This document shows positions 1 to 64,000 of a DNA stretch of 64,000 bases, one piece after another; positions within the stretch are counted from its first letter, which is position 1, and each line of letters begins with the position of its first letter. This DNA is from Streptomyces sp. XD-27. Its GTDB lineage: Bacteria > Actinomycetota > Actinomycetes > Streptomycetales > Streptomycetaceae. A program made the position numbers and the translations under genes. The notes beneath the pieces were generated by a model. It did no database searches, was not told the DNA's origin, and saw only the letters and a list, made by a program, of their open reading frames with translations. The stretch is taken from NCBI RefSeq assembly GCF_030553055.1, contig NZ_CP130713.1:6758001-6822000 (forward strand). The letters run 5' to 3'.

Positions 1-133
1 CCTGGAGCCACGGGATACGGGTGGCGAAACTTCCGGAGACGGCGCCGTGCACGGCGAACACCGCGGCGACGGCCAACCGTGCCCGCCGCACCTCGGATAT
101 GTGCGGCCCGCCTGCTGTCCCACTGCTGCCCAT
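1..133 (-). CDS. MFS transporter, N-terminal fragment (runs off the window)
   Basis: Reading leftwards from an ATG at 131-133 gives 44 residues with no stop before the window edge. After a short polar start comes a basic stretch (EVRRARLA), then a hydrophobic first membrane helix (AVAAVFAVHGAVSGSFATRIPWLQ). The 'FATRIPW' turn after helix 1 is typical of an actinobacterial MFS permease group. A GGAAGGGG ribosome-binding site lies 11 bases upstream of the ATG; an in-frame GTG at 143-145 is a poorer start. The gene is divergent from a ROK regulator 125 bp away, an arrangement usual for a regulator-transporter pair, so the substrate may be a sugar or related effector. Only the first helix is visible, so the specific family is an inference. 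Confidence 0.6.
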   Translation of the reverse strand, partial: MGSSGTAGGPHISEVRRARLAVAAVFAVHGAVSGSFATRIPWLQ

Positions 134-197
134 GCTGCTGCCCACCCCTTCCCGAAACTCCCCTTGGATCGCGTCGCGGACGACGCGGAGAGAAACT

Positions 198-216
198 ATC
201 AGGAACCCTGCCTGAT
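198..216. promoter_or_regulatory. Inverted repeat in the MFS/ROK divergent promoter
   Basis: ATCAGG (198-203) and CCTGAT (211-216) form a perfect 6-bp inverted repeat with a 7-bp spacer, in the 125-bp gap between the divergent MFS and ROK genes. It is a candidate ROK operator from its position only; its arms are short. Confidence 0.35.
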
Positions 217-258
217 GAATAGGCGGCCGGGTGTGCGATCTGATGGAAGGATTCGGTC

Positions 259-1488
259 ATGACGTCGACGCGCACAGCCCCGGTGGGCCGTACCGCCTCC
301 CCGAGCACGGCACGGGTCATCAACGACCGGCTCGCCCTCCGACTCCTCCAGGAGCACGGGGCGCTGACCGCCAGTCAGCTCAAGGCGCTGACCGGGCTGT
401 CCCGGCCCACCGTCGCCGACCTGGTGGACCGGTTGCAGGACGCCGGGCTGATCACCGTCGTCGGCGAGTCGGGCGCGGAGCGCCGCGGCCCCAACGCCCG
501 GCTGTACGGGATCGTCGCCGACCGAACCCATCTCGCCGGGGTCGACGCCCGTACGCACAGCGTCGCCGTGTGTGTCACGGACCTGCTCGGCGAGGTACTG
601 GCCGAGGCGACGCTGCCCGTCGACCCGGACGCCGACCCCGCGCACACGGTGGGCGCCGCCGTCGACCTGATGGCGCGTACGGTCCAGGAGGCGGGTGCCG
701 CGCCGCTGCACACCGTCGCCGTCGGCGCACCGGGCCTGGTCGATCCGGCCACCGGAGAGCTGAACCCCGCTACCGGGCTCCCCTCCTGGCACCTGCCGCC
801 CTGGCATCGGCGGCTGGCCACGGCCCTGCACCGGCGACTCGCGGTGCCGGTACTGCTGGAGAACGAGGTCAACCTCGCCGCGGTCGCCGAGCAGCGCACC
901 GGCGCCGCCCGCGACCGCGACACCTTCGTGCTGCTCTGGCTCGGGCACGGCATCGGCGCGGCCGTCGTCCTCGACGGAGCGCTGCGGCGCGGGGCGTCCG
1001 GCGGCACCGGCGAGATCGGCTTCCTGCCGGTCCCCGGCACCGGAGAGCTGCCGTCGGCGACCGACTGCGCGGGCGGCTTCCACGACCTGGCATCGGCCGA
1101 GGCCGTGACCCGACTGGCCCGCGAGCACGGTTTCGCGGAGGAAGCGGCCCAGGGCGCGGCGGACGGCGCGGAGGCGGCGACCCGGGCGGCCGTCCAGGCG
1201 GGCGAGCGCGGCGAACCGTTTCTGGACGCACTCGCGGCCCGGATCGCGATCGGCGCGGCCGCCGTCTGCGCCGTGCTCGACCCCGGCTGCGTGGTCCTGG
1301 GCGGCGAGGTCGGCCGCGCCGGCGGCGCGGCGCTCGCCCGCCAGGTCGAGCGCCATCTCGCGCGGATGTCGCCGCTGCGTACCGAGGTACGGGCCGGGGC
1401 GGCGGGCGGCGGCGGGGTGCTGCGCGGCGCGGTCCTCACCGCGATGGACGCCGCCCAGGACGACCTCTTCGGCGGCGGCGCCCGCTGA
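259..1488 (+). CDS. ROK family transcriptional regulator
   Basis: A 409-residue protein of the ROK (repressor, ORF, kinase) family. Residues ~18-75 form a winged helix-turn-helix (QEHGALTASQLKALTGL, then SRPTVADLVDRLQDAGLI). Residues ~85-390 form the sugar-kinase-like ROK fold, with the nucleotide/effector-pocket stretches GVDARTHSVAV and WLGHGIGAAVVLDG. The usual ROK zinc motif (CxCGxxGCxE) is not visible; that region reads ATDCAGGFHDLASAE, so it probably does not bind zinc in the standard way and acts as an effector-sensing repressor rather than a kinase. The ATG has a GGAAGGA ribosome-binding site. It is divergent from an MFS permease and likely controls it; the inducer is unknown. Confidence 0.9.
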   Translation: MTSTRTAPVGRTASPSTARVINDRLALRLLQEHGALTASQLKALTGLSRPTVADLVDRLQDAGLITVVGESGAERRGPNARLYGIVADRTHLAGVDARTHSVAVCVTDLLGEVLAEATLPVDPDADPAHTVGAAVDLMARTVQEAGAAPLHTVAVGAPGLVDPATGELNPATGLPSWHLPPWHRRLATALHRRLAVPVLLENEVNLAAVAEQRTGAARDRDTFVLLWLGHGIGAAVVLDGALRRGASGGTGEIGFLPVPGTGELPSATDCAGGFHDLASAEAVTRLAREHGFAEEAAQGAADGAEAATRAAVQAGERGEPFLDALAARIAIGAAAVCAVLDPGCVVLGGEVGRAGGAALARQVERHLARMSPLRTEVRAGAAGGGGVLRGAVLTAMDAAQDDLFGGGAR

Positions 1489-1635
1489 CGGCTCCGGCGG
1501 CGGCTCCCGGCATCCGACGCCGCGGGAGCCGACGCCGTCCATTCCCCGGACACCGGGTGAGACAAGCCACACGGAACCGGCCTCCAGCCCGGTTGCGGCG
1601 CATGGCACACTGGGGGGCGTACCAGTGACGTCAGC

Positions 1636-1758
1636 GCACTCCGGGGTCGGTGAAAATCCGAACCGGCGGTTACAGTCCGCGACCCGTCCGCAGCCAGCGG
1701 CCGGTTGACCAGGTGAAACTCCTGGACCGACGGTGAAAGTCCGGATGGGAGGCAGTGC
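1636..1758 (+). ncRNA. FMN riboswitch (RFN element)
   Basis: The classic RFN sequence blocks appear in order: GGGTCGGTGAAAATCCGAACC, GGCGGTTACAGTCCGCGACC, a variable arm, CCAGGTGAAACTCCTGGACC, then GACGGTGAAAGTCCGGATGG followed by GAGGCAGT. It lies ~155 nt upstream of the ribD start. RFN elements bind FMN and repress riboflavin genes, so the whole downstream ribD-ribE-ribBA-ribH operon is expected to be under FMN feedback control. Whether control is at transcription or translation cannot be told; the long leader between the aptamer and the ribD ribosome-binding site leaves room for either. Confidence 0.95.
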
Positions 1759-1913
1759 GCGGCGGGCGAAGCACCGGTGCGCCGCCGGCCGGCGGTCCGT
1801 CCCTGTTCGGGGCGTGCCCTGTCCGGTCCCCGGCGTACGCGCGGTGTGGCGTTCCCGCTTCTCTGTCGTACCGACAGCCCCGGAGTCCGTGCCCGAAGAG
1901 GCAGGAGGACCCG

Positions 1914-3038
1914 GTGGCCACCGCAGCCGAAACCCGCGCCATGCGCCGCGCCATCGAGCTCGCCGCCCACGGCCTCGGCCACACCAGCCCCAACCCCGTC
2001 GTCGGCTGCGTCATCCTCGACGCCCACGGCGACCACGCGGGCGAGGGCTGGCACCGCCGCGCGGGCGGCCCGCACGCCGAGGTCGAGGCCCTGCGCGAGG
2101 CCGGCGACCGGGCCCGCGGCGGCACCGCCGTCGTCACCCTCGAACCCTGCAACCACACCGGCCGCACCGGACCCTGCTCCCAGGCCCTCATCGCCGCCGG
2201 CGTCACCCGCGTCGTCTACGCCGTCGCCGACCCGAACCCCACCGCCACCGGCGGCGCCGCGGCTCTCCTGGCCGCCGGCATCGACGTCGAAGGCGGGGTG
2301 CTCGCGGACGAGGCGGCCGCCGGCAACGAGGCGTGGCTGACCTCGGTCCTACGCCACCGCCCCTTCGTCCTGTGGAAGTACGCCGCCACCCTGGACGGCC
2401 GCAGCGCCGCCGCCGACGGCACCAGCCGCTGGATCACCTCGCCCGAGTCCCGCGCAGACGTGCACCGGCTGCGCGCGGGGGCCGACGCCGTCCTCGTCGG
2501 CTCGGGGACGGCCCGCGCCGACGACCCGCACCTGGCGGTCCGCCACCGCGACGCCGACGACGAGGTCACCCAGCCGCTGCGGGTCGTGCTGGACTCCGGC
2601 GGCACCGCCGTCGCGCCCGGCGCCCGGGTGCTGGACGACGCCGCGCCCACCGTCATCGCCGTCGCGCAGGACGCCGACACCGCCCATCTGGCCGGGACCG
2701 GCGCCGAGGTGCTGCGGCTGCCGCGCGCGGCCGACGGCCGCGGTCTGGACATCGCCGCGCTGCTGCGCGCGCTGTACGAACGCGACGTCCGCTCCGTCCT
2801 GCTGGAGGGCGGACCGACCCTCGCCGGCGCCTTCCTGGCCGCCGGAGCCGTCGACAAGATCGTCAGCTATCTCGCCCCGGTGCTCCTCGGCGACGGCCCC
2901 GCCGCGCTCGCCGACGCCGGAATCACCACCATCACGCAGGCGTTGCGGCTCGAGGTGACCGACACCGTCCGGCTCGGCCCGGACCTGCGGATCACCGCCG
3001 TACCGTCCGCCCTTCCGACCGACTCCGAGGAGAACTGA
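1914..3038 (+). CDS. ribD: Bifunctional pyrimidine deaminase/reductase RibD
   Basis: Catalyses two steps of riboflavin synthesis: deamination of diaminohydroxyphosphoribosylaminopyrimidine, then NADPH-dependent reduction of the ribosyl side chain. With the GTG start at 1914 it is 374 aa. The N-terminal deaminase (~1-145) carries the zinc motif H54-A-E56 with Cys79 and Cys88 (PCNHTGRTGPC). The C-terminal reductase (~150-370) has the family stretches KYAATLDGRSA, VGSGTARADDP and LEGGPTLAGAFL. I chose GTG 1914 because AGGAGG sits just upstream and the family signature follows at once. The frame is open back to 1755 but that part overlaps the riboswitch end. First gene of the operon; its stop is one base before the ribE start. 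Confidence 0.95.
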   Translation: MATAAETRAMRRAIELAAHGLGHTSPNPVVGCVILDAHGDHAGEGWHRRAGGPHAEVEALREAGDRARGGTAVVTLEPCNHTGRTGPCSQALIAAGVTRVVYAVADPNPTATGGAAALLAAGIDVEGGVLADEAAAGNEAWLTSVLRHRPFVLWKYAATLDGRSAAADGTSRWITSPESRADVHRLRAGADAVLVGSGTARADDPHLAVRHRDADDEVTQPLRVVLDSGGTAVAPGARVLDDAAPTVIAVAQDADTAHLAGTGAEVLRLPRAADGRGLDIAALLRALYERDVRSVLLEGGPTLAGAFLAAGAVDKIVSYLAPVLLGDGPAALADAGITTITQALRLEVTDTVRLGPDLRITAVPSALPTDSEEN

Positions 3039-3039
3039 C

Positions 3040-3675
3040 GTGTTCACGGGCATCGTTGAAGAACTGGGTGAGGTCGTCGCCATCGAGGAGCTGGGCGACG
3101 CCTCCCGCTTCCGGCTGCGCGGCGAGCTGGTCACCCAGGACGCCAAACACGGCGACTCCATAGCGGTCAACGGCGTCTGCCTGACCGTCGTGGACACCGC
3201 GGACGGCGAGTTCACGGCCGACGTCATGGCCGAGACCCTCAAGCGCTCCAGCCTCGGCGCCCTCACCCCCGGCTCGCGCGTCAACCTGGAGCGGCCGATG
3301 GAACTCGGCGGGCGGCTCGGCGGCCACCTCGTCCAGGGGCACGTCGACGGCACCGGCGCCATCCTCGAGCGCACCCCCGCCGAGCACTGGGAGATCGTCA
3401 GGATCTCGCTGCCGCCCGCCGTCGCCCGGTACGTCGTGGAGAAGGGCTCCATCACCGTCGACGGCATCAGCCTGACCGTCGTCGACGCGGCCGACGACTT
3501 CTTCACCGTCAGCCTCATCCCGACCACGCTCGCCCTCACCACCCTCGGCATCAAGCAGGTCGGCGACCCGGTCAACCTCGAGGTCGACGTCGTCGCCAAG
3601 TACGTGGAGCGGCTCATGGGGCGCGACACGCAGGACAACAGCCACGCCGCAGCCCGTGAAGGAGGCCAGGCATGA
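3040..3675 (+). CDS. ribE: Riboflavin synthase, alpha subunit
   Basis: Dismutates two molecules of 6,7-dimethyl-8-ribityllumazine to riboflavin and the pyrimidine precursor. The 211-residue protein begins with the hallmark [10 protein letters not shown] and has the internal duplication of lumazine-binding domains: [27 protein letters not shown] in the first half and [15 protein letters not shown] in the second. The GTG start at 3040 has GAGGAGAA upstream and lies one base after the ribD stop. Its 3' end overlaps ribBA by four bases (ATGA), implying translational coupling. Length and motifs are normal for the family. Confidence 0.95.
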
Positions 3676-4964
3676 CCGTGCTGGACACGCTGCCGAACTG
3701 GACCGACGACCTGGCCCTGGACCCCGTCGAGCGGGCCATCGCCGAGATCGCCGCGGGACGTCCGGTGGTCGTCGTGGACGACGAGGACCGGGAGAACGAG
3801 GGCGACCTGATCGTGGCCGCCGAGAAGGCCACCCCCGAGATCGTCGCCTTCATGATGAGCGAGTGCCGCGGGCTGATCTGCGCCACGCTCGAAGGCCCCG
3901 ACGTCGACCGGCTGGAGCTGCCGCAGATGGTGCAGCACAACAGCGAGTCCATGCGCACGGCCTTCACCGTCTCCGTCGACGCCACCGCCGAACACGGGGT
4001 GAGCACCGGCATCTCCGCCGCCGACCGGGCCACCACGCTCCGGCTGCTGGCCGACCCGGCGAGCGTCCCCGGCGACTTCGCGCGCCCCGGCCACGTCTTC
4101 CCGCTGCGCGCCCGCCCCGGCGGCGTCCTGGTCCGCAACGGCCACACCGAGGCCGGAGTCGACCTGGCCCGGCTGGCGGGCCTGCGCCCGGCCGCCGCGA
4201 TCGTGGAGATCGCCGGCGAGGACGGCGCCATGCTGCGCCTGCCGCAGCTGGTCCCGTTCGCCCGCAAGCACGGCCTGGCGATCATCTCGATCGAGGACCT
4301 GATCGCCTACCGCCGGTCCGCCGAGCCGACCGTGCGGCGCGAGGCCGAGACCCGGCTGCCCACCCGCTTCGGCGACTTCCGCGCCTACGGCTACCGCTCC
4401 ACCGTCGACGGCGTCGAGCACATCGCCCTGGTCCAGGGCGAACTCGGCGACGGCGAGGACGTCCTGGTGCGGGTCCACTCCGAGTGCCTGACCGGGGACA
4501 TCTTCGGCTCCCTGCGCTGCGACTGCGGCCCCCAGCTGCACAGCGCCCTGGACCGGATCAGCACCGAGGGCCGCGGCGTGGTGCTCTACCTGCGCGGACA
4601 CGAGGGCCGCGGCATCGGGCTGCTGTCCAAGCTGCGCGCCTACGAGCTCCAGGAGCTCGGCCGCGACACGCTGGACGCCAACCTGGAGCTCGGCCTGCCC
4701 GCCGACGCCCGCGACTACGCCGCCGGCGCGCAGATCCTGACCGACCTCGGCGTACGGTCCGTCCGGCTGATGACCAACAACCCCGACAAGACCGCCGCCC
4801 TGGTCCGGCACGGACTGCGGGTCACCGGCCGGGAGCCGATGCCGGTCCAGGCCGGGGAGCACAATCTGCGCTATCTGCAGACGAAGCGGGACCGAATGGG
4901 CCATGACCTGCCCTGGCTGGAGTCCGGGCACACCGCCCCGGTCCCCGCCTGCGGCACCCGCTGA
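3672..4964 (+). CDS. ribBA: Bifunctional DHBP synthase / GTP cyclohydrolase II
   Basis: A fusion of two early riboflavin enzymes, 430 aa. Residues ~10-215 are 3,4-dihydroxy-2-butanone-4-phosphate synthase, with the acidic active-site motif [11 protein letters not shown] (Arg40, Glu41, Glu43, Asp45). Residues ~220-420 are GTP cyclohydrolase II, with zinc ligands Cys272, Cys283 and Cys285 (C-x10-C-x-C in [18 protein letters not shown]) and the [11 protein letters not shown] loop. It supplies both the C4 unit and the pyrimidine precursor. The start overlaps the ribE stop (ATGA) with GAAGGAGG upstream. Both halves look intact. Confidence 0.96.
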
Positions 4965-4997
4965 ACCAACCGAACGACCGAGCGATCCAGGAGAGAC

Positions 4998-5483
4998 ATG
5001 AGCGGCAAGGGCGCCCCCGAACTGACCGTGAAGAACTGCGGCGACCTGCGCGTGGCCGTGGTGGCCGCGCAGTGGCACGAGAAGGTGATGGACGGACTCG
5101 TGGACGGCGCGCTGCGCGCCCTGCACGAGCTGGGCATCGACGAGCCGACGCTGCTGCGCGTCCCCGGCAGCTTCGAGCTGCCCGTGGTCGCCAAGGTGCT
5201 GGCCGGCCGCGGCTACGATGCCATCGTCGCGCTCGGCGTGGTCATCCGCGGCGGCACCCCGCACTTCGACTACGTCTGCCAGGGCGTCACCCAGGGCCTG
5301 ACCCAGGTCAGCATCGACACCGGCGTACCCGTCGGGTTCGGCGTCCTGACCTGCGACACCGAGGAGCAGGCGCTGGACCGGGCGGGCCTTGAGGGCTCGA
5401 CCGAGGACAAGGGCCACGAAGCGGTCACCGCCGCCGTCGCCACCGCCACCATCCTCCGTTCGGTGTCCGAGCCCTGGCGCTGA
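4998..5483 (+). CDS. ribH: 6,7-dimethyl-8-ribityllumazine synthase
   Basis: Condenses DHBP with the ribitylaminopyrimidine to give lumazine, the substrate of RibE. The 161-residue protein has the expected blocks [31 protein letters not shown] and the catalytic loop [14 protein letters not shown], where His89 is the proton donor equivalent. The last ~10 residues are a polar tail. The ATG at 4998 has CCAGGAGAG upstream. It is the last gene of the FMN-controlled operon, 33 bp after ribBA. Confidence 0.96.
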
Positions 5484-5507
5484 CCCGCCCCGGGACGCAA
5501 GTAGGCT
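5480..5507 (+). promoter_or_regulatory. Probable promoter of hisE-hisG
   Basis: CTGACC (5480-5485) and TAGGCT (5502-5507), spaced by 16 bp, match the actinobacterial housekeeping -35/-10 pattern. The -35 overlaps the ribH stop codon and the -10 ends only nine bases before the hisE ATG at 5517, so the transcript would be leaderless or nearly so. AGGGGG between -10 and ATG could alternatively be a ribosome-binding site for readthrough transcripts from rib. Confidence 0.5.
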
Positions 5508-5516
5508 AGGGGGACC

Positions 5517-5789
5517 ATGGCCAACAAGACATTCGAGGAGCTCTTCACCGAGCTCCAGCACAAGGCCGCCACCGGCGACCCCAGCACCTCCCGCACCGCC
5601 GAGCTCGTGGGCAAGGGCGTGCACGCGATCGGCAAGAAGGTCGTCGAGGAGGCCGCCGAGGTGTGGATGGCCGCCGAGCACGAGGGCGCCGACCGCACGG
5701 CGGAGGAGATCTCCCAGCTGCTGTACCACCTTCAGGTGATGATGGTGGCCCGGGGCATCTCCCTGGACGACGTCTACGCCCACCTCTGA
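5517..5789 (+). CDS. hisE: Phosphoribosyl-ATP diphosphatase
   Basis: Second step of histidine synthesis: hydrolyses phosphoribosyl-ATP to phosphoribosyl-AMP and diphosphate. A 90-residue all-alpha MazG-like protein, normal length for stand-alone actinobacterial HisE. Signature residues are the acidic helix [18 protein letters not shown] and the second helix [20 protein letters not shown]. It lies 33 bp after ribH and 52 bp before hisG. A promoter ending nine bases upstream suggests independent expression as a hisE-hisG unit. Confidence 0.95.
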
Positions 5790-5841
5790 CCGGCCCCGCC
5801 GGACCCGCCCAACCTCCCGACGTACGAAGGAAAACGCCGCC

Positions 5842-6690
5842 ATGCTGCGCATCGCCGTCCCCAACAAGGGTTCCCTGTCCGAGCCTGCGTCGGAGATGCT
5901 CCATGAGGCGGGCTACCGGCAGCGCAAGGACCGCAGGGAACTCGTCCTGGTCGACTCCGACAACGACGTGGAGTTCTTCTTCCTGCGGCCGCGGGACATC
6001 GCCGTGTACGTCGGCTCCGGCCGGCTCGACATCGGCATCACCGGCCGCGACCTGCTGCTGGACTCCGGCTCCCAGGCCGAGGAGATCATGCAGCTCGGCT
6101 TCGCCGGGTCCACCTTCCGCTACGCCACCCGCCCCGGCACCGCCAAGGACGTCCACGACTTCGGCGGCATGACGGTCGCCACCTCCTTCTCCGGACTGGT
6201 CGCCAAGCACCTCGCCGACAACGGCGTGGACGCGTCCGTGGTCCGGCTCGACGGCGCCGTCGAGACCGCCATCCAGCTCGGAGTCGCCGAGATCATCGCG
6301 GACGTCGTGGAGACCGGCACCACCCTGCGCAACGCCGGTCTGGAGATCATCGGCGAGCCGATCCTCAAGTCCGAGGCCGTCGTCATCCGGCGCACCGGCG
6401 CCCCCGCCGACGACCCCAAGGTGCAGCAGTTCCTCCGCCGCATGCAGGGCGTCCTGGTCGCCCGCCGCTACGTGATGATGGACTACGACATCCGGGTCGA
6501 GCAGGTGGAGGCCGCCGTCGCGCTCACCCCGGGCCTGGAGTCGCCGACCGTCTCCCCGCTGCACCACGAAGGCTGGGTCGCGGTCCGCTCCATGGTGCCC
6601 GCCAAGGAGGCCCAGCGGATCATGGACGAGCTGTACGAGCTCGGCGCCCGCGCGATCCTCACCACCGGCATCCACGCCTGCCGCCTCTGA
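5842..6690 (+). CDS. hisG: ATP phosphoribosyltransferase, long (HisG-L) form
   Basis: Commits ATP and PRPP to histidine synthesis. At 282 aa it is the long form with a C-terminal regulatory domain, so it should be inhibited by histidine directly and needs no HisZ. The catalytic part begins [16 protein letters not shown] and contains the PRPP-binding loop [16 protein letters not shown]. The C-terminal ~75 residues ([20 protein letters not shown] through [11 protein letters not shown]) are the regulatory domain. The ATG at 5842 has GAAGGAAAA upstream. Only hisE and hisG are here; the rest of the his pathway must be elsewhere. Confidence 0.96.
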
Positions 6691-6737
6691 CCGACCCACC
6701 TCGCCCTTCACTGCCACCGATCGAGAGCCCACGCGCC

Positions 6738-7190
6738 GTGTCCGCCCCCGTGCCGCTGCCCGACCTGCCGGTCACCTTCCGGCCGACCCGTACCCGGGCC
6801 GTCCTGCTGACCGTCGGCGCCGCGCTGTTCGCCGTCCTCACCGCGATCGCCCTGCTGCTGACCCGGCTCGGCACGGGGGAGAAGCTCACGTTCGTCCTCA
6901 CCGGAGCGCTGTTCTTCGGTGTCACGGCGCTGTTCAGCAGGCCCAAGGTGGTCGCCGACGACGGCGGCGTCACGGTCGTCAACCTGACCACCCGGCGCCG
7001 GCTGACCTGGCCGGAGGTGCTCCGCGTCAACCTGCGCTCCGGCGACCCCTGGGTCTATCTGGACCTGGCCGACGGCACCAGCCTGCCCGCCATGGGCATC
7101 CAGCCCGGCATCGCCAAAGAGCGCGCGATCCGCGACGCCAGGGCGCTGCGCGCGCTCGCCGAGGAGTACGGCACCTCTTCGCGCGACTGA
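6738..7190 (+). CDS. PH domain-containing membrane protein
   Basis: A 150-residue protein starting at GTG 6738. Two hydrophobic segments (RAVLLTVGAALFAVLTAIALLL-like at ~18-40, and FVLTGALFFGVTALF at ~50-65) precede a bacterial PH-like domain (~75-140) containing VADDGGVTVVNLTTRRRLTWPEVLRV and WVYLDLADGTSLPAMGI. The 'R..TW.EV' motif is characteristic of actinobacterial bPH proteins of unknown function. It lies 47 bp after hisG and may be co-transcribed, but no functional link to histidine synthesis is evident. Confidence 0.85.
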   Translation: MSAPVPLPDLPVTFRPTRTRAVLLTVGAALFAVLTAIALLLTRLGTGEKLTFVLTGALFFGVTALFSRPKVVADDGGVTVVNLTTRRRLTWPEVLRVNLRSGDPWVYLDLADGTSLPAMGIQPGIAKERAIRDARALRALAEEYGTSSRD

Positions 7191-7338
7191 TCGTCGTGAT
7201 TACCCTGTCCCCCAGGGCGCGCCACGCGCCCCGCCCCTCACCCGGGCCCCTGCCACCCGAGGAGTGACTCCCTCCAGCGATGGACGGATCGTCCTGTAGT
7301 ACCTGCGCCGCCGCTCGTCCCAGACGCAAGGCGGCGGC

Positions 7339-8685
7339 ATGAGCGCCACGAACTCCCTGCTGCTGCTCATGGCGGCACTCCTGCTCATCCTGGCCAACGG
7401 CTTCTTCGTCGCCGCCGAGTTCGGCCTGGTCACCGTGGAGCGTGCGGACGCCGAGCGGGCCGCCGCCGAGGGCGACCGCCGGGCCCGCACCGTCTCCCGC
7501 GCCCTGCGCGAGCTGTCCTTCCAGCTCTCCGGCACCCAACTGGGCATCACGATCACCTCCTTGATCGTCGGCATGCTCGCCGAGCCCGCGCTCGGCCATC
7601 TGCTGACGGCTCCGCTGACCGCCACCGGACTGCCGCACGGCGTGGTCCCCGGCGTCGCCGTGGTCGTGGGCATGCTGGTGGCCTCCGCCGTCCAGATGGT
7701 GATCGGCGAGCTCGTGCCGAAGAACTGGGCCGTCTCCCGGCCGATGCAGGTCGCCCGGTTCGTGGCCGGCCCGCAGCACGCGTTCTCCCGCTTCTTCCGG
7801 CCGCTGATCGCCCTGCTCAACACCGTCGCCAACCGGCTGGTGCGGGCGCTGGGCGTGGAGCCGACCGAGGAGCTGGCCTCCGCCCGCACCCCCGGTGAAC
7901 TGGTCTCCCTCGCCCGCCACTCGGCCCAGGCCGGCGCCATCGAGCAGGACACCGCGGACCTGTTCGTCCGCACCCTGTCGCTCGGCGAACTGACCGCCCA
8001 GCACGTGATGACCCCGCGGGTACGGGTCAGCGCCCTGCAGTCCACCGCGACCGCCCAGGACGTGCTCAACCTCACCCGCGCCACCGGCCTGTCCCGGTTC
8101 CCCGTCTACCGCGAGCGGCTGGACGAGGTGGTCGGCATGGTGCATCTGAAGGACGCGCTCGCGGTGCCCGCGGCCGAGCGGCTGCGCACCCCGGTCGGGC
8201 GCGTCGCCCGGCCCCCGCTGCTGATCCCCGAGACGCTGCCGGTCCAGCCGCTGCTGGAGCAGCTGCGCAGCGAGCAGCCCATAGCCGTCATCGTCGACGA
8301 GTACGGAGGCACGGCGGGCGTGGTCACCCTGGAGGACATCGTCGAGGAACTCGTCGGCGAGGTCCGCGACGAGCACGACGACGAGGCCGCCCACAGCCCC
8401 GACCTCACCGCGCTGCCCCTCGAGGACGGCCGGGCCGCCTGGGACGCCGACGGCAGCTGCCGGGTGGACACCCTGCGGGACATCGGCCTCGACGTCCCCG
8501 ACGGCCCGTACGAGACCGTCGCCGGACTGGTCGCCGACCTGCTGGCCCGGATCCCGGTGCCCGGCGACACCGCCGAGCTGCCCGGCTGGAAGCTGTCCGT
8601 CCGCCAGGTCGGCCACCATCGCGCGGAGCGGGTGCGGATCGTCCGTACCGCCGCCGCACCGGTACCGGCGGGAGCGGACCGATGA
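7339..8685 (+). CDS. CNNM/HlyC-CorC family membrane protein (full length)
   Basis: A 448-residue protein of the CNNM transmembrane (DUF21)-CBS-CorC family, often labelled 'hemolysin' and linked to Mg2+/Co2+ transport or sensing. Residues ~1-190 hold four hydrophobic segments and the conserved ANGFFVAAEFGLVTVERADAE. Residues ~210-335 are two CBS domains (HVMTPRVRVSALQ; EQPIAVIVDEYGGTAGVVTLEDIVEEL). Residues ~350-435 are the CorC_HlyC domain. The start follows AAGGCGG. Its stop overlaps the next gene by four bases (ATGA), so the two paralogues are probably made together and may form a heteromer. Confidence 0.92.
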   Translation: MSATNSLLLLMAALLLILANGFFVAAEFGLVTVERADAERAAAEGDRRARTVSRALRELSFQLSGTQLGITITSLIVGMLAEPALGHLLTAPLTATGLPHGVVPGVAVVVGMLVASAVQMVIGELVPKNWAVSRPMQVARFVAGPQHAFSRFFRPLIALLNTVANRLVRALGVEPTEELASARTPGELVSLARHSAQAGAIEQDTADLFVRTLSLGELTAQHVMTPRVRVSALQSTATAQDVLNLTRATGLSRFPVYRERLDEVVGMVHLKDALAVPAAERLRTPVGRVARPPLLIPETLPVQPLLEQLRSEQPIAVIVDEYGGTAGVVTLEDIVEELVGEVRDEHDDEAAHSPDLTALPLEDGRAAWDADGSCRVDTLRDIGLDVPDGPYETVAGLVADLLARIPVPGDTAELPGWKLSVRQVGHHRAERVRIVRTAAAPVPAGADR

Positions 8686-9779
8686 CGATGACCGCACTGC
8701 AACTGCTGTTCGCCGTGGCCCTGGTGCTGGCCAACGGCTTCTTCGTCGGCGCCGAGTTCGCCCTGGTCTCCGTACGCCGCAGCCAGATCGAGCCGCTGGC
8801 CGCCGAGGGCTCGGCCAGGGCCCGTACGGTCATGACCGGCCTGGAGAGCCTCCCGCAGATGATGGCGGCGGCCCAGTTCGGCATCACCGTCTGCTCGCTG
8901 ACCCTGGGCGCGGTCGCCGAACCCACCGTCGCCCGTCTCCTGGAGCCGCTGTTCCACTCGATGCACCTCCCCGACCAGCTGATCCACCCCCTCGGCTACG
9001 CCATCGCGCTCGCCGCCGTGGTCTGCCTGCACCTGGTCATCGGCGAGATGCTGCCGAAGAACCTGGCCATGGCGGCCCCGGAGAAGACCGCCCTGTGGCT
9101 CGCGCCCGGCCTGGTCGCCTTCGCCCGGCTCTGCCGCCCGGTGACCGTCGGGCTCGGCGCCTGCGCGCGCTGGGTGCTGCGGCTGTTCCGGGTCGAGCCC
9201 AAGGACGAGGTGGAGGCGGTCTTCACCAGCGAGCAGCTCACCCACCTGGTGGCCGACTCCTGGCAGGCCGGGCTGCTCGACCCGGGCGAGCACGAGCGGC
9301 TCGCGGACGCCCTGGAGCTGGGCAGCCGACCGGTCACGGAGGTCCTGCTGGACCCGTCGGGCCTGGTCACCGTCGATCCGTCCGTGACCCCCCGCCGGAT
9401 CGAGGAGCTGACGGTGCGCACCGGCTACTCGCGCTTCCCGATACGCGGGCCGGGCGGCGGCTTCATGGGCTATCTGCACGTGAAGGACGTCCTGGACCTG
9501 GAGGACCCGGAGCGCGCCGTGCCGCAGCACGTCTGGCGCCCGATCGAGACGCTGCGCGCCGAACTGCCCCTGGACGACGCCCTGACCGTGATGCGCCGGG
9601 CCGCGTCCCACCTGGCGGCCGTCACGGACGCGTCGGGGAAGGTGCTGGGGCTGGTGGCGCTGGAGGACGTGCTGGAGATGCTGGTGGGCGAGGTCCGCGA
9701 TCCGGCGCACCGGGTCCCGGTGCGGCCGCGTGTCGCCGCCGCGACCGAGGACAGCCACGAGGCGGTGCCGGTCGCGTAA
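8682..9779 (+). CDS. CNNM/CBS family membrane protein lacking the CorC domain
   Basis: A 365-residue paralogue of the preceding protein. It has the DUF21 membrane region (LVLANGFFVGAEFALVSVRR, IGEMLPKNLAMAAPEK) and a CBS pair (LLDPSGLVTVDPSVTPRRIEEL; LAAVTDASGKVLGLVALEDVLEMLVGEV). It ends within ~30 residues of the second CBS domain, so the C-terminal CorC_HlyC domain is missing, unlike its neighbour. The start overlaps the upstream stop (ATGA). The long-short pair suggests different roles in one complex; transport of magnesium or another divalent cation is a family-level inference. Confidence 0.92.
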   Translation: MTMTALQLLFAVALVLANGFFVGAEFALVSVRRSQIEPLAAEGSARARTVMTGLESLPQMMAAAQFGITVCSLTLGAVAEPTVARLLEPLFHSMHLPDQLIHPLGYAIALAAVVCLHLVIGEMLPKNLAMAAPEKTALWLAPGLVAFARLCRPVTVGLGACARWVLRLFRVEPKDEVEAVFTSEQLTHLVADSWQAGLLDPGEHERLADALELGSRPVTEVLLDPSGLVTVDPSVTPRRIEELTVRTGYSRFPIRGPGGGFMGYLHVKDVLDLEDPERAVPQHVWRPIETLRAELPLDDALTVMRRAASHLAAVTDASGKVLGLVALEDVLEMLVGEVRDPAHRVPVRPRVAAATEDSHEAVPVA

Positions 9780-9800
9780 CGCCTGCGGCGCCTGCGTAGG

Positions 9801-9833
9801 GGCCCGGATGACGGCGGTGCCGTTGTCCGGGCC
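9801..9833 (+). terminator. Intrinsic terminator after the CNNM pair
   Basis: GGCCCGGA (9801-9808) pairs perfectly with TCCGGGCC (9826-9833), and the inner ACGGC/GCCGT also pairs. It lies 22 bp past the CNNM stop. There is no T-tract, as is usual in high-GC actinobacteria. Confidence 0.7.
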
Positions 9834-10028
9834 TTCGGCTTGTCCTTCCTCTCCCACACCTCGCGGACGGCTCCGGAGTCCATGCGGGTAAGGCATCAAT
9901 CACGCGCCGAGACGCATCAGTAATCCCTTCCGCATCGATTCGCGCTCCGTCACGATCGCATACAGAAAGAAGCCGCACCGGGACGTATGCGTCGTGCGGC
10001 TTTTCCGAAGAAAGCCCAGGAGAAGTAC

Positions 10029-10669
10029 GTGGCGAACCGGAAGATGCCGTGGCTGCGCGCAGCAGTGCCCGTCGTCCTGGCGGTCGCATTGGCCGCCTGT
10101 AACGACTCTGATAAGGACTCGGACAGTAAGGGAAGTGCCGGCAGCAGCGCCCCGAGCACTGCCGGCGAGCCCCAGGACGGAGGCGGGTCCAAGAGCCCCG
10201 CCGCGAGCCCGGCCGGTAGCGGGCGGATGGATCTCGGTGAGAGTGCCACGAGTGTGGTCAGGGAAGACGACGGGAAGGTGACGTATTCCGTCCTCGCGGA
10301 AAAGGTCGACGTCGGCTCCGAGGCGGACACCAAGAAGCTGGTCAGCGACCCGGCGAAGGCGAAGGGCCTTGTCCCGGTGGTGGCTCATGTGAAGTACACG
10401 CACAAGGGCGGCGCTGTTGTCGAGGGTTACCCGAGCGTCGGTGAAGAGGTCGAGATCCACGCCGACGGCACCCGCGGATCGGACCTGATCGGGGCAAGGA
10501 CGACGCGCCCGGTTGTGAGGACGATGACGATATCGAGAACTGGAAGCAGGGCCAGAGCCACGTCATCTGCGAGACGTACTTGGTCCCCGAGAACGCGAAG
10601 ACACTGGAAGTCCACTGGGCAGCCGCCAGCGACAGTGATCCCTATGTCTGGACTTTCTCGAAATCCTGA
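10029..10669 (+). pseudogene. Secreted lipoprotein, interrupted by a one-base deletion
   Basis: GTG 10029 (AGGAGAAG upstream) opens a lipoprotein: basic start MANRKMPWLRAA, hydrophobic stretch, and lipobox LAAC with the lipidated Cys at 24. A Ser/Gly/Pro-rich linker follows to ~residue 65, then a beta-rich domain resembling DUF4352-type Ig-like domains (VTYSVLAEKVDVG; LVPVVAHVKYTHKG). At the GGGG run 10491-10494 the frame is lost. One extra G would join ...GSDLIG to GKDDAPGCEDDDDIENW and a good C-terminus ending YVWTFSKS at the TGA 10667-10669, giving ~213 aa. Without it, translation drifts into low-quality sequence to 10808 and overlaps the convergent gene. It is either an indel error in the assembly or a genuine frameshift. 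Confidence 0.75.
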
Positions 10670-10741
10670 GGGGACGACGCGCGTTCTCGTGTGCCGAGTT
10701 GTCACACGAACGGCCAAACCGGGTGCCGCAGGCGGCGGGGC

Positions 10742-12649
10742 TCACGCGAACGGCGGGTCCTGTGGGCCGCGGTCCATGGGGCCGCGGCCCGAGAGGACCT
10801 CTCCGTAGGCCTGCATCAGGTCCGGCAGTCGCAGCGTCGCGAGGTCGTCGCGGCCGGGCACGCCGTTCCAGCCCGACAGCCGCAGATCGCGGTAGGCGCA
10901 GCTCTTCTCGTACAGCGTGCGCAGGAAGCGGCCGTTGCCGAGCTCGTCTATCCAGCCCTGGTCGACCACGTGCCCGCTGATGCTGCGCAGCTCCTCCACG
11001 GCCTCCTCGTCCCACCGGTCGCCGTTCTCGGCGGCGAGCACCTCGCCGATGGAGGTCAGCTCCAGCGGGCGGTAGCTGGGGAAGTCCACCCGGGTGGTGA
11101 ACCGGGAGCCGAGCCCGGGGTTGGCGGCCAGGAGGCGGTCCATGCCCTCCGGGTAGCCGGCGAGGATGACCACCAGGCGGTCGCGGTTGTCCTCGGCCCG
11201 CTTGAGGAGGACCTGAAGGGCCTCGTCCCCGTACGCGTCGCCCTTGCTGTAGCCGGAGTTGGACAGGCTGTACGCCTCGTCCACGAAGAGCACCCCGCCC
11301 AGCGCGGAGTCGATCAGCTCGTTCGCCTTGACCGCCGTCTGGCCCAGGTACTCGCCGACCAGATCGGCCCGGCCCGCCTCCACCAGATGGTCGCCGCCGA
11401 GCAGCCCGAGGGCGTAGAACACGCGGCCGAGGATGCGGGCGACCGTGGTCTTGCCGGTGCCGGAGGGGCCGGAGAAGACGAAGTGGCGCTTGGGGGGCTG
11501 GACCGGCAGGCCCTGCCCGGCGCGCAGCCGCGCCATGTTCAACTGCGCGGACAGCGCCCGCACCTGCCGTTTCACCGGCTCCAGGCCGACCATGCGCTCC
11601 AGCTGCTGGAGCGCCGCGCGCAGCAGTTCGGGGTCGGAGGGGCCGGGCTCGGCGGGGTCGGCGGCCTTCTTGCGCCGGCCGCCGGTGCCGCCGCCGGCGC
11701 CGGTGGGGCCGAGCAGGGCCGGGCCGTCGAAGGGCCGCGACTCGCGCCCGTCGCCGGTGTCCGGCGGCATCGGCGGCGGGTCGGGGTCGGTGAGCGGGGG
11801 GCCGGTGCTCTCCCGGGCGTCGGAGGCGTCCTGGCCGACGCCGGTGGCGGACGGGACGGCCGCCAGATCCGCCGTCTCGTCCAGGCCGTCGCCTTCCGCG
11901 ATGGCCGCCAGCCGGGCCGCGGTGTCCATGAACGCCGCGTCGATCCGGTGCACCGCGCGGTACAGGGGGAGGGCGGCGGCCGTGCGCCCGGTGCCCTCGT
12001 GGGCCCGCGCCAGCCAATAGCGCAGCTCCTTGCGCTGCGGCTGCTCGCTGCGGCAGCGCATCAGCGCCGCGGCCAGCAGCGGTTCCGCCTGGCTGAACAT
12101 CTCCAGCCGGACCCGCGCCATGCCGCCGAAGAGCCCCGCCTCGATGCCCAGCAGCGGATCGTCCAGCAGCGGCTCGGTGTGCCGGACCAGCTGTTCCCAG
12201 TCCTTGACCAGATAGGCGCGGCAGGCGTGCAGGAAGCGGGCCTGCGGATCGGCCTCCACCGGCGGGCAGCCCGCCAGGGCCCGGTCCAGTTCCGGTACGT
12301 GGCGGCCGTCGAGCCAGTGCGAGGCGTGCGCGAGCAGCAGGTCGCGGCCGCTCTCCAGCACCGGCTGCACCCACCAGCCCAGCCAGTACCAGGAGTTGAG
12401 CGGGCGCCGGTGGCGGGTGCGCTGCTCGCCGAACCGGTCCCGGTGGCGGTACATGCGCAGCAGCGCGGTGGCGGTGTCGGCGCGCAGCGCGTGCAGCCCC
12501 AGCCACGCGTCGGCCATCCCCGGGTCGTGCCGCACCGCGGTCCGGAACTCGTCCTCGGCCTGGGCGTACGCGCCCATGGTGTAGGCGTCGACGCCGCGCA
12601 GCCAGGCGAGGTCGGCCGGGGCGGGTGAGCTCTGCGTGCCGAAGTCCAT
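10742..12649 (-). CDS. AAA+ ATPase, EccA/CbxX-CfqX family, with TPR-like N-terminus
   Basis: A 635-residue protein read from the ATG at 12647-12649; the frame is open further upstream but the family N-terminus begins here. Residues ~1-270 form TPR-like helices (AYAQAEDEFRTAVRHDPGMADAWLG and later repeats). A Pro/Asp/Gly-rich linker (~275-340) leads to a CbxX/CfqX AAA+ module with Walker A GPSGTGKTT (~392-400) and Walker B VLFVDEAYSL (~450-460). This is the architecture of EccA, the cytosolic ATPase of type VII secretion, and of related actinobacterial ATPases. No other ESX gene is in the window, so a secretion role is unproven. It ends 72 bp from the convergent frameshifted lipoprotein. Confidence 0.88.
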   Translation of the reverse strand: MDFGTQSSPAPADLAWLRGVDAYTMGAYAQAEDEFRTAVRHDPGMADAWLGLHALRADTATALLRMYRHRDRFGEQRTRHRRPLNSWYWLGWWVQPVLESGRDLLLAHASHWLDGRHVPELDRALAGCPPVEADPQARFLHACRAYLVKDWEQLVRHTEPLLDDPLLGIEAGLFGGMARVRLEMFSQAEPLLAAALMRCRSEQPQRKELRYWLARAHEGTGRTAAALPLYRAVHRIDAAFMDTAARLAAIAEGDGLDETADLAAVPSATGVGQDASDARESTGPPLTDPDPPPMPPDTGDGRESRPFDGPALLGPTGAGGGTGGRRKKAADPAEPGPSDPELLRAALQQLERMVGLEPVKRQVRALSAQLNMARLRAGQGLPVQPPKRHFVFSGPSGTGKTTVARILGRVFYALGLLGGDHLVEAGRADLVGEYLGQTAVKANELIDSALGGVLFVDEAYSLSNSGYSKGDAYGDEALQVLLKRAEDNRDRLVVILAGYPEGMDRLLAANPGLGSRFTTRVDFPSYRPLELTSIGEVLAAENGDRWDEEAVEELRSISGHVVDQGWIDELGNGRFLRTLYEKSCAYRDLRLSGWNGVPGRDDLATLRLPDLMQAYGEVLSGRGPMDRGPQDPPFA

Positions 12650-12934
12650 CCCGTCCCCCACAAACCGTGCCCCGTGGTGAGCCGCCGGGCGAGTGCCTGG
12701 CTGCCTTCCTGCCCAACCGCCGTGCCGTGGCCGGGGGTTGGCCAGTGTGCCAGTGCCTCCGCCGGAAAAGGACCTGTTCGGCTGCACCGATTCGCATCGT
12801 ACCTGCGCAGGCGGCACGGGCCGAGGGTGCGGTACGCCGTTCATGCCGGGTGGCGGCGGGGAGCGGTCCGCGGGCGCCGGGGGGCGGCTCTGCGCTGATG
12901 GTGACCCAGGGTGAAGGGAGAAAGGAGGGCAGAA

Positions 12935-13042
12935 ATGCACGAATCGCATATGGCGGACAGGACGAAGCCCCCGGTCACGGGGGAACAACCGGGGGCTTCG
13001 CGTTGCTGGGCGACTCGTACGAGCCGCACATTGAGAACGTAA
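12935..13042 (+). CDS. Possible 35-aa small ORF with a strong ribosome-binding site
   Basis: An ATG at 12935 is preceded by a near-perfect AAGGAGG seven bases upstream and opens a 35-codon frame ending TAA at 13040-13042. The peptide is basic and Thr/Arg-rich at the end (CWATRTSRTLRT). Against it: third-position GC is only about 70%, and a 13-bp perfect hairpin (12963-13000) lies inside it, better explained as a terminator for the minus-strand kinase gene. I do not recognise the peptide. Confidence 0.25.
   Translation: MHESHMADRTKPPVTGEQPGASRCWATRTSRTLRT
12963..13000 (-). terminator. 13-bp perfect hairpin downstream of the kinase gene
   Basis: CGAAGCCCCCGGT (12963-12975) pairs without mismatch with ACCGGGGGCTTCG (12988-13000) around a 12-nt loop. 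It sits 136 bp past the stop of the minus-strand kinase gene and 314 bp before the EccA-like gene, so it most likely ends kinase transcription. Being symmetrical it could act on both strands. Confidence 0.65.
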
Positions 13043-13135
13043 GACCTGTATGGCCCCCAGGTCAAGCCGAGTTGGGGCACTCGTAGCACCTTGGGCAAGT
13101 CTCCGGCGCAGCGGACGGTCGACCACTACGGACAG

Positions 13136-13744
13136 TCACGCCGGGGGCAGACCGGTGGCCGCCGCGGGCCCCGGCAGCAGCGCGTACCCCTCCGGCCCCC
13201 GCCGTACCAGCGTGTCGGCGAACGGACGCGAGGGGTCGGAGGCGAAGTGGGCGCGCTCCGCCGGCCGCCAGTCGTCCCAGAACACGGACAGCCCGGGACC
13301 GTCGCGCAGCTGCCCCTGGGACCAGGCGGCCCGGTCGGGGACGTCCATCCACAGCAGCCGGGCCAGGTACGGGCGCACCGCGCGGCGGCCGCTGCCCACG
13401 CCCTCGATCAGCACCACGGGCGCGGGCGGCAGTGCGCGCCGCCGGTCGGCGAAGCGCCCGGCCACCCAGTCGTAGGGCGCGTACCGGGCGGTCGTGCCGC
13501 GCGCCAGCGGCTGGAGGATCTGCACGCGCAGCCGGTCCGTCCAGGCGAACAGCTCGTCGTGGGTGGCCAGGTCGTCCGTGTGCACCACCGGCGCGCCGCC
13601 GAGCTCGGCGGCCAGGTGGGCGGCGAAGGTGGACTTGCCCGACCCCGCGTGCCCGTCGACGGCCACCAGCCGGACCGGCCCGCAGGACGGGGGTGCGGCC
13701 CTCAGGTGCCGGGCGAGCGAGGAGAGCGTTTCCATCGGCTCCAC
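13136..13744 (-). CDS. P-loop (uridine kinase-like) nucleotide kinase
   Basis: A 202-residue protein with a clear Walker A loop VAVDGHAGSGKSTFAAHLA (~residues 28-46), a downstream acidic segment VVHTDDLATHDELF that fits the kinase DxD region, and VVLIEGVGSGRRAV, which resembles the uridine kinase/phosphoribulokinase fold. Many actinobacteria carry this short, uncharacterised uridine-kinase-like protein; the substrate is unknown. The start is the first ATG of the frame (13744), with a second Met three residues later. It is divergent from the C39-like protease gene, 149 bp away. Confidence 0.8.
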   Translation of the reverse strand: MEPMETLSSLARHLRAAPPSCGPVRLVAVDGHAGSGKSTFAAHLAAELGGAPVVHTDDLATHDELFAWTDRLRVQILQPLARGTTARYAPYDWVAGRFADRRRALPPAPVVLIEGVGSGRRAVRPYLARLLWMDVPDRAAWSQGQLRDGPGLSVFWDDWRPAERAHFASDPSRPFADTLVRRGPEGYALLPGPAAATGLPPA

Positions 13745-13893
13745 CCTAGGTCAGCGGGCCGGAGCCGCCAGTGGTCCCTACCAATATTGGAGACGCGCCG
13801 CGAGGGGAATCACTGGCCTGTGACCGCTCACAACGGCGATAGTTGTGCACTGCCGCGCACCCGCCCACTGGCCCGAGACTGGGGGACCCCGTC

Positions 13894-15255
13894 ATGACCG
13901 GAACCGGAAGCAGGCCCACCCCACGGCGCACCGTCATCGCCGCCGCCCTCGGCACGGCGACGGGCCTGACCGCGGCCGGCACGGCCGCCGCGCTGCAGGC
14001 CGGCCGCACGACGACCACCGGTTGCGTCGACCACCACGCCTGGAGCGGCTACGGCGACTGGTGCGGCGGCACCGCCCAGGGCGTGCGGGTGATCGCCGGC
14101 GCGTGCCCCGGCGTGGCGCTGTCCCACCCGGCGGGCACCGCCGAGTACACCGACCCGCACACCGGGACCGCCGCCGCCTGGCACTACGCGACCTGGACCT
14201 CCCCGGTCGTGCGGCCCGCCGTGCCCGCCACCGAGGCCGTCGTCTCCTGGAACGCCCGCACCCCCGCGGGCACCTGGCTGCAGATCGAACTCCAGGCCAC
14301 CTACACCGACGGCGCGGCGTCCCCCTGGTACGTCCTGGGCCGCTGGGCGTCGGGCGACGGCGACATCCGCCGCACCTCCGTCGACGGCCAGACGGACGGC
14401 AGGAGTTCGGTGTGGACCGACACCCTCTCCGTCGACGACCCCGCCCAGGGCCTGCGGATCGCCTGCTACCAGGTGCGGCTCACCCTCTACCGCAGGCCGG
14501 GCAGCGGCCTCACCCCGGTGGTGTGGCGGCTGGGCGTCATGGCCTCCGACGTCCCCGACCGCTTCGAGGTGCCGCCTTCCGTCCCCGGGCTCCCCGGCGG
14601 CCGGGAGCTGGTGGTGCCGTGCTACTCGCAGAACGTCCACATCGGGCAGTACCCGGAGTACGACAACGGGGGCGAGGCGTGGTGCAGTCCCACCAGCTCC
14701 CAGATGATCATCGAGTACTGGGGCCGCGGGCCCACCGCCGAGGACCTGGCCTGGGTCAATCCCGATTACGCCGACCCGCAGGTCTGCCACGCCGCCCGCT
14801 TCACCTACGACTACCAGTACGAGGGCTGCGGGAACTGGCCCTTCAACGCTGCCTACGCGGCCACGTACCGCGAACTGCGCGGCGTGGTCACCCGGCTGGA
14901 GAGCCTGAGCGCCGCCGAGCGGCTGATCGCCGCGGGCATCCCGCTGATCACCTCGCAGTCCTTCGTCAAGTCGGAGCTCGACGGGGCGGGTTACGGCACC
15001 GCGGGCCATCTGATGACGGTGATCGGCTTCACCGCGGACGGCGACGTGATCGCCAACGACCCCGCAAGCCCCTCCGACGCGGCGGTGCGGCGCGTTTACC
15101 AACGCCGCCAGTTCGAAAACATCTGGCTGCGCACCAAGCGCTACAACGACACCGGCAAGGTCGTCTCCGGTACCGGAGGAGTTTGCTATCTGTATTTTCC
15201 GGCGTGGCTGAACCGGCCGCAGAAGCGGGCGCTGGCCTCCGTCGGAGTCTGCTGA
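13894..15255 (+). CDS. Secreted C39-like cysteine peptidase
   Basis: A 453-residue exported protein. The ATG 13894 follows GGGGGA and opens a twin-arginine-like signal: PTPRRTVIAAALGTATGL, then an Ala-rich stretch to about residue 45. Residues ~50-215 form a beta-rich region. The C-terminal half is a Peptidase_C39_2-type fold with catalytic Cys in GGEAWCSPTSSQMI, His in GTAGHLMTVIGF and the polar residue in VIANDPASPS. Such proteins are common in Streptomyces but their substrates are unknown. An in-frame upstream ATG (13843) would precede the signal peptide and is less likely. Confidence 0.85.
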   Translation: MTGTGSRPTPRRTVIAAALGTATGLTAAGTAAALQAGRTTTTGCVDHHAWSGYGDWCGGTAQGVRVIAGACPGVALSHPAGTAEYTDPHTGTAAAWHYATWTSPVVRPAVPATEAVVSWNARTPAGTWLQIELQATYTDGAASPWYVLGRWASGDGDIRRTSVDGQTDGRSSVWTDTLSVDDPAQGLRIACYQVRLTLYRRPGSGLTPVVWRLGVMASDVPDRFEVPPSVPGLPGGRELVVPCYSQNVHIGQYPEYDNGGEAWCSPTSSQMIIEYWGRGPTAEDLAWVNPDYADPQVCHAARFTYDYQYEGCGNWPFNAAYAATYRELRGVVTRLESLSAAERLIAAGIPLITSQSFVKSELDGAGYGTAGHLMTVIGFTADGDVIANDPASPSDAAVRRVYQRRQFENIWLRTKRYNDTGKVVSGTGGVCYLYFPAWLNRPQKRALASVGVC

Positions 15256-15436
15256 TCGAGCGGCGGAAACGCGGTACGTAACGTCATCACGGGGTGTCGT
15301 TTCGTAACTCCTGGCCGAATGCGGACCGTTGATTTCCGTTTGCTTCTTCCCATCGAACGGACGATCAGTAACCTCGGCTGAGCACCGGCGAGACAGGAGC
15401 CGGACCGAGTGCTCGACGAGTGGGAGATGCTGACTG
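15256..15436. other. Upstream part of the 332-bp gap before the GGDEF-EAL gene
   Basis: No gene is visible here. The sequence is less GC-rich than its surroundings (for example GATTTCCGTTTGCTTCTTCC), as expected of a promoter region. CGTAAC occurs at about 15280 and 15313, and a weak inverted repeat CCGTT...AACGG lies around 15326-15360. I could not assign a specific regulator site. Confidence 0.3.
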
Positions 15437-15592
15437 ATGGAGAACAAGGCGGCGCGGCCGATTGATCCGGACCAGCCGGTTGCCCTCGCGGACGCCGCCG
15501 TGCTCCACTTCCCCGGGGACGCGGGCGGTGACGGCTCGGGCAGGGATCCGGTGGTCTCCAGCGGATTCGCAGGCGTAGGACGGAAGATATGA
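15437..15592 (+). CDS. Possible 51-aa ORF translationally coupled to the GGDEF-EAL gene
   Basis: ATG 15437 opens a 51-codon frame (MENKAARPIDPDQPVALADA...) whose TGA at 15590-15592 overlaps the ATG of the downstream signalling gene (ATATGA), the classic geometry of translational coupling. GGGAG lies upstream of the ATG. The peptide is acidic and Gly-rich with no recognised domain. It may be a real small protein, a leader that tunes expression of the second-messenger enzyme, or chance. Confidence 0.35.
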   Translation: MENKAARPIDPDQPVALADAAVLHFPGDAGGDGSGRDPVVSSGFAGVGRKI

Positions 15593-17760
15593 CCTCGGGC
15601 ACAGCCGGCAGAGACGGAAGACAGACTGCCGACGACGGACCGCTGCGGCGGTTCGCGGCCGTCTGGAACCGCGCCGTCTTCCCCGCCACCGCGACCTCGA
15701 CGACGCGGGAGGAGTTCGAGGAGTTCCTGCTCCCACTCGCCCGTCGGCTCCAGGCGGCGCTGCGCGCCCCGTCCTTCGACACCCAGGCCGCCTACGAGGT
15801 CGGCGCCGCACTGGTGGACGCGCACGTCACCGACCCGGACGCGCTGCCGCAGATCCTCGGCACGATCGACACCTGCCTCGTGCCGTACTGCGCCCCGGAC
15901 CTGCCGCTGCCGCCGGAGGAGGCCCGCGCCCGCTGCACCCGGCTCCAGCACGCCCTGGCCGCCGGATTCGTCCGCGAACTGCGTGAGCGCACCCGCAGCG
16001 AGCAGGAGGCCATCTCCCAGGCCGCGCTCGCCGCCGCCAGCGAGGCGGAGGTGGCGCTGCACGCCAGCGAGGCCAGGTTCCAGGCGGTGTTCGAAGGGGC
16101 GGCCATCGGCGTCGGGATCGCCGACCTCGACGGCCGGGTGCTGGTCGTCAACGACGCGGTGGCCCAGATGTTCGGCGGCCGGGAGTACTTCCGGACCAGC
16201 CGCAACGTCCTGGACTGGGTGCACCCCGAGGACGCGCCCGGCGTCCTGGACCTCTACCACGAGCTCGTCTCCGGCAAGCGCGACTTCTTCCGCATCGTCA
16301 AGCCGCACCCGCACCCCGACGGCAGCGTGCTGTGGACCAACCTGACGGTCTCGCTGCTGCGCGACTCCACGGGGCAGCCGCAGTACCAGCTCGCGCTGAT
16401 GGAGGACATCACCGAGCAGCGGCTGCTGGAGGAGCGGCTGCGGTACGAGGCCACCCACGACGAGCTCACCGGGCTGCCCAACCGCACCCTGTTCCTCGAA
16501 CGCCTCGACCAGGCGCTGGCCGAGGGCGCCGAGACCGAGCGGTTCGGAGTCTGCTACCTGGACCTGGACGACTTCAAGACCGTCAACGACAGCCTCGGCC
16601 ACGCCGTCGGCGACCAGCTCCTGATCGCCGTCGCCGAACGGCTGGCGGCGTGCGCGACCTCCCCCGCCGAGATGGTGGCGCGGGCCGGCGGCGACGAGTT
16701 CGCGGCCCTCATCGCGGGACCCGGCGCGGCCACCGAGGCCGCCGCCCTCGCCCACCGGATGCTCACCGCGCTCGCCGAGCCCGTCACCGTCGCCGGCCGC
16801 GAACTGCTGGTACGGGCCAGCATCGGCGTCGTCGAAGGACGCGCGGGCGAGATCGGCACCGCGGAGGTCATGCGCAGCGCCGACATCACCATGTACCGGG
16901 CCAAGGCGGCGGGCGGCAACCGCTCCGTGCTCGCCGACGCCGACTCCAACGCCCGCGTCATCGCCCGGCACAGCCTCACCAACCGGCTGCCGTCCGCGCT
17001 GGAGAACGGCGAGTTCTTCATCGAGTACCAGCCCCTGGTCCGGCTCGCCGACGGCAGCGTACGCGGCGCCGAGGCGCTGGTGCGCTGGCTCCACCCCGTC
17101 CACGGTGTCCTGGGGCCCGACCAGTTCATCCCGCTCGCCGAGAACACCGGACTGATCGTGCCGCTGGGCCGCTGGGTCCTGGAAGAGGCCGCCCGGCAGG
17201 CCCGCGCCTGGCGGGAGAACACCGGCCGCCTCTGCGGCGGCGACCAGCTGCGGGTCAACGTCAACCTCTCTCCGTTGCAGCTGGCCCACAAGTCCCTGGT
17301 CGCCGACACCGTGGCGGTCTTGAAGGACGCCGGGCTGTGCCCCACCGCGCTGTGCCTGGAGGTCACCGAGTCCGACCTGATCGGCGCGGACGAGGACGCG
17401 CTGCGGCCGCTGCGCCAGCTGTCCGAACTGGGCGTCGACATCGCCCTGGACGACTTCGGCACCGGCTACTCCAACCTGGCCTACCTGCGCCGGCTGCCGG
17501 TCAGCACGCTCAAGCTGGACCGCTCCTTCACCCGGGGCATGCAGCGCGCACCCGCCGACCCCGTCGACGTCAAGATCGTCGAAGGCATCGTCTCGCTCGC
17601 CCACACCCTGGACCTGGCCGTGACGGTGGAGGGCGTCGAGACCGGGGTGCAGGCCGAGCACCTGCGGATGCTGGGCTGCGACACGGCCCAGGGCTGGTAC
17701 TACGCCCGCCCCGGGCCGCCGGAGCGCCTGCACACCCTGGCGCTCGCCGACGCGAGCTAG
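15589..17760 (+). CDS. PAS-GGDEF-EAL cyclic-di-GMP turnover protein
   Basis: A 723-residue cytoplasmic protein predicted to make and/or break cyclic di-GMP. Residues ~15-145 are a helical N-terminal region of unknown role (LRRFAAVWNRAVFPATA...). A PAS domain spans ~155-275 (FQAVFEGAAIGVGIADLDGR), followed by PAC (LALMEDITEQRLLEERL). The GGDEF domain (~285-445) has the intact ARAGGDEFAAL site near residue 367. The EAL domain (~460-720) has GAEALVRW near 494 and the DDFGTGYSNL loop, so both activities may be functional. Streptomyces proteins of this layout (the RmdA/CdgA type) affect development via BldD; assignment to a particular orthologue is not possible from sequence alone. I see no membrane segment. 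Confidence 0.93.
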   Translation: MTSGTAGRDGRQTADDGPLRRFAAVWNRAVFPATATSTTREEFEEFLLPLARRLQAALRAPSFDTQAAYEVGAALVDAHVTDPDALPQILGTIDTCLVPYCAPDLPLPPEEARARCTRLQHALAAGFVRELRERTRSEQEAISQAALAAASEAEVALHASEARFQAVFEGAAIGVGIADLDGRVLVVNDAVAQMFGGREYFRTSRNVLDWVHPEDAPGVLDLYHELVSGKRDFFRIVKPHPHPDGSVLWTNLTVSLLRDSTGQPQYQLALMEDITEQRLLEERLRYEATHDELTGLPNRTLFLERLDQALAEGAETERFGVCYLDLDDFKTVNDSLGHAVGDQLLIAVAERLAACATSPAEMVARAGGDEFAALIAGPGAATEAAALAHRMLTALAEPVTVAGRELLVRASIGVVEGRAGEIGTAEVMRSADITMYRAKAAGGNRSVLADADSNARVIARHSLTNRLPSALENGEFFIEYQPLVRLADGSVRGAEALVRWLHPVHGVLGPDQFIPLAENTGLIVPLGRWVLEEAARQARAWRENTGRLCGGDQLRVNVNLSPLQLAHKSLVADTVAVLKDAGLCPTALCLEVTESDLIGADEDALRPLRQLSELGVDIALDDFGTGYSNLAYLRRLPVSTLKLDRSFTRGMQRAPADPVDVKIVEGIVSLAHTLDLAVTVEGVETGVQAEHLRMLGCDTAQGWYYARPGPPERLHTLALADAS

Positions 17761-17902
17761 CCGGTCGCGGGGGCGGTGGTCGGCCGGGCGCTCGGAGGGC
17801 GGTCGAGCGCTTGTCGGCGGACCATGGAGGTGTCGGCCCATCCGGTCCTCGGGCCGCCGGTGACCTTGCGGGCGGCCCGCGGCCGGGCCCCAGGAGGTTC
17901 CC

Positions 17903-18006
17903 ATGGACATCGCCGCCCCCTGGCGGCCGTCGCCGGGCACGGCCTCTTCGCCGCCACCACCCTGGTACTGGTCCTGCCGGCCGCCCTCGGCGTCGGTGAG
18001 GGCTGA
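17903..18006 (+). pseudogene. Possible small hydrophobic protein with a one-base frameshift
   Basis: ATG 17903 has a perfect AGGAGG five bases upstream and begins MDIAAP. At the CCCCC run 17916-17920 one extra C would continue into LAAVAGHGLFAATTLVLVL and PAALGVGEG, ending at the TGA 18004-18006: a 34-aa single-helix membrane protein with high third-position GC. As written, the strong start runs into low-quality sequence while the hydrophobic frame has no start signal of its own. The proposal rests on a short peptide and could be coincidence. Confidence 0.35.
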
Positions 18007-18065
18007 CCCGTGCGGGCCCCGGTACGGGTACCCGTGAGCGCCGGGCAGGAGCGGGGCGAGCCGCG

Positions 18066-19609
18066 GTGACGATGCCCGGAGCCCCGCGCTCGTACTGGAT
18101 GGAGACGGCCCCCGGGCCCGCCTACCCGCGGCCGCCGGCCGCCCTGCGCGTCGACGCGGCGGTCGTCGGAGGCGGCATCGCCGGAGTGTGCACCGCCTGG
18201 GAGCTGGCCCGCGCCGGGCGGTCTGTCGCCCTGCTGGAAGCGGACCGGATCGGCGCCGGGACGACCGGCTGCACGACGGCGAAGATCTCCGCGCTGCACA
18301 CCCTGAGCTATGCGCGGCTGCGCGCGACCCACGGGCCCCGGGCGGCGGGTCTGTACGCGGCCTCGCAGCAGGACGCCCTGGACCACATCGGCCGGGTCGC
18401 CGACGAGCTGCGCATCGACTGCGATCTGGAGCCCGCCCCGGCCTACACCTTCGTCACCTCGGACGACCGGCGGGAGTCGGTGCGGCAGGAGACCGAGGCC
18501 GCGCTGGCGGCGGGGCTGCCCGCCTCGCTGGTCACCGACACCGAGCTGCCCTTCCCGGTGGCCGCCGCCGTGCGCGTCGCCGACCAGGCCCAGTTCCATC
18601 CGCGCCGCTTCCTGCTCGCGCTCGCGGACGACCTGCGGGGCAGGGGCGGGCAGATCTTCGAGCACGCGCGGGTCACCGGCCTGCGACCGGGCCGCCCGCC
18701 CGTCCTCACCACCGAGGACGGGGCGACCGTCACCGCCGCGGACGTCGTCGTGGCCACCCACTACCCGGTGTTCGACCGGGCCCTGATGTTCCTGCGACTG
18801 GAACCGTTCCGTGAACTGGTCGTCGCCGCGGCCGTCCCCGCGTCGGCCGCGCCGCACGGCATGTACATCACCCCCGAGCAGGGCACGCGCTCCGTACGCA
18901 CCGCCCCGCTGGACGACGGACGGCGGCTGCTCATCGTCACCGGGGAGAAGTTCACCCCCGGCGCGGGCGGGGTGCAGGCCCGGTACCAGCGCCTCGCCGC
19001 GTGGCTGCGGCAGTACTTCCCCGACGCGGAGATCACCCACCGCTGGGCCGCCCAGGACATCGCCTCCACCGACCGGCTGCCGCTGATCGGACCGCTCCAC
19101 CCCGGCGCCGCCCACGTCTACGTCGCGACCGGCTTCGGCGGCTGGGGCATGGCCACCGGCGCGCTCGCCGGACGGCTCATCACGTCCCTGATCACGGGGG
19201 AGGGGACGCGCTGGGCCCGGCTGTACGACCCGCGGCGGCTGAAGCCCTCCGTGGAGGCCGGTCCCGCCCTGGCACTCCAGGCCCGGGCCGTACGGCACCT
19301 GGTCGGGGACCGAGTGACCGCGCCGCGCGTCGGCTCGGTCCGCGAGATCGCCCCGACTCCGGCGCCGTGGTGCGCGTGGGCGGGCGGCTCCGCGCGGTCC
19401 ACCGCGACCCGTCCGGGGCCGTGCACAGCCTCTCCGCCCGGTGCACCCACCTCGGCTGCGTGGTGCACTTCAACGACGCCGAACGCACCTGGGAGTGCCC
19501 CTGCCACGGCTCGCGGTTCGGCCTGGACGGGGCCGTGCTCCAGGGCCCGGCTGTGCGCCCGCTGGCCCGGGCCGAGAGCCCGCCGGACGAGCCTGCGCCG
19601 CCGTCGTAG
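18066..19609 (+). pseudogene. FAD-dependent oxidoreductase with C-terminal Rieske domain, frameshifted
   Basis: The frame from GTG 18066 encodes a DAO-type FAD oxidoreductase: dinucleotide motif VVGGGIAGVCTAWELARAG (~33-51), FAD-contact sequence GTTGCTTAKISAL and C-terminal FAD motif DRLPLIGPLHPG...GFGGWGMATG. Near 19351-19354 (CCCC) the frame breaks. One extra C leads ...VREIAP into DSGAVVRVGGRLRAV and a canonical Rieske [2Fe-2S] domain (CTHLGCVVHF...CPCHGSRF) ending at 19609. The joined product would be ~515 aa, normal for this Streptomyces family. Without the base, translation continues out of frame to 20183 through the next gene. Likely substrates are amines or amino acids; the partner is unknown. 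It is either an assembly indel or an inactivating mutation. Confidence 0.8.
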
Positions 19610-19698
19610 CGGCGGGAAGACGTTCTCCCGCCCGCCGCGGAGGACCTCCATACTCGTGGAGCCGCGCGCGAGAGGTTCCTACGCAGAGGAGTGGGGAG

Positions 19699-20958
19699 AT
19701 GGCGAAGCCGACGCTGCTGGTGATGGGGAGTACCGCGATGACACCGTGGGGCCGGGACCAGATCCGCAGGGTCTGCGCCCAGGCCCGGCGCCGGGGGCTG
19801 CGGCTGCTGGGGGCCGACACGGAACGGAACGTACGGGGCGCGCCGCCCGAGGAGATCGCCCTGATGGACGAGACCCTGGCCCTGGACGTCCACGACCCCG
19901 AGGCATGCCGTGCCTGGGCCCGCACGGTCCGGCCCTCCGTCGACGCGGTGCTGACCATCCGGGAGCTGTCCGTGCTGCCCACCGCGGTCATCGCCCGGGA
20001 ACTGGGGCTGGCGGGCAACGCCCCCGAGGCGGTGGTCCGCATCCGGAACAAGGACGAGTGCCGCCGGCGTCTGCGCGAGGCGGGCCTTCCGCAACCCGCC
20101 ACCGCCCTGTGCCGCAGCGCCGCCGAGGCCGAGGACTTCATCCGCCGCACCCCGCCGGGGCCCTGGGTCGTCAAGCCCCGTGACGGACTCGCCAGCATCG
20201 GCGTGTCCCGCATCGACGAGCCCGGCCGGCTGCCGGACGCGCTGGCGAGGTTCGGCGCTCCGCCACCCGCAATGGGCGACCTGCCGCTCTCCCCGTACTT
20301 CCTGGTGGAGACCTACGTCAGCGGTGACGAGTACTCCGCCGAAGGCGTCGTGGTCGGCGGCGTGCCCCAGGTGCTGGCACTGACGCGCAAGACCGTCACC
20401 GACGACTTCGTCGAACTGGGACAGCGGGTGCCCTCCGGGCTGGACGAGAAGACGTCGGGCGAGGCCGCCGACGCCGTCAGCCGGGCACTGACCGCGGTCG
20501 GCCTCACCCATGGCATCTTTCACGCCGAATTCTGGGTGACGCGGGACGGCATCGTCCTGGGCGAGCTCCACGACCGCGGTGGCGGGGACTTCATCCACGC
20601 GCTGGTCGAGCACACCCGCCCCGGACTGGAGCTGTACGGCACGCTGATCGACGACCTGCTCGGACGTCCCCCGGCTCCGGTCCCCGCACCGGCGGGCTCC
20701 GCGCGCGCCGAGTTCCTGCTCGCCCCGCCGGGCACGCTGCGCGCCGTCGACGGGTGGGACGAACTGGCCGCGCACCCCGCCGTCCAGGCGGCCCACCTCC
20801 AGGTGGCCCCCGGCGACGTCATCGGGCAGGCCAAGGACTCCTACACACGCTCCGCCGTCTTCGTCACGCGCGCCGACGACGGCCCCGACCGCGTCGACGA
20901 ACTCACCGCCGACCTGGCCGCCCGCGTGACCTTCCGGGTCACGTCCGAAACCGGCTGA
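19699..20958 (+). CDS. ATP-grasp ligase 1
   Basis: A 419-residue ATP-grasp enzyme, expected to activate a carboxylate as acyl-phosphate and join it to an amine or thiol. The N-terminal pre-ATP-grasp domain starts LLVMGSTAMTPWGRDQIRRV. The central region has the nucleotide-binding PGPWVVKPRDGLASIGVSR and LVETYVSGDEYSAEGVVVGG, and the metal-binding end has HAEFWVTRDGIVLGELHDRGGGDF. It is closely related to the second ATP-grasp protein at 23.2-24.5 kb on the other strand, so the locus encodes two ligases. ATG 19699 follows GTGGGGAG. It lies 90 bp after the FAD/Rieske gene and 52 bp before the aldehyde dehydrogenase, probably one plus-strand operon. Substrates are unknown. Confidence 0.88.
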   Translation: MAKPTLLVMGSTAMTPWGRDQIRRVCAQARRRGLRLLGADTERNVRGAPPEEIALMDETLALDVHDPEACRAWARTVRPSVDAVLTIRELSVLPTAVIARELGLAGNAPEAVVRIRNKDECRRRLREAGLPQPATALCRSAAEAEDFIRRTPPGPWVVKPRDGLASIGVSRIDEPGRLPDALARFGAPPPAMGDLPLSPYFLVETYVSGDEYSAEGVVVGGVPQVLALTRKTVTDDFVELGQRVPSGLDEKTSGEAADAVSRALTAVGLTHGIFHAEFWVTRDGIVLGELHDRGGGDFIHALVEHTRPGLELYGTLIDDLLGRPPAPVPAPAGSARAEFLLAPPGTLRAVDGWDELAAHPAVQAAHLQVAPGDVIGQAKDSYTRSAVFVTRADDGPDRVDELTADLAARVTFRVTSETG

Positions 20959-21010
20959 GCACCGGGCCGCCGCGGGCGTGCGGCCGGTCCCGCGGGGGTA
21001 GGGCAGCCGC

Positions 21011-22390
21011 ATGCCGGAGACTTCAGCGGACACCGCATCGGACGCCTGCTTACCTCTCACCGACCCCAGGACCGGCCGCCCCAGGGACCCCGCCCCCGTC
21101 AGTGGGACGGGCCGCGTCGCCGCCGCGGTCGCGGCCGCCCGCGCGGCGCTGCCCGGCTGGGCCGGGCTGACGACCGCCGAACGGTCGCGCCGACTGCTCA
21201 GGCTCGCCTCTCTCATGGAGGACCACGCACAGGACTACCTCCGCGCGGAGCAGGCCGGCACCGGAAAGCCGGCCGCCGAGCTCACCGGCGAGATCGAGCA
21301 GTGCATCGATCTCGTCCGGTTCTACGCGGGCGCCGTACGGGCGGATCTCACACCCGCGAGCGGGCACCGGCTGCCCGGCCGGGAGAGCTGGGTGCGCTGG
21401 GAGCCCCTGGGAGTCGTCGCCGCGATCGTGCCGTGGAACTACCCGCTGATGATGGCGGTGTGGCGGTTCGCCCCCGCTCTCGCGGCGGGCAACACCGTCA
21501 TTCTGAAACCGGCGGAGACGACCCCGGACAGCGCCCTGCTCGTGGCGGCGCACGCCCGCGAGGCGCTGGGACCGGACGTCCTCGCCGCGCTGCCCGGCGG
21601 CCGGGCCACCGGCCGGTCGCTCGTCATGAGCCGCGGCGTGGACGGCATCGCCTTCACCGGCAGCCGGGCCGCGGGCCTGGACGTCGTCGCCCGCGCGGGG
21701 CTGCGCCGGGTGAGTCTGGAGCTCGGCGGCAACGCGGCGGCGGTGGTGCTGCCGGACGCGCCCGCGTACACGTACGAGCGACTGGTCGGGGCCTCGACGT
21801 ACAACGCGGGCCAGAGCTGCGCCGCCCCGGCCCGGGTGCTGACGCTGCGCGAGTCGTACGAGGAGGTCGTGGCGGGGCTGGCGGCCGCCATGGCCGGCCG
21901 CCGGGCGGGCGCGGACTTCGGCCCGCTCAACAACCCCGACCAGGTCAAGCGCCTCGACGCCATCCTGGAGGCCAGCGACGCCGGCGTCCGGAAGGTGTCG
22001 CCGTTGAGCCTCGGGGAGGGCGAGGAGGACGGCTATTGGCGGCCGGGCATGGTGCTGGCCGACGTGCCGGACGACGATCCGGCCGTACGTGAGGAGGTCT
22101 TCGGGCCGGTGCTGACGGTGCAGGCCCTGGACGACACCGACGCGCTGCTCAGGGCGGCCAACGGTGTGCCGCACGCCCTGGCCGCCAGCGTGTGGGGCCG
22201 TGACACCGCCGCCGTACTGCGGCTGGCCACCCGGCTCGACGCCGGCGAGGTGTGGGTCAACTGCCATCTGGAGCAGACCGGCGAGCTGCCGCACGGCGGC
22301 CGCAAGGAGTCCGGGCACGGAACGGACCTGAGCGTGCTGGCCCTGACCGAGTATCAGCGGCCCAAGACCGTCACCGTCAACGTGGAGTAG
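21011..22390 (+). CDS. NAD(P)-dependent aldehyde dehydrogenase
   Basis: A 459-residue aldehyde dehydrogenase oxidising an aldehyde to a carboxylate. The cofactor and active-site sequences are intact: [33 protein letters not shown], general-base Glu in LELGGNAA, and catalytic Cys in NAGQSCAAPARV (around residue 270). The C-terminal EVWVNCHLEQTGELPHGGRKESGHG resembles gamma-aminobutyraldehyde/betaine-aldehyde dehydrogenases, so an amino-aldehyde is a reasonable guess. It is slightly short for the family (~475-500 aa). Its 3' end overlaps the convergent methyltransferase gene by 14 bp. Confidence 0.92.
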   Translation: MPETSADTASDACLPLTDPRTGRPRDPAPVSGTGRVAAAVAAARAALPGWAGLTTAERSRRLLRLASLMEDHAQDYLRAEQAGTGKPAAELTGEIEQCIDLVRFYAGAVRADLTPASGHRLPGRESWVRWEPLGVVAAIVPWNYPLMMAVWRFAPALAAGNTVILKPAETTPDSALLVAAHAREALGPDVLAALPGGRATGRSLVMSRGVDGIAFTGSRAAGLDVVARAGLRRVSLELGGNAAAVVLPDAPAYTYERLVGASTYNAGQSCAAPARVLTLRESYEEVVAGLAAAMAGRRAGADFGPLNNPDQVKRLDAILEASDAGVRKVSPLSLGEGEEDGYWRPGMVLADVPDDDPAVREEVFGPVLTVQALDDTDALLRAANGVPHALAASVWGRDTAAVLRLATRLDAGEVWVNCHLEQTGELPHGGRKESGHGTDLSVLALTEYQRPKTVTVNVE

Positions 22391-23174
22391 CGGTCGCCGC
22401 CCGGCCGGTCCCGCTCCCGGGTGCCTCCGGCGCGAAGCGTGCCAGCACGTACAGCGCGGGGCCGGTCAGGTCGCTGTCGGCGGCCCGGGTGTTGTCGTAC
22501 ATGCCGAGGACCCGGAAGCCGTGACCGCCGAGATAGTGCTCGATCTCCTTGGGGAACGTCAGCCGGAACCTGACGTGGTCGCGCTGCGGCGGTCGATCGC
22601 CGATGCGCCATTCACGGGTGCGGACCAGGAGCTGGTTGCGGCGGTCGAGGCGGTACCGCGCGTCCGCGGTGGCGGTGAGCCCCGGCGTGTCGATGGTGAA
22701 ACGCTGCTGCAGGGCGTGGCCGTCCGGTGTGGCGATCGCATTGGGCACGTGCAGGATCAACAGCGTGCCCGGCACGGAGTGCGCGGCGAAGGTCTCCACG
22801 GTCCGGTCGAGGTCATCGTTGGTGTGGATGTTGGACAGCGCCCAGCCCAGGCAGGTGATCGCGGCGAACGTCCGGCCGAGCCGGAGTGCGCGCATGTCGC
22901 CGGTGTGGAAGTCGAGTCCGGGACGGCGCTTGCGGGCGTAGGCGACCATGGCGTCCTGGTAGTCGACGCCGACGCAGTCGAAGCCCGCCCGGGTGAAGTA
23001 CTCCGCATGGCGGCCCGTACCGCAGCCGATGTCGAGCAGGGAGCGTTCCGGTACGGTGCCGTGTTCGCCGATCAACCGCACGCACATGGCGGGAATGGCG
23101 GTTTCGGTGTCCGGATAGACCTCCTCGTACAGCTCCGGACTCTCGTACAGCAGATTGCTCAGCGACGGATCCAT
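22377..23174 (-). CDS. Class I SAM-dependent methyltransferase
   Basis: A 265-residue Rossmann methyltransferase. Motif I is LLDIGCGTGRHAEYFTRAGF (~47-66), motif II VGVDYQDAMVAYARKR, and motif III/IV the FAAITCLGWALSNIHTNDDL segment. The C-terminal half (TREWRIGDRPPQRDHVRFRLTFP) resembles small-molecule N- or O-methyltransferases of natural-product loci. The ATG 23174 follows GGGAGGGAA and overlaps the stop of the upstream ATP-grasp gene by 16 bp, so the two are translationally coupled. It is the last gene of the minus-strand operon. Confidence 0.9.
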   Translation of the reverse strand: MDPSLSNLLYESPELYEEVYPDTETAIPAMCVRLIGEHGTVPERSLLDIGCGTGRHAEYFTRAGFDCVGVDYQDAMVAYARKRRPGLDFHTGDMRALRLGRTFAAITCLGWALSNIHTNDDLDRTVETFAAHSVPGTLLILHVPNAIATPDGHALQQRFTIDTPGLTATADARYRLDRRNQLLVRTREWRIGDRPPQRDHVRFRLTFPKEIEHYLGGHGFRVLGMYDNTRAADSDLTGPALYVLARFAPEAPGSGTGRAATATPR

Positions 23175-24456
23175 GTTCCCTCCCGGTCACGGGCCATCGG
23201 CCCTCCGGGCTCGGCGGGGCGGGCGTCGAAGACGACGCGGGAGGCGAGGCCGGTGGCCAGCGCGTCGGCGTCGCCGGGGCTGTCGGCGCCGACGACGAAG
23301 ACGGCCGAGCGGGTGAAGGCGTCCTTGACCGCCGGGACGACGTCACCGGGGGCCACGTTCAGATCGGCGATCCGCACGGCGGGGTGGCCCGCCAGTTCGT
23401 CCCAGCCGTGGACGGCGCGCAGCGTGCCCGCGGGAGCGAAGAGGAATTCGACGCGTGCCGAGCCGACGGGGTCGGGGAACGGTGTGGGGGCACGGCCGAG
23501 CGCGTCGTCGACGCAGGCGCCGAACAACTCCAGGCCGGGCCGGGTGTGTTCCACCAGGGCGTGGATGTAGTCGCCGGCCGTCCGGACGTGGAACTCGCCG
23601 AGCACCACCCCCGACGGCGTCAGCCACAGCTCGACGTGGAAGATGCCGTGGGTGACTCCGAGCGCTTTCAGCGCCCGCGCCACGGTGTCCTCGGCGTCCG
23701 CCGCCACGTCCGGCGCGAGCCCTGAGGGCACCCGCTGGCTCGTCGAGAGGAAGCCGTCGGTGATCTGCTTGTGGGTCAGGGCCAGGACGTGGGGGACGCC
23801 GCCCACCACGACGCCTTCGGCGGAGTACTCCTCGCCGGTGACGTAGGTCTCGATCAGGAAGGAGCTCGCGGGGGGCAGCGATGCCTTGGGGGACAGCCCG
23901 CCCCACAGCCCGTCGACGGCCGCGGCCAGCTCCCCGCGGTGATCGATGCGTGAGACGCCGATGCTGCCCAGGCCCGCGCGCGGCTTGACGATCCAGGGCC
24001 CCGGCCCGGTGGCCTCCAGGAACCGTTCGGCGTCGGCGAGGCCGCGGCACACGGCACTGTGCGGCTGCGGGAACCCGGCCTCGCCCAGCCGCTGCCGGCA
24101 CAGGTCCTTGGTACGGACACGGGCCACCACCTCCGGGGCGTTGCCCGGCAGACCCAGCGCCTGAGTCACCTCGGCGGCGGCCAGGACGGAGGTCTCCCGG
24201 ATCGTGAGGACGGCGCCGACATCGGGCCGGGTGGCAAGCGCCCACTCCCGGCACGCCGTGGCGTCCTGCACGTCGAGCGGCACCACCTCGTCGAACAGGG
24301 CGAGATGCTCCTCCGGCGCTCCGTCGAGCAGCGCCGGTCTGTCGGCGCCGATCACCCGGGTCCGCCGGCGGGCCTGTTCGCTGATCCGCCGGACCATGTC
24401 CTGCCCCAGCTCGGCATGCCCGTGATGCCCAAGACCAGCACCGCCGCGTCTGTCAT
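23159..24456 (-). CDS. ATP-grasp ligase 2 (probable one-base frameshift near the N-terminus)
   Basis: A paralogue of the ATP-grasp protein at 19.7-21.0 kb, with the same blocks: PGPWIVKPRAGLGSIGVSR, LIETYVTGEEYSAEGVVVGG, HVELWLTPSGVVLGEFHVRTAGDY. The uninterrupted frame starts only at ATG 24397 (MVRRISEQARRR, 412 aa) and lacks the first ~20 residues of the fold. Just upstream an ATG at 24456 (GAGGCACC ribosome-binding site) encodes MTDAAVLVLGITGMPSWGR in the adjacent frame. One extra G at 24400-24402 would fuse it as ...SWGR-D-MVRRI, matching the paralogue's TPWGRDQIRRV. The restored protein is ~432 aa. Substrate unknown; it probably couples an amino or carboxylic acid in the same pathway as ligase 1. 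Confidence 0.85.
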
Positions 24457-24569
24457 GGTGCCTCTATGCCCTCTCTGTGGGGATGTCAGTGATGCCGCTG
24501 TGCCGGTTCAGCCGATCGGAGGGCGTGCCCCTTCATGTGCTCGGAGCACGCCCCGCCGGACATCGGGGA

Positions 24570-25376
24570 TCAGGTACGCCCGGCATCGGAGGTGATCGCG
24601 CTGTGGACGGCCGTCCACAGCCGGTGCCGGGCGTGCAGGGTGACCTGCACGGACCGGGCGCAGTCGGCCCACTTCCCGGCGTCGTCACCGCACAGGTCGA
24701 CGAGCATGTGCATCGCCATGGGCGTGTGCTCGTCCGCGTCGACCTCGATGTGGCGATCCAGGTAGTCCTTGAAGCGCGCCAGCCTGCCGTGCGGGTCCTC
24801 GATCCGGACGACCTGCTCGAACATCTCCGGGATCAGGTCCTCGCGGCCGAAGGCGAAGACCGCGGCCCGGCAGTGCAACGGGGCGGTCTCCAGCACGGTC
24901 CAGGTGCTGGTGACGAAGTCGGCCGACGCCTGCGGCACGCGCGCCGTCTCCAGGGCCTTCACCACCGGCAGCCCGTCGCGCAGGGCGTCGAGGAAGGCGT
25001 CGACGGGGGCGGTGTCGGCACCGAGGTCACCCATCGCCATGCGGTACAGCTCGAAGTGGCTGAGGTAGCCGTCCCCCAGCTCGTCGCTCTCCTCCACCAG
25101 CGTGATCTCGTTGATCAGCCGTCGGCTGGCCACCGGCCCCTGGGGCAACCAGGGCACCTCGACGCACGTCAGCTCGCGTTGCAGCGACGTCAGCAGGGAC
25201 ATGAAGTCCCACACGGCGAAGACGTGGTGCTCCATGAAGACCCGCGCGGCCGCCTCGGTCGTGACGGAGCGGTACATGTCGTGGCCGATGACGCTCGTGC
25301 GGGCGGGTGCGATCCGGTTCCTGAGGTCGGTCAGCCCCGGGTGTGAGACGGCGGTGTGGTACCGCGAGGTCGCCAT
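24570..25376 (-). CDS. DUF3050 haem-oxygenase-like (HDO-type) protein
   Basis: A 268-residue helical protein of the DUF3050 family, which has the haem-oxygenase-like fold now known from nonhaem diiron oxidases/oxygenases. Candidate metal ligands are visible: [25 protein letters not shown] and the hallmark [15 protein letters not shown] late in the protein. By analogy it would activate O2 with two irons or another dimetal centre to cleave or oxidise an amino- or fatty-acid-derived substrate. Two ferredoxins and a cupin are encoded just upstream in the same operon. Two ATGs overlap the cupin stop (ATGATGA); I chose the second (25376) because GGAG is better spaced. The function is inferred. Confidence 0.82.
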
Positions 25377-25963
25377 CATCGCTCCTTCGGCGGGGTGCCG
25401 CTGCGCGTGCCCTCGGCTCCGGCGCAGGCGTGGCACGGGCAGTGGGCACAGCCGACGTCATGCAGATAGGAGGGCAGCCGGGACTTGCCGTCGCAGATCA
25501 GGCAGTGCAGATTCCCGATCGGGCTGAGCACCTCCTCGTAGACCACGACGTCCATCCGGCCCTCGGAGTCGACCGGCATGTGCGGAGCGCCGATGGCCAG
25601 GATCACGTGATCGGTGATCGCCCCGACCGCGTGCGAGACGGCCCCTTCGACGATGTAGATCTCCCCCGCCTCGGTGGGATGGACGCGGCCGTTGTAGGTG
25701 ATGGTGCCCCTCCCGGCCAGGACCACCAGAACGTGGTGGCCGGGATGGGTGTGCGGCGGGAAGCCCTTGCCGGCGGGCAGCCGGATCACATCGGCTCCGA
25801 TGGTCCCGTTGCCGACCAGTCCCACGCCGGTCGCGTCGGCGCCGTGCATGGCCACGGGCCGCTCGCCGTGCGGGACGTGCAGGGAGGTGGCGTCGGTGCC
25901 GATCGCGGCGTCGGCCCACCGGACGATGCTGAGCTCGTCCTGCACCGCGGGCTGCGAGGTCAT
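25376..25963 (-). CDS. Cupin-domain protein with a cysteine-rich tail
   Basis: A 195-residue protein. The cupin barrel (~55-130) has metal-ligand candidates in [18 protein letters not shown] and [10 protein letters not shown]. After it comes a tail unusual for cupins with ten cysteines-plus-histidines packed as [12 protein letters not shown]...[13 protein letters not shown] (CxxC...CxxCxCxxC), which looks able to bind zinc or an Fe-S cluster. It may be a metal-dependent oxygenase/isomerase or a metallo-partner of the DUF3050 protein. Its ATG overlaps the ferredoxin stop and its stop overlaps the DUF3050 start. I do not know a characterised protein with this combination. Confidence 0.8.
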
Positions 25964-26220
25964 GACGCGGCCCCGTCGGCGTCACGGAAGTAGGCGGCGT
26001 TGAGCTCGGTGAAGTGCTGCCACTCCGGCGGCACCTCCTCCTCCCGGTAGATCGCGTCGACCGGGCACACGGTGGCGCACAGGTCGCAGTCGACACAGCG
26101 TTCGGGATCGATGAACAACTGCCGGTCCCGCTGCTCGCCCTCGATACAGTCCACCGGACAGACGTCGACGCAGGCTCCGTCCTTGACGTCCACACAGGGC
26201 TGGGTGATGACGTATGTCAC
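25960..26220 (-). CDS. Seven-iron ferredoxin (3Fe-4S/4Fe-4S)
   Basis: An 86-residue ferredoxin from the GTG at 26218-26220 (GAGGAG upstream). The cysteine pattern is that of 7Fe ferredoxins: Cys9, Cys17 and Cys52 for [3Fe-4S]; Cys21, Cys42, Cys45 and Cys48 for [4Fe-4S]; with Cys25 the extra Cys also present in Azotobacter FdI. The C-terminal EVPPEWQHFTELNAAYF is typical of actinobacterial FdxA/FdxC. It overlaps the Rieske gene (GTGA) and the cupin gene (ATGA). The context suggests it delivers electrons to the DUF3050 oxygenase or the P450. Confidence 0.93.
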   Translation of the reverse strand: MTYVITQPCVDVKDGACVDVCPVDCIEGEQRDRQLFIDPERCVDCDLCATVCPVDAIYREEEVPPEWQHFTELNAAYFRDADGAAS

Positions 26221-26537
26221 GTGCGATCTTCTCCTCGTGAAGCGGTGTCGGTACGAGAACCCTTCTCGGTGCGGTGGGGCCGGGCCCGGCCTTCGCCCTG
26301 GCCCGGGCAGCCGTCGACGGTGACCGCCAGGTCGGAACAGACCGGCCCGCGCAGCCGCTTGCCGGTGCGCAGGTCGAAGGTGGCCCCGTGCCAGGGGCAC
26401 TCCAGGAAGGCGCCGTCGACGACTCCTTGCGCCAGCGGGGCACCGCGGTGCGGGCAGCGTGCCGGCACGGTGACGGCGCGATCGCCCAGCTGTACCGTGA
26501 ACACGTCCTTGCTGCTGCTCAATTCGGCTCCGATCAC
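26217..26537 (-). CDS. Rieske-type [2Fe-2S] ferredoxin
   Basis: A 106-residue Rieske protein with both ligand pairs, CPHRGAPLAQG and CPWHGATFDLRTG, in the spacing of biphenyl-dioxygenase-type ferredoxins. The C-terminal ~30 residues are polar and probably disordered. The likely GTG start (26537) lies inside a short repeat that also forms the end of the upstream gene (CCACCTGTGA), so the start is less certain than the fold. It is a small electron carrier, probably partner of an oxygenase in this operon, and its stop overlaps the ferredoxin start. Confidence 0.88.
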   Translation of the reverse strand: MIGAELSSSKDVFTVQLGDRAVTVPARCPHRGAPLAQGVVDGAFLECPWHGATFDLRTGKRLRGPVCSDLAVTVDGCPGQGEGRARPHRTEKGSRTDTASRGEDRT

Positions 26538-26599
26538 AGGTGGCGATCCCGGCCTTTCACAGGTGGAGGTCCGGACCTTTCACAGGTGGAGGTCCCTGA
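26533..26599. repeat. 23-bp tandem duplication at the gene junction
   Basis: CCTTTCACAGGTGGAGGTCC occurs at 26553-26572 and again at 26576-26595, with a degenerate partial copy (ATCACAGGTGG) at about 26533. One copy encodes the C-terminus and stop of the 678-aa protein; the degenerate copy contains the GTG start of the Rieske gene. Confidence 0.75.
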
Positions 26600-28616
26600 C
26601 CTTGCCCGCCCATTTCTCCGCGAACTGCAGATCTCTCCGGTACGTCGCGTCAGCGATCCCCTTGGCCCATTGCGTATAGCGACAGCCGCGGACCATGTCG
26701 CGCGGCCGGAAGCGGTTCTCCTGGCGGTATGCGGACCGGTTCAGCCGGACATCCGCGAGGCCGTTCCATTCGGTTCCGCGATGCTCGACGGTGATGGGCA
26801 GGCGGCATGCCAGCCGTATCCCCGCCGCGGTGTGTCCGCCGTGATTCGCGTCTTCCGCGATGGCGATGTCGGGAAGGTTGAAACCCTGGGGCGCGAAACG
26901 CTGAACCGGCGCGTAATTCTGCGCCTTCTTCACCGCGTTGTACCGCATGCGCTGAGCGATGATGTTGTACATCTCCACCCGGCTTGCGGTGATTCCGTGG
27001 TCCTCCGGTCGGAATCCGTCCCGGAATCCGGTGTAGCAGAACAGGTCCGTGAACTCCATGGTCCACGGCGCGTCGAGCTTACGGCCCACCGGGACCGTGA
27101 AAATGGCGAGATCGACCTCGGGATCCGGGCTGTTCGCCGCCCAGTGCGCGATCTCCTGCAGGAGGCGGGTCGGACTGCTGCCCGCTTCCAGAGCCAGCTC
27201 CACCAGCCTGTCCCAGTCCTCCGGCCGGCCGGTCCGTCCGGGCAGTTCGACGCCGACGCTGTCGTACAGATGGCGGCACAGCCCCTCCGGCACCCGCTGG
27301 ACCCGCCGGTATATCGAGCGCGGCAGCAGGAACTCGCGGCGTTCCCAGTTGCTGCCGTCGAAGTGCAGGCACCGCTCGAACTCCGCCTCGACACCGGTGC
27401 GGACCGCTCGCAGGCGCCGGGCCAGCGCCACGACATCGTTGCCGACCGGCTCCACGACATCGTTGCCGACCGGCTCCACGACGTCGGCGACGTCCGGCTC
27501 CACCGGGGCGGCGGAGGCCGGCGTGCCCGGGGCGGTGGCGAGCTGACCGCCGTACGTCCGCGCCTTACGCGTCAGGAACAGCGCGAGCGCGGGGAAGGAG
27601 AGCAGCGACTGGTTCAGCTCCTGGAGCACGCACCCCGACTCGTGCCAGCACCAGAGCACCGTCGCGAGGACGAGATGGCATCCGGACCAGTCGGCGACGT
27701 CCGCCTTACGGCATTCGGCGACCATCGCGACGACGGCCCGGTTGTCGAGCACCTCCTCATCGACCAGGAGCCGCACCCGTTCGATCGAGGAGACCCGCTG
27801 CTCGAACCCGGCCAGCAACTCGTCGCGCTCGGCGTCCGCGAGCCGCTCCCACGCCCGTCGGGCCACCGCCGGAAGGTCCCGCAGCGCGACGGGCGGGCCG
27901 AGCCACAGAGCGGCGCCCGACCCGCCGGGTGGCTGAGCGGCAGCGCCTGCCCCGCCGGGCGGTCGAGCGGCGGCACCCGCCCCGTCGGGTCCGTGAACAG
28001 CTGCGTCCGCTGCCGCGACCACCCCCAGCCCGTGCGCCCGCGCGACGTCCCGTGCCGCCTTCACGTCGTCGACCGCCACCAGCGGGGCGTGCAGCCGTAC
28101 GGCCGCCGCCAGCGCGGCGACGTCGGTCAGCTCCGCGTCGGTGACCACGACCGTGTCCGTGGCCAGCCCCAGCGCCTCGCCGATCCGCGGAAGGACGGCG
28201 GCAGGGGTACCGCCGAGCATCCCGAGCCACTGCCCCATACGGTCCAGGGCACCCGCCACGCCCTCCGCCTCACGCCCCATGGCCAGACAGAACACGTACC
28301 ACCAGACCAGCGACGCCCGCGCGTAGGGAACCTTGAAGCGATACCAGAGCCGCTGGAAGCGCGCGAAATCCTCCGCGTCGATCCCGTACCCGGCCAGCTC
28401 ACCCGGCTGAATGCGGAACTTTCCACCGCGCGTCAGTCCATCGACAACATCCCGACCTAGGACCTCCGCCGCGGCCATACCCAGCACGACGACCAGATCA
28501 TCGTCCTCGTTCAGCATTTTCAGTCTGCCGAGTAATTCTTCTTCGATTCGGGCGACTCGGACTTCGTCCTCCTCGGTGAAGTCCGGATGCGCACACAGCG
28601 AGACCGACGATGTCAT
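26580..28616 (-). CDS. Large protein of unknown function heading the accessory operon
   Basis: A 678-residue protein that I do not recognise. The ATG at 28616 has GGAGG five bases upstream. Residues ~1-200 are predicted helical (RIEEELLGRLKMLNEDDDLVVVLGMAAAEVLG; FARFQRLWYRFKVPYARASLVWWYVF). Then come a Gly/Ala/Pro repeat tract (GAGAAARPPG, GAGAAAQPPG, ~215-235), another helical part, an octapeptide repeat (VEPVGNDV twice, then VEPDVADV, ~372-395), and a conserved-looking C-terminal domain (~400-678) rich in polar, Arg and aromatic residues (QRMRYNAVKKAQNYAPVQRF; AEDANHGGHTAAG; QENRFRPRDMVRGCRYTQW). There is no signal peptide or clear membrane helix. As first gene of the operon it is likely the pathway-defining enzyme or a scaffold. 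Confidence 0.8.
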   Translation of the reverse strand: MTSSVSLCAHPDFTEEDEVRVARIEEELLGRLKMLNEDDDLVVVLGMAAAEVLGRDVVDGLTRGGKFRIQPGELAGYGIDAEDFARFQRLWYRFKVPYARASLVWWYVFCLAMGREAEGVAGALDRMGQWLGMLGGTPAAVLPRIGEALGLATDTVVVTDAELTDVAALAAAVRLHAPLVAVDDVKAARDVARAHGLGVVAAADAAVHGPDGAGAAARPPGGAGAAAQPPGGSGAALWLGPPVALRDLPAVARRAWERLADAERDELLAGFEQRVSSIERVRLLVDEEVLDNRAVVAMVAECRKADVADWSGCHLVLATVLWCWHESGCVLQELNQSLLSFPALALFLTRKARTYGGQLATAPGTPASAAPVEPDVADVVEPVGNDVVEPVGNDVVALARRLRAVRTGVEAEFERCLHFDGSNWERREFLLPRSIYRRVQRVPEGLCRHLYDSVGVELPGRTGRPEDWDRLVELALEAGSSPTRLLQEIAHWAANSPDPEVDLAIFTVPVGRKLDAPWTMEFTDLFCYTGFRDGFRPEDHGITASRVEMYNIIAQRMRYNAVKKAQNYAPVQRFAPQGFNLPDIAIAEDANHGGHTAAGIRLACRLPITVEHRGTEWNGLADVRLNRSAYRQENRFRPRDMVRGCRYTQWAKGIADATYRRDLQFAEKWAGKVRDLHL
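27431..27502. repeat. Three 24-bp tandem units inside the unknown gene
   Basis: Units at 27431-27454 and 27455-27478 are identical (CGACATCGTTGCCGACCGGC then TCCA). The third, at 27479-27502, is degenerate. They encode the in-frame octapeptide repeat VEPVGNDV of the 678-aa protein. Confidence 0.85.
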
Positions 28617-29002
28617 ACGACCTCCGGTAAACTCGCGAGGGAATTATCCCGCTCTGGGAGATCAAGCCCATCCGAGGCTAGGGAAGACCTTTGCGAGGGG
28701 CAACGGCGCCTGATGTGACGTCGTTGCCCTCTGGTTTGATCCCGCCATGGCGATCACAGGCCGCCCGAACCATGTATGCGAACCTCATGCGGCCTCAATG
28801 GCCGGAAGTCCGTGCCATGCGGCCGCTTTGCCTCTTGCCGCGCCGATTCCCGGTGCCGCAGGGGGACGGTGTGACGCGTGGGCAGTCCCGCGCCGAGACC
28901 CGGAACGACTGAAACCCCGTCAGGTGCCTTCTCGGGCCTGCCCGTCCCGTGGTGTCAGAGGCGCTGACTGGCCTGTCGGCCACACACCAGGAGAATCGGC
29001 GC
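28617..29002. other. 386-bp divergent promoter region
   Basis: No convincing gene. The stretch near 28620-28690 is relatively AT-rich (GGAATTATCCCGC), suitable for the operon promoter. A perfect 8-bp inverted repeat, GGGCAACG (28698-28705) and CGTTGCCC (28722-28729), lies between the divergent genes and could be an operator or a terminator. Open frames here are short and lack ribosome-binding sites. Confidence 0.45.
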
Positions 29003-30025
29003 ATGCGATACATCATCATCGGTGCCGGCGCCATCGGCGGCGCGATCGGCGCCCGCCTCCACCAGTCCGGGCAGGAGGTCGTCCTCGTGGCCCGCGGCGA
29101 GCACCACGCGGCGCTGCGCGAACGCGGGCTGACACTCCAGGCGCCCGACGGGAGCCACACCCTCCGCATCCCCGTGGTACGGGGGCCCGAAGAGATCGAA
29201 CTGCGCGGCGACGACGTGTTCTTCCTGGCCGTCAAGACGCAGGACACGGCGTCCATACTCGCCGCCTGGGCGGCCCGCCCGGTCTCGGGAGGCGGTTCCG
29301 CCTCCCGCCTGCCGCTGGTATGCCTTCAAAACGGGGTGGAGAGTGAGCGGATGGCGCTGCGTCACTTCCGGCACGTGTACGCCGCCTGCGTCGTCCTGCC
29401 CGCCGCCTTCCTCACACCGGGCGTCGTCCGGACGTGGTGCGGCCCCCGCACGGGCGCCCTGGTCCTGGGGTGTTTCCCCGAGGGCAGCGACGAGACCGTC
29501 CAGCGCATCGCCGACGACCTGCGCGGCTCCACCTTCCGCACCCTGGTCGCGGACGACGCGATGCGCTGGAAGTACGGCAAACTCCTCGGCAACCTGGCCA
29601 ACGCCGTGGACGCGCTGTGCGGCCGGGCGGCGGACGGACAGCTCCAGGAACTGATCGCCGGGGCCAGGGCCGAGGCGGTCGAGGTCCTGAAGCGCTCGGG
29701 CATCGCCTACGCGGAACCGGAGGAGCTGGCCGAGCTGCGCCGCGGGGCCGTGGACGAGGTGACGGGCACCGCCGCCGAACCGGGGCACAGCTCCACGTGG
29801 CAGAGCCTGCGGCGCGGCAGCGGCTCCGCCGAGGTCGACTACCTGAACGGTGAGATCGCCATGCTGGGCCGGGCGTGCGGGGTCCCGACCCCGGTGAACG
29901 AAGCGCTGCAACAGCTGGTGAACACCTGGGCGCGGGAGCGCCGTGAGCCCGGCGGCCTCGCCCCGTCCCGCCTCGCCGAACTCCTGGCACACACGGCAGT
30001 CCCCGTTCGACAGGGCTCCGGCTGA
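29003..30025 (+). CDS. Ketopantoate reductase-family (ApbA/PanE) oxidoreductase
   Basis: A 340-residue NADPH-dependent reductase of the 2-dehydropantoate 2-reductase family. The N-terminal Rossmann motif is IIIGAGAIGGAIGARLHQSG (~4-23); catalytic-region sequences are FLAVKTQDT and CLQNGVES; the C-terminal helical domain contains the KYGKLLGNLANAVDAL lysine/asparagine block and the GHSSTWQSLRRGSGSAEVDYLNGEI signature. The ATG 29003 follows CAGGAGAA. It could be housekeeping pantoate synthesis, but its place beside the accessory operon makes a pathway-specific 2-oxo-acid reduction plausible. Confidence 0.88.
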   Translation: MRYIIIGAGAIGGAIGARLHQSGQEVVLVARGEHHAALRERGLTLQAPDGSHTLRIPVVRGPEEIELRGDDVFFLAVKTQDTASILAAWAARPVSGGGSASRLPLVCLQNGVESERMALRHFRHVYAACVVLPAAFLTPGVVRTWCGPRTGALVLGCFPEGSDETVQRIADDLRGSTFRTLVADDAMRWKYGKLLGNLANAVDALCGRAADGQLQELIAGARAEAVEVLKRSGIAYAEPEELAELRRGAVDEVTGTAAEPGHSSTWQSLRRGSGSAEVDYLNGEIAMLGRACGVPTPVNEALQQLVNTWARERREPGGLAPSRLAELLAHTAVPVRQGSG

Positions 30026-30044
30026 GTGCCGTCGCCGCGGGCGT

Positions 30045-31379
30045 TCAGGCCCGCTCGGCGGCGAGGGTGGCGGGGGTCGGGCCGTCCGGGCGGACGGTGA
30101 GGCTGTAGGCGGCCTTGGTGGGGGTGGAGCGGAAGGTCAGGGTGTGGGCGGGCAGCAGGTGTTCGAGGAGAAGGGTCGACTCGCGGAGGGCGAACTGCAG
30201 GCCCAGGCAGGCGCGGGGGCCGATACCGAAAGGCAGGTAGGCGCCTGGCGGGGTGGGGCGGCTGCCCGGAGTGGTGAAGCGCCGCGGGTCGAAACGCTCG
30301 GGATCCGGCCACAGCTCAGGGTCCCGGTGTACGAGGTAGGGGCAGACCAGGACATCGGTGCCCGCCTCGATGGCGTAGCCGGCCAGGGTGTCGTCCTCGA
30401 CGGCGTGCCGGGGCAGGATCCAGGCGGACGGGTAGAGCCGGAGCGTCTCGTTGACCAGGGCCTGGATGGCTTCCCGGCGCTGCGGTGAGCCTTCGTCGCC
30501 GGCGGCGAGGGCCTGTTCGCGGGCCGCGGGGTGGCGGTCGAGGAGCAAGTAGAACCAGGTCAAGGTGGTGGCGGTGGTCTCGTGGCCGGCGACCAGCAGC
30601 GTGATCAGTTCGTCGCGGATCAGCCGGTCGGTGTACTCGGGGCGCTCGGTGGCCGCGTCGAGCAGGACGTGCAGCAGGCCCGGGCCGTCGGGACCGGCAG
30701 CGCCGCGGCGGGCGGCCCCGATGGCGCGCCGGGCGACCGCGTCGATCCTGGACAGGTCGGCGGCGACGGCCTCCTCGGCGTCGACGGCGTCGGCGGGCAG
30801 GGTCGGCAGGGCCGCCACCACGGTTCCTACGGCGGTCAGTTCGTGCGCGGTCTCGCCATCGAGGGGGTATCCGGTGAGGGAGCGCCAGATGGTGTCCAGG
30901 GCGAAGCGGCGCATCTCCTCGCCGACGTCGAGCATCTGCCCGGTGCGGGCGTACTCGGCCCAGCGCTCGGCGGTGCTCCGGGCGGCCTCGCTGATCCGCT
31001 TTTCGTAGCGGCGCATCCCGGTGCCGGTGAACTGGGACTGCAACAGGCGCCGTTGCCGCTTCCATGCCTCGCCGGTGGCGGCGAGGACGCCGTCGCCGAT
31101 CAGCAGGCGGGCGCGGTGGGAGCGCTTGACGTACCGGTCCGGGTGCCGGGCGAGCACGTGTTGGACGGCCCGGGGCTCCGTGACCAGGACCGTGGGGCGC
31201 GGCCCGAGGCGGAACGCGGCGATACCGCCGAGCCGCTCGCGCGCCAGGGCCAGCAGATCGACCAGCTCCCCGCCGTCGGAGCGCCACCGCTCCACGAGGG
31301 CGGAGTCCACCTCGGGGACCGGCCGACCAGCTGGAGCAGCGTTCGGCGGGAGGGCGGCGGAACGGGCTTCGGTGGCCAC
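30045..31379 (-). CDS. Cytochrome P450 (class with long, CYP102-like layout)
   Basis: A 444-residue P450 mono-oxygenase. The I-helix has AGHETTATTLTW, the K-helix NETLRLYP (ExxR), and the haem loop FGIGPRACLGLQFALRE with the ligand Cys near 388. The N-terminal GIAAFRLGPRPTVLVTEPRAVQHVL and PERFDPRRF blocks are those of bacterial P450s related to fatty-acid or terpene hydroxylases. There is no membrane anchor. It converges on the reductase gene (19-bp gap), and a divergent 301-bp region precedes it. The ferredoxins ~4 kb away might serve it; the substrate is unknown. Confidence 0.92.
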   Translation of the reverse strand: MATEARSAALPPNAAPAGRPVPEVDSALVERWRSDGGELVDLLALARERLGGIAAFRLGPRPTVLVTEPRAVQHVLARHPDRYVKRSHRARLLIGDGVLAATGEAWKRQRRLLQSQFTGTGMRRYEKRISEAARSTAERWAEYARTGQMLDVGEEMRRFALDTIWRSLTGYPLDGETAHELTAVGTVVAALPTLPADAVDAEEAVAADLSRIDAVARRAIGAARRGAAGPDGPGLLHVLLDAATERPEYTDRLIRDELITLLVAGHETTATTLTWFYLLLDRHPAAREQALAAGDEGSPQRREAIQALVNETLRLYPSAWILPRHAVEDDTLAGYAIEAGTDVLVCPYLVHRDPELWPDPERFDPRRFTTPGSRPTPPGAYLPFGIGPRACLGLQFALRESTLLLEHLLPAHTLTFRSTPTKAAYSLTVRPDGPTPATLAAERA

Positions 31380-31680
31380 GGGTCTTCTCCTGTTCGACCG
31401 CTGGGCTTGGTCCCTGACGGAGCGTGAGCATCACGGACTGTACGGGAACCGACGTGCTCGGTGACAGCCCGCCTCGCATCGGGACCACGTGAGAGGTGAG
31501 GAACCCCCGTCGCCGCCTTCCGCCGGCACTTCGCCCAGCACCCTTCCCTAAGGTCCCCTTGCCCCGGGGCTAAGGCACCTCCCGTGCGGCACGATGCGCA
31601 AGCCTGTCGATGTGGCGCCCCCGCCTTGGAGACGACGCTGGAAGCACAACAAGAGACCAGCTGGGTCCAAGGAGACCGTC
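31380..31680. other. 301-bp divergent intergenic region
   Basis: No gene is seen between the P450 and the small 54-aa ORF. It contains GGTCCCCTTGCCCCGGGGCTAAGG (about 31551-31574), with CCCCGGGG at its centre. The P450 ribosome-binding site (GGAGAAGACCC, reverse strand) lies just upstream of 31379. Promoter elements could not be assigned with confidence. Confidence 0.3.
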
Positions 31681-31845
31681 ATGTTGCACCACGAGTACCA
31701 GACCGCCCGCCAGGCCGAGCTCCTCTCCCGCGCCGCGCAGCGCCGCCTGGTCCGCGAGGCCGAGCAGGCCGCGAAGGCGGCCCGTGCCGCCGCCGACAGC
31801 ACCTCCGGCGCCGACGGTCGCAAGCACCACGTCCGCGCCGCATGA
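31681..31845 (+). CDS. Small helical protein (54 aa) upstream of the LuxR regulator
   Basis: ATG 31681 with AAGGAG upstream gives a 54-residue, highly charged, Ala-rich helical peptide (YQTARQAELLSRAAQRRLVREAEQAAKAARAAA). Its stop overlaps an ATG of the next frame (ATGA at 31842), so it is likely coupled to the large regulator. I do not recognise a family. Third-position GC is high and supports real coding. Confidence 0.65.
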   Translation: MLHHEYQTARQAELLSRAAQRRLVREAEQAAKAARAAADSTSGADGRKHHVRAA

Positions 31846-31934
31846 CGGAGCAGGGGCGTCGCGTGGCTGGGCACCCGGCTGCAGCGGCCCCAGCCGACGC
31901 CGTAACCGCTGTCCCTCACCTTGTACGGCATGCG

Positions 31935-34900
31935 ATGCTCGGCACCGTGCAGAGCAGTCACACAAGCCCCGTCTTCGTCGGCCGCAGCGCCGAGCTGACC
32001 GCCCTCGGAGAGGCCCTGTCCCGGGCGCACGCCGGGGAGCCCCGCGCCCTCTTCGTGGGCGGCGAGGCCGGCGTCGGCAAGACCCGGCTGATTCAGGAGT
32101 TCCTCGGCCGGGCCGCCGCGGACGGTGCCGTCGTCGCCCTCGGCGGCTGCGTCGAAACCGGCGCCGATGCCCTGCCGTACCACCCCGTCTCCACCGCCCT
32201 GCGCTCCCTGCGCCGCCAGCTCGGCGCGGAGCTCGACGCCGCGGTCGCCGGCCAGGAGGGCGAGCTCGCCCGGCTGCTGCCCGAGCTCGGCGAGATGGAC
32301 CGGGGCCGCCCCGAAACCGACGGCCGCGCCCGGCTCTTCGAGCTCACCGTCCGCCTCCTGGAGCGCCTCGCGGCGGACCGGACCCTCATCCTGGCCCTGG
32401 AGGACCTGCACTGGGCCGACCGCTCCACGCGCGAGCTGCTCAGCTATCTGCTGCGCGCCCTCACCGACAGCCGCCTGCTCATCGTCGCCACCTACCGCAC
32501 CGACGACCTGCACCGCCGCCACCCGCTGCGTCCCGCCCTCGCCGAGTACGAGCGGCTGCGCACCGTCACCCGCCTCGAGCTGCCCCGCTTCGACCGCACC
32601 GAGGTCCGCCGCCAGCTCGCCGCCCTCCGCGGCGAGGCCCCGCCCGAGCAGGTCCTTGACCGGGTCTTCGAACGCTCCGAGGGCAACGCCTTCTTCGTTG
32701 AGGAGCTGGCCTGCAGCATCCTCGAAGGCTCCCCGGGCGGCATCAGCGACACCCTGCGCGACCTTTTGCTGGTCCGGGTCGAGGCACTGCCGGACGAGGT
32801 ACAGCGGGTGGTGCGGATCGCCGCCGGGGGCGGCTCCGAGGTGGAGTTCCGGCTACTGGCCACCGTCACGGGCCTCGCCGTGGACGAGCTGATCGGCACC
32901 CTGCGTACCGCTGTCGGCGCCGCCGTCCTGCAGCCCGCCGACGAGGGCGAGTCCTTCCGCTTCCGGCACGCCCTGATGCGCGAGGCCGTGGCCGGCGACC
33001 TGCTGCCCGGCGAGCGCTCGCGGCTCAGCCGCCGCTATGCCGAGGCGCTGGAGGCCGACCCCACACTCGTACGGTCCGAGGAGCGGGCCGGACGCCTGGC
33101 CGGCTACTGGTTCGACGCCCGCGACCCTGCCAGGGCGCTGCCCGCCGTGATCGCCGCGGCGGGCAGCGCCCGCGGCCGGTACGCGTTCGCCGAGCAGCAC
33201 CATCTGCTGGAGCGGGCGCTGGAGCTGTGGGACGACACCCCCGAGGAACTGCGCCGGCAGTCGATGCGGCAAGGCGTCGAGGAAGACCTGTGTCCGGCCA
33301 TCTCCCCGGACATGCCCGGGGACTTCGTGGACCTGCTCGCCGCGATCACCGTCGCCGCGCGCCTCGCGGGAGAGCGGGAGCGGGCACTCGCCATCTGCAA
33401 GCGGGCGCTGCGCAAGCTGGAGGGCGATCTGTCCCCGAGCTCTCGACCTGGCTCGAACGGCGGAGACCCTCTTCGTGCGGCCTGGTTCTGGACCGAGCGC
33501 TACCGGCTGGTGCGCGACCTGTCCCGCTCCGACGGCTGGGACGAGATCGCCCAGGCCCAGAAGCTGTTGAAGGGCCTGCCGCCGTCCGTCGTGCACGCCG
33601 ATGTACTGACACATGCGGCGCACTGGTCCGTCGTGCACCAGCCCGCGCGGACCGCTCTCAAGACCGCGGAACAGGCGGTGGAGCTCTGCCGGATGACGGG
33701 CGCCGAGATCACCGGACTCGCCGCACAGCACACCCTGGCCTGGCTGACCATCCACTCGGGCGACGTCGAGGCCGGGCTCGCGCGGGCCCGCGACGTGTGC
33801 GCCCGGGACCTGGAGCCGGGCAACGCCAGTGTCGTGCTGAATGGCTACGGCAACCTGTCCACGGCGCTGCACGGCCTCGGCCGCTACGCCGAGGCCGTCG
33901 AGACCGCCGAGGAAGGCAGTGGCCTCGCCGAGCGGTACGGGCTGCCGAACATTGCCTCGTTCATCGACGGCAACCTCGCCGAGTCCCTCATCCATCTCGG
34001 CCGCTGGGCCGAAGCCGACGAAGTGATCGAGCGGGCCCTCGGCCGCCGTGCGGTGAGCGTCCGCATCCGGGCGCTGATCGCCGAGCGGAGGGCCGAACTG
34101 GCCCTGGCCCGGGGCGCGTACGACGAGGCCCGGCTCCGGATTGAGGAGTCCGAGAGCGGCAGCACCGGCTCTTACCCGGAGCCACAGCACACCCTGGCCG
34201 TGGGGCGCATGGCCATCGCGCTGGCGATCGCCGACGGCCGGATTCTCGACGCCCGCTCCCTGCTGGAGTCAGCGGTCGGCGAGGCCATCCCCTTCGGCCA
34301 CCACCGCTACGGATGGCCGCTGCTGTACGAGGCCGCGGCGGCGGAGGCGCGGGCCCGCGGGCTCGCGGTGGCCGAGCCGGGGCGCAAGGCGGCGGTGGAG
34401 CGGATCCGCAAGGCGATGAAGGGCCAGCCCGAGTTCGTACCGCTGTGGGCCGCGCAGGCCCTGATGACCCGGGCCGAGCTGCTCACCGCCGAGGGCCGGG
34501 ACGCCACCGCTGACTGGACGGAGGCCGTCGCCGCCACCGAGCAACTGGAGGCCCCGGCACTGCTGGCCACCGCCCGGTTGCGGCTCGCGGAGGCCCTGAT
34601 CACCGAGGGCCGCACCGGGTCCCGCTCAGCCGCCGGTGAGTTGCTGCGGCAGGCCGAGGCGGTGGCGCGCGAGCTGGGAGCGGCGCCGCTCGAGACGGAG
34701 ATCACCACGCTGGCCGGCCGCGCTCGGATCCGGCTGCGGCAGGCCGACGGGGAGGCGGCTCCGCCCCCGGCGCCGGCGGTGTCGCTGGGGCTCACCGCCC
34801 GGGAGCGGGACGTGCTGCGGCTGGTCGCCGCCGGGCGGAGCAACCGGAGGATCGCGGAGGAGCTGTTCATCTCGCCGAAGACGGCGAGCGTGCATGTCTC

Positions 34901-34982
34901 CAACATCCTGGCCAAGCTGGGCGCTTCAGGCCGAGGAGAGGCCGCGGCCATCGCGCACCGGCTGGGGGTTTTCGACGAGTGA
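31935..34982 (+). CDS. Large AAA-type LuxR family transcriptional regulator
   Basis: A ~1015-residue regulator of the LAL (large ATP-binding LuxR) type. It has an N-terminal NTPase with Walker A GGEAGVGKTRLIQEF and Walker B LILALEDLHWAD, a long TPR-like helical middle, and a C-terminal LuxR HTH (LTARERDVLRLVAAGRSNRRIAEELFISPKTASVHVSNIL). Such proteins usually activate secondary-metabolite or catabolic genes on binding ATP and an effector. The start is uncertain: ATG 31935 (MLGTVQSSHTSPVFVGR) fits the family N-terminus, while ATG 31842 would couple it to the small ORF and add 31 residues. It may control the neighbouring P450 locus, but there is no direct evidence. Confidence 0.9.
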   Translation: MLGTVQSSHTSPVFVGRSAELTALGEALSRAHAGEPRALFVGGEAGVGKTRLIQEFLGRAAADGAVVALGGCVETGADALPYHPVSTALRSLRRQLGAELDAAVAGQEGELARLLPELGEMDRGRPETDGRARLFELTVRLLERLAADRTLILALEDLHWADRSTRELLSYLLRALTDSRLLIVATYRTDDLHRRHPLRPALAEYERLRTVTRLELPRFDRTEVRRQLAALRGEAPPEQVLDRVFERSEGNAFFVEELACSILEGSPGGISDTLRDLLLVRVEALPDEVQRVVRIAAGGGSEVEFRLLATVTGLAVDELIGTLRTAVGAAVLQPADEGESFRFRHALMREAVAGDLLPGERSRLSRRYAEALEADPTLVRSEERAGRLAGYWFDARDPARALPAVIAAAGSARGRYAFAEQHHLLERALELWDDTPEELRRQSMRQGVEEDLCPAISPDMPGDFVDLLAAITVAARLAGERERALAICKRALRKLEGDLSPSSRPGSNGGDPLRAAWFWTERYRLVRDLSRSDGWDEIAQAQKLLKGLPPSVVHADVLTHAAHWSVVHQPARTALKTAEQAVELCRMTGAEITGLAAQHTLAWLTIHSGDVEAGLARARDVCARDLEPGNASVVLNGYGNLSTALHGLGRYAEAVETAEEGSGLAERYGLPNIASFIDGNLAESLIHLGRWAEADEVIERALGRRAVSVRIRALIAERRAELALARGAYDEARLRIEESESGSTGSYPEPQHTLAVGRMAIALAIADGRILDARSLLESAVGEAIPFGHHRYGWPLLYEAAAAEARARGLAVAEPGRKAAVERIRKAMKGQPEFVPLWAAQALMTRAELLTAEGRDATADWTEAVAATEQLEAPALLATARLRLAEALITEGRTGSRSAAGELLRQAEAVARELGAAPLETEITTLAGRARIRLRQADGEAAPPPAPAVSLGLTARERDVLRLVAAGRSNRRIAEELFISPKTASVHVSNILAKLGASGRGEAAAIAHRLGVFDE

Positions 34983-35005
34983 CGCTCCGCTGAGGTGCAC
35001 AGCCT

Positions 35006-35040
35006 GATGGGGTCCGCGAGCTCCGCCCGCGGACCCCATC
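35006..35040 (+). terminator. 13-bp perfect terminator hairpin
   Basis: GATGGGGTCCGCG (35006-35018) pairs perfectly with CGCGGACCCCATC (35028-35040) around a 9-nt loop, 24 bp after the LuxR stop. It probably serves both this gene and the convergent RidA gene. Confidence 0.85.
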
Positions 35041-35123
35041 AGTCAGCTGACCTCCAGCCGCGGAACGCGGGCGGCGCGGCGTTGTTGAGGACACCGAATC
35101 GCCCGGGTGCGGGCGGCGTCGAG

Positions 35124-35525
35124 TCAGGGCCGGGCGGCGAGGGCCTCGACCTCGAACAGCACGTCAGGCGCAGCCAGGCTCGCGACACCGATGAGGGTCT
35201 GCGTGGGCGGTTTCGTCCCCCAGCCCTCCTGCACAGCCTCGGCGATTGGCCCGAGCTTGCTGACGTCATGGTTCACCACATACGTCCTGAGCTGGACGAC
35301 ATGGCTGAGGTCGAGCCCATGGGCGGAGAGAGCGACGCCGATGTTGCGGAACGTCTGCTTCACCTGCTCGGTGAAGTCGGCCGAGACGACCGCGCCGTCC
35401 GGGCCCGATCCGTACTGACCCGCGATCAGCACCAGTTCCGTACCTGCGGGGACGGTGGCGGTGTGGCTGTAGCCGAACGGGACCGGGTCGTGCAAACCGT
35501 CCGGATTGACAATGGCGTGTGCCAT
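35124..35525 (-). CDS. RidA/YjgF family protein
   Basis: A 133-residue member of the Rid family, which hydrolyses reactive enamine/imine intermediates from amino-acid metabolism. Family stretches include YSHTATVPAGTELVLIAGQYG, FTEQVKQTFRNIGVALSAHG and the C-terminal TLIGVASLAAPDVLFEVEALA. The usual catalytic Arg near residue 105 is not obvious (here PTQTLIGV), so it may belong to a non-deaminating Rid subgroup. The ATG at 35525 follows GAAGAGGTGACC. It is divergent from a WYL regulator with a strong palindromic operator between them. Confidence 0.88.
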   Translation of the reverse strand: MAHAIVNPDGLHDPVPFGYSHTATVPAGTELVLIAGQYGSGPDGAVVSADFTEQVKQTFRNIGVALSAHGLDLSHVVQLRTYVVNHDVSKLGPIAEAVQEGWGTKPPTQTLIGVASLAAPDVLFEVEALAARP

Positions 35526-35585
35526 GCGGGTCACCTCTTCATGTGCGATGGGTCTGTGTGGTGCTGCTAAAGCCTCGCAACGAAT

Positions 35586-35604
35586 CACGACATCCTGTGT
35601 CGTG
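35586..35604. promoter_or_regulatory. Palindromic operator between ridA-like gene and WYL regulator
   Basis: CACGACA (35586-35592) and TGTCGTG (35598-35604) form a perfect 7-bp inverted repeat with a 5-bp spacer, 20 bp before the regulator ATG. It is most likely the regulator's own operator, controlling both divergent genes. Confidence 0.65.
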
Positions 35605-35624
35605 TATTCCAGTACGGTCTTCGT

Positions 35625-36677
35625 ATGCGCGCCGATCGGTTGGTCTCGCTGGTGCTGCTGCTGCGGCAGCACGGTCGGCTGTCCGCGGCCGCGCTGGCCC
35701 GCGAACTGGAGGTATCCACCCGCACCGTGCTGCGCGACATCGATGCGCTGTCCGCGGCCGGTGTCCCGGTCTATGCCGAACGCGGTCGGCACGGCGGTTT
35801 CGCGTTGCTGCCCGGTTTCCGGACCGAGCTCACCGGACTGAACCATGACGAGGCGCTTGCTCTGCTGATCGCCGGATCGCGGCGCGGCGCGCAGGTATTC
35901 GGCCTCGGCCCGGCGCTGGCTTCGGCCATGCGCAAGGTGGTTGACGCGCTACCCGAGAGCTATCGGGCCACCGCGGCCGGCGCGGCTCAGCGATTGCTCA
36001 TCGATCCGGAGACCGATCTCCTCTCGCGCCGGCTGGTTCCTGAGGAGGTGCCCGACACCATCGTGGCCGAGGTCCGGCGCGCCGTGCTTGCCGGACACAA
36101 GCTACGCATCCACTACGCGGCTGTGGACCAGACCCCGAAGTGGCGCACGGTGGACCCGATCGGCCTGGTCACCGTACGCGACCAGGGCTACTTGCTGGCC
36201 ACGAGGTCTGGCGCGGACCGCACTTACCGGCTGTCCCGCATCCTGGCCGCCGAGGAACTCGCCGAACCGGCCCAGCGACCGGACCGGGTCGATCTGGACC
36301 GGGCCTGGCAGGAACGCAGCACGCGGTTTCGGACCGGCGGCGACCAAGTCACCGTGCTGGTACGGGTGAACCCGGCGCGGCGGGAGGACCTGGTGGGCAC
36401 CGCGCTGGCTGTCCTCACCGAGGAAGCCGACGCAGACGGCTGGCTGCGGCTGGAGGTGACCTTCCAAGATCCGAGACACGCCGAATGGGCGCTGTGGCAG
36501 CTCGCCACGAGCGCGGAGGCCCTGGCCCCGCAGTGGTTGCGCGACTCCCTGCGCAACCGCGCCGCCGCGATCGCCACCTGCTACGGAGTGTCAAAGGCAA
36601 CTCCGGCTGCGCCGACGTCATTGACGATCGACGTCGGCGCAAGCAGTATGCACGACAGTCGCGTACCTGAGGCATAA
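35625..36677 (+). CDS. WYL-domain (YafY/DeoR-like) transcriptional regulator
   Basis: A 350-residue regulator. The N-terminal HTH is typical of YafY proteins (MRADRLVSLVLLLRQHGRLS; LARELEVSTRTVLRDIDALS). A WYL domain follows at ~140-215 (KLRIHYAAVDQTPKWRTVDPIGLV; YLLATRSGADRTYRLSRI), then a WCX extension (VTVLVRVNPARREDL to LAPQWLRDSL). WYL domains sense small or nucleic-acid-derived ligands. It is divergent from the RidA gene and probably controls it through the palindrome at 35586-35604. The last ~25 residues look non-conserved. Confidence 0.9.
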   Translation: MRADRLVSLVLLLRQHGRLSAAALARELEVSTRTVLRDIDALSAAGVPVYAERGRHGGFALLPGFRTELTGLNHDEALALLIAGSRRGAQVFGLGPALASAMRKVVDALPESYRATAAGAAQRLLIDPETDLLSRRLVPEEVPDTIVAEVRRAVLAGHKLRIHYAAVDQTPKWRTVDPIGLVTVRDQGYLLATRSGADRTYRLSRILAAEELAEPAQRPDRVDLDRAWQERSTRFRTGGDQVTVLVRVNPARREDLVGTALAVLTEEADADGWLRLEVTFQDPRHAEWALWQLATSAEALAPQWLRDSLRNRAAAIATCYGVSKATPAAPTSLTIDVGASSMHDSRVPEA

Positions 36678-36706
36678 CGTTTGCTTCAGGCACCCGACTT
36701 CAGGCT

Positions 36707-38230
<1,524 letters not shown>

Positions 38231-38289
38231 GAGCGGCCCCTCCGTGCGGATGCGCCGCCCGCGCCGTCACGGGCGGCGTCGCGGCGAGG

Positions 38290-39780
38290 CTAGCCGCGGC
38301 CACGTTGCATGGACGTTGCCGCCCGGGAGGCGTACGCGAGGGCGGGATCCGCGGCCGGGTGCGGGCTGGGGTGGGGGTCGTCCGGGCTGTGGTCTGTGGT
38401 CGGGTGCGGGCTGGGGTGGGGGCTGGCCGGGCCGCGGTCTGTGGTCGGGCGGGGATCGGCTGGGCCTTGGTCCGCGGCCGGGCGGGTGCTGGGGCACGGG
38501 TCGCCCAGGCCGTAGGCCGCGCGCAGCCAGTCGATGCGCCGGACCAGCGCGGTCCGGCCGGGCGCGCACGCGGGCAGCGCCGCAAGCAGCGCCTCGCACA
38601 CCTCCAGGTCGTCCTCGCCCCACGGGGACTCCGTCCAGCGGCGCAGCAGTTCCGGGTCCCGGCGGGACAGCACCGCCCACCGCAGCCGGTCCTCCAGCCT
38701 CCGCCGCATCCGGCAGACGCCGGGCGCGTCCGACAGGGGCAGCAGCGGCCCGTGGTACGCGCGCAGCGCGGCGTGCAGGTTCCCGGCCGCCAACTCCTCC
38801 GCCACCGCCGTCACGTCGGTGACCAGCGGGGCGCACAGCCGGTACGGGCGCGAGGCGAGCAGCGGGCCCGCCAGCCGGCGCAGCCGCGACAGTTCGGCGC
38901 GCAGCGTCACCGGGGAGCGCTGGTCGGCCCGCTCGCCGTACAGCTCCAGGGCCAGGCGTTCGCCGGTCAGGCCCTCCGGGTGACCGGCCAGCAGCACCAT
39001 GATCTCGCTGTGCCGCCGGCTCAGGCGTATCCGTTCGCCGTCGGCGACCAGCAGCGCGTCGTCCCGGCCCAGCGCGGTCAGCGCGACCCGCGGGCCGGTC
39101 GGGTACGAGGCGGGCGCCGCGAGCTGGGCCTCGGCGGCGCGGGCGGTCGCCCGCACCAGGGCCAGGCTCTGCGGGGCGGCCAGATGGTCGCCGCCGGTGA
39201 TGTCGACCGCGCCCAGCAGCCGCCCGGTCCGCGGGTCGTGGAGTGGCGCGGCGGCACACGTCCACGGCTGCACCCGGGGGTTGTAGTGCTCGGTGGCGAA
39301 GATCTGGACGGCGTGGTCGACGGTCAGGGCGGTGCCCGGCGCGTTGGTGCCCGCGTGGCGCTCGTCCCATCGGGCGCCGGCCACGAAGTTCATGCGCTCG
39401 GCGCGCCGCCGGACGCCGCTGTGCCCCTCGACCCACAGCAGCCGCCCCTGCTCGTCGCAGACCGCTAGCAGATGGGCCCCGTCATCGGCGATGCTGCCGA
39501 GCAGCTCCCGGAAGAGCGGCATGACGCGGGACAGCGGATGCTCGGCCCGGTACGCCGCCAGCTCCGCGTCCGCGAGGTCGATCGGCGCCATGGCCTCCGG
39601 ACTCGCCAGCGCGTCGGCTGAGCGCCGCCAGGAGGCCGCGACGACCGGGCGCACACCGGGGCCCACGGACCCTTGGGCCAGGAACGCCTCGTGGGCGCGG
39701 CGCACCGCGCGGCTGCGCTCCGCCGGGTCCGTACCCGGCGCCATCGCCAGCCATGGATCGACCACACGGCCTCGCTTCAT
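38290..39780 (-). CDS. GAF-domain regulator of the aldehyde dehydrogenase gene
   Basis: A 496-residue AcoR-like protein without the sigma-54 AAA module. After an N-terminal region (RRAHEAFLAQGSVGPGVRPVVAASWRRS, as in AcoR/FhlA-type activators) comes a GAF domain (~85-200: HLLAVCDEQGRLLWVEGHSGVR; NAPGTALTVDHAVQIFATEHYNP). The C-terminal part has a winged-helix-like DNA-binding block (LSRRHSEIMVLLAGHPEGLTGERLALELYG). The last ~60 residues are a Pro/Asp/His-rich repeat (PTTDRGPASPHPSPHP, then related copies). I chose ATG 39780 because the upstream frame is repetitive and non-coding in look. It probably activates the downstream aldehyde dehydrogenase in response to an aldehyde or alcohol. Confidence 0.87.
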   Translation of the reverse strand: MKRGRVVDPWLAMAPGTDPAERSRAVRRAHEAFLAQGSVGPGVRPVVAASWRRSADALASPEAMAPIDLADAELAAYRAEHPLSRVMPLFRELLGSIADDGAHLLAVCDEQGRLLWVEGHSGVRRRAERMNFVAGARWDERHAGTNAPGTALTVDHAVQIFATEHYNPRVQPWTCAAAPLHDPRTGRLLGAVDITGGDHLAAPQSLALVRATARAAEAQLAAPASYPTGPRVALTALGRDDALLVADGERIRLSRRHSEIMVLLAGHPEGLTGERLALELYGERADQRSPVTLRAELSRLRRLAGPLLASRPYRLCAPLVTDVTAVAEELAAGNLHAALRAYHGPLLPLSDAPGVCRMRRRLEDRLRWAVLSRRDPELLRRWTESPWGEDDLEVCEALLAALPACAPGRTALVRRIDWLRAAYGLGDPCPSTRPAADQGPADPRPTTDRGPASPHPSPHPTTDHSPDDPHPSPHPAADPALAYASRAATSMQRGRG

Positions 39781-39832
39781 CGGACGGACGGTTCCGCGGC
39801 CACGTTCCCGCGCGGGAGGCCGCCCCGCAACG

Positions 39833-39974
39833 GCGGGAACAAGCCCCGCGGGGAACAAGCCCCGCGGGGTGCGCGGCGCCCTGCGCGATCTCGTACGGCG
39901 CGGCCCTGTACCGCACGGTGCGCCGCGGCTCGTATACCACACGGTGCCGCAGCCGTGTACCACACGGCGCGCCG
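39833..39974. repeat. Repeat-rich upstream region: GC-palindrome doublet and three TGTACCACACGG-like units
   Basis: GGGAACAAGCCCCGCGGGG is repeated in tandem at about 39833-39872, each with the palindrome CCCCGCGGGG. Further right are three similar units: TGTACCGCACGGTGCGCCG (39907), TATACCACACGGTGCCGC (39933) and TGTACCACACGGCGCGCCG (39956), spaced 26 and 23 bp. The first contains the perfect palindrome CGCACGGTGCG. They resemble a cluster of operators between the GAF regulator and the Met/His-rich membrane protein. Confidence 0.55.
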
Positions 39975-40049
39975 TGACGGTGGCGCCTTGTCCGTCCTCG
40001 CGCGTCATCCGGCCCCCGCCGTCGGAGCCCGGAGCGCGGGTGAAACGAT

Positions 40050-40895
40050 GTGGACGTCATGGAAGCGCGGCATGTGGGGCACGTACTGCGGGCGCTGCGA
40101 GCCGCGGTGTTCGCAGCGGTCTGCGTGCTGCTCGCGGCGCTGGGCCACGCGGTCATGTCCGGCGCGGCCGTCCCGTGGTGGGCGATCGCCTCGGCGCTGG
40201 CGGTCACCGGGGGCGCCGCGTGGTGCCTGGCGGGCCGGGAACGCGGACCGCTGCTGGTGACCGGTGCCACGGTGGGCGCGCAGCTCGCGCTGCATACGGT
40301 GTTCACCCTCGCCCAGGAGGCGGCGGCCGGACGGTCGGTGCCGTCAGCGGGTGCTGGTGCCGGTGCCGGTGCAGCCGGTGTCGGTGCGGGGGCAGGCGCA
40401 GGTGCCGAGGGGCTTCGCGGTGGCGGGTTGGGCGCCTCGCGCTGCGGCGCCTTCCTTCCCCTGGATCCGGGCGGGCACGCGGGCCATCTCCACCAGGCCG
40501 GACAGGTCGGCTCGGGTGGGATGCCGGAGCACGGGATGTCCCACGGGGCGTCCATGCCGGGCACGGACATGTCGGGAATGGGCATGTCCGCGATGGACAT
40601 GGCCGGCATGCATCACGGGCACGGTGCGCTGGGCATGTGGTCCGCGCACGTCCTGGTCGCCCTGATCTGCGGCATCTGGCTGTCCGGCGGCGAACAGGCC
40701 GCCTTCCGGCTCGGCCGCACCCTTGCCGTACGGCTCTTCGCCCCCCTCCTGCGCCTGCTCCGTGACCCCGCGCCGGTCGCCGGGCCGCCCCGCGTCCGCC
40801 CCGCGCACCACGGCGCGGGACAGCGGCTGCGCCGGCTGCTGCTCGTCCATGTCATCGCCACCCGTGGTCCGCCGCCGTGCGGCGCCGTCGTTTGA
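40050..40895 (+). CDS. Met/His-rich membrane protein, probably copper-related
   Basis: A 281-residue protein with four hydrophobic helices: ALRAAVFAAVCVLLAALG (~16-33), VPWWAIASALAVTGGAAWCL (~41-60), TGATVGAQLALHTVFTLA (~71-88) and MWSAHVLVALICGIWLSGG (~190-208). The loop before the last helix is exceptionally Met/His-rich (MPEHGMSHGASMPGTDMSGM, GMSAMDMAGMHHGHG), the kind of sequence that binds Cu(I). A Gly/Ala repeat (GAGAGAGAAGVGAGAGAGAEG) precedes it. The start is GTG 40050 or ATG 40059. The family is unassigned. Neighbouring copper genes at 42.8-46.5 kb support a copper role; this is inference. Confidence 0.75.
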   Translation: MDVMEARHVGHVLRALRAAVFAAVCVLLAALGHAVMSGAAVPWWAIASALAVTGGAAWCLAGRERGPLLVTGATVGAQLALHTVFTLAQEAAAGRSVPSAGAGAGAGAAGVGAGAGAGAEGLRGGGLGASRCGAFLPLDPGGHAGHLHQAGQVGSGGMPEHGMSHGASMPGTDMSGMGMSAMDMAGMHHGHGALGMWSAHVLVALICGIWLSGGEQAAFRLGRTLAVRLFAPLLRLLRDPAPVAGPPRVRPAHHGAGQRLRRLLLVHVIATRGPPPCGAVV

Positions 40896-40980
40896 CGGCT
40901 GCCCACCAGGCCACCGACCACATCACCGGGCTCCGCCGCCGCGCGGCGGCCGAGTCCGGATTCCAGGAAGGACCGCAGGC

Positions 40981-41131
40981 GATGACTCCTGCCCTTGTCC
41001 GGGCGATGACCCCTGCCCACGTTCGGGCGCCGGCTCCGGCCCGAGTTCGGGCCGTGCCACCTCGGCACCCGGCCCCCGGTTCACCCGACCCCGCTCCAGC
41101 GGCCGGTTCACCCCAGCTCGCTCCAGCGGCT
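40981..41131. repeat. Degenerate 24-bp (x3) and 27-bp (x2) tandem repeats
   Basis: Three 24-bp units at 40981-41004, 41005-41028 and 41029-41052 (GATGACTCCTGCCC... type, each ending GGGC) are followed by two 27-bp units at 41078-41104 and 41105-41131 (GGTTCACCC...GCTCCAGCGGC). The second 27-bp unit contains the stop codon of the anti-sigma gene. No gene otherwise lies between 40896 and 41107. Confidence 0.7.
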
Positions 41132-41287
41132 GGTGAGCTCCCGCAGCTCCCGTGCGCGGTCGCGCCAGTCGCGACAGGCCGGGCACTGCCGCAGATGCGC
41201 GTCGAGAACGTCGTCCGGGATGTCCGGCGGCATGTCCTCGCCGTCGAGCCGCGCCGAGATGGCGGTGTGAAAATCAGAGCAGTCCAC
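41108..41287 (-). CDS. Small zf-HC2 (zinc-binding) anti-sigma factor
   Basis: A 59-residue protein from GTG 41287. The core HTAISARLDGED...LDAHLRQCPACRDWRDRARELREL has the H-x3-C-x2-C signature of ZAS anti-sigma factors and no membrane helix, so it is a soluble, possibly redox- or metal-responsive inhibitor. It is divergent from an ECF sigma factor gene with only 34 bp between the start codons, which strongly suggests the two proteins are partners. The C-terminus lies in a tandem repeat, so its end may vary between strains. Confidence 0.82.
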   Translation of the reverse strand: MDCSDFHTAISARLDGEDMPPDIPDDVLDAHLRQCPACRDWRDRARELRELTSRWSELG

Positions 41288-41321
41288 GCCCGTATCGTCT
41301 CTCGCCGCCACGGAGGTGGCG

Positions 41322-42056
41322 ATGCGTGACCGCGACGACGAGGCGCTGACCGCCTGGGCGCTCGCCGCGGGCGGCGGGGACGCCGAGGCCGTGGACCGCT
41401 TCATCCGGGCGACCCGCACCGATGTGTGGCGATATGTCTCCCGGCTGAGCGATGACCCGCAGTCGGCGGACGACCTGGTCCAGGAGACGTATCTGCGGGC
41501 GCTGCGCGGCCTGCCGAACTTCGAGGCCCGGTCCTCCGCCCGTACCTGGCTGCTGTCGATCGCCCGCCGGGCCGTCGTGGACCGGCTGCGCTGGAACGCG
41601 GCCCGGCCGCGGCTCTCGGACACCGACGACTGGCAGTCGGTGGCCGAACGCACCCAGGCCCGCGCCCTGCCCCAGCTCGGCTTCGACGAGGGCGTGGCGC
41701 TGTCGCAGCTGCTGGCCCTGCTGCCGTACGAACGGCGTGAGGCGTTCGTCCTGACGCAGCTGCTGGGGCTGCCGTACGCGGAGGCCGCGGTCGTCGCGGG
41801 CTGCCCGGTGGGCACGGTCCGCTCCCGCGTGGCACGCGCCCGCGAGGCGCTGATCGCGCAGCTGACGACGGCGGAACGGGACGCGTCGGACGGACCGGGC
41901 GCGCTGGCTGCGTCGGTTACGCCCGGTGCACCAGGGGCTCCGGGTGCGCCGGGCTTGGTGGCTACGCCGGGCACGACCGCGAAGGTGGCCGGAGGCGGCA
42001 TCGCCGCGGCGGCCGGACGGTGCGACCGCGTACCGGCGCTCGCGGGATCCCGCTGA
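41322..42056 (+). CDS. ECF RNA polymerase sigma factor
   Basis: A 244-residue sigma-70 family ECF factor. Sigma-2: FIRATRTDVWRYVSRLSDDPQSADDLVQETYLRALRGL; sigma-4: LLALLPYERREAFVLTQLLGLPYAEAAVVAGCPVGTVRSRVARAR. After sigma-4 is a ~60-residue Gly/Ala/Pro tail containing a collagen-like TPGAPGAPGAPG repeat. The ATG 41322 has GGAGG six bases upstream; a GTG six bases earlier is inside that site. It is divergent from a zf-HC2 anti-sigma gene and lies between copper-associated genes, so a metal- or redox-stress regulon is plausible. Confidence 0.92.
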   Translation: MRDRDDEALTAWALAAGGGDAEAVDRFIRATRTDVWRYVSRLSDDPQSADDLVQETYLRALRGLPNFEARSSARTWLLSIARRAVVDRLRWNAARPRLSDTDDWQSVAERTQARALPQLGFDEGVALSQLLALLPYERREAFVLTQLLGLPYAEAAVVAGCPVGTVRSRVARAREALIAQLTTAERDASDGPGALAASVTPGAPGAPGAPGLVATPGTTAKVAGGGIAAAAGRCDRVPALAGSR

Positions 42057-42312
42057 CGCGGGGCAGAGGCACGTGGGGGCCACGGGGACGCGGAGGCGCT
42101 CCCGTGGCCCCCACACCGCACGGGTCACGGCCCGGCGTTCACGCCATTGCCCGCGGCCGAACGCTGGGCCGCTCTCCCAGCCTGTGGGCGGGGGGCGGGC
42201 TCCCGGCCCATACACGGGGCCGCTCCCAGCCGTACGCGGGGGTCACTCCCAGAACTAGGCGGGGGGATACGCGCCGGCCGCGATTGTCAGTGCCGCGCCG
42301 TACGGTGACGTC

Positions 42313-42735
42313 ATGGCAGCCAGCATCGATCTGACCCTCGACTGCGCGGACGCGCGGCTTCTCGCCGACTTCTGGAAGGCGGCGCTCGGCTACATCGACG
42401 AGCCCCCGCCTCCTCCCTTCGCGACGCGCGAGGAGTGGCTCGCGCAGTTCGACCTGTCGGAGGACGACTCCGCCGACGACGTGGCGTGGCTCTGCGATCC
42501 CGACGGTGTCGGCCCCCGCCTGTCCATCCTCAAGGTCCCCGAGCCGAAGACGGCGAAGAACCGGCTTCATATAGACATCCGGTTGCCCCGGCACGGCAGC
42601 CCCGAGGAGCGGTGGGCGCGGATCAGGGCGGAGGCACGGCGGCTGGTGGCGGCGGGCGGGACCCTCCTGGAGGAGGTCGACGAGCACCATGTCGTGATGG
42701 CCGATCCGGAGGGGAACGAGTTCTGCGTCGCCTGA
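42313..42735 (+). CDS. VOC (glyoxalase-like) family protein
   Basis: A 140-residue vicinal-oxygen-chelate protein of the 'glyoxalase-like domain' group common in Streptomyces. It starts ASIDLTLDCADARLLADFWKAALGY, has the central RLSILKVPEPKTAKNRLHIDIRL and ends VVMADPEGNEFCVA. Possible metal ligands are His in NRLHIDI and Glu in GNEFCV. The function is unknown; family members include dioxygenases and antibiotic-resistance proteins. It stands alone between the sigma gene and the copper operon. Confidence 0.9.
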   Translation: MAASIDLTLDCADARLLADFWKAALGYIDEPPPPPFATREEWLAQFDLSEDDSADDVAWLCDPDGVGPRLSILKVPEPKTAKNRLHIDIRLPRHGSPEERWARIRAEARRLVAAGGTLLEEVDEHHVVMADPEGNEFCVA

Positions 42736-42848
42736 GCACCGCCAGGAGGGTGCGTCAGCCGTGTACAGGGGAGGCGTTCTCGTAGGCGCGGTCGGCGGTC
42801 GGCGGTTGGCGGTCGGGGGCGGCTGGGAGGCGCGTGCGCCGGAACGCG

Positions 42849-43322
42849 TCAGAGCTGTCCCGGGCGGATGACGACCGCCTCCACGCGCACCTGCCCGCTG
42901 TCGCGGAAGTGCAGGACGAACGGCACGCGTTCGCCCACGCGCAGCCGCGGCGGGTCCTCCACCATGACGTCCACCCCGGACGCGGACATCCGTACGGTGC
43001 CGCCCGCGGGAAGGGCCACCGACGGGACCATCCGCATGGCGCCCGCCCCTTTGCGCACGACCGTGCGGCTCAGCATGGCGCGGCCCGTCTCCGGTGAGGT
43101 GACGCGCACGAGCTCGTCGTCCACGCCGCCGTCGTTGCGCAGGTCGAAGAAGGCGGCCGTCACGTCCGGGTTCGTCGGCACCAGCATCCGTGCCGCGATG
43201 ACCGACGGCTGGGCGGGGCTGCCCGCCGCCCCGGTCGCGGCCCACGCCGTGAGCCCGGCCAGAGCGAGGACGCTCGCGGCGACGGGGGCGAGGGCGGCCC
43301 GTACGGCGGTCAGATCGGTCAT
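42849..43322 (-). CDS. PCuAC-like copper chaperone, membrane-anchored
   Basis: A 157-residue protein with one N-terminal hydrophobic segment (LAPVAASVLALAGLTAWAATGAAG) followed by a PCuAC domain. Family features: ARMLVPTNPDVTAAFFDLRNDGG, SPETGRAMLSRTV, GAMRMVPSVALPAGGTVRM. The usual H-x-M at the end of the copper site is replaced by DVMVEDPP, so Met residues may dominate copper binding. PCuAC proteins deliver Cu(I) to oxidases in the extracytoplasmic space. Its ATG overlaps the stop of the CopA-like gene (TGATG), making it the third gene of the operon. Confidence 0.82.
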   Translation of the reverse strand: MTDLTAVRAALAPVAASVLALAGLTAWAATGAAGSPAQPSVIAARMLVPTNPDVTAAFFDLRNDGGVDDELVRVTSPETGRAMLSRTVVRKGAGAMRMVPSVALPAGGTVRMSASGVDVMVEDPPRLRVGERVPFVLHFRDSGQVRVEAVVIRPGQL

Positions 43323-46279
43323 CAACGCCCCCAGGCGGTGTCGGTGGAGTTCCGCGGACGCGAACGCGGATGTGTACGTGTACGTGTCGGGCGGCGGGTG
43401 CGGTGGCCCGCGGCGCCGCCGGACGCGGACGGCTGCCATCCGCGCAGCCGCAGGCTGTTCGCGACCACGATCACCGAACTCGCGGACATCGCGGCGGCGG
43501 CGACCATCGGGTTGAGCCAGCCGACGGCGGCCAGCGGGATGGTCACCAGGTTGTAGCCGAACGCCCAGGCCAGATTGGTGCGTACGGTGCCCAGGGTGCG
43601 GCGGGCCAGCCGCACCGCGTCGGCCACCGCCGCCATGTCCTCGCGCACCAGCGTCACGTCGGCGGCGCCGATGGCCGCGTCCGTACCGCTGCCCATGGCG
43701 ATGCCCAGGTCGGCCCCGGCCAGCGCCGCGGCGTCGTTGACGCCGTCGCCGATGACGGCGACGCGGTGGCCGCGCTCGCGGAGGGCGCGGACCAGCTCCG
43801 CCTTGCCCTCCGGGGTGGTGCGGGCGTGCACCTCGTCGATGCCCAGCTGCTCGGCGACGGCGCGGGCGGCGGCCTCGCTGTCACCGGTCGCGAGCACCGG
43901 CCGCAGCCCGAGCCGCTTGAGGTGGTGCACGGCGCGGTAGCCGCCGGAGCGGAGTGCGTCCCCGAGCACGATCACGGCCTCGGGACGCCCGTCCACCCAC
44001 ACGACGACGGCCGTATGCCCGGCCCGTTCGGCGGCCGCCACGGCGTGGCCCAACTCGTCGGGCAGCGCACCGTCCGCCGGGGTGGCGCCCCGGCGCGGCC
44101 CCTCCCCGTGGCCACCGGTGCCGGCGGCGGCACGCCGCCCATCGCCCGCCGCGCCGTCGGCCGGGCCGCCCGGGACACCGCCCGGGCCGGCACTCGCCGG
44201 TGCGGTGGCGCCCCGGCGCGGCGCCGGTCCACCCGCGCACGTGCGGGTGGCCGCCGCGGCGGCTCGGCCACCCGCGTCCACCCCGGCGGCACCGCCGCCT
44301 GCCCCCGCCTCCGACGGTGATCCGGCGGCGTCCGGCCCTGGAGGTGGGGTGGCGCCCTCCGCCGTTCCGCCGCCGCCCGGGGCGCCGGTGACGCTGTTCT
44401 CCGCACCGGCCCGTCCGCTGGCGGGCGTACCCCGGGTGCCGGACCCGCCGCACGCCTCCGGCCGCGACGGCGCGCCCGGCCCGTCAGTCGCCCCCAGCTC
44501 GGGCAGTGACCCGCATGCCTCTGCCTCCGACGACGATCCGGCCGAGTCCGGTCCGGCCGTGTCCGGCCCGGCGGTGTCCGGCTCGGCCGGGGAACCGCCC
44601 GTGTCCGAGGCGGGCGGTGCCCCGTCCGCGGCCGACTCGGGCCGCGGTCCGCGCGCGTCGGGCCCCGGTGGCGACCCGACCGCGTCCGGGCGTACGACCT
44701 CCACCCGCCGGCCCGCCACCGCGCCGCTGACGCCGAGGCCCGGCGTTGCCGTGAAGTCCGCGACCGTCGGAAGGTCGTCCTCCGGCGCGGTGCTGCGGGC
44801 GTGGGCGGTCACCGCGCGGCCTACCGGGTGCTCCGAGCCCTGCTCGACCGCGCCCGCCAAGCGGAGCGCCGTCTCCGCGCCGACGCCGTCCGGGCGGGCC
44901 GTCACCTCCAGGACGTGCATCGCGCCGTGGGTCAGCGTGCCCGTCTTGTCCAGTACGACGGTGTCGACCCGGCGCAGGCCCTCCAGCGCCTGCGGCCCGC
45001 TGACCAGGATGCCCAGTTGCGCGCCGCGGCCGGTGGCCGCGAGCAGGGCCGTGGGGGTGGCCAGGCCGAGGGCGCACGGGCAGGCCACGACCAGGACCGC
45101 CACCGCCGCCGTGACCGCCGCCTGCGGGTCGGCGCCCGCACCGAGCCAGAATCCGAGCACGGTGACCGCGACCGCCAGCACCGACGGTACGAACACCGCG
45201 GCGACCGCGTCGGCCAGCCGCTGCACCCGGGCCTTGCCCGCCTGCGCGTCCGCCACCAGCCGGGCGATCCGGGCCAGCTGGGTGTCGGCGCCGACCGCCT
45301 CGGCCCGTACCTCCAGCAGGCCACCGGAGTTGACCGCCCCGCCGACGACCGCCGAGCCGGGCCCCACCTCCACCGGTGCGCTCTCGCCGGTGACGAGCGA
45401 CAGGTCCAGGGCCGAGCCGCCGTGCGTGACGACGCCGTCGGTGGCCACGCGTTCCCCGGGGCGTACCACGAACCGGTCGCCGACCCGCAGCCGTTCGACG
45501 GGAACCCGGCGCTCGGTGCCGTCCGCGTCCCGCACGGCCACGTCCTTCACGGCGAGCGAGGCCAGGGCGCGCAGCGCGGACCCCGTACCGCGCCGGGCGC
45601 GCCCCTCCAGCAGCCGCCCCGCCAGCACGAACAGCGTCACGCCGACCGCCGCTTCGAGGTACACGTGCGCGGTGCCGCCCGAGGCGGACGGCAGCAGGGA
45701 AAACGGCATCCGCATGCCCGGCTCCCCGGCCCCGCCGAGGAACAGCGCGTACGTCGACCAGCCGAAGGACGCGACGACACCCAGCGACACCAGCGTGTCC
45801 ATCGTCGCGCCGCCGTGCCGCAGACCCCGCAGCGCCCGGGCGTGGAACGGCCAGGCCCCCCACACCGCGACCGGGGCGGCCAGGACGAAGCACAGCCACT
45901 GCCAGTTGCGGAACTGCAGCGCCGGGACCATGGACAGCACGAGTACGGGGACCGACAGCAGGGCGGTGACCAGCAGCCGCGTCCGCCCGAGGAGATCGGC
46001 GTCCGGCGCGGCCTCGTCGTCCTCGGCTGCCGGCGGCTTCTCCCGCGGCGGGAGCGCGGCGGTGAACCCGGCGGCCTCCACCACGGCCACCAGCTCCTCG
46101 ACACCGACCTCGGCGGGATGGCTGACCCGCGCCCGGCCGGTGGCCAGGTTGACGGTGGCGCTGACCCCTTCGAGCTTGCCCAGCTTCCGCTCCACCCGGC
46201 CCACGCACGCGGCGCAGGTCATCCCGCCCACCACCAGCTCGGTGGTGGTGGCAGGGGCGGGGGCGACGGGCGCGCTCAC
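43322..46279 (-). CDS. copA: Cu(I)-type P1B ATPase with a ~200-residue insertion in the nucleotide-binding domain
   Basis: A 985-residue copper-exporting ATPase. The N-terminal HMA domain has GGMTCAACVGRVE; the actuator has LVTGESAPVEVG; the metal site in the membrane is VACPCALGLATP; phosphorylation site VLDKTGTLTHG; N-domain GSEHPVGRAV; hinge VIGDGVNDAAALAGADLG. Between GRRVEVVRPDAV and DELGHAVAAAERAGHT is a Gly/Ala/Pro/Ser low-complexity insertion at about residues 530-738, explaining the excess over the family's ~750-800 aa. Start GTG 46279 overlaps the upstream small gene (GTGA). The C-terminal 25 residues are Arg/Thr-rich. Confidence 0.93.
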   Translation of the reverse strand: MSAPVAPAPATTTELVVGGMTCAACVGRVERKLGKLEGVSATVNLATGRARVSHPAEVGVEELVAVVEAAGFTAALPPREKPPAAEDDEAAPDADLLGRTRLLVTALLSVPVLVLSMVPALQFRNWQWLCFVLAAPVAVWGAWPFHARALRGLRHGGATMDTLVSLGVVASFGWSTYALFLGGAGEPGMRMPFSLLPSASGGTAHVYLEAAVGVTLFVLAGRLLEGRARRGTGSALRALASLAVKDVAVRDADGTERRVPVERLRVGDRFVVRPGERVATDGVVTHGGSALDLSLVTGESAPVEVGPGSAVVGGAVNSGGLLEVRAEAVGADTQLARIARLVADAQAGKARVQRLADAVAAVFVPSVLAVAVTVLGFWLGAGADPQAAVTAAVAVLVVACPCALGLATPTALLAATGRGAQLGILVSGPQALEGLRRVDTVVLDKTGTLTHGAMHVLEVTARPDGVGAETALRLAGAVEQGSEHPVGRAVTAHARSTAPEDDLPTVADFTATPGLGVSGAVAGRRVEVVRPDAVGSPPGPDARGPRPESAADGAPPASDTGGSPAEPDTAGPDTAGPDSAGSSSEAEACGSLPELGATDGPGAPSRPEACGGSGTRGTPASGRAGAENSVTGAPGGGGTAEGATPPPGPDAAGSPSEAGAGGGAAGVDAGGRAAAAATRTCAGGPAPRRGATAPASAGPGGVPGGPADGAAGDGRRAAAGTGGHGEGPRRGATPADGALPDELGHAVAAAERAGHTAVVVWVDGRPEAVIVLGDALRSGGYRAVHHLKRLGLRPVLATGDSEAAARAVAEQLGIDEVHARTTPEGKAELVRALRERGHRVAVIGDGVNDAAALAGADLGIAMGSGTDAAIGAADVTLVREDMAAVADAVRLARRTLGTVRTNLAWAFGYNLVTIPLAAVGWLNPMVAAAAMSASSVIVVANSLRLRGWQPSASGGAAGHRTRRPTRTRTHPRSRPRNSTDTAWGR
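44065..44690. repeat. Low-complexity, repeat-like DNA within the CopA gene
   Basis: The segment has dense, imperfect short repeats (variants of TCCGGCCCGG, GTGTCCGG and GACGATCCGGC). It encodes the Gly/Ala/Pro/Ser insertion, with PDTAGPDTAGPDSAG as its clearest repeat. Confidence 0.6.
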
Positions 46280-46479
46280 CGGCCCGCCCCCGCCCCCATG
46301 TCGTGCATGTCGTCCATGTGCCCGGAGCCGCCCGAGCCCCCACTGCCGCCCTTCTCGTGCATTCCCGGGGCCACCGGCCCCACGGCCGAGCCCACGGCGT
46401 ACGCGACGCCGAACATCGCGGCGAGCAGCAGGAGGAATCCCGTCAGAACGACGGTCGGACTGTGCTGACGTGAGGTCAT
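46276..46479 (-). CDS. Small membrane protein with Met/His-rich tail, first gene of the copper operon
   Basis: A 67-residue protein from ATG 46479 (GGAGCGGCG upstream). One hydrophobic helix (VVLTGFLLLLAAMFGVAYAV, ~10-29) is followed by a tail GMHEKGGSGGSGGSGHMDDM, HDMGAGAGR, whose Met/His/Asp residues could bind copper at the membrane surface. Its stop overlaps the GTG of the ATPase gene. It may present Cu to the ATPase or to the PCuAC chaperone; the role is inferred from composition and operon position. Confidence 0.8.
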   Translation of the reverse strand: MTSRQHSPTVVLTGFLLLLAAMFGVAYAVGSAVGPVAPGMHEKGGSGGSGGSGHMDDMHDMGAGAGR

Positions 46480-46756
46480 CGCCGCTCCAGAAACGCGGTC
46501 GACCGGGAAGCCGGCCGGGGATGGGGGAGCGGCCATCGTGACACGCCCCAGAGCCCGGACCCGCGCCTTCACTCACCAGATGACACGTGAGGATTCTCCT
46601 CTTCGCGCCCGGGAACCAGCGCCCCCGCGCGGCCGACTTCCTGTGGATGCCGGACCTCCATACGGCACGCCTCACCGTCACCGCGGACGCCCGGGAACTC
46701 ATCCGCACTTCCGTACGACTTCTTCGGGGACCCACGACATCCGAGGAGCCGCAGCC

Positions 46757-48013
46757 GTGTCCCTGCCCGACCCGATCCCGTTGCTCGGCCGCGCGTACAA
46801 GCGCGATCCCTACCCGCTGTACGAGCGGTTGCGCGCCGCCGGGCCCATCCACCGGGTGCGCTTCCCCAGTGGTGTCGCCGCGTGGCTGGTCACCGGCCAC
46901 CGGGCCGCGGTGCAGACACTCGCCGACCCCAGGCTGGGCAAGAGCCACGACCTCGGCAACGATCGCTGGCGCGAACGCGCCTCGATCATGCCCGAGCCGC
47001 AGCACTCCCAGCTCCAGGTGCACCTGCTGCACCAGGACCCGCCCCGGCACACCGCCATGCGCCGCCTGATCCTCGACACCTTCGCGCCGCGCCGCGTCGA
47101 GGCGATGCGCCCTCGCTTCCAGGAGATCGCCGACGAACTGGTCGACGCCATGCCGCCGGTCTCGGGGGCCGGGGACGGCGCCGATCTCGTACGGTGCTTC
47201 GCCGCCCGCTTCCCCTTCCTCGTCCTCGCCGAGGTCATCGGCCTGCCGCCGCGCCTGGCCGCCGCGTTCCGCCGCGAGTGGGGCAAGGTCGTCCAGCCGG
47301 TCGGCCCGAAGGACCCGGGCCGCCCCGCCTACGAGGCGCTGCTGCGCGGCCTGCAGGGCTACATCGCCGAGGTCGTCGCGGAGAAGCGGCAGCGGCCCGC
47401 GGACGATCTGCTGACCCGGCTGGTCACCGCCTGCGAAGGTGGCGAACTGACCGCGGAGGAACGGGACTCCATGGTCTTCCAGCTCCTCGTCGCCGGTCAG
47501 GAACCGGTCACCAACCAGATCACCACTGCCCTCATGGCGCTGTTCCGCCACCCGGAGGCCCTCGACCGGCTCCGCGCGGAACCGGAGATCCTGCCCCGCG
47601 CGGTGGAGGAACTGCTCCGCTACGACGCCGCGTTCGAACTCACCACCTGGCGCTTCCTCGCCGAGGACGCGGACCTGCACGGCACCCGGGTCCCGGCGGG
47701 CGACTCGGTGATCGTCTCGCTGTGCGCCGCCAACCGGGATCCGGAGCGGTTCGCCGACCCCGACGCCCTCGACCTCGACCGGGCTGACGGCTCCCATCTC
47801 GCATTCGGGCACGGCATCCACTTCTGCCCCGGTGCCGCGCTCGCCCGTATCGAACTCCAGGTCGCCCTCGGGACCCTGCTCGCCCGGCTGCCCGGCCTGC
47901 GGCTCGCCGTACCCGACGAGGACATCGAGTGGATCCCCGCCGTCCTCGGCCGCGGCACCCCGCACCTGCCCGTCTCCTACGAACCGCGTGTGTGCCCCCG
48001 TGACCGCGACTGA
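46757..48013 (+). CDS. Cytochrome P450 coupled to the isocyanide synthase
   Basis: A 418-residue soluble P450 from GTG 46757 (GAGGAGC upstream). Motifs: K-helix EELLRYDAAFELTTWR (ExxR), haem loop FGHGIHFCPGAALARIEL with ligand Cys near 357. The I-helix reads LLVAGQEPVTNQI: the usual acid-Thr pair (AGxET/DT) is replaced by Glu-Pro-Val, a change seen in P450s with altered O2 activation or coupling chemistry. It overlaps or abuts the downstream DIT1/PvcA gene, so the pair forms an operon. By analogy with yeast Dit1/Dit2 and fungal xanthocillin enzymes, it may oxidatively dimerise or modify a tyrosine-derived isocyanide or formamide. Confidence 0.92.
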   Translation: MSLPDPIPLLGRAYKRDPYPLYERLRAAGPIHRVRFPSGVAAWLVTGHRAAVQTLADPRLGKSHDLGNDRWRERASIMPEPQHSQLQVHLLHQDPPRHTAMRRLILDTFAPRRVEAMRPRFQEIADELVDAMPPVSGAGDGADLVRCFAARFPFLVLAEVIGLPPRLAAAFRREWGKVVQPVGPKDPGRPAYEALLRGLQGYIAEVVAEKRQRPADDLLTRLVTACEGGELTAEERDSMVFQLLVAGQEPVTNQITTALMALFRHPEALDRLRAEPEILPRAVEELLRYDAAFELTTWRFLAEDADLHGTRVPAGDSVIVSLCAANRDPERFADPDALDLDRADGSHLAFGHGIHFCPGAALARIELQVALGTLLARLPGLRLAVPDEDIEWIPAVLGRGTPHLPVSYEPRVCPRDRD

Positions 48014-49037
48014 CACCACCATGACCGCGCCCAAGACGGCTGCGACCCAGACCGCCGCGCCGGAGACCGCGCAGGAAACCGCCGCGCCGGAAAACGCCGT
48101 GACCGACACCGTCAGCACCAGCGCCCGCATCCTGGCGCTCCTACTTCCGCACCGAAGAGCAGCTGAGCCTGACGCCGCCGGGGGCGCCGCCGACCCGACA
48201 CACCCCGGCTACGCCGAACAGCTCCGCCAGATCGGGCAGTTCGTCCGCGCCGGAGAGCCGGTCGTCTTCACCCTCCCCGGCTTCCCCTGCAAGTCGCCCA
48301 ACCCCGCCAAGGTGCTCGGCCACCTCCCCGACGAGGGCGAGCGGCTGTCGCTCGCCTTCCTGGACCGGCTGTGCGCGCGGGTCGGCGAGGTCCACGCGCC
48401 CGGCGCGCGCATGCTCATCTGCTCCGACGGCCATGTCTTCGGCGACCTGATCCGCGTCCCCGACGCGCACATCGACGCGTACGCCGACGAACTGCGCGCC
48501 ATGATCAGCGACGCCGGGCTGACCCGGCTGTCCACCTTCGACCTGCGCGAGGTGTACGGCGACCTTCCGTACGACACCAAGCGGGCCCTGGTGGACGAGG
48601 CGTACGCACCCTCCGCCGAACGCCTGCGCGCCGAGGTCCGCACCGACGCGGACACGCTCCGCCTCTACCGGGGCATCACCCGCTTCCTGGTGGAGGACAC
48701 GACTGACTTCGCCGGCACCCGGTCCGCCCTCCAGCGTGAGTGCCGGACCCGCGCCTACGGCGTGATCGCACGCAGCCGCGCGTGGGGCGATCTGATCGCC
48801 GACCACCATCCGCGCTCGGTCCGGCTGTCGATCCACCCGCAGCGGTACGGATCGGCCAAGTTCGGCATACGGCTGCTGGATTCCGACGACATCTGGGCAA
48901 CGCCCTGGCACACGACGGTGCTGTGCGGCGCCGACGGCCGCCGACGGCTGATGCGCCGCGCCGACGCGGAGCGGCTGGGCCGGCTTGTACTGCACGACGG
49001 CCGCCCCAGCCACTTCGAGGCCGCCCGGCCGGAGTGA
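48000..49037 (+). CDS. DIT1/PvcA family isocyanide synthase
   Basis: A ~345-residue member of the DIT1_PvcA family, whose bacterial members convert an amino acid (Tyr or Trp) to an isocyanide using ribulose-5-phosphate. Hallmark block: VFTLPGFPCKSPNPAKVLGH and GERLSLAFLDRLC; also ICSDGHVFGDLIRVPD and the C-terminal HPQRYGSAKFGIRLL plus PWHTTVL. A Thr/Ala-rich N-terminus (~40 residues) looks disordered. The start is uncertain: GTG 48000 overlaps the P450 stop by 14 bp, ATG 48021 follows it. No PvcB-like Fe/2-oxoglutarate oxygenase is nearby, so the product may keep a saturated side chain or be processed by the P450 alone. Confidence 0.9.
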   Translation: MTATDTTMTAPKTAATQTAAPETAQETAAPENAVTDTVSTSARILALLLPHRRAAEPDAAGGAADPTHPGYAEQLRQIGQFVRAGEPVVFTLPGFPCKSPNPAKVLGHLPDEGERLSLAFLDRLCARVGEVHAPGARMLICSDGHVFGDLIRVPDAHIDAYADELRAMISDAGLTRLSTFDLREVYGDLPYDTKRALVDEAYAPSAERLRAEVRTDADTLRLYRGITRFLVEDTTDFAGTRSALQRECRTRAYGVIARSRAWGDLIADHHPRSVRLSIHPQRYGSAKFGIRLLDSDDIWATPWHTTVLCGADGRRRLMRRADAERLGRLVLHDGRPSHFEAARPE

Positions 49038-49047
49038 TCCCGCAGCG

Positions 49048-49926
49048 TCACGTGTACGCATAGGTCATCCCGATGCCCAGGGTGCTGCTCGCGGGCAGCA
49101 GGCCGGTGCCGACGATGTCCATGACGGTCGGAACGAGCAACTCCGCCAACCGTCCGGCCGAGGGGGTCCCGAGCGCACGCCAGGGCTCTGAGGCCAGTTG
49201 GTCGGTGAGCCGCTCGACGGAGGTCCGGCCCTCGACGCCACGTGGCGTCGCCGTGCCGTCGGCGGACACCCAGCCCCGCTCCGCCAGCCGATCCCGCGCC
49301 GCGTCCCACTCCGCGCTGCTCCACTGCCTGCTGGCGAACACCTCTGCCGGGGCGGCTCCGGCGGCGGCGTGCGAGACAAGCGCCTCGGCGCCGTCGAGCT
49401 CATGGGTCAGCAGGGCGGCGACATGGCCGTCACCCCGGTGCTCCCGCAGGATGGTGGCGGCCTGCCAGAGCACCAGGTGCGGCTCGTCGGGCCAGGGCAG
49501 CGCGGCGTTCGCGGCGGCCAGCGGACGCCCGACCGTACCCACCGCCTCCGCCGCGCGGCGGGCGAGCACCGCGGCCTCGGCCAGCTCGGGGGAGTCCGCG
49601 CGGTCGCCGAGTATCGCCCGCAGTGCCCGGTCCATCGCCCGGGTACGGGCCCGAACGACCTGGTCGGGGTCGGCGACTCGCCAGGCGTCCGGGACGTACC
49701 GCGCGACCATGCCGGGGCTGAAGCTGTAGAAGGCGGCGGTCACCAGCGCGGGGCCCGCCGGCCCCAGTGGAGCGCCGCGCCAGGCGAAGTAGCTGGGCCA
49801 GCGCTCGTCCGTGCCGTATCCCAGGGCGGCGGCCTCCTCGAAGACCTCAGGGGCGTAGTAGAGCGTGGCGTGCACCGGCTCCAGCAGCTGCCACAGCTGC
49901 CGGGTGAGAGCGAGCTCAGTGGTCAT
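49048..49926 (-). CDS. SCO6745 family protein
   Basis: A 292-residue protein of the actinobacterial SCO6745 family. It begins LTRQLWQLLEPVHATLYYAPEVFEEAAALGYG, the family signature, followed by YFAWRGAPLGPAGPALVTAAFYSFSP. The C-terminal half has a winged-helix-like part (WDAARDRLAERGWVSADGTATPRGVEGR). Its biochemical role is unknown; it is often paired with a regulator. It is divergent from a TetR regulator, with two operator-like repeats between. The 3' end converges on the isocyanide synthase gene (10-bp gap). Confidence 0.88.
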   Translation of the reverse strand: MTTELALTRQLWQLLEPVHATLYYAPEVFEEAAALGYGTDERWPSYFAWRGAPLGPAGPALVTAAFYSFSPGMVARYVPDAWRVADPDQVVRARTRAMDRALRAILGDRADSPELAEAAVLARRAAEAVGTVGRPLAAANAALPWPDEPHLVLWQAATILREHRGDGHVAALLTHELDGAEALVSHAAAGAAPAEVFASRQWSSAEWDAARDRLAERGWVSADGTATPRGVEGRTSVERLTDQLASEPWRALGTPSAGRLAELLVPTVMDIVGTGLLPASSTLGIGMTYAYT

Positions 49927-49955
49927 GGCGGCGCCTCCTGCGAGGAATCTCTCGA

Positions 49956-49976
49956 AATCTTGTCACTGACTAGATT
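49956..49976. promoter_or_regulatory. TetR operator candidate 1
   Basis: AATCTTGTCA-C-TGACTAGATT is a 21-bp palindrome with one mismatch between arms. It lies 31 bp upstream of the SCO6745-family start codon. A second, weaker copy follows 15 bp later. Confidence 0.65.
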
Positions 49977-49989
49977 CCTCGCCCACGGT

Positions 49990-50010
49990 GAACTTGTCAA
50001 TGCCTAGATT
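49990..50010. promoter_or_regulatory. TetR operator candidate 2
   Basis: ACTTGTCA-A-TGCCTAGATT is a second, degenerate copy of the palindrome at 49956-49976, in the same orientation (shared CTTGTCAxTGxCTAGATT). It ends 17 bp before the TetR ATG, where it could block the regulator's own promoter. Confidence 0.5.
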
Positions 50011-50027
50011 GGCGCTACGGTTGAGTC

Positions 50028-50618
50028 ATGGCTCCTCCCGCACCGGCACGACGTCCGTACCACCACGGCGATCTGCGCCGTGCCATCCTCACCGCCGCGC
50101 TCGACGTGGTCGCGGCCGACGGCCCCGGCGCGATCAGCCTGCGCGACCTCGCCCGCCGGGCCGGCGTCTCCCACGCCGCGCCCGCCCACCACTTCAAGGA
50201 CCGGGCCGGTCTCCTCACCGCCATCGCCGCCGAGGGTTACAGCCTCCTCGCCGACGCCCTGGCCGAGGTCCCCGCCGGGACGCCCGACAGCCTGCGCGAA
50301 CTCGGCGTCCAGTACGTACGCTTCGCGCTCGCCCACCCCGCCCACTTCGAGGTCATGCACCGCCCGGAGCTTCTGCACCGGGACGACCTCGAGTTCGTCG
50401 CCGCCCGCTCCCTCGCCTGGCACCGTTTGCGGCGCGGGGTGGAGTCCCGCGCCGCCGCGGGCCGAGGGCCCGACCTGGAGCAGGCCGTCCTCGCCGCCTG
50501 GTCTCTGGCCCACGGCTACGCGACGCTGCGGCTGAGCGGCAACATCCCCGGGGAGGGCGACCCCGCCGAGGCGTTCCGCGCCCTGGCGCGGCTGACGTTC
50601 GGGGAGCCGGGAGACTAG
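50028..50618 (+). CDS. TetR/AcrR family transcriptional regulator
   Basis: A 196-residue regulator. HTH: RRPYHHGDLRRAILTAALDVVAADG with GAISLRDLARRAGVSHAAPAHHFKDRAGLL. The C-terminal ligand-binding half has the YVRFALAHPAHFEVMHRPELLHRDD block common to a Streptomyces TetR group (TetR_C_33-like). It is divergent from the SCO6745-family gene with two operator candidates between, so autoregulation and control of that gene are likely. It overlaps the convergent ABC ATPase gene by 4 bp. Confidence 0.92.
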   Translation: MAPPAPARRPYHHGDLRRAILTAALDVVAADGPGAISLRDLARRAGVSHAAPAHHFKDRAGLLTAIAAEGYSLLADALAEVPAGTPDSLRELGVQYVRFALAHPAHFEVMHRPELLHRDDLEFVAARSLAWHRLRRGVESRAAAGRGPDLEQAVLAAWSLAHGYATLRLSGNIPGEGDPAEAFRALARLTFGEPGD

Positions 50619-51400
50619 CCGGGCCCGGCCGGTGCCCGGTGGTCGAAGGCGATCAGCGGGTCGCCGGTCAGCGGATGGTCCACCACCGCCGCCCGCACGC
50701 CGAACACCTCGGCCAGCAACTCCGGGGTGAGCACCTCGCGCGGCGTGCCGGAGGCCACCAGCGCGCCGTCGTGCAGGACGTGCAGGCGGTCGCACACCGA
50801 TGCCGCCGCGTTCAGGTCGTGCAGCGCCAGCAGGGTCGTACGGCGCTGCCGGCGCAGCAGGGCGAGGAGCTCCACCTGGTGCAGGACGTCGAGGTGGTTG
50901 GTCGGTTCGTCCAGCACCAGGACGTCCGGGGCCTGGGCGAGCGCGCGGGCCAGCAGCACGCGCTGCCGCTCGCCGCCGGACAGCGCCGAGAACCGCCGCC
51001 GCTGCTGCCCGCCGTCCATGCCGACCTGGGCCAGCGCCCGCCCGATCGCCTCCCGGTCGCCGTCGTCGTCCCCGGCGAACGCCCGCTTGTAGGGCGTACG
51101 GCCCATCGCGACGATCTCCCGTACCGTCAGCTCGAAGTCGCTGCCGCGCTCCTGAGGGAGGGCGGCGACCCGGCGGGCGGACTCCACCGCGGACAACTCC
51201 CGCAGGTCCGCCCCGCCGACCAGCACCCGCCCTGCGCGCGGGGCGAGATGGCGGTAGACGGTCCGCAGGACGGTGGACTTGCCGCTGCCGTTGGGGCCGA
51301 CGAGCGCCGCGATCTCGCCCTCCTCCGCGATCAGGCCCACCCCGCTGACCACGGTCCGGCCGGACAGCGCCACCGACAGGTCCTCGATGTCGATCCTCAT
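50615..51400 (-). CDS. ABC transporter ATP-binding protein (FecE/FepC type)
   Basis: A 261-residue ABC ATPase of iron-siderophore or cobalamin importers. Walker A GPNGSGKSTVLRT, signature ALSGGERQRVLLARALAQ, Walker B VLVLDEPTNHLD, H-loop LLALHDLNAAAS. It drives uptake with the permease upstream. Unlike its neighbours it is separated from the permease gene by a 24-bp minisatellite (~160 bp), so coupling may vary with repeat number. The ATG 51400 lies a few bases after GGAGGGTTC. Confidence 0.92.
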   Translation of the reverse strand: MRIDIEDLSVALSGRTVVSGVGLIAEEGEIAALVGPNGSGKSTVLRTVYRHLAPRAGRVLVGGADLRELSAVESARRVAALPQERGSDFELTVREIVAMGRTPYKRAFAGDDDGDREAIGRALAQVGMDGGQQRRRFSALSGGERQRVLLARALAQAPDVLVLDEPTNHLDVLHQVELLALLRRQRRTTLLALHDLNAAASVCDRLHVLHDGALVASGTPREVLTPELLAEVFGVRAAVVDHPLTGDPLIAFDHRAPAGPG

Positions 51401-51411
51401 GAACCCTCCAG

Positions 51412-51579
51412 GTCCTGCACGGCCGTTCCCGTCGCGTCCTGCGCGGTCGCTCCCGTCAGGTCCTGCACGGCCGTTCCCGTCCCGTCCTGCGCGGTCGCCC
51501 CCGTCAGGTCCTGCGCGCCCGCTCCAGTCGCGTCCTGCACGGCCGTTCCCGTCAGGTTCCTCACGGTCGCTCCAGTCGC
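51412..51579. repeat. 24-bp minisatellite, seven units
   Basis: Seven head-to-tail 24-bp units of the form GTCCTGCRCGGYCGYTCCCG-TCVB fill 51412-51579. Units 1, 3 and 6 share one variant; units 2 and 4 another; units 5 and 7 are more diverged. The array fills the gap between the ABC permease and ATPase genes and its last unit carries the permease stop codon (51561-51563). Confidence 0.9.
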
Positions 51580-52610
51580 CGGTCGAGCAGATACAGCAGG
51601 GCGGGCGCCCCGATCAGCGAGGTGACCACGCCGACCGGCAGCTCCTGGTCGGGCAGCGCCGTACGGGCCACCAGGTCCACCACGACGAGCAGCACCGCCC
51701 CCGCGAGCGCGGAGATCGGCAACAGCCGCCGCATGTCGCCGCCGACCACCAGCCGGCAGGCGTGCGGCACCATCAGGCCCACGAAACCGATGGCGCCGGA
51801 GACGGAGACGAGAACGCCGGTGAGCACGCTGGTCACCACGAACAGCTCGCGACGCAGCCGGGTGACCCGCACGCCCAGGCTCGCCGCCGTCTCGTCGCCC
51901 ATCAGCAGGGCGTTGAGCGCGCGGGCCCGTGCCTGGAGGGCCAGCAGGCCCGCCGCCACGGCGGCGGTGGGTACCGCCAGGGTCTCCCACTGCGCCCCGC
52001 CCAGGCTGCCCATCAGCCAGAACAGTGCTCCGTGGGTCTGCTGTTGGTCGTTCGCCTGGAGCACCAGGTAGTGGGTGAAGCCCGCCAGGAACTGGCCGAC
52101 GCCCACCCCCGCGAGCACCAGCCGCAGCGGCGAGAAGCCACCGCCGCGCCGGGCCATCGCCCACACCAGGGCGAAGGCGCCCAGCGCTCCGGCGAACGCG
52201 GCCGCGGACAGCCCGAGCCCCAGCACCCCGCCCGCTCCGGCGCCGAGCACGATCGCGGCGACGGCGCCCAGCGAGGCGCCCGAGGAGATCCCGAGCAGGT
52301 ACGGGTCGGCGAGCGGGTTGCGCACCAGCGCCTGGACGGCCGTACCGACCAGGCCCAGGCCCGCGCCGACCACGGCCGCCAGCAGCGCCCGCGGCAGCCT
52401 CAACTGCCACACGATCAGGTCCAGGGTGCCCGGAACCGGTTCCCGCCCCGTGATGCCGCGCCCCACGGCCGACCACACATCCCGCAGCGGCACGTCGGTG
52501 GAGCCGAGCGAGACGGCGGCGGTGAGCGCGGCGAGCAGTGCCGTGCCCAGTGCCGCGCCGACCCACCCGGCCCGTATCCCGCGCCGCGCCTCGGTCGCGA
52601 CGTCGGCCAC
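51561..52610 (-). CDS. FecCD-family ABC transporter permease
   Basis: A 349-residue integral membrane permease with ~9-10 hydrophobic helices. Family sequences: [45 protein letters not shown], the coupling region and [21 protein letters not shown]. It imports a ferric siderophore, haem or cobalamin-type substrate. The GTG 52610 overlaps the stop of the binding-protein gene (TAGTG). The extreme C-terminus runs into the 24-bp minisatellite, so its last residues (LERP) derive from a repeat unit. Confidence 0.92.
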
Positions 52611-53665
52611 TACTTCACCCGGTCCGGGTAGAGGGTGTGGGCGATCTCGCGGACCGTGTCGGCGCTGCGCACCCCGCCGATGGTGGTGGCCTCCGAGCCG
52701 ATCCGCAGGAAGTGGCCCTCCTTGACGGCCTTCAACCCCTTGGTGGGGCCGTAGGAGCGCAGGAAGTCGGCGGCTTCCTCGAACGCCTTGTCGTCGGCCG
52801 CCTCGCTGCCGCGGTTGCGGACCCCCAGCTGGATCCAGTCCGGGTTCTTCGCGACCACGTCCTCCCAGCCCACCTGCTTGAAGTCGCCGTCGCAGCCGGC
52901 GAAGACGTTCCGCGCCCCGGCCTGGGTGATGACCGCGTTGGCGACCTGCTTGCCGCACACCGCGACCGGCTGCTTGGTGCCCGCGTCGTAGTCGAAGAAG
53001 AAGTACGTGGGCCGCTCGGACTCCGGCACGTCCGCGAGCGCCTTCCGGACCGCCGCGGTCTTCTTCCGCATGCCCGTGACGAGTTCGGCCGCACGGCGGG
53101 AGGTGCCGGTGACCCGGCCCAGCTCGGTGATGTCCTCCTCCACCCCCGAAAGGTCCGTCACCGGCTTGTCGCGCTGCGCCGCGCACGCGGTGGAGTGCAG
53201 GAACATGTGCTTGATCCCGGCCGCCCTGAACTCCTCCGGCCGGGGGCCCTCGCCGGCCCCGCCCATCATGTCCATGGACGCGAACGAGTCGATGTACAGG
53301 TCGGCGCCCGAACCGAGCAGCCGCTCCTTGCCGATCACCATGCGGCCCAGTACGGGCACCTTCGCGGCCTTCGCGGCGAACTGCGCGGGCATCGTGCCCT
53401 TGCCGGGCGGGAAGCCCGTACCGATCACCTTGTCACCGGCGCCGAGCCACATGAGCATCTCCAAGCTCGACGCGTTGCTGGTGACGATCTTCTCGGGCGG
53501 CCCGTCGAACGAGGTCTCGGCGCCCTCGCAGTCCTTCACCGTCACCGGGAAGCCGGAGCGGCCGCCCCCGGCCGCCTTGCCGGTCGAGCCGTCGCCCCCG
53601 CCGCCGCAGGCCGTGACGGACAGGGCGACGGCGGCGAGGACACCGCACAACACGCGTGGGCGCAT
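52610..53665 (-). CDS. ABC transporter substrate-binding lipoprotein (siderophore type)
   Basis: A 351-residue type III periplasmic-binding-type lipoprotein. Signal peptide ending in lipobox VTAC (Cys ~21), then Gly/Ser/Lys linker and a PF01497-like domain: [73 protein letters not shown] and the C-terminal [19 protein letters not shown]. It captures the substrate outside the cell and gives it to the permease. The ATG at 53665 follows AGGAGA. The ligand cannot be told; an isocyanide- or other metallophore-bound metal is conceivable given the neighbours, but speculative. Confidence 0.92.
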
Positions 53666-53866
53666 GGAACATCTCCTGGGAGTTCGCGACTGGCTGCCGG
53701 GCCCGCCGCTGCGGACCCGGACCAGGTAGTCGGCCGCGACGCCCGTCCGGTTCCCGCTGCTCCCGTCCGGATCGCCGCCGCCTGCTCCAGGGTCCGAACG
53801 GTTTCCGGGACAGCCGAGGCGACGCCCCGTACGCTGCCCTCGTCCAACGATCATGAAGGAGCTCCG

Positions 53867-54604
53867 ATGACCAGCGATCAGCTCGTGCCCATGCCCACGG
53901 ACTGGCGGCGTGCCCTGGCGATCGTCGCCCACCCCGACGACCTGGAGTACGGCGCGTCCGCGGCGATCGCGTGCTGGACCGACGCCGGACACGAGGTGGC
54001 CTATGCGCTGGCCACCGTGGGGGAGGCCGGGATCGACGGGATCGCCCCCGCCGAGTGCGGTCCGCTGCGCACCCAGGAGCAGATCGCGAGCGCGGCCGTG
54101 GTCGGGGTGGAGACGGTGGAGTTCCTGGACCACCGCGACGGTGTCATCGAGTACGGCACGGCGCTGCGCCGCGACTTCGCCGCCGCGATCCGCCGCCACC
54201 GGCCCGAACTGGTGCTGACCCTCAACCACCACGACACCTGGAAGGGCGGGACCGCGTGGAACACCCCCGACCACCGGGCGGTGGGCCGCGCCGTGCTGGA
54301 CGCGGTCGGCGACGCGGGCAACCGCTGGATCTTTCCCGAGCTGACCGAGGAGGGCCTGGAGCCGTGGAACGGGGTGCGGTACGTCGCGGTGGCGGGCTCG
54401 CCGCACCCCACCCACGCGGTCGACGCCGGGGCCGGTGCGGAACGGGCCGTGCAGTCCCTCCTGGCGCACCGTACGTACATCGAGGCGCTCACGGACGAGG
54501 ACCCGGAGACCTACTGCCGCGCCTTCCTGAACGGCACCATGACGGCCGTGGCGCAGCGGTTCGGCGGGCGCCCGGCCGTCGCCTTCCAGGTGTTCAGCCG
54601 CTGA
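53867..54604 (+). CDS. PIG-L family deacetylase
   Basis: A 245-residue zinc-dependent N-acetylglucosaminyl-type deacetylase. The metal motif AHPDDLEYG (~22-30) and the later [11 protein letters not shown] with [14 protein letters not shown] are those of PIG-L/MshB-like enzymes. Substrates in the family range from GlcNAc-inositol to antibiotics and mycothiol intermediates; here it is unknown. The ATG 53867 follows GAAGGAG. Its 3' end lies in a triple GTTCAGCCGCTGAC repeat shared with the convergent phosphatase gene. Confidence 0.93.
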
Positions 54605-54648
54605 CGCCGTTCAGCCGCTGACCTGTTCGGCGCCGTTCAGCCGCTGAC
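54592..54648. repeat. Three GTTCAGCCGCTGAC direct repeats at converging gene ends
   Basis: Exact copies at 54592-54605, 54609-54622 and 54635-54648. The first contains the PIG-L stop codon, the last the stop codon of the minus-strand phosphatase gene. Confidence 0.85.
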
Positions 54649-55812
54649 CTGATCGGCGTCTGCGCCTGTACCTGCGCCTGCGCCGGAGCCGTCCGCGGCG
54701 GCGCGTTCCATGATCAGTGCCGCCGCGTCGTCCTGGAGCCGCCCCCCGGTGTGCGCGTCCAGGTCGGCCCGGAGCCGCGCCAGCAGTTCGGGGGTGGGCA
54801 GCGAGGCCCAGCCGCCCAGACGGTCCGCCAGCGGGTAGAACGTGCCGTCGGGGTCGCGCGCCTCGGTCACCCCGTCGGTGCAGGCGAAGATCCGGGAGCC
54901 GACCGGGACGGCGACGCGCTGCACCGAGCGCGGCCGCTCCACCAGCTCACCGAGGCCCAGCGGCAGCCCGGGGCTCTCCGGCTCCAGCTCGCGCACGGTG
55001 CCGTCGGCCCTGATCAGATACGGGGCGACATGGCCGCAGTCGACGAGGAGCAGCGGTACCTCCTGAGCCGACCGCGGGCCCGGGTGGTCCTGCTCCACGC
55101 CGAAGACCAGGGCGGTGACGAACCGCTCCGCCGCCGCGTCCTCGTTCTCGCCCGTCGACCGGTTGTAGCGGCGCAGCCCCTGCTCCATGGCGTTCACCCC
55201 GCTGACCAGGCTCCGCCGGTGGAACGCGGCCTCGCGGAACGCGGTGAGCACCGCGGCGCCCGCGCCCAGCGTCCGCAGCCCCTTGCCCTGGACGTCGCCG
55301 ACCAGCACCCGGGTGCCGTACGGCGTCTCCACGACCTCGTAGATGTCGCCGCCGACCAGTGCGTCGCGCTGCGAGGAGACGTAGAAGCCGTCCACCACCA
55401 CATCGGCGCTGCGCAGCGGGAGCTGGCGCAGCAGGGCGCGCTGCGCCGCCTCACCGGTGACGATCAGCCGCTCCGTCAGCGCGTCGCGGTCCCGCAGCAG
55501 TCGGGCGACGACGATGGCGACGCCCGACAGCAGGGCGTCGCCGACGAGGGCGGTGATCTTGTTGACCGCGTGCGGGTCGTCCGGCACCCACCCGCTCAGC
55601 CCCGACAGGACCAGGAAGTCGACCACCGCGATGACGACGGCCTGCCGGTAGCTGCACAGCGCCGCGGCCACCAGCGGGGCGGCGGCCGCGTACACGTCCA
55701 GGCGGGTGGACCGCGGGACCAGCTGGTCGACGAGCACGACCACCGCGATGTACCCGAGCAGCGCCACGAAGAGGCTGTTCGACAGACGGCGGCGACGGGC
55801 CCTCCACGGCAC
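54637..55812 (-). CDS. Membrane-bound SpoIIE-type (PP2C) serine phosphatase
   Basis: A 391-residue protein. The N-terminal ~125 residues have four hydrophobic segments (FVALLGYIAVVVLVDQLV, AAAPLVAAALCSY, VIAVVDFLVLSGLSGW, LVGDALLSGVAIVVARLL), then a PP2C/SpoIIE domain (~140-375) with metal-site sequences GGDIYEVVETPYGTRVLVGDVQGKG and CTDGVTEARDPDGTFYPL, ending LQDDAAALIM. It probably dephosphorylates anti-anti-sigma (STAS) proteins in a partner-switching pathway of stress or development. The C-terminal Gly/Ala/Asp tail is variable. Confidence 0.92.
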   Translation of the reverse strand: MPWRARRRRLSNSLFVALLGYIAVVVLVDQLVPRSTRLDVYAAAAPLVAAALCSYRQAVVIAVVDFLVLSGLSGWVPDDPHAVNKITALVGDALLSGVAIVVARLLRDRDALTERLIVTGEAAQRALLRQLPLRSADVVVDGFYVSSQRDALVGGDIYEVVETPYGTRVLVGDVQGKGLRTLGAGAAVLTAFREAAFHRRSLVSGVNAMEQGLRRYNRSTGENEDAAAERFVTALVFGVEQDHPGPRSAQEVPLLLVDCGHVAPYLIRADGTVRELEPESPGLPLGLGELVERPRSVQRVAVPVGSRIFACTDGVTEARDPDGTFYPLADRLGGWASLPTPELLARLRADLDAHTGGRLQDDAAALIMERAAADGSGAGAGTGADADQVSG

Positions 55813-55912
55813 GCTGGCGGAACCTCCGCGTCCGGATGCGGGACGGTTTCAGAGTCGCACGGCCCCGGCGCGGCTGCTACCGCACCGGGGCCGCGGTCCT
55901 CCGTCAGCCGGC

Positions 55913-57154
<1,242 letters not shown>

Positions 57155-57258
57155 GGGTTCTCCTCGTGGGGTGGGAGAGTGGGGGGAGGGAACGGACGCG
57201 AGCGCGAGGGAACGCGCCCAGATTGACATGAACGCGTGGAACGTTGCGGGAAACCGTA

Positions 57259-57274
57259 GAAGGACTAGACCAGT
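57259..57274 (-). promoter_or_regulatory. DasR-like (dre) site, proximal
   Basis: On the minus strand this reads ACTGGTCTAGTCCTTC, matching the DasR consensus ACTGGTCTAGACCAGT in the left half and centre. It lies ~105 bp upstream of the chitinase start. Confidence 0.55.
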
Positions 57275-57280
57275 ACGGTC

Positions 57281-57296
57281 AATGGTTCGGACCAAT
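57281..57296 (-). promoter_or_regulatory. DasR-like (dre) site, distal
   Basis: On the minus strand this reads ATTGGTCCGAACCATT, an imperfect palindrome keeping TGGTC...ACCA of the DasR consensus. It lies 6 bp from the proximal site, resembling the paired direct repeats of Streptomyces chitinase promoters. Confidence 0.5.
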
Positions 57297-57499
57297 CTGG
57301 CCGAGACGCCGACGCGGGGTGAAGATCGATTGGCCAGTGACGTAGGGCCGCTGATCGGGCATACTCCAACCCGCCACAGCCGCAGGTCATCGCCCGCCGT
57401 GATCCGGTGGGAGAGGATCGGCTGGGCAGGTCAGACCGGCGGCGCCGCCACACCCTTCGGCCCGCGCCGTCCCGCGCCCGACAGGAGGAGAGCCCCGCG

Positions 57500-58672
57500 A
57501 TGACCGAGTACGGCCGGCAGCCGGTGGAACGCCAGCTGCCCACGGAGGAAGCCCGCGACCTGATCGCGCTCGTGCGCGAGCTGGCCGACCGGGAGATCAG
57601 GCCGCACACCGCCGAAGAGGAGGCCGCCGGGCACTTCCCGCGGCCGCTGTTCACCCTGCTCTCCGAGTCCGGGCTGCTCGGACTGCCCTACCCGGAGGAG
57701 TTCGGCGGCGGCGAGCAGCCGTACGAGGTCTACCTCCAGGTCCTCGAAGAGCTCGCCGCGGCCCGTCTGACCGTCGGCCTCGGCGTCAGCGTCCACACCC
57801 TCGCCTGCCACGCGCTGGCCAACTTCGGCACCAAGGAGCAGCGCGCCGAGCACCTGCCCGCGATGCTCGGCGGCGGCCTCCTCGGCGCGTACTGCCTCTC
57901 CGAGCCCGCCTCCGGCTCCGACGCGGCGTCCTTGCGCACCCGGGCCGAGCGGGACGGCGACACGTGGACCGTCAACGGCACCAAGGCGTGGATCACCCAC
58001 GGGGGCGTCGCCGACTTCTACACGCTCATCGCGCGCACCGGAGCGGACGGCCCGCGCGGCATCACGGCCTTCCTGGTCCCCGGGGACGCCGCCGGACTCT
58101 CCGCCGCGGCTCCCGAGCGCAAGATGGGCATGAACGGCTCGCCCACCGCCCAACTCCACTTCGACGGCGTACGGATCTCCGACGACCGCCGCCTCGGCGA
58201 CGAGGGCCAGGGCTTCACGGTCGCCCTCTCCGCCCTCGACGCGGGCCGGCTCGGCATCGCCGCGTGTGCGATCGGCGTGGCCCAGGCCGCCCTCGACGAG
58301 GCCCTGGCCTACACCGCCGAGCGCCGCCAGTTCGGCCGGCCGATCTCCGACTTCCAGGGCCTGCGCTTCATGCTCGCCGACATGGCCACCCAGATCGAGG
58401 CCGGGCGCGCCCTCTACCTGGAGGCCGCCCGCCGCCGCGACAACGGTCTGGCCTACTCCAAGCAGGCGGCCATGGCCAAGCTGTTCTGCACCGACGCCGC
58501 GATGCGCATCACCACCGACGCGGTCCAGCTCCTCGGCGGATACGGGTACACCGTCGACTTCCCGGTCGAGCGGCTGATGCGCGAGGCCAAGGTGCTGCAG
58601 ATCGTCGAGGGCACCAACCAGATCCAGCGCATGGTCATCGGCCGCCACCTGGTGGGCCCGGAGAGCCGCTGA
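57500..58672 (+). CDS. Acyl-CoA dehydrogenase
   Basis: A 390-residue FAD-dependent acyl-CoA dehydrogenase. N-terminal helical domain from ELADREIRPHTAEEEAAGHFP; FAD-contact motif YCLSEPASGSDAASL; substrate-loop GTKAWITHGG; C-terminal FQGLRFMLADMATQIEAGRAL and LLGGYGYTVDFPVERLMREA, with catalytic base Glu in IVEGTNQIQRMVI. It fits short- or branched-chain acyl-CoA oxidation. The ATG 57500 follows GGAGGAGAG. It is a single gene, divergent from the chitinase. Confidence 0.94.
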   Translation: MTEYGRQPVERQLPTEEARDLIALVRELADREIRPHTAEEEAAGHFPRPLFTLLSESGLLGLPYPEEFGGGEQPYEVYLQVLEELAAARLTVGLGVSVHTLACHALANFGTKEQRAEHLPAMLGGGLLGAYCLSEPASGSDAASLRTRAERDGDTWTVNGTKAWITHGGVADFYTLIARTGADGPRGITAFLVPGDAAGLSAAAPERKMGMNGSPTAQLHFDGVRISDDRRLGDEGQGFTVALSALDAGRLGIAACAIGVAQAALDEALAYTAERRQFGRPISDFQGLRFMLADMATQIEAGRALYLEAARRRDNGLAYSKQAAMAKLFCTDAAMRITTDAVQLLGGYGYTVDFPVERLMREAKVLQIVEGTNQIQRMVIGRHLVGPESR

Positions 58673-58775
58673 CCCACCGGGGCGCCGCTCAGGACCCGGC
58701 CGCTCGCCTACGCCGTACCGCCCCTGCCGCTCACTGCCTGCGGCGGGGGCGCGGTGGCTGGGGTCGAACCGGCCG

Positions 58776-59150
58776 CTACGGCCGGCTCGTGCGCATGTCC
58801 GGCACCCGCATCGGGCGGGAGCCGGGCCCGCCGATGTGCGAGAACGGCTGGGTGCGCCAGTCCAGGCTCTGCGGCAGGGTCAGCAGCAGTGCCGCGTTCT
58901 GCTCCTGGGCGTCCAGGGTGTCGTCCGCGGGCGCGGCGTCCGCCGCCGCGCGGCCCGTGCCGGGGCACACGGTGAGTCCGAACGGGTTCCACGGGGAGGG
59001 GCACAGCGCGTGCTCCGGCAGGACGTCCTCGTCCGCCAGCAGCGCGATCGGCCGCGCGCAGTCCGGGCAGGTCACCCGGAACATCTCGTAGGTCTCGTGG
59101 GTCTCGTACGTATCGTTGTCGCCCTCGTCGAGGCGCTCAAGGTTGGGCAT
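58776..59150 (-). CDS. Hypothetical protein with a zinc-ribbon-like CPDC motif
   Basis: A 124-residue protein from ATG 59150 (GAGGGGGAG upstream). An acidic start (LERLDEGDNDTYETHETYE) leads to FRVTCPDCARPIALLADEDVLPEHALCPSPWNPFGLTVCPG, whose CxxC and later two Cys could form a zinc ribbon. The rest (LLLTLPQSLDWRTQPFSHIGG) is unassigned. It converges on the acyl-CoA dehydrogenase gene and is divergent from the Lrp regulator. I do not recognise the family. Confidence 0.75.
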   Translation of the reverse strand: MPNLERLDEGDNDTYETHETYEMFRVTCPDCARPIALLADEDVLPEHALCPSPWNPFGLTVCPGTGRAAADAAPADDTLDAQEQNAALLLTLPQSLDWRTQPFSHIGGPGSRPMRVPDMRTSRP

Positions 59151-59379
59151 GTCGTTCTCCCCCTCGGATGGGCCGCGCACCGCTGCGGTCGCGACCACAG
59201 CAAGCATTTCCCGCGGTGCCCGCCACGTAATCGCGGCACTCCGGAGCAGCCCGGCCCATACCTGTGGCGTTCGTCACATGCCTGATGCAGATGCTTCCCG
59301 CATCGGGTACGTCCGCTCCGTACTCCGGATCGCGGTCCGGCTGTGCCGGAACCCTGCCGACACCATAAGGTGATCCGCT

Positions 59380-59820
59380 GTGGAGGAGTTGGACCGACAG
59401 ATCGTGGAACTGCTCGTCAAGGACGGGCGGATGAGCTACACCGACCTGGGCAAGGCCACCGGCCTGTCCACCTCGGCGGTGCACCAGCGCGTCCGCCGCC
59501 TGGAACAGCGAGGGGTCATCCGCGGCTACGCCGCCGTCGTCGACCCCGAGGCCGTGGGTCTGCCGCTGACCGCGTTCATCTCGGTCAAACCCTTCGACCC
59601 CAGCGCGCCCGACGACATCGCCGACCGGCTCGCCGACGTCCCGGAGATCGAGGCCTGCCACAGCGTCGCGGGCGACGAGAACTACATCCTCAAGGTGCGC
59701 GTCTCCACGCCCCTGGAGCTCGAACACCTGCTGACCCGGATCCGTTCGCTGGCCGGGGTCTCCACCCGTACGACCGTCGTGCTGTCGACCCCGTACGAGG
59801 CCCGCCCGCCGCAGGTGTGA
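59380..59820 (+). CDS. Lrp/AsnC family transcriptional regulator
   Basis: A 146-residue feast/famine regulator. The HTH is ELDRQIVELLVKDGRMSYTD-LGKATGLSTSAVHQRVRRLEQRG, followed by the RAM (effector) domain VGLPLTAFISVKPFDPSAPD...CHSVAGDENYILKVRV. It senses amino acids and regulates their metabolism. GTG 59380 has AAGGTGATCC upstream. It lies 23 bp before the amidohydrolase gene and may form an operon with it. Confidence 0.94.
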   Translation: MEELDRQIVELLVKDGRMSYTDLGKATGLSTSAVHQRVRRLEQRGVIRGYAAVVDPEAVGLPLTAFISVKPFDPSAPDDIADRLADVPEIEACHSVAGDENYILKVRVSTPLELEHLLTRIRSLAGVSTRTTVVLSTPYEARPPQV

Positions 59821-59843
59821 GGCGAGAGGCCACACTGGACCCC

Positions 59844-61559
59844 ATGACCGAACGCACCACCCCCCGTGCCCGGGGCGGCGCCGCCCCGGGCGCCCGTGTC
59901 CAGGACGCTCCCGCCCCCGGCGGCCCCGGCCGGCAGGACGACGACAGCGGCCGCACCGTGCTGCTGCGCGGCGGCGAGGTGCACAGCCCCGCCGACCCCT
60001 TCGCCACCGCCATGGTCGTCGAGCGCGGCACCGTGGCCTGGGTGGGCTCCGAGGGCGCCGCGGACGCCTTCGCCGACGGCGTCGACGAGGTCGTCCACCT
60101 GGAGGGGGCCCTGGTCACCCCCGCGTTCACCGACGCGCACGTCCACACCACCGCCACCGGTCTCACCCTCACCGGGCTCGACCTGACCTCCGCGCGCACC
60201 CTCTCCGAGGCGCTGGACCTGGTCCGCGCCCACGCCGCGGCCCACCCCGCGGACCCGGTGCTGCTGGGCCACGGCTGGGACACCACCGGCTGGCCCGAGC
60301 GGCGCCCGCCGTCCCGCGCGGAGCTCGACGAGGCCGCCGGCGGCCGCCCGCTGTACCTGTCGCGGATCGACGTGCACTCGGCCGTCGTCACCACCGCCCT
60401 GCTCGACCGCGTGCCCGGCGTCACCGGTCGGCCGGGCTGCCACGCCGACGCGCCGCTGACCGCCGACGCCCACCACGCCGTGCGCGCCGCCGCGCTCGCG
60501 AGCGTGGGCCCCGCCCAGCGCGCCGCCGCCCAGCGCGCCGCGCTGGCCCGCGCCGCCTCCCTGGGCATCGGTTCGCTGCACGAGTGCGCCGGTCCCGCGA
60601 TCTCCAGCGAGGACGACTTCACCGGGCTGCTGGCGCTGGCCGCCGAGACCGCCGGACCGCGGGTGGTCGGCTACTGGGCCGAGGCCGCGACGAGCGCCGC
60701 CGACCTGGACAAGGTGCGCGCCCTGGGCGCCCTCGGGGCGGCGGGCGACCTGTTCGTCGACGGGGCGCTCGGCTCGCACACCGCCTGCCTGCACCAGCCG
60801 TACGCCGACGCCACGCACACCGGCACGGGCTACCTCGACGCCGCCGCGGTCGGCGCGCACGTCGCCGCCTGCACCGAAGCCGGGCTCCAGGCCGGTTTCC
60901 ACGCCATCGGCGACGCCGCCGTCAGCACCGTGATCGAGGGCGTCCGGGCCGCCGCCGACACGCTCGGCCTGGCCCGCGTGCGCGCCGCCCGACACCGGGT
61001 CGAGCACGCCGAGATGCTCACCCCCGAGACCGTCGCCGCCTTCGCCGAACTCGGCCTGACCGCCTCCGTCCAGCCCGCCTTCGACGCCGCCTGGGGCGGC
61101 GAGGACGGCATGTACGCCCAGCGGCTGGGCCGGGAGCGGGCCCGCACCCTCAACCCGTACGCCGCCCTGCTGCGCGCGGGCGTCCCACTCGCGCTCGGCT
61201 CCGACAGCCCCGTCACCCCGCTCGACCCGTGGGGCACCGTCCGGGCCGCCGCCTTCCACCGCACCCCGGAGCACCGGATCTCGGTCCGCGCCGCCTTCAC
61301 CGCGCACACCCGCGGCGGCTGGCGGGCGATCGGCCGTGACGACGCAGGCGTCCTCGTGCCCGGCGCGCCCGCCGACTACGCGGTGTGGCAGACCGGCGAA
61401 CTGGTCGTCCAGGTCCCCGACGACCGCGTCGCCAACTGGTCGACCGACCCCCGCTCCGGCACCCCCGGCCTGCCCGACCTCACGCCCGGCGGCCCGCTGC
61501 CGGTCTGCCTGCGCACGGTGGTGGGCGGACGTACGGTCTACCGGCGGCCGAACGAGTGA
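59844..61559 (+). CDS. Amidohydrolase family 3 (YtcJ-like) enzyme
   Basis: A 571-residue metal-dependent amidohydrolase. After a ~35-residue disordered N-terminus comes the small beta domain (VLLRGGEVHSPADPFATAMVV) and the TIM barrel with metal motif TDAHVHTTATG, His in GFHAIGDAA, RHRVEHAEM and the conserved end LALGSDSPVTPLDPW. Members act on N-acyl amino acids or formamides; the substrate is unknown. It follows the Lrp regulator by 23 bp, so it may be regulated by an amino acid. Long for the family only because of the N-terminal extension. Confidence 0.92.
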   Translation: MTERTTPRARGGAAPGARVQDAPAPGGPGRQDDDSGRTVLLRGGEVHSPADPFATAMVVERGTVAWVGSEGAADAFADGVDEVVHLEGALVTPAFTDAHVHTTATGLTLTGLDLTSARTLSEALDLVRAHAAAHPADPVLLGHGWDTTGWPERRPPSRAELDEAAGGRPLYLSRIDVHSAVVTTALLDRVPGVTGRPGCHADAPLTADAHHAVRAAALASVGPAQRAAAQRAALARAASLGIGSLHECAGPAISSEDDFTGLLALAAETAGPRVVGYWAEAATSAADLDKVRALGALGAAGDLFVDGALGSHTACLHQPYADATHTGTGYLDAAAVGAHVAACTEAGLQAGFHAIGDAAVSTVIEGVRAAADTLGLARVRAARHRVEHAEMLTPETVAAFAELGLTASVQPAFDAAWGGEDGMYAQRLGRERARTLNPYAALLRAGVPLALGSDSPVTPLDPWGTVRAAAFHRTPEHRISVRAAFTAHTRGGWRAIGRDDAGVLVPGAPADYAVWQTGELVVQVPDDRVANWSTDPRSGTPGLPDLTPGGPLPVCLRTVVGGRTVYRRPNE

Positions 61560-61670
61560 CGTACGGCCCCGGCCGTACCGCCGAACGACGTGCCCTGCGC
61601 GGGTTCGCCTCGCTGAACACCGTCCGTACTGACCTGGTCATTTGGGGAAACGGCGCAGGTCGTGCGGCTG

Positions 61671-61701
61671 TTGACAGGGTGCGGGCGGCGGCCGGTAGGT
61701 T
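61671..61701 (+). promoter_or_regulatory. Strong housekeeping-type promoter in the 690-bp gap
   Basis: TTGACA (61671-61676) is a perfect -35. TAGGTT (61696-61701) is a good actinobacterial -10, with a 19-bp spacer (18 if read as GTAGGT). It points right, towards a series of hairpins rather than immediately to a gene. Confidence 0.6.
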
Positions 61702-61707
61702 CGGCCG

Positions 61708-61975
61708 GGTCCACCACAGGACGTCCGACCGCGGAGTCTCCACGCAGTCGTCGCACGCCGCTGGGCCACGGGGTGGCGTACCGCGTCGGTACGCCATCGC
61801 TGGGAGCCAGGTCCAGTGCACGGGGGCGAGGGAGAGATCACCGGGTCGGCAGGTGCGACCCGGGAGGGGCCCGGACGCTCAGTAGACAACGGCTCTCGGT
61901 CGACCCGCAGCCAGCGGGTCCCAGGTCGGCCCGAAGGGCGCCGGGCGCCTCCGCGCGCTGCGCGCCAGAGGCGCA
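61708..61975 (+). ncRNA. Candidate structured RNA with four stable hairpins
   Basis: Downstream of the strong promoter are four strong inverted repeats in 200 nt: TGGCGTACC/GGTACGCCA (61774-61796, 9 bp), CCGGGTCG/CGACCCGG (61841-61863, 8 bp), GACCCGC/GCGGGTC (61902-61920, 7 bp) and GCGCCTC/GAGGCGC (61945-61974, 7 bp). No frame here looks coding. The signatures of RNase P RNA, tmRNA and SRP RNA are not seen. It may be a small RNA or a long structured leader of lnt; ends are approximate. Confidence 0.45.
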
Positions 61976-62249
61976 CTTGGCCCGGAATCCCGCACCCGGC
62001 GCCGTTCCGTGTGCGCCGCGGTTCCTCTCCTCTCCGCCCCTTCTCCGCCCCTGTGACTGCCGTCTGCTCCGGGGTGCAGTCTCGGCCCGCGGTCGCGGGC
62101 GTCTACGGGGGCCGCCGCTGGCGCAAGCGCCGCGGTGGAGGCCGGGAACCCGCTTCGCCGCCCATCCGTTGCCCACCTCGGGGCCACGTCCCGCGCCGCG
62201 CGTTGTACGGTCACCTCACCAGCTCACGACCTGCAGGAAGGCCGCGCCC

Positions 62250-64000
62250 GTGCACTCGGGACCCGAGACCACCGCCGATGCCGCCAGTGGCGGCACGGCC
62301 GCCGACCGGCCGGAGGAGCCGCCCGCGGCGGCCTCCGAGGCGGCCCACGGCGCCGCCGTAGCGCCCGAGCGACCGCGGACCGAGCCCGTCTCGTCCGGGA
62401 CGGGGCAGACGGAGGCGGGGCGGCCCGAGCGCCCGGCGGCTGATCGGCCCGAGGCCGCCCGGCCCGGTGCCGCCGCGACCGCCGACGCCGACGCTGTGCC
62501 ACCCGCCGGTGCCGCCGCGGCCGCCGACGCCGATGCCGTGCCACCTGCCGGGGGCTCCGCGGACGTCGCGCCCGTTGCCGTCCCGCCGCCCGCCCGGGGC
62601 AGGACGCGGCGGCAGCGGCTCGCCGGGTGGGCGCGGCGCGAGTGGCGGCGCAGCGCGCTCGCCGCGGCCGCCGGGCTCGCGCTCGGCCTCGCCTTCCCGC
62701 CGTACGGCGTGTGGCCGCTGTCGCTGGCCGCCGTCGCCGCGCTGAGCCTGCTCACCCGCGGCCGTACGGCGCGACAGGGCGCCTGGACCGGTTACGCCTT
62801 CGGGCTGCCGTTCTTCGTCCTCCTCCTCAAGTGGCTGCACGTCGTCGGCTGGGACGCCGTGGTGGGCCTGTCCCTCATCGAGGCGCTGTTCTTCCTGCCG
62901 CTGGGCGCCGCGCTCGCGCTCACCTCCCGGCTGCCCCTGTGGCCCCTGTGGGCCGCCTGCCTGTGGGTGGCGGAGGAGTGCCTCCGCGACCGGGCGCCGT
63001 TCGGCGGCTTCCCCTGGGGGCGGCTGGCGTTCGCCAACACCGGATCGCCCTACACCCCGCTCGCCGCGCTCGGCGGCGCTCCGCTGGTCACCTTCGCCGT
63101 CGCCCTCACCGGCGCGCTGCTGGCGGCCGTGGGGCTCGCGGCGTGGCGGGCGCGGGCGGGCGCGGGCGCGGCGGCGGGGGAGCCGAGAGCCCGGGGGAGC
63201 GCCCGGGTGGCGCTGGGCGCGGCCGGGGCGCTGGGCCTGGCCGCGGCCGTGACCGCCGCCGGGTACGCGGTGCCGGTGCCCACGGACGCCGACGACACCG
63301 TCGACATCGCCATCGTCCAGGGCAACGTGCAAAAGCCGGGCATGGACTTCCTGGGCCGTCCGATGAGGATCCTCAACAACCACGTCGAGCCGACGCTGCG
63401 GCTGGCCGAGGACGTCGAGGAGGGCCGCATCAAGCGCCCCGACCTCGTCATCTGGCCGGAGAACGCCTCCGACCTGGACCCGTTCAAGTACCGGCAGGTG
63501 TACGCCCGGATCGACGAGGCGGTCAAGGCGATCGGCGTCCCGGTCCTGGTCGGTGCCCTCATCGACCACCCCACCAAGAAGGGCTACGTCGAGAACCAGG
63601 GCATCGTGTGGGACCCGAAGACCGGCCCCGGCGCCTCGTACACCAAGCAGCACCCGGTGCCGTTCGGCGAGTACGTGCCCTTCCGCGAGGCGCTCAGCAA
63701 GGTGATCAGCAGGCTGGACCGGGTGCCGCGCGACTTCTACCCCGGCGACCACACCGGCGTGCTCCAGCTCGGCCCGGCCCGGCTCGGCGATGTGATCTGC
63801 TTCGAGGTCGCCTACGACGGGATCGTCCGGGACACCGTCAAGGCCGGGGCCCGAGCGCTGGTCATCCAGACCAACAACGCCACCTACGGCCGCACGGGCC
63901 AGCCCGAGCAGCAACTGGTGATGTCCCGGCTGCGGGCCATCGAACACGGGCGCGCCGTGGTGACCGCGGCCCCCAGCGGCATCAGCGCGGTCGTCGCGCC
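62250..64000 (+). CDS. lnt: Apolipoprotein N-acyltransferase (3' end beyond the window)
   Basis: At least 583 residues from GTG 62250 (GCAGGAAGG upstream), running off the window. The N-terminal ~115 residues are an Ala/Pro/Asp low-complexity extension with a duplicated ADADAVPPAG, then six hydrophobic helices (ALAAAAGLALGLAFPPYGVW onward). The extracytoplasmic nitrilase-type domain has the catalytic triad residues: Glu in LVIWPENASD, Lys in YTKQHPVPFGEYVPF, Cys in GDVICFEVAYDG. It N-acylates lipoproteins after signal peptide removal. Two lipoproteins in this window (10.0 and 52.6 kb) would be clients. Confidence 0.94.
   Translation, partial: MHSGPETTADAASGGTAADRPEEPPAAASEAAHGAAVAPERPRTEPVSSGTGQTEAGRPERPAADRPEAARPGAAATADADAVPPAGAAAAADADAVPPAGGSADVAPVAVPPPARGRTRRQRLAGWARREWRRSALAAAAGLALGLAFPPYGVWPLSLAAVAALSLLTRGRTARQGAWTGYAFGLPFFVLLLKWLHVVGWDAVVGLSLIEALFFLPLGAALALTSRLPLWPLWAACLWVAEECLRDRAPFGGFPWGRLAFANTGSPYTPLAALGGAPLVTFAVALTGALLAAVGLAAWRARAGAGAAAGEPRARGSARVALGAAGALGLAAAVTAAGYAVPVPTDADDTVDIAIVQGNVQKPGMDFLGRPMRILNNHVEPTLRLAEDVEEGRIKRPDLVIWPENASDLDPFKYRQVYARIDEAVKAIGVPVLVGALIDHPTKKGYVENQGIVWDPKTGPGASYTKQHPVPFGEYVPFREALSKVISRLDRVPRDFYPGDHTGVLQLGPARLGDVICFEVAYDGIVRDTVKAGARALVIQTNNATYGRTGQPEQQLVMSRLRAIEHGRAVVTAAPSGISAVVA

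What the first reader, a model, noticed from the sequence alone, without database searches (positions are those of the whole stretch)
22377..28616. Uncharacterised operon combining a DUF3050 haem-oxygenase-like protein, a Cys-tailed cupin, two ferredoxin types and ATP-grasp/methyltransferase enzymes
Seven minus-strand genes are tightly packed; five junctions overlap or nearly so (GTGA, ATGA, ATGATGA, a 16-bp overlap), so the products should be co-produced. The set is an unknown 678-aa protein, a Rieske ferredoxin, a 7Fe ferredoxin, a cupin, a DUF3050 protein, an ATP-grasp ligase and a methyltransferase. Known haem-oxygenase-like diiron enzymes build unusual groups in natural products, and ATP-grasp enzymes make amide bonds without ribosomes or NRPS. 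Converging plus-strand genes add a second ATP-grasp and an aldehyde dehydrogenase. No NRPS, PKS or terpene synthase is present, so standard cluster detection could miss it. That it makes a small molecule is inference.
Basis: partly seen in the sequence, partly recalled or inferred. Interest (0 to 1): 0.85.

Follow-up and report, generated by a model that had tools for sequence, protein, structure and literature searches.

The report
Likely nitrogen-nitrogen bond-making gene cluster
A rare set of Streptomyces genes looks like a small-molecule assembly line whose 'unknown' main protein is a distant relative of a recently described heme enzyme that joins two nitrogen atoms, so it is a good place to look for a new nitrogen-nitrogen natural product.

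Summary
The seven minus-strand genes are real and tightly packed, and the neighbourhood is conserved: among 11 related contigs, Rieske follows the 678-aa gene in 11, a 7Fe ferredoxin in 9, the Cys-tailed cupin is present in 10. The heart of the set is the 678-aa protein (A678). It has no Pfam or PDB match, but is a remote homologue of KinJ/FzmP/NegJ, nitrite-using heme enzymes that form hydrazines (PMC12154649): profile-profile probability 99.4%, one unrelated control 0.15%. KinJ's proposed heme ligand His541 and Cys468, Arg497, Asn501, Arg551, Arg570 have counterparts in register; His504 and Lys356 do not. Ten of the 14 KinJ-like reference loci are fosfazinomycin/kinamycin-type cassettes. Best reading: a divergent clade beside KinJ, fed by 7Fe and perhaps Rieske ferredoxins, makes a hydrazino amino acid; cupin, DUF3050 and ALDH remodel it; ATP-grasp ligases and a methyltransferase finish a peptide-like product. 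Homology is shown; the chemistry is inferred. New variant of a known kind.

The parts
26580..28616 (-). A678: divergent clade related to the KinJ/FzmP/NegJ heme hydrazine-forming family; proposed heme ligand His595, with Cys527, Arg556, Met557, Asn560, Arg605, Arg624
   Evidence: no Pfam/NCBIfam/PDB match; profile-profile match to KinJ-like proteins; residue mapping and spacing; separate group in a tree
26217..26537 (-). Rieske [2Fe-2S] ferredoxin (106 aa), GTG start
   Evidence: PF00355 45.3 bits; in 11 of 11 related contigs; Cys/His motif present
25960..26220 (-). FdxA-type 7Fe ferredoxin (86 aa), GTG start; proposed electron donor of A678
   Evidence: Fer4 47.2 bits; NF045480 FdxA_Actino 104.6 bits, below its cut-off of 125; 7Fe-type Cys pattern; 9 of 11 related contigs
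25376..25963 (-). Cys-tailed cupin (195 aa): invariant His71, 73, 77, 111 and a C-terminal CxxC...CxHCPCxxC tail
   Evidence: PF07883 45.4 bits; invariant columns in 20 aligned homologues; PDB relative 9ug7 over residues 10-183
24570..25379 (-). DUF3050 heme-oxygenase-like protein (269 aa)
   Evidence: PF11251 293.5 bits, cut-off 22.2; PDB relative 9vwb; conserved E96, E97, H108, H210, D214, H218
23159..24397 (-). ATP-grasp ligase A with LAL_C2 domain; likely start ATG at 24456, reading frame interrupted near 24400
   Evidence: PF13535 58.8 bits, PF18603 54.6 bits; frames compared with relatives
22377..23174 (-). SAM-dependent methyltransferase (265 aa)
   Evidence: PF13649 53.8 bits; in 4 of 11 related contigs (L002, L004, L007, L011), beside an ATP-grasp gene
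21011..22390 (+). aldehyde dehydrogenase, convergent here but co-directional with the operon in L002, L003, L005, L007, L009 and L011
   Evidence: PF00171 379.4 bits; 7 of 11 related contigs; directions
19699..20958 (+). ATP-grasp ligase B with LAL_C2 domain; a homologue is divergent upstream of A678 in L002-L007 and L011
   Evidence: PF18603 58.7 and PF13535 52.2 bits

Best explanation
The operon is an N-N bond biosynthetic cluster. A678 is a heme enzyme of a divergent KinJ-like clade. [quoted passage not shown] heme binding and reaction inferred). The Cys-tailed cupin, the DUF3050 protein and the ALDH then oxidise or remodel that unit (inferred, weak). The two ATP-grasp ligases join it to other amino acids and the methyltransferase caps it, giving a small peptide-like product with an N-N group (inferred from family functions).
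For: (1) The A678 profile over 293 Streptomycetales genomes gave 4 close copies and distant hits in 17 further genomes. I read 15 such distant loci (four genomes not read): 14 KinJ-like and one third-clade protein (L065). In 10 of the 14 an amidase and a glutamine-synthetase-like gene adjoin, and 9 of these also have GNAT and adenylosuccinate-lyase-like genes (Pfam on representatives): the gene set of FzmN-R/KinJ-N (PMC6133997, passages). (2) Among 304 called genes the A678 HMM at E up to 10 hit only 3 A678, the 14 KinJ-like proteins and L065; among 182 control genes nothing. (3) hhalign 99.4%, E 1.8e-21 for a one-profile search; one unrelated control 0.15%. (4) KinJ residues C468, R497, M498, N501, H541, R551, R570 (PMC12154649) fall at +1 in cassette protein L052_9 and map to A678 C527, R556, M557, N560, H595, R605, R624; spacings C-M 30, H-R 10, H-R 29 are kept. 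(5) Ferredoxin genes adjoin A678, and KinJ needs one. (6) The Ramlibacter MAG locus L012 adds an HDO and a flavin/NAD reductase after the ferredoxin, and a nitronate monooxygenase (a class recalled as releasing nitrite) nearby.
Against: Identity to KinJ-like proteins is only 17-21%, BLAST scores 37-52 bits. KinJ His504 has no counterpart, Lys356 is Arg, Met498 is Gln in 6 of 17 rows of the clade, Cys468 is Ala in 1. Structure prediction was off, so the heme pocket is untested. No CreD/CreE-like nitrite source was found among 344 genes of these loci; the window genome has a CreE-like gene far away without a CreD neighbour, and such genes are common in the genus. The Cys-tailed cupin occurs in 8 loci without A678 (L024-L031), 5 of them with the ALDH, so these two are not specific to N-N chemistry. 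L008 and L010 lack the 7Fe ferredoxin. The tree program warns of long branches.
Confidence: 0.68

Rival explanations
1. A678 shares the KinJ fold and heme site but does another reaction: nitrite or NO chemistry giving N-nitroso or nitro products, or O2 activation driven by the Rieske protein, with DUF3050 and cupin as co-oxidants.
For: A Rieske protein is present in 11 of 11 contigs but has no blastp counterpart (1e-6) in the 14 KinJ-like loci and is not mentioned in the KinJ paper's main text. Two KinJ active-site positions (H504, K356) differ.
Against: The proposed heme ligand and the three substrate arginines are kept in register, which argues for the same ligands and substrates.
Confidence: 0.2
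2. One reading: the key step is HDO (DUF3050) oxidation of an amino acid, followed by ATP-grasp ligation, as in the mangotoxin mbo cluster; A678 is accessory.
For: HDO plus ATP-grasp clusters are known (PMC13185094, passages); DUF3050 conserves plausible metal ligands.
Against: tblastn finds no DUF3050 in 4 of 11 A678 contigs (L006, L008-L010; other HDO types were not scanned for there, and L010 is only 9.6 kb) and L012 has a different HDO, while A678-Rieske persists.
Confidence: 0.08
3. A catabolic or detoxification operon that breaks down an N-N or nitro compound.
For: A heme enzyme that degrades a nitramine exists (NnlA, start of abstract of PMC11035981 in a listing); ALDH and cupins are common in catabolism (general knowledge).
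Against: Two ATP-grasp ligases with LAL_C2 domains and a methyltransferase point to assembly; the cupin's sporadic presence (11 of 392 Streptomyces genomes at 1e-40) is typical of specialised metabolism.
Confidence: 0.04

Closest known systems
KinJ/FzmP/Lom29/NegJ heme hydrazine-forming enzymes with a ferredoxin partner (PMC12154649)
   Same: Homologous C-terminal domain; proposed heme His, Cys, Asn and three Arg in register; adjacent ferredoxin genes; 7Fe ferredoxins are also used in that family (Burkholderia clusters, NegJ); ATP-grasp genes are frequent beside KinJ homologues.
   Different: 17-21% identity to KinJ-like proteins, separate group on a long branch; no H504, K356 is Arg; a Rieske gene in 11 of 11 contigs; no GS/GNAT cassette genes found; cupin, DUF3050 and ALDH instead.
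ham/pvf/mgo clusters (fragin, valdiazen; leudiazen for mgo is recalled)
   Same: MgoB matches DUF3050 in print (PMC3298696); HamA (PvfA) is described as a haem-containing oxygenase and HamB as a cupin protein (PMC11659414). That HamA/PvfA are the MgoB counterparts is my inference from gene order and description.
   Different: Those use an AurF-type N-oxygenase and an NRPS, not seen among the window proteins scanned; the passages read name no KinJ-like, Rieske or ferredoxin protein.
N-nitroglycine (nng) pathway of S. noursei (PMC13274452)
   Same: An HDO homologue (NngH) is a proposed oxidant of a hydrazine-derived intermediate (passage).
   Different: Precursor is hydrazinoacetic acid with label from lysine and glycine (title and start of abstract), so I infer another hydrazine-forming route; whether a KinJ-like enzyme is absent there I did not check.
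Mangotoxin mbo cluster (MboA HDO, MboC/MboD ATP-grasp; PMC13185094)
   Same: HDO plus two ATP-grasp ligases in a small cluster (passages).
   Different: Described as five enzymes with an alkyne-forming HDO; no heme/ferredoxin N-N module in the passages read.
PDB 9ug7 (cupin) and 9vwb (DUF3050 protein)
   Same: Homologues of the window cupin (E 1.2e-64) and DUF3050 protein (E 1e-47).
   Different: No paper in the held library names either entry, so their functions are unknown to me.

Membership tests
KinJ/FzmP/NegJ heme hydrazine-forming family | Sequence-profile homology to the hypothetical protein of kin/fzm-type cassettes | tested here: met
   hhalign 99.4%, E 1.8e-21 over 464 columns; HMM hits in both directions; one unrelated control 0.15%. 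KinJ's own sequence was not at hand; cassette proteins stood in for it
KinJ/FzmP/NegJ heme hydrazine-forming family | Heme/active-site residues H541, C468, R497, N501, R551, R570 in register | tested here: met
   H595, C527, R556, N560, R605, R624; spacings 30/10/29 kept. C527 is Ala in 1 of 17 rows of the clade
KinJ/FzmP/NegJ heme hydrazine-forming family | Further KinJ positions M498, H504, K356 | tested here: inconclusive
   M557 present in the window protein (Gln in 6 of 17 rows); H504 has no counterpart; K356 is R426
KinJ/FzmP/NegJ heme hydrazine-forming family | Ferredoxin partner encoded beside it (not universal in the family) | tested here: met
   7Fe ferredoxin in the window and 9 of 11 related contigs; Rieske in 11 of 11. 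FzmP and NegJ often lack one
KinJ/FzmP/NegJ heme hydrazine-forming family | Heme b binding; hydrazino acid from nitrite plus amino acid | not testable with these tools
fzm/kin five-gene hydrazino cassette | GS-like and GNAT genes (FzmN, FzmQ) beside the KinJ homologue | tested here: not met
   No GS or GNAT hit at 1e-10 among 344 genes of the A678/cupin loci and window; amidase and lyase hits were not printed there
Heme-oxygenase-like dimetal oxidases (DUF3050 branch) | Pfam match and conserved candidate metal ligands | tested here: met
   293.5 bits vs cut-off 22.2; E96, E97 in 15 of 15, H210, D214, H218 in 14 of 15, H108 in 13 of 15
Heme-oxygenase-like dimetal oxidases (DUF3050 branch) | Dimetal cofactor and O2 activation | not testable with these tools
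   Modelled as diiron in print (PMC4520260, passages)
MetRS/cupin hydrazine synthetases | MetRS-like domain fused or adjacent to the cupin | tested here: not met
   No tRNA-synthetase domain among the ten window proteins scanned; definition from PMC11705231 passages
ham/pvf/mgo diazeniumdiolate clusters | AurF-type N-oxygenase and NRPS | tested here: not met
   None among the ten window proteins scanned; the rest of the window was not scanned

The most novel reading that the evidence does not exclude
A678 founds a second major branch of reductive, nitrite-using hydrazine-forming heme enzymes that draws on two ferredoxins (Rieske plus 7Fe), and its product is handed to a Cys-tailed cupin and a DUF3050 HDO that raise the hydrazine to another N-N group (diazeniumdiolate, nitramine or hydrazone) inside an ATP-grasp peptide: a new class of N-N natural product and a direct link between DUF3050 enzymes and hydrazine chemistry.
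Probability: 0.35. Interest if true: 0.85.

Novelty: new variant of a known kind. Interest (0 to 1): 0.68.

Why it matters
KinJ-type enzymes, which make N-N bonds reductively from nitrite, were described in a 2025 preprint and had no recognisable domain. This places a rare, unannotated clade (33 protein clusters in a capped search of 5.8 billion sequences) beside them, with an electron-supply arrangement (Rieske plus 7Fe) not mentioned in that preprint's main text. It gives a concrete test of which KinJ residues matter (H504 is dispensable if A678 works) and a lead to N-N peptides that marker-based cluster search may miss. It may also give DUF3050 proteins, of unsettled role in mgo-type clusters, a second N-N context.

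Tried and rejected
Rejected or set aside. (a) A678 as a class-I synthetase because of its HxGH motif: dropped once the motif matched KinJ's proposed heme His. (b) The cupin as half of a MetRS/cupin hydrazine synthetase: its neighbour in 10 other loci is an AMP-binding family (Pfam on three members), not MetRS. (c) A nitrite source: none in the loci. CreE/CreD-like genes lie elsewhere in 5 of 6 A678 genomes searched at 1e-20 (adjacent pairs in G950, G688, G934; CreE-like alone in the window genome; none in G759), but 86 of 101 Streptomyces genomes match at 1e-60, so this says nothing. (d) DUF3050 as the marker: 24 of 295 Streptomyces genomes have it. (e) A link to enteromycin (recalled as an S. 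albireticuli product): the listing gave nothing useful. (f) PDB and Pfam searches with A678 alignments: nothing significant. (g) P. donghuensis 'cluster 17' as a DUF3050 lead: no DUF3050 in the main-text passages. Fold search was not run because no model could be made. Gene calls come from a simple codon-usage caller of mine: it missed the Rieske genes of L008/L010 that tblastn found and split A678 in L007. L068/L069 duplicate L011/L003 and were not counted. In the KinJ-like set the published KinJ spacings hold in full (30/37/10/29) in 6 of 14; 10 and 29 in 13 of 14 and 30 in 12 of 14; L066 was mis-anchored by my pattern.

Full report
Observation. The seven genes exist as described in a 7.55-Mb single-contig genome (window = G000:C1:6758001-6822000). 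The ATP-grasp's first ~20 codons are in a different frame.

Conservation. A genome scan with the 678-aa alignment returned 11 contigs: 8 Streptomyces, two actinobacterial MAGs (L008, L010) and one Ramlibacter MAG (L012). By tblastn at 1e-6: Rieske 11 of 11; 7Fe ferredoxin 9 of 11 (not L008, L010); Cys-tailed cupin 10 of 11 (L012 has a Cupin_2 protein without the tail); DUF3050 6 of 11, plus L012 with a Haem_oxygenas_2 protein (108.8 bits) that also passes the DUF3050 cut-off (26.9 vs 22.2 bits); ALDH 7 of 11; at least one ATP-grasp 8 of 11; methyltransferase 4 of 11. One more locus, L067, repeats the full Streptomyces layout. In six contigs the ALDH is co-directional with the operon, and in seven an ATP-grasp gene is divergent upstream of A678; the window's order is rearranged. 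The family is rare: 33 clusters with E up to 1, where only the 7988 candidates sharing most words were scored.

Identity of the 678-aa protein. Pfam, NCBIfam and PDB gave nothing significant. Its profile over 293 Streptomycetales genomes gave 4 close copies and distant hits in 17 further genomes. I read 20-kb stretches around 15 distant loci, from 13 of those 17 genomes and from two genomes that also hold a close copy (G950, G847); G557, G843, G884 and G955 were not read. Fourteen carry KinJ-like proteins (482-652 aa by my gene calls) and one (L065) a third-clade protein. Ten of the 14 lie beside amidase and glutamine-synthetase-like genes, 9 of these also beside GNAT and adenylosuccinate-lyase-like genes, and 5 of the 14 have a small ferredoxin gene just before them (Pfam/NCBIfam on the L059 representatives). 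The other four have other neighbours (ATP-grasp in L056, L060, L061; a DAHP synthase in L057). The ten match the five-gene fosfazinomycin/kinamycin set (PMC6133997, passages), whose hypothetical protein KinJ/FzmP is now reported as a heme b enzyme that, with a ferredoxin, makes hydrazinosuccinate from aspartate and nitrite (PMC12154649, preprint: parts 1-3 of the main text, Conclusions and figure legends read).

Profile-profile comparison links the two families (99.4%, E 1.8e-21; the one control, A678 against the cupin family, 0.15%, E 0.39). The published KinJ residue numbers fit cassette protein L052_9 exactly at +1, and A678 keeps C, R, M, N, H, R, R with the 30-, 10- and 29-residue spacings; His504 has no counterpart and Lys356 is Arg. 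In a tree the KinJ-like group (support 100/99) and A678 (86/98) are each one side of a branch, separated by a long branch; the program warns that long branches meet, L065 most of all. Pairwise BLAST scores are only 37-52 bits. I cannot tell whether the 869 homologues of that preprint include this clade; its main text does not mention Rieske, cupin, DUF3050 or aldehyde dehydrogenase.

Electron supply. The 7Fe ferredoxin fits the family (7Fe proteins serve Burkholderia clusters and NegJ). The Rieske protein is the new element: present in 11 of 11 contigs, without a blastp counterpart in the 14 KinJ-like loci, and fused to the cupin in P0066-P0068, so it may serve the cupin, A678 or both. Contigs without DUF3050 still keep it (L006, L008-L010), so it does not serve DUF3050 alone.

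Tailoring genes. DUF3050 is a likely dimetal oxidase. MgoB of the mgo operon is a DUF3050 protein; HamA (PvfA), described as a haem-containing oxygenase, looks like its counterpart (inference), and HamA and/or HamE are listed as putative N-N formers (PMC11705231, passages); yet the mgoB mutant still made mangotoxin at a lower level, perhaps because part of the gene was kept. The cupin has four invariant His and a Cys-rich tail. It also occurs in 8 loci without A678 (L024-L031): 5 have the ALDH and 7 the AMP-binding enzyme, so its role is not settled.

Verdict. Relationship to the KinJ family is well supported by sequence; heme binding, the hydrazine-forming reaction and everything downstream are inference. 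None of the listings or passages seen (held open-access library only) names this clade.

Noticed in passing
window 18066-19609 (+): FAD-dependent oxidoreductase whose Rieske tail is in another frame, the second apparent frameshift near this locus; sequencing errors or decay.
   Followed up: partly
window 24397-24456 (-): 5' end of the ATP-grasp A gene is in a different frame from the rest.
   Followed up: partly
L065:9751-11040 (-): 429-aa protein with a DxHxxGH-like motif, hit by the A678 profile (3e-19) but not by the KinJ-like profile at 0.01: a possible third clade.
   Followed up: partly
L090, L091, L093, L094, L095, L098, L099: In 7 of 10 fetched loci the other Streptomyces DUF3050 gene lies near an operon that looks like p-aminobenzoate synthesis (judged by eye from sequence, not scanned).
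   Followed up: no
L012:4926-5693 (+) and L012:7958-8977 (-): Ramlibacter MAG locus carries a flavin/NAD reductase and a nitronate monooxygenase near the A678-Rieske-ferredoxin-HDO-cupin genes: candidate electron and nitrite suppliers.
   Followed up: partly
L063 and L067 (G950); L064 and L068 (G847): Two genomes carry both an A678 cluster and a separate kin/fzm-type hydrazino cassette.
   Followed up: no
L028, L029, L030, L031: Cys-tailed cupin plus ALDH in a cluster with TauD, aminotransferase, BtpA, SIS, luciferase-like and methyltransferase genes; three of the four also have an AMP-binding gene; product unknown.
   Followed up: no
L056, L060, L061: KinJ-like protein followed by ATP-grasp, a peptidase C26 family gene and uncharacterised genes: an unassigned KinJ-type cluster.
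   Followed up: no
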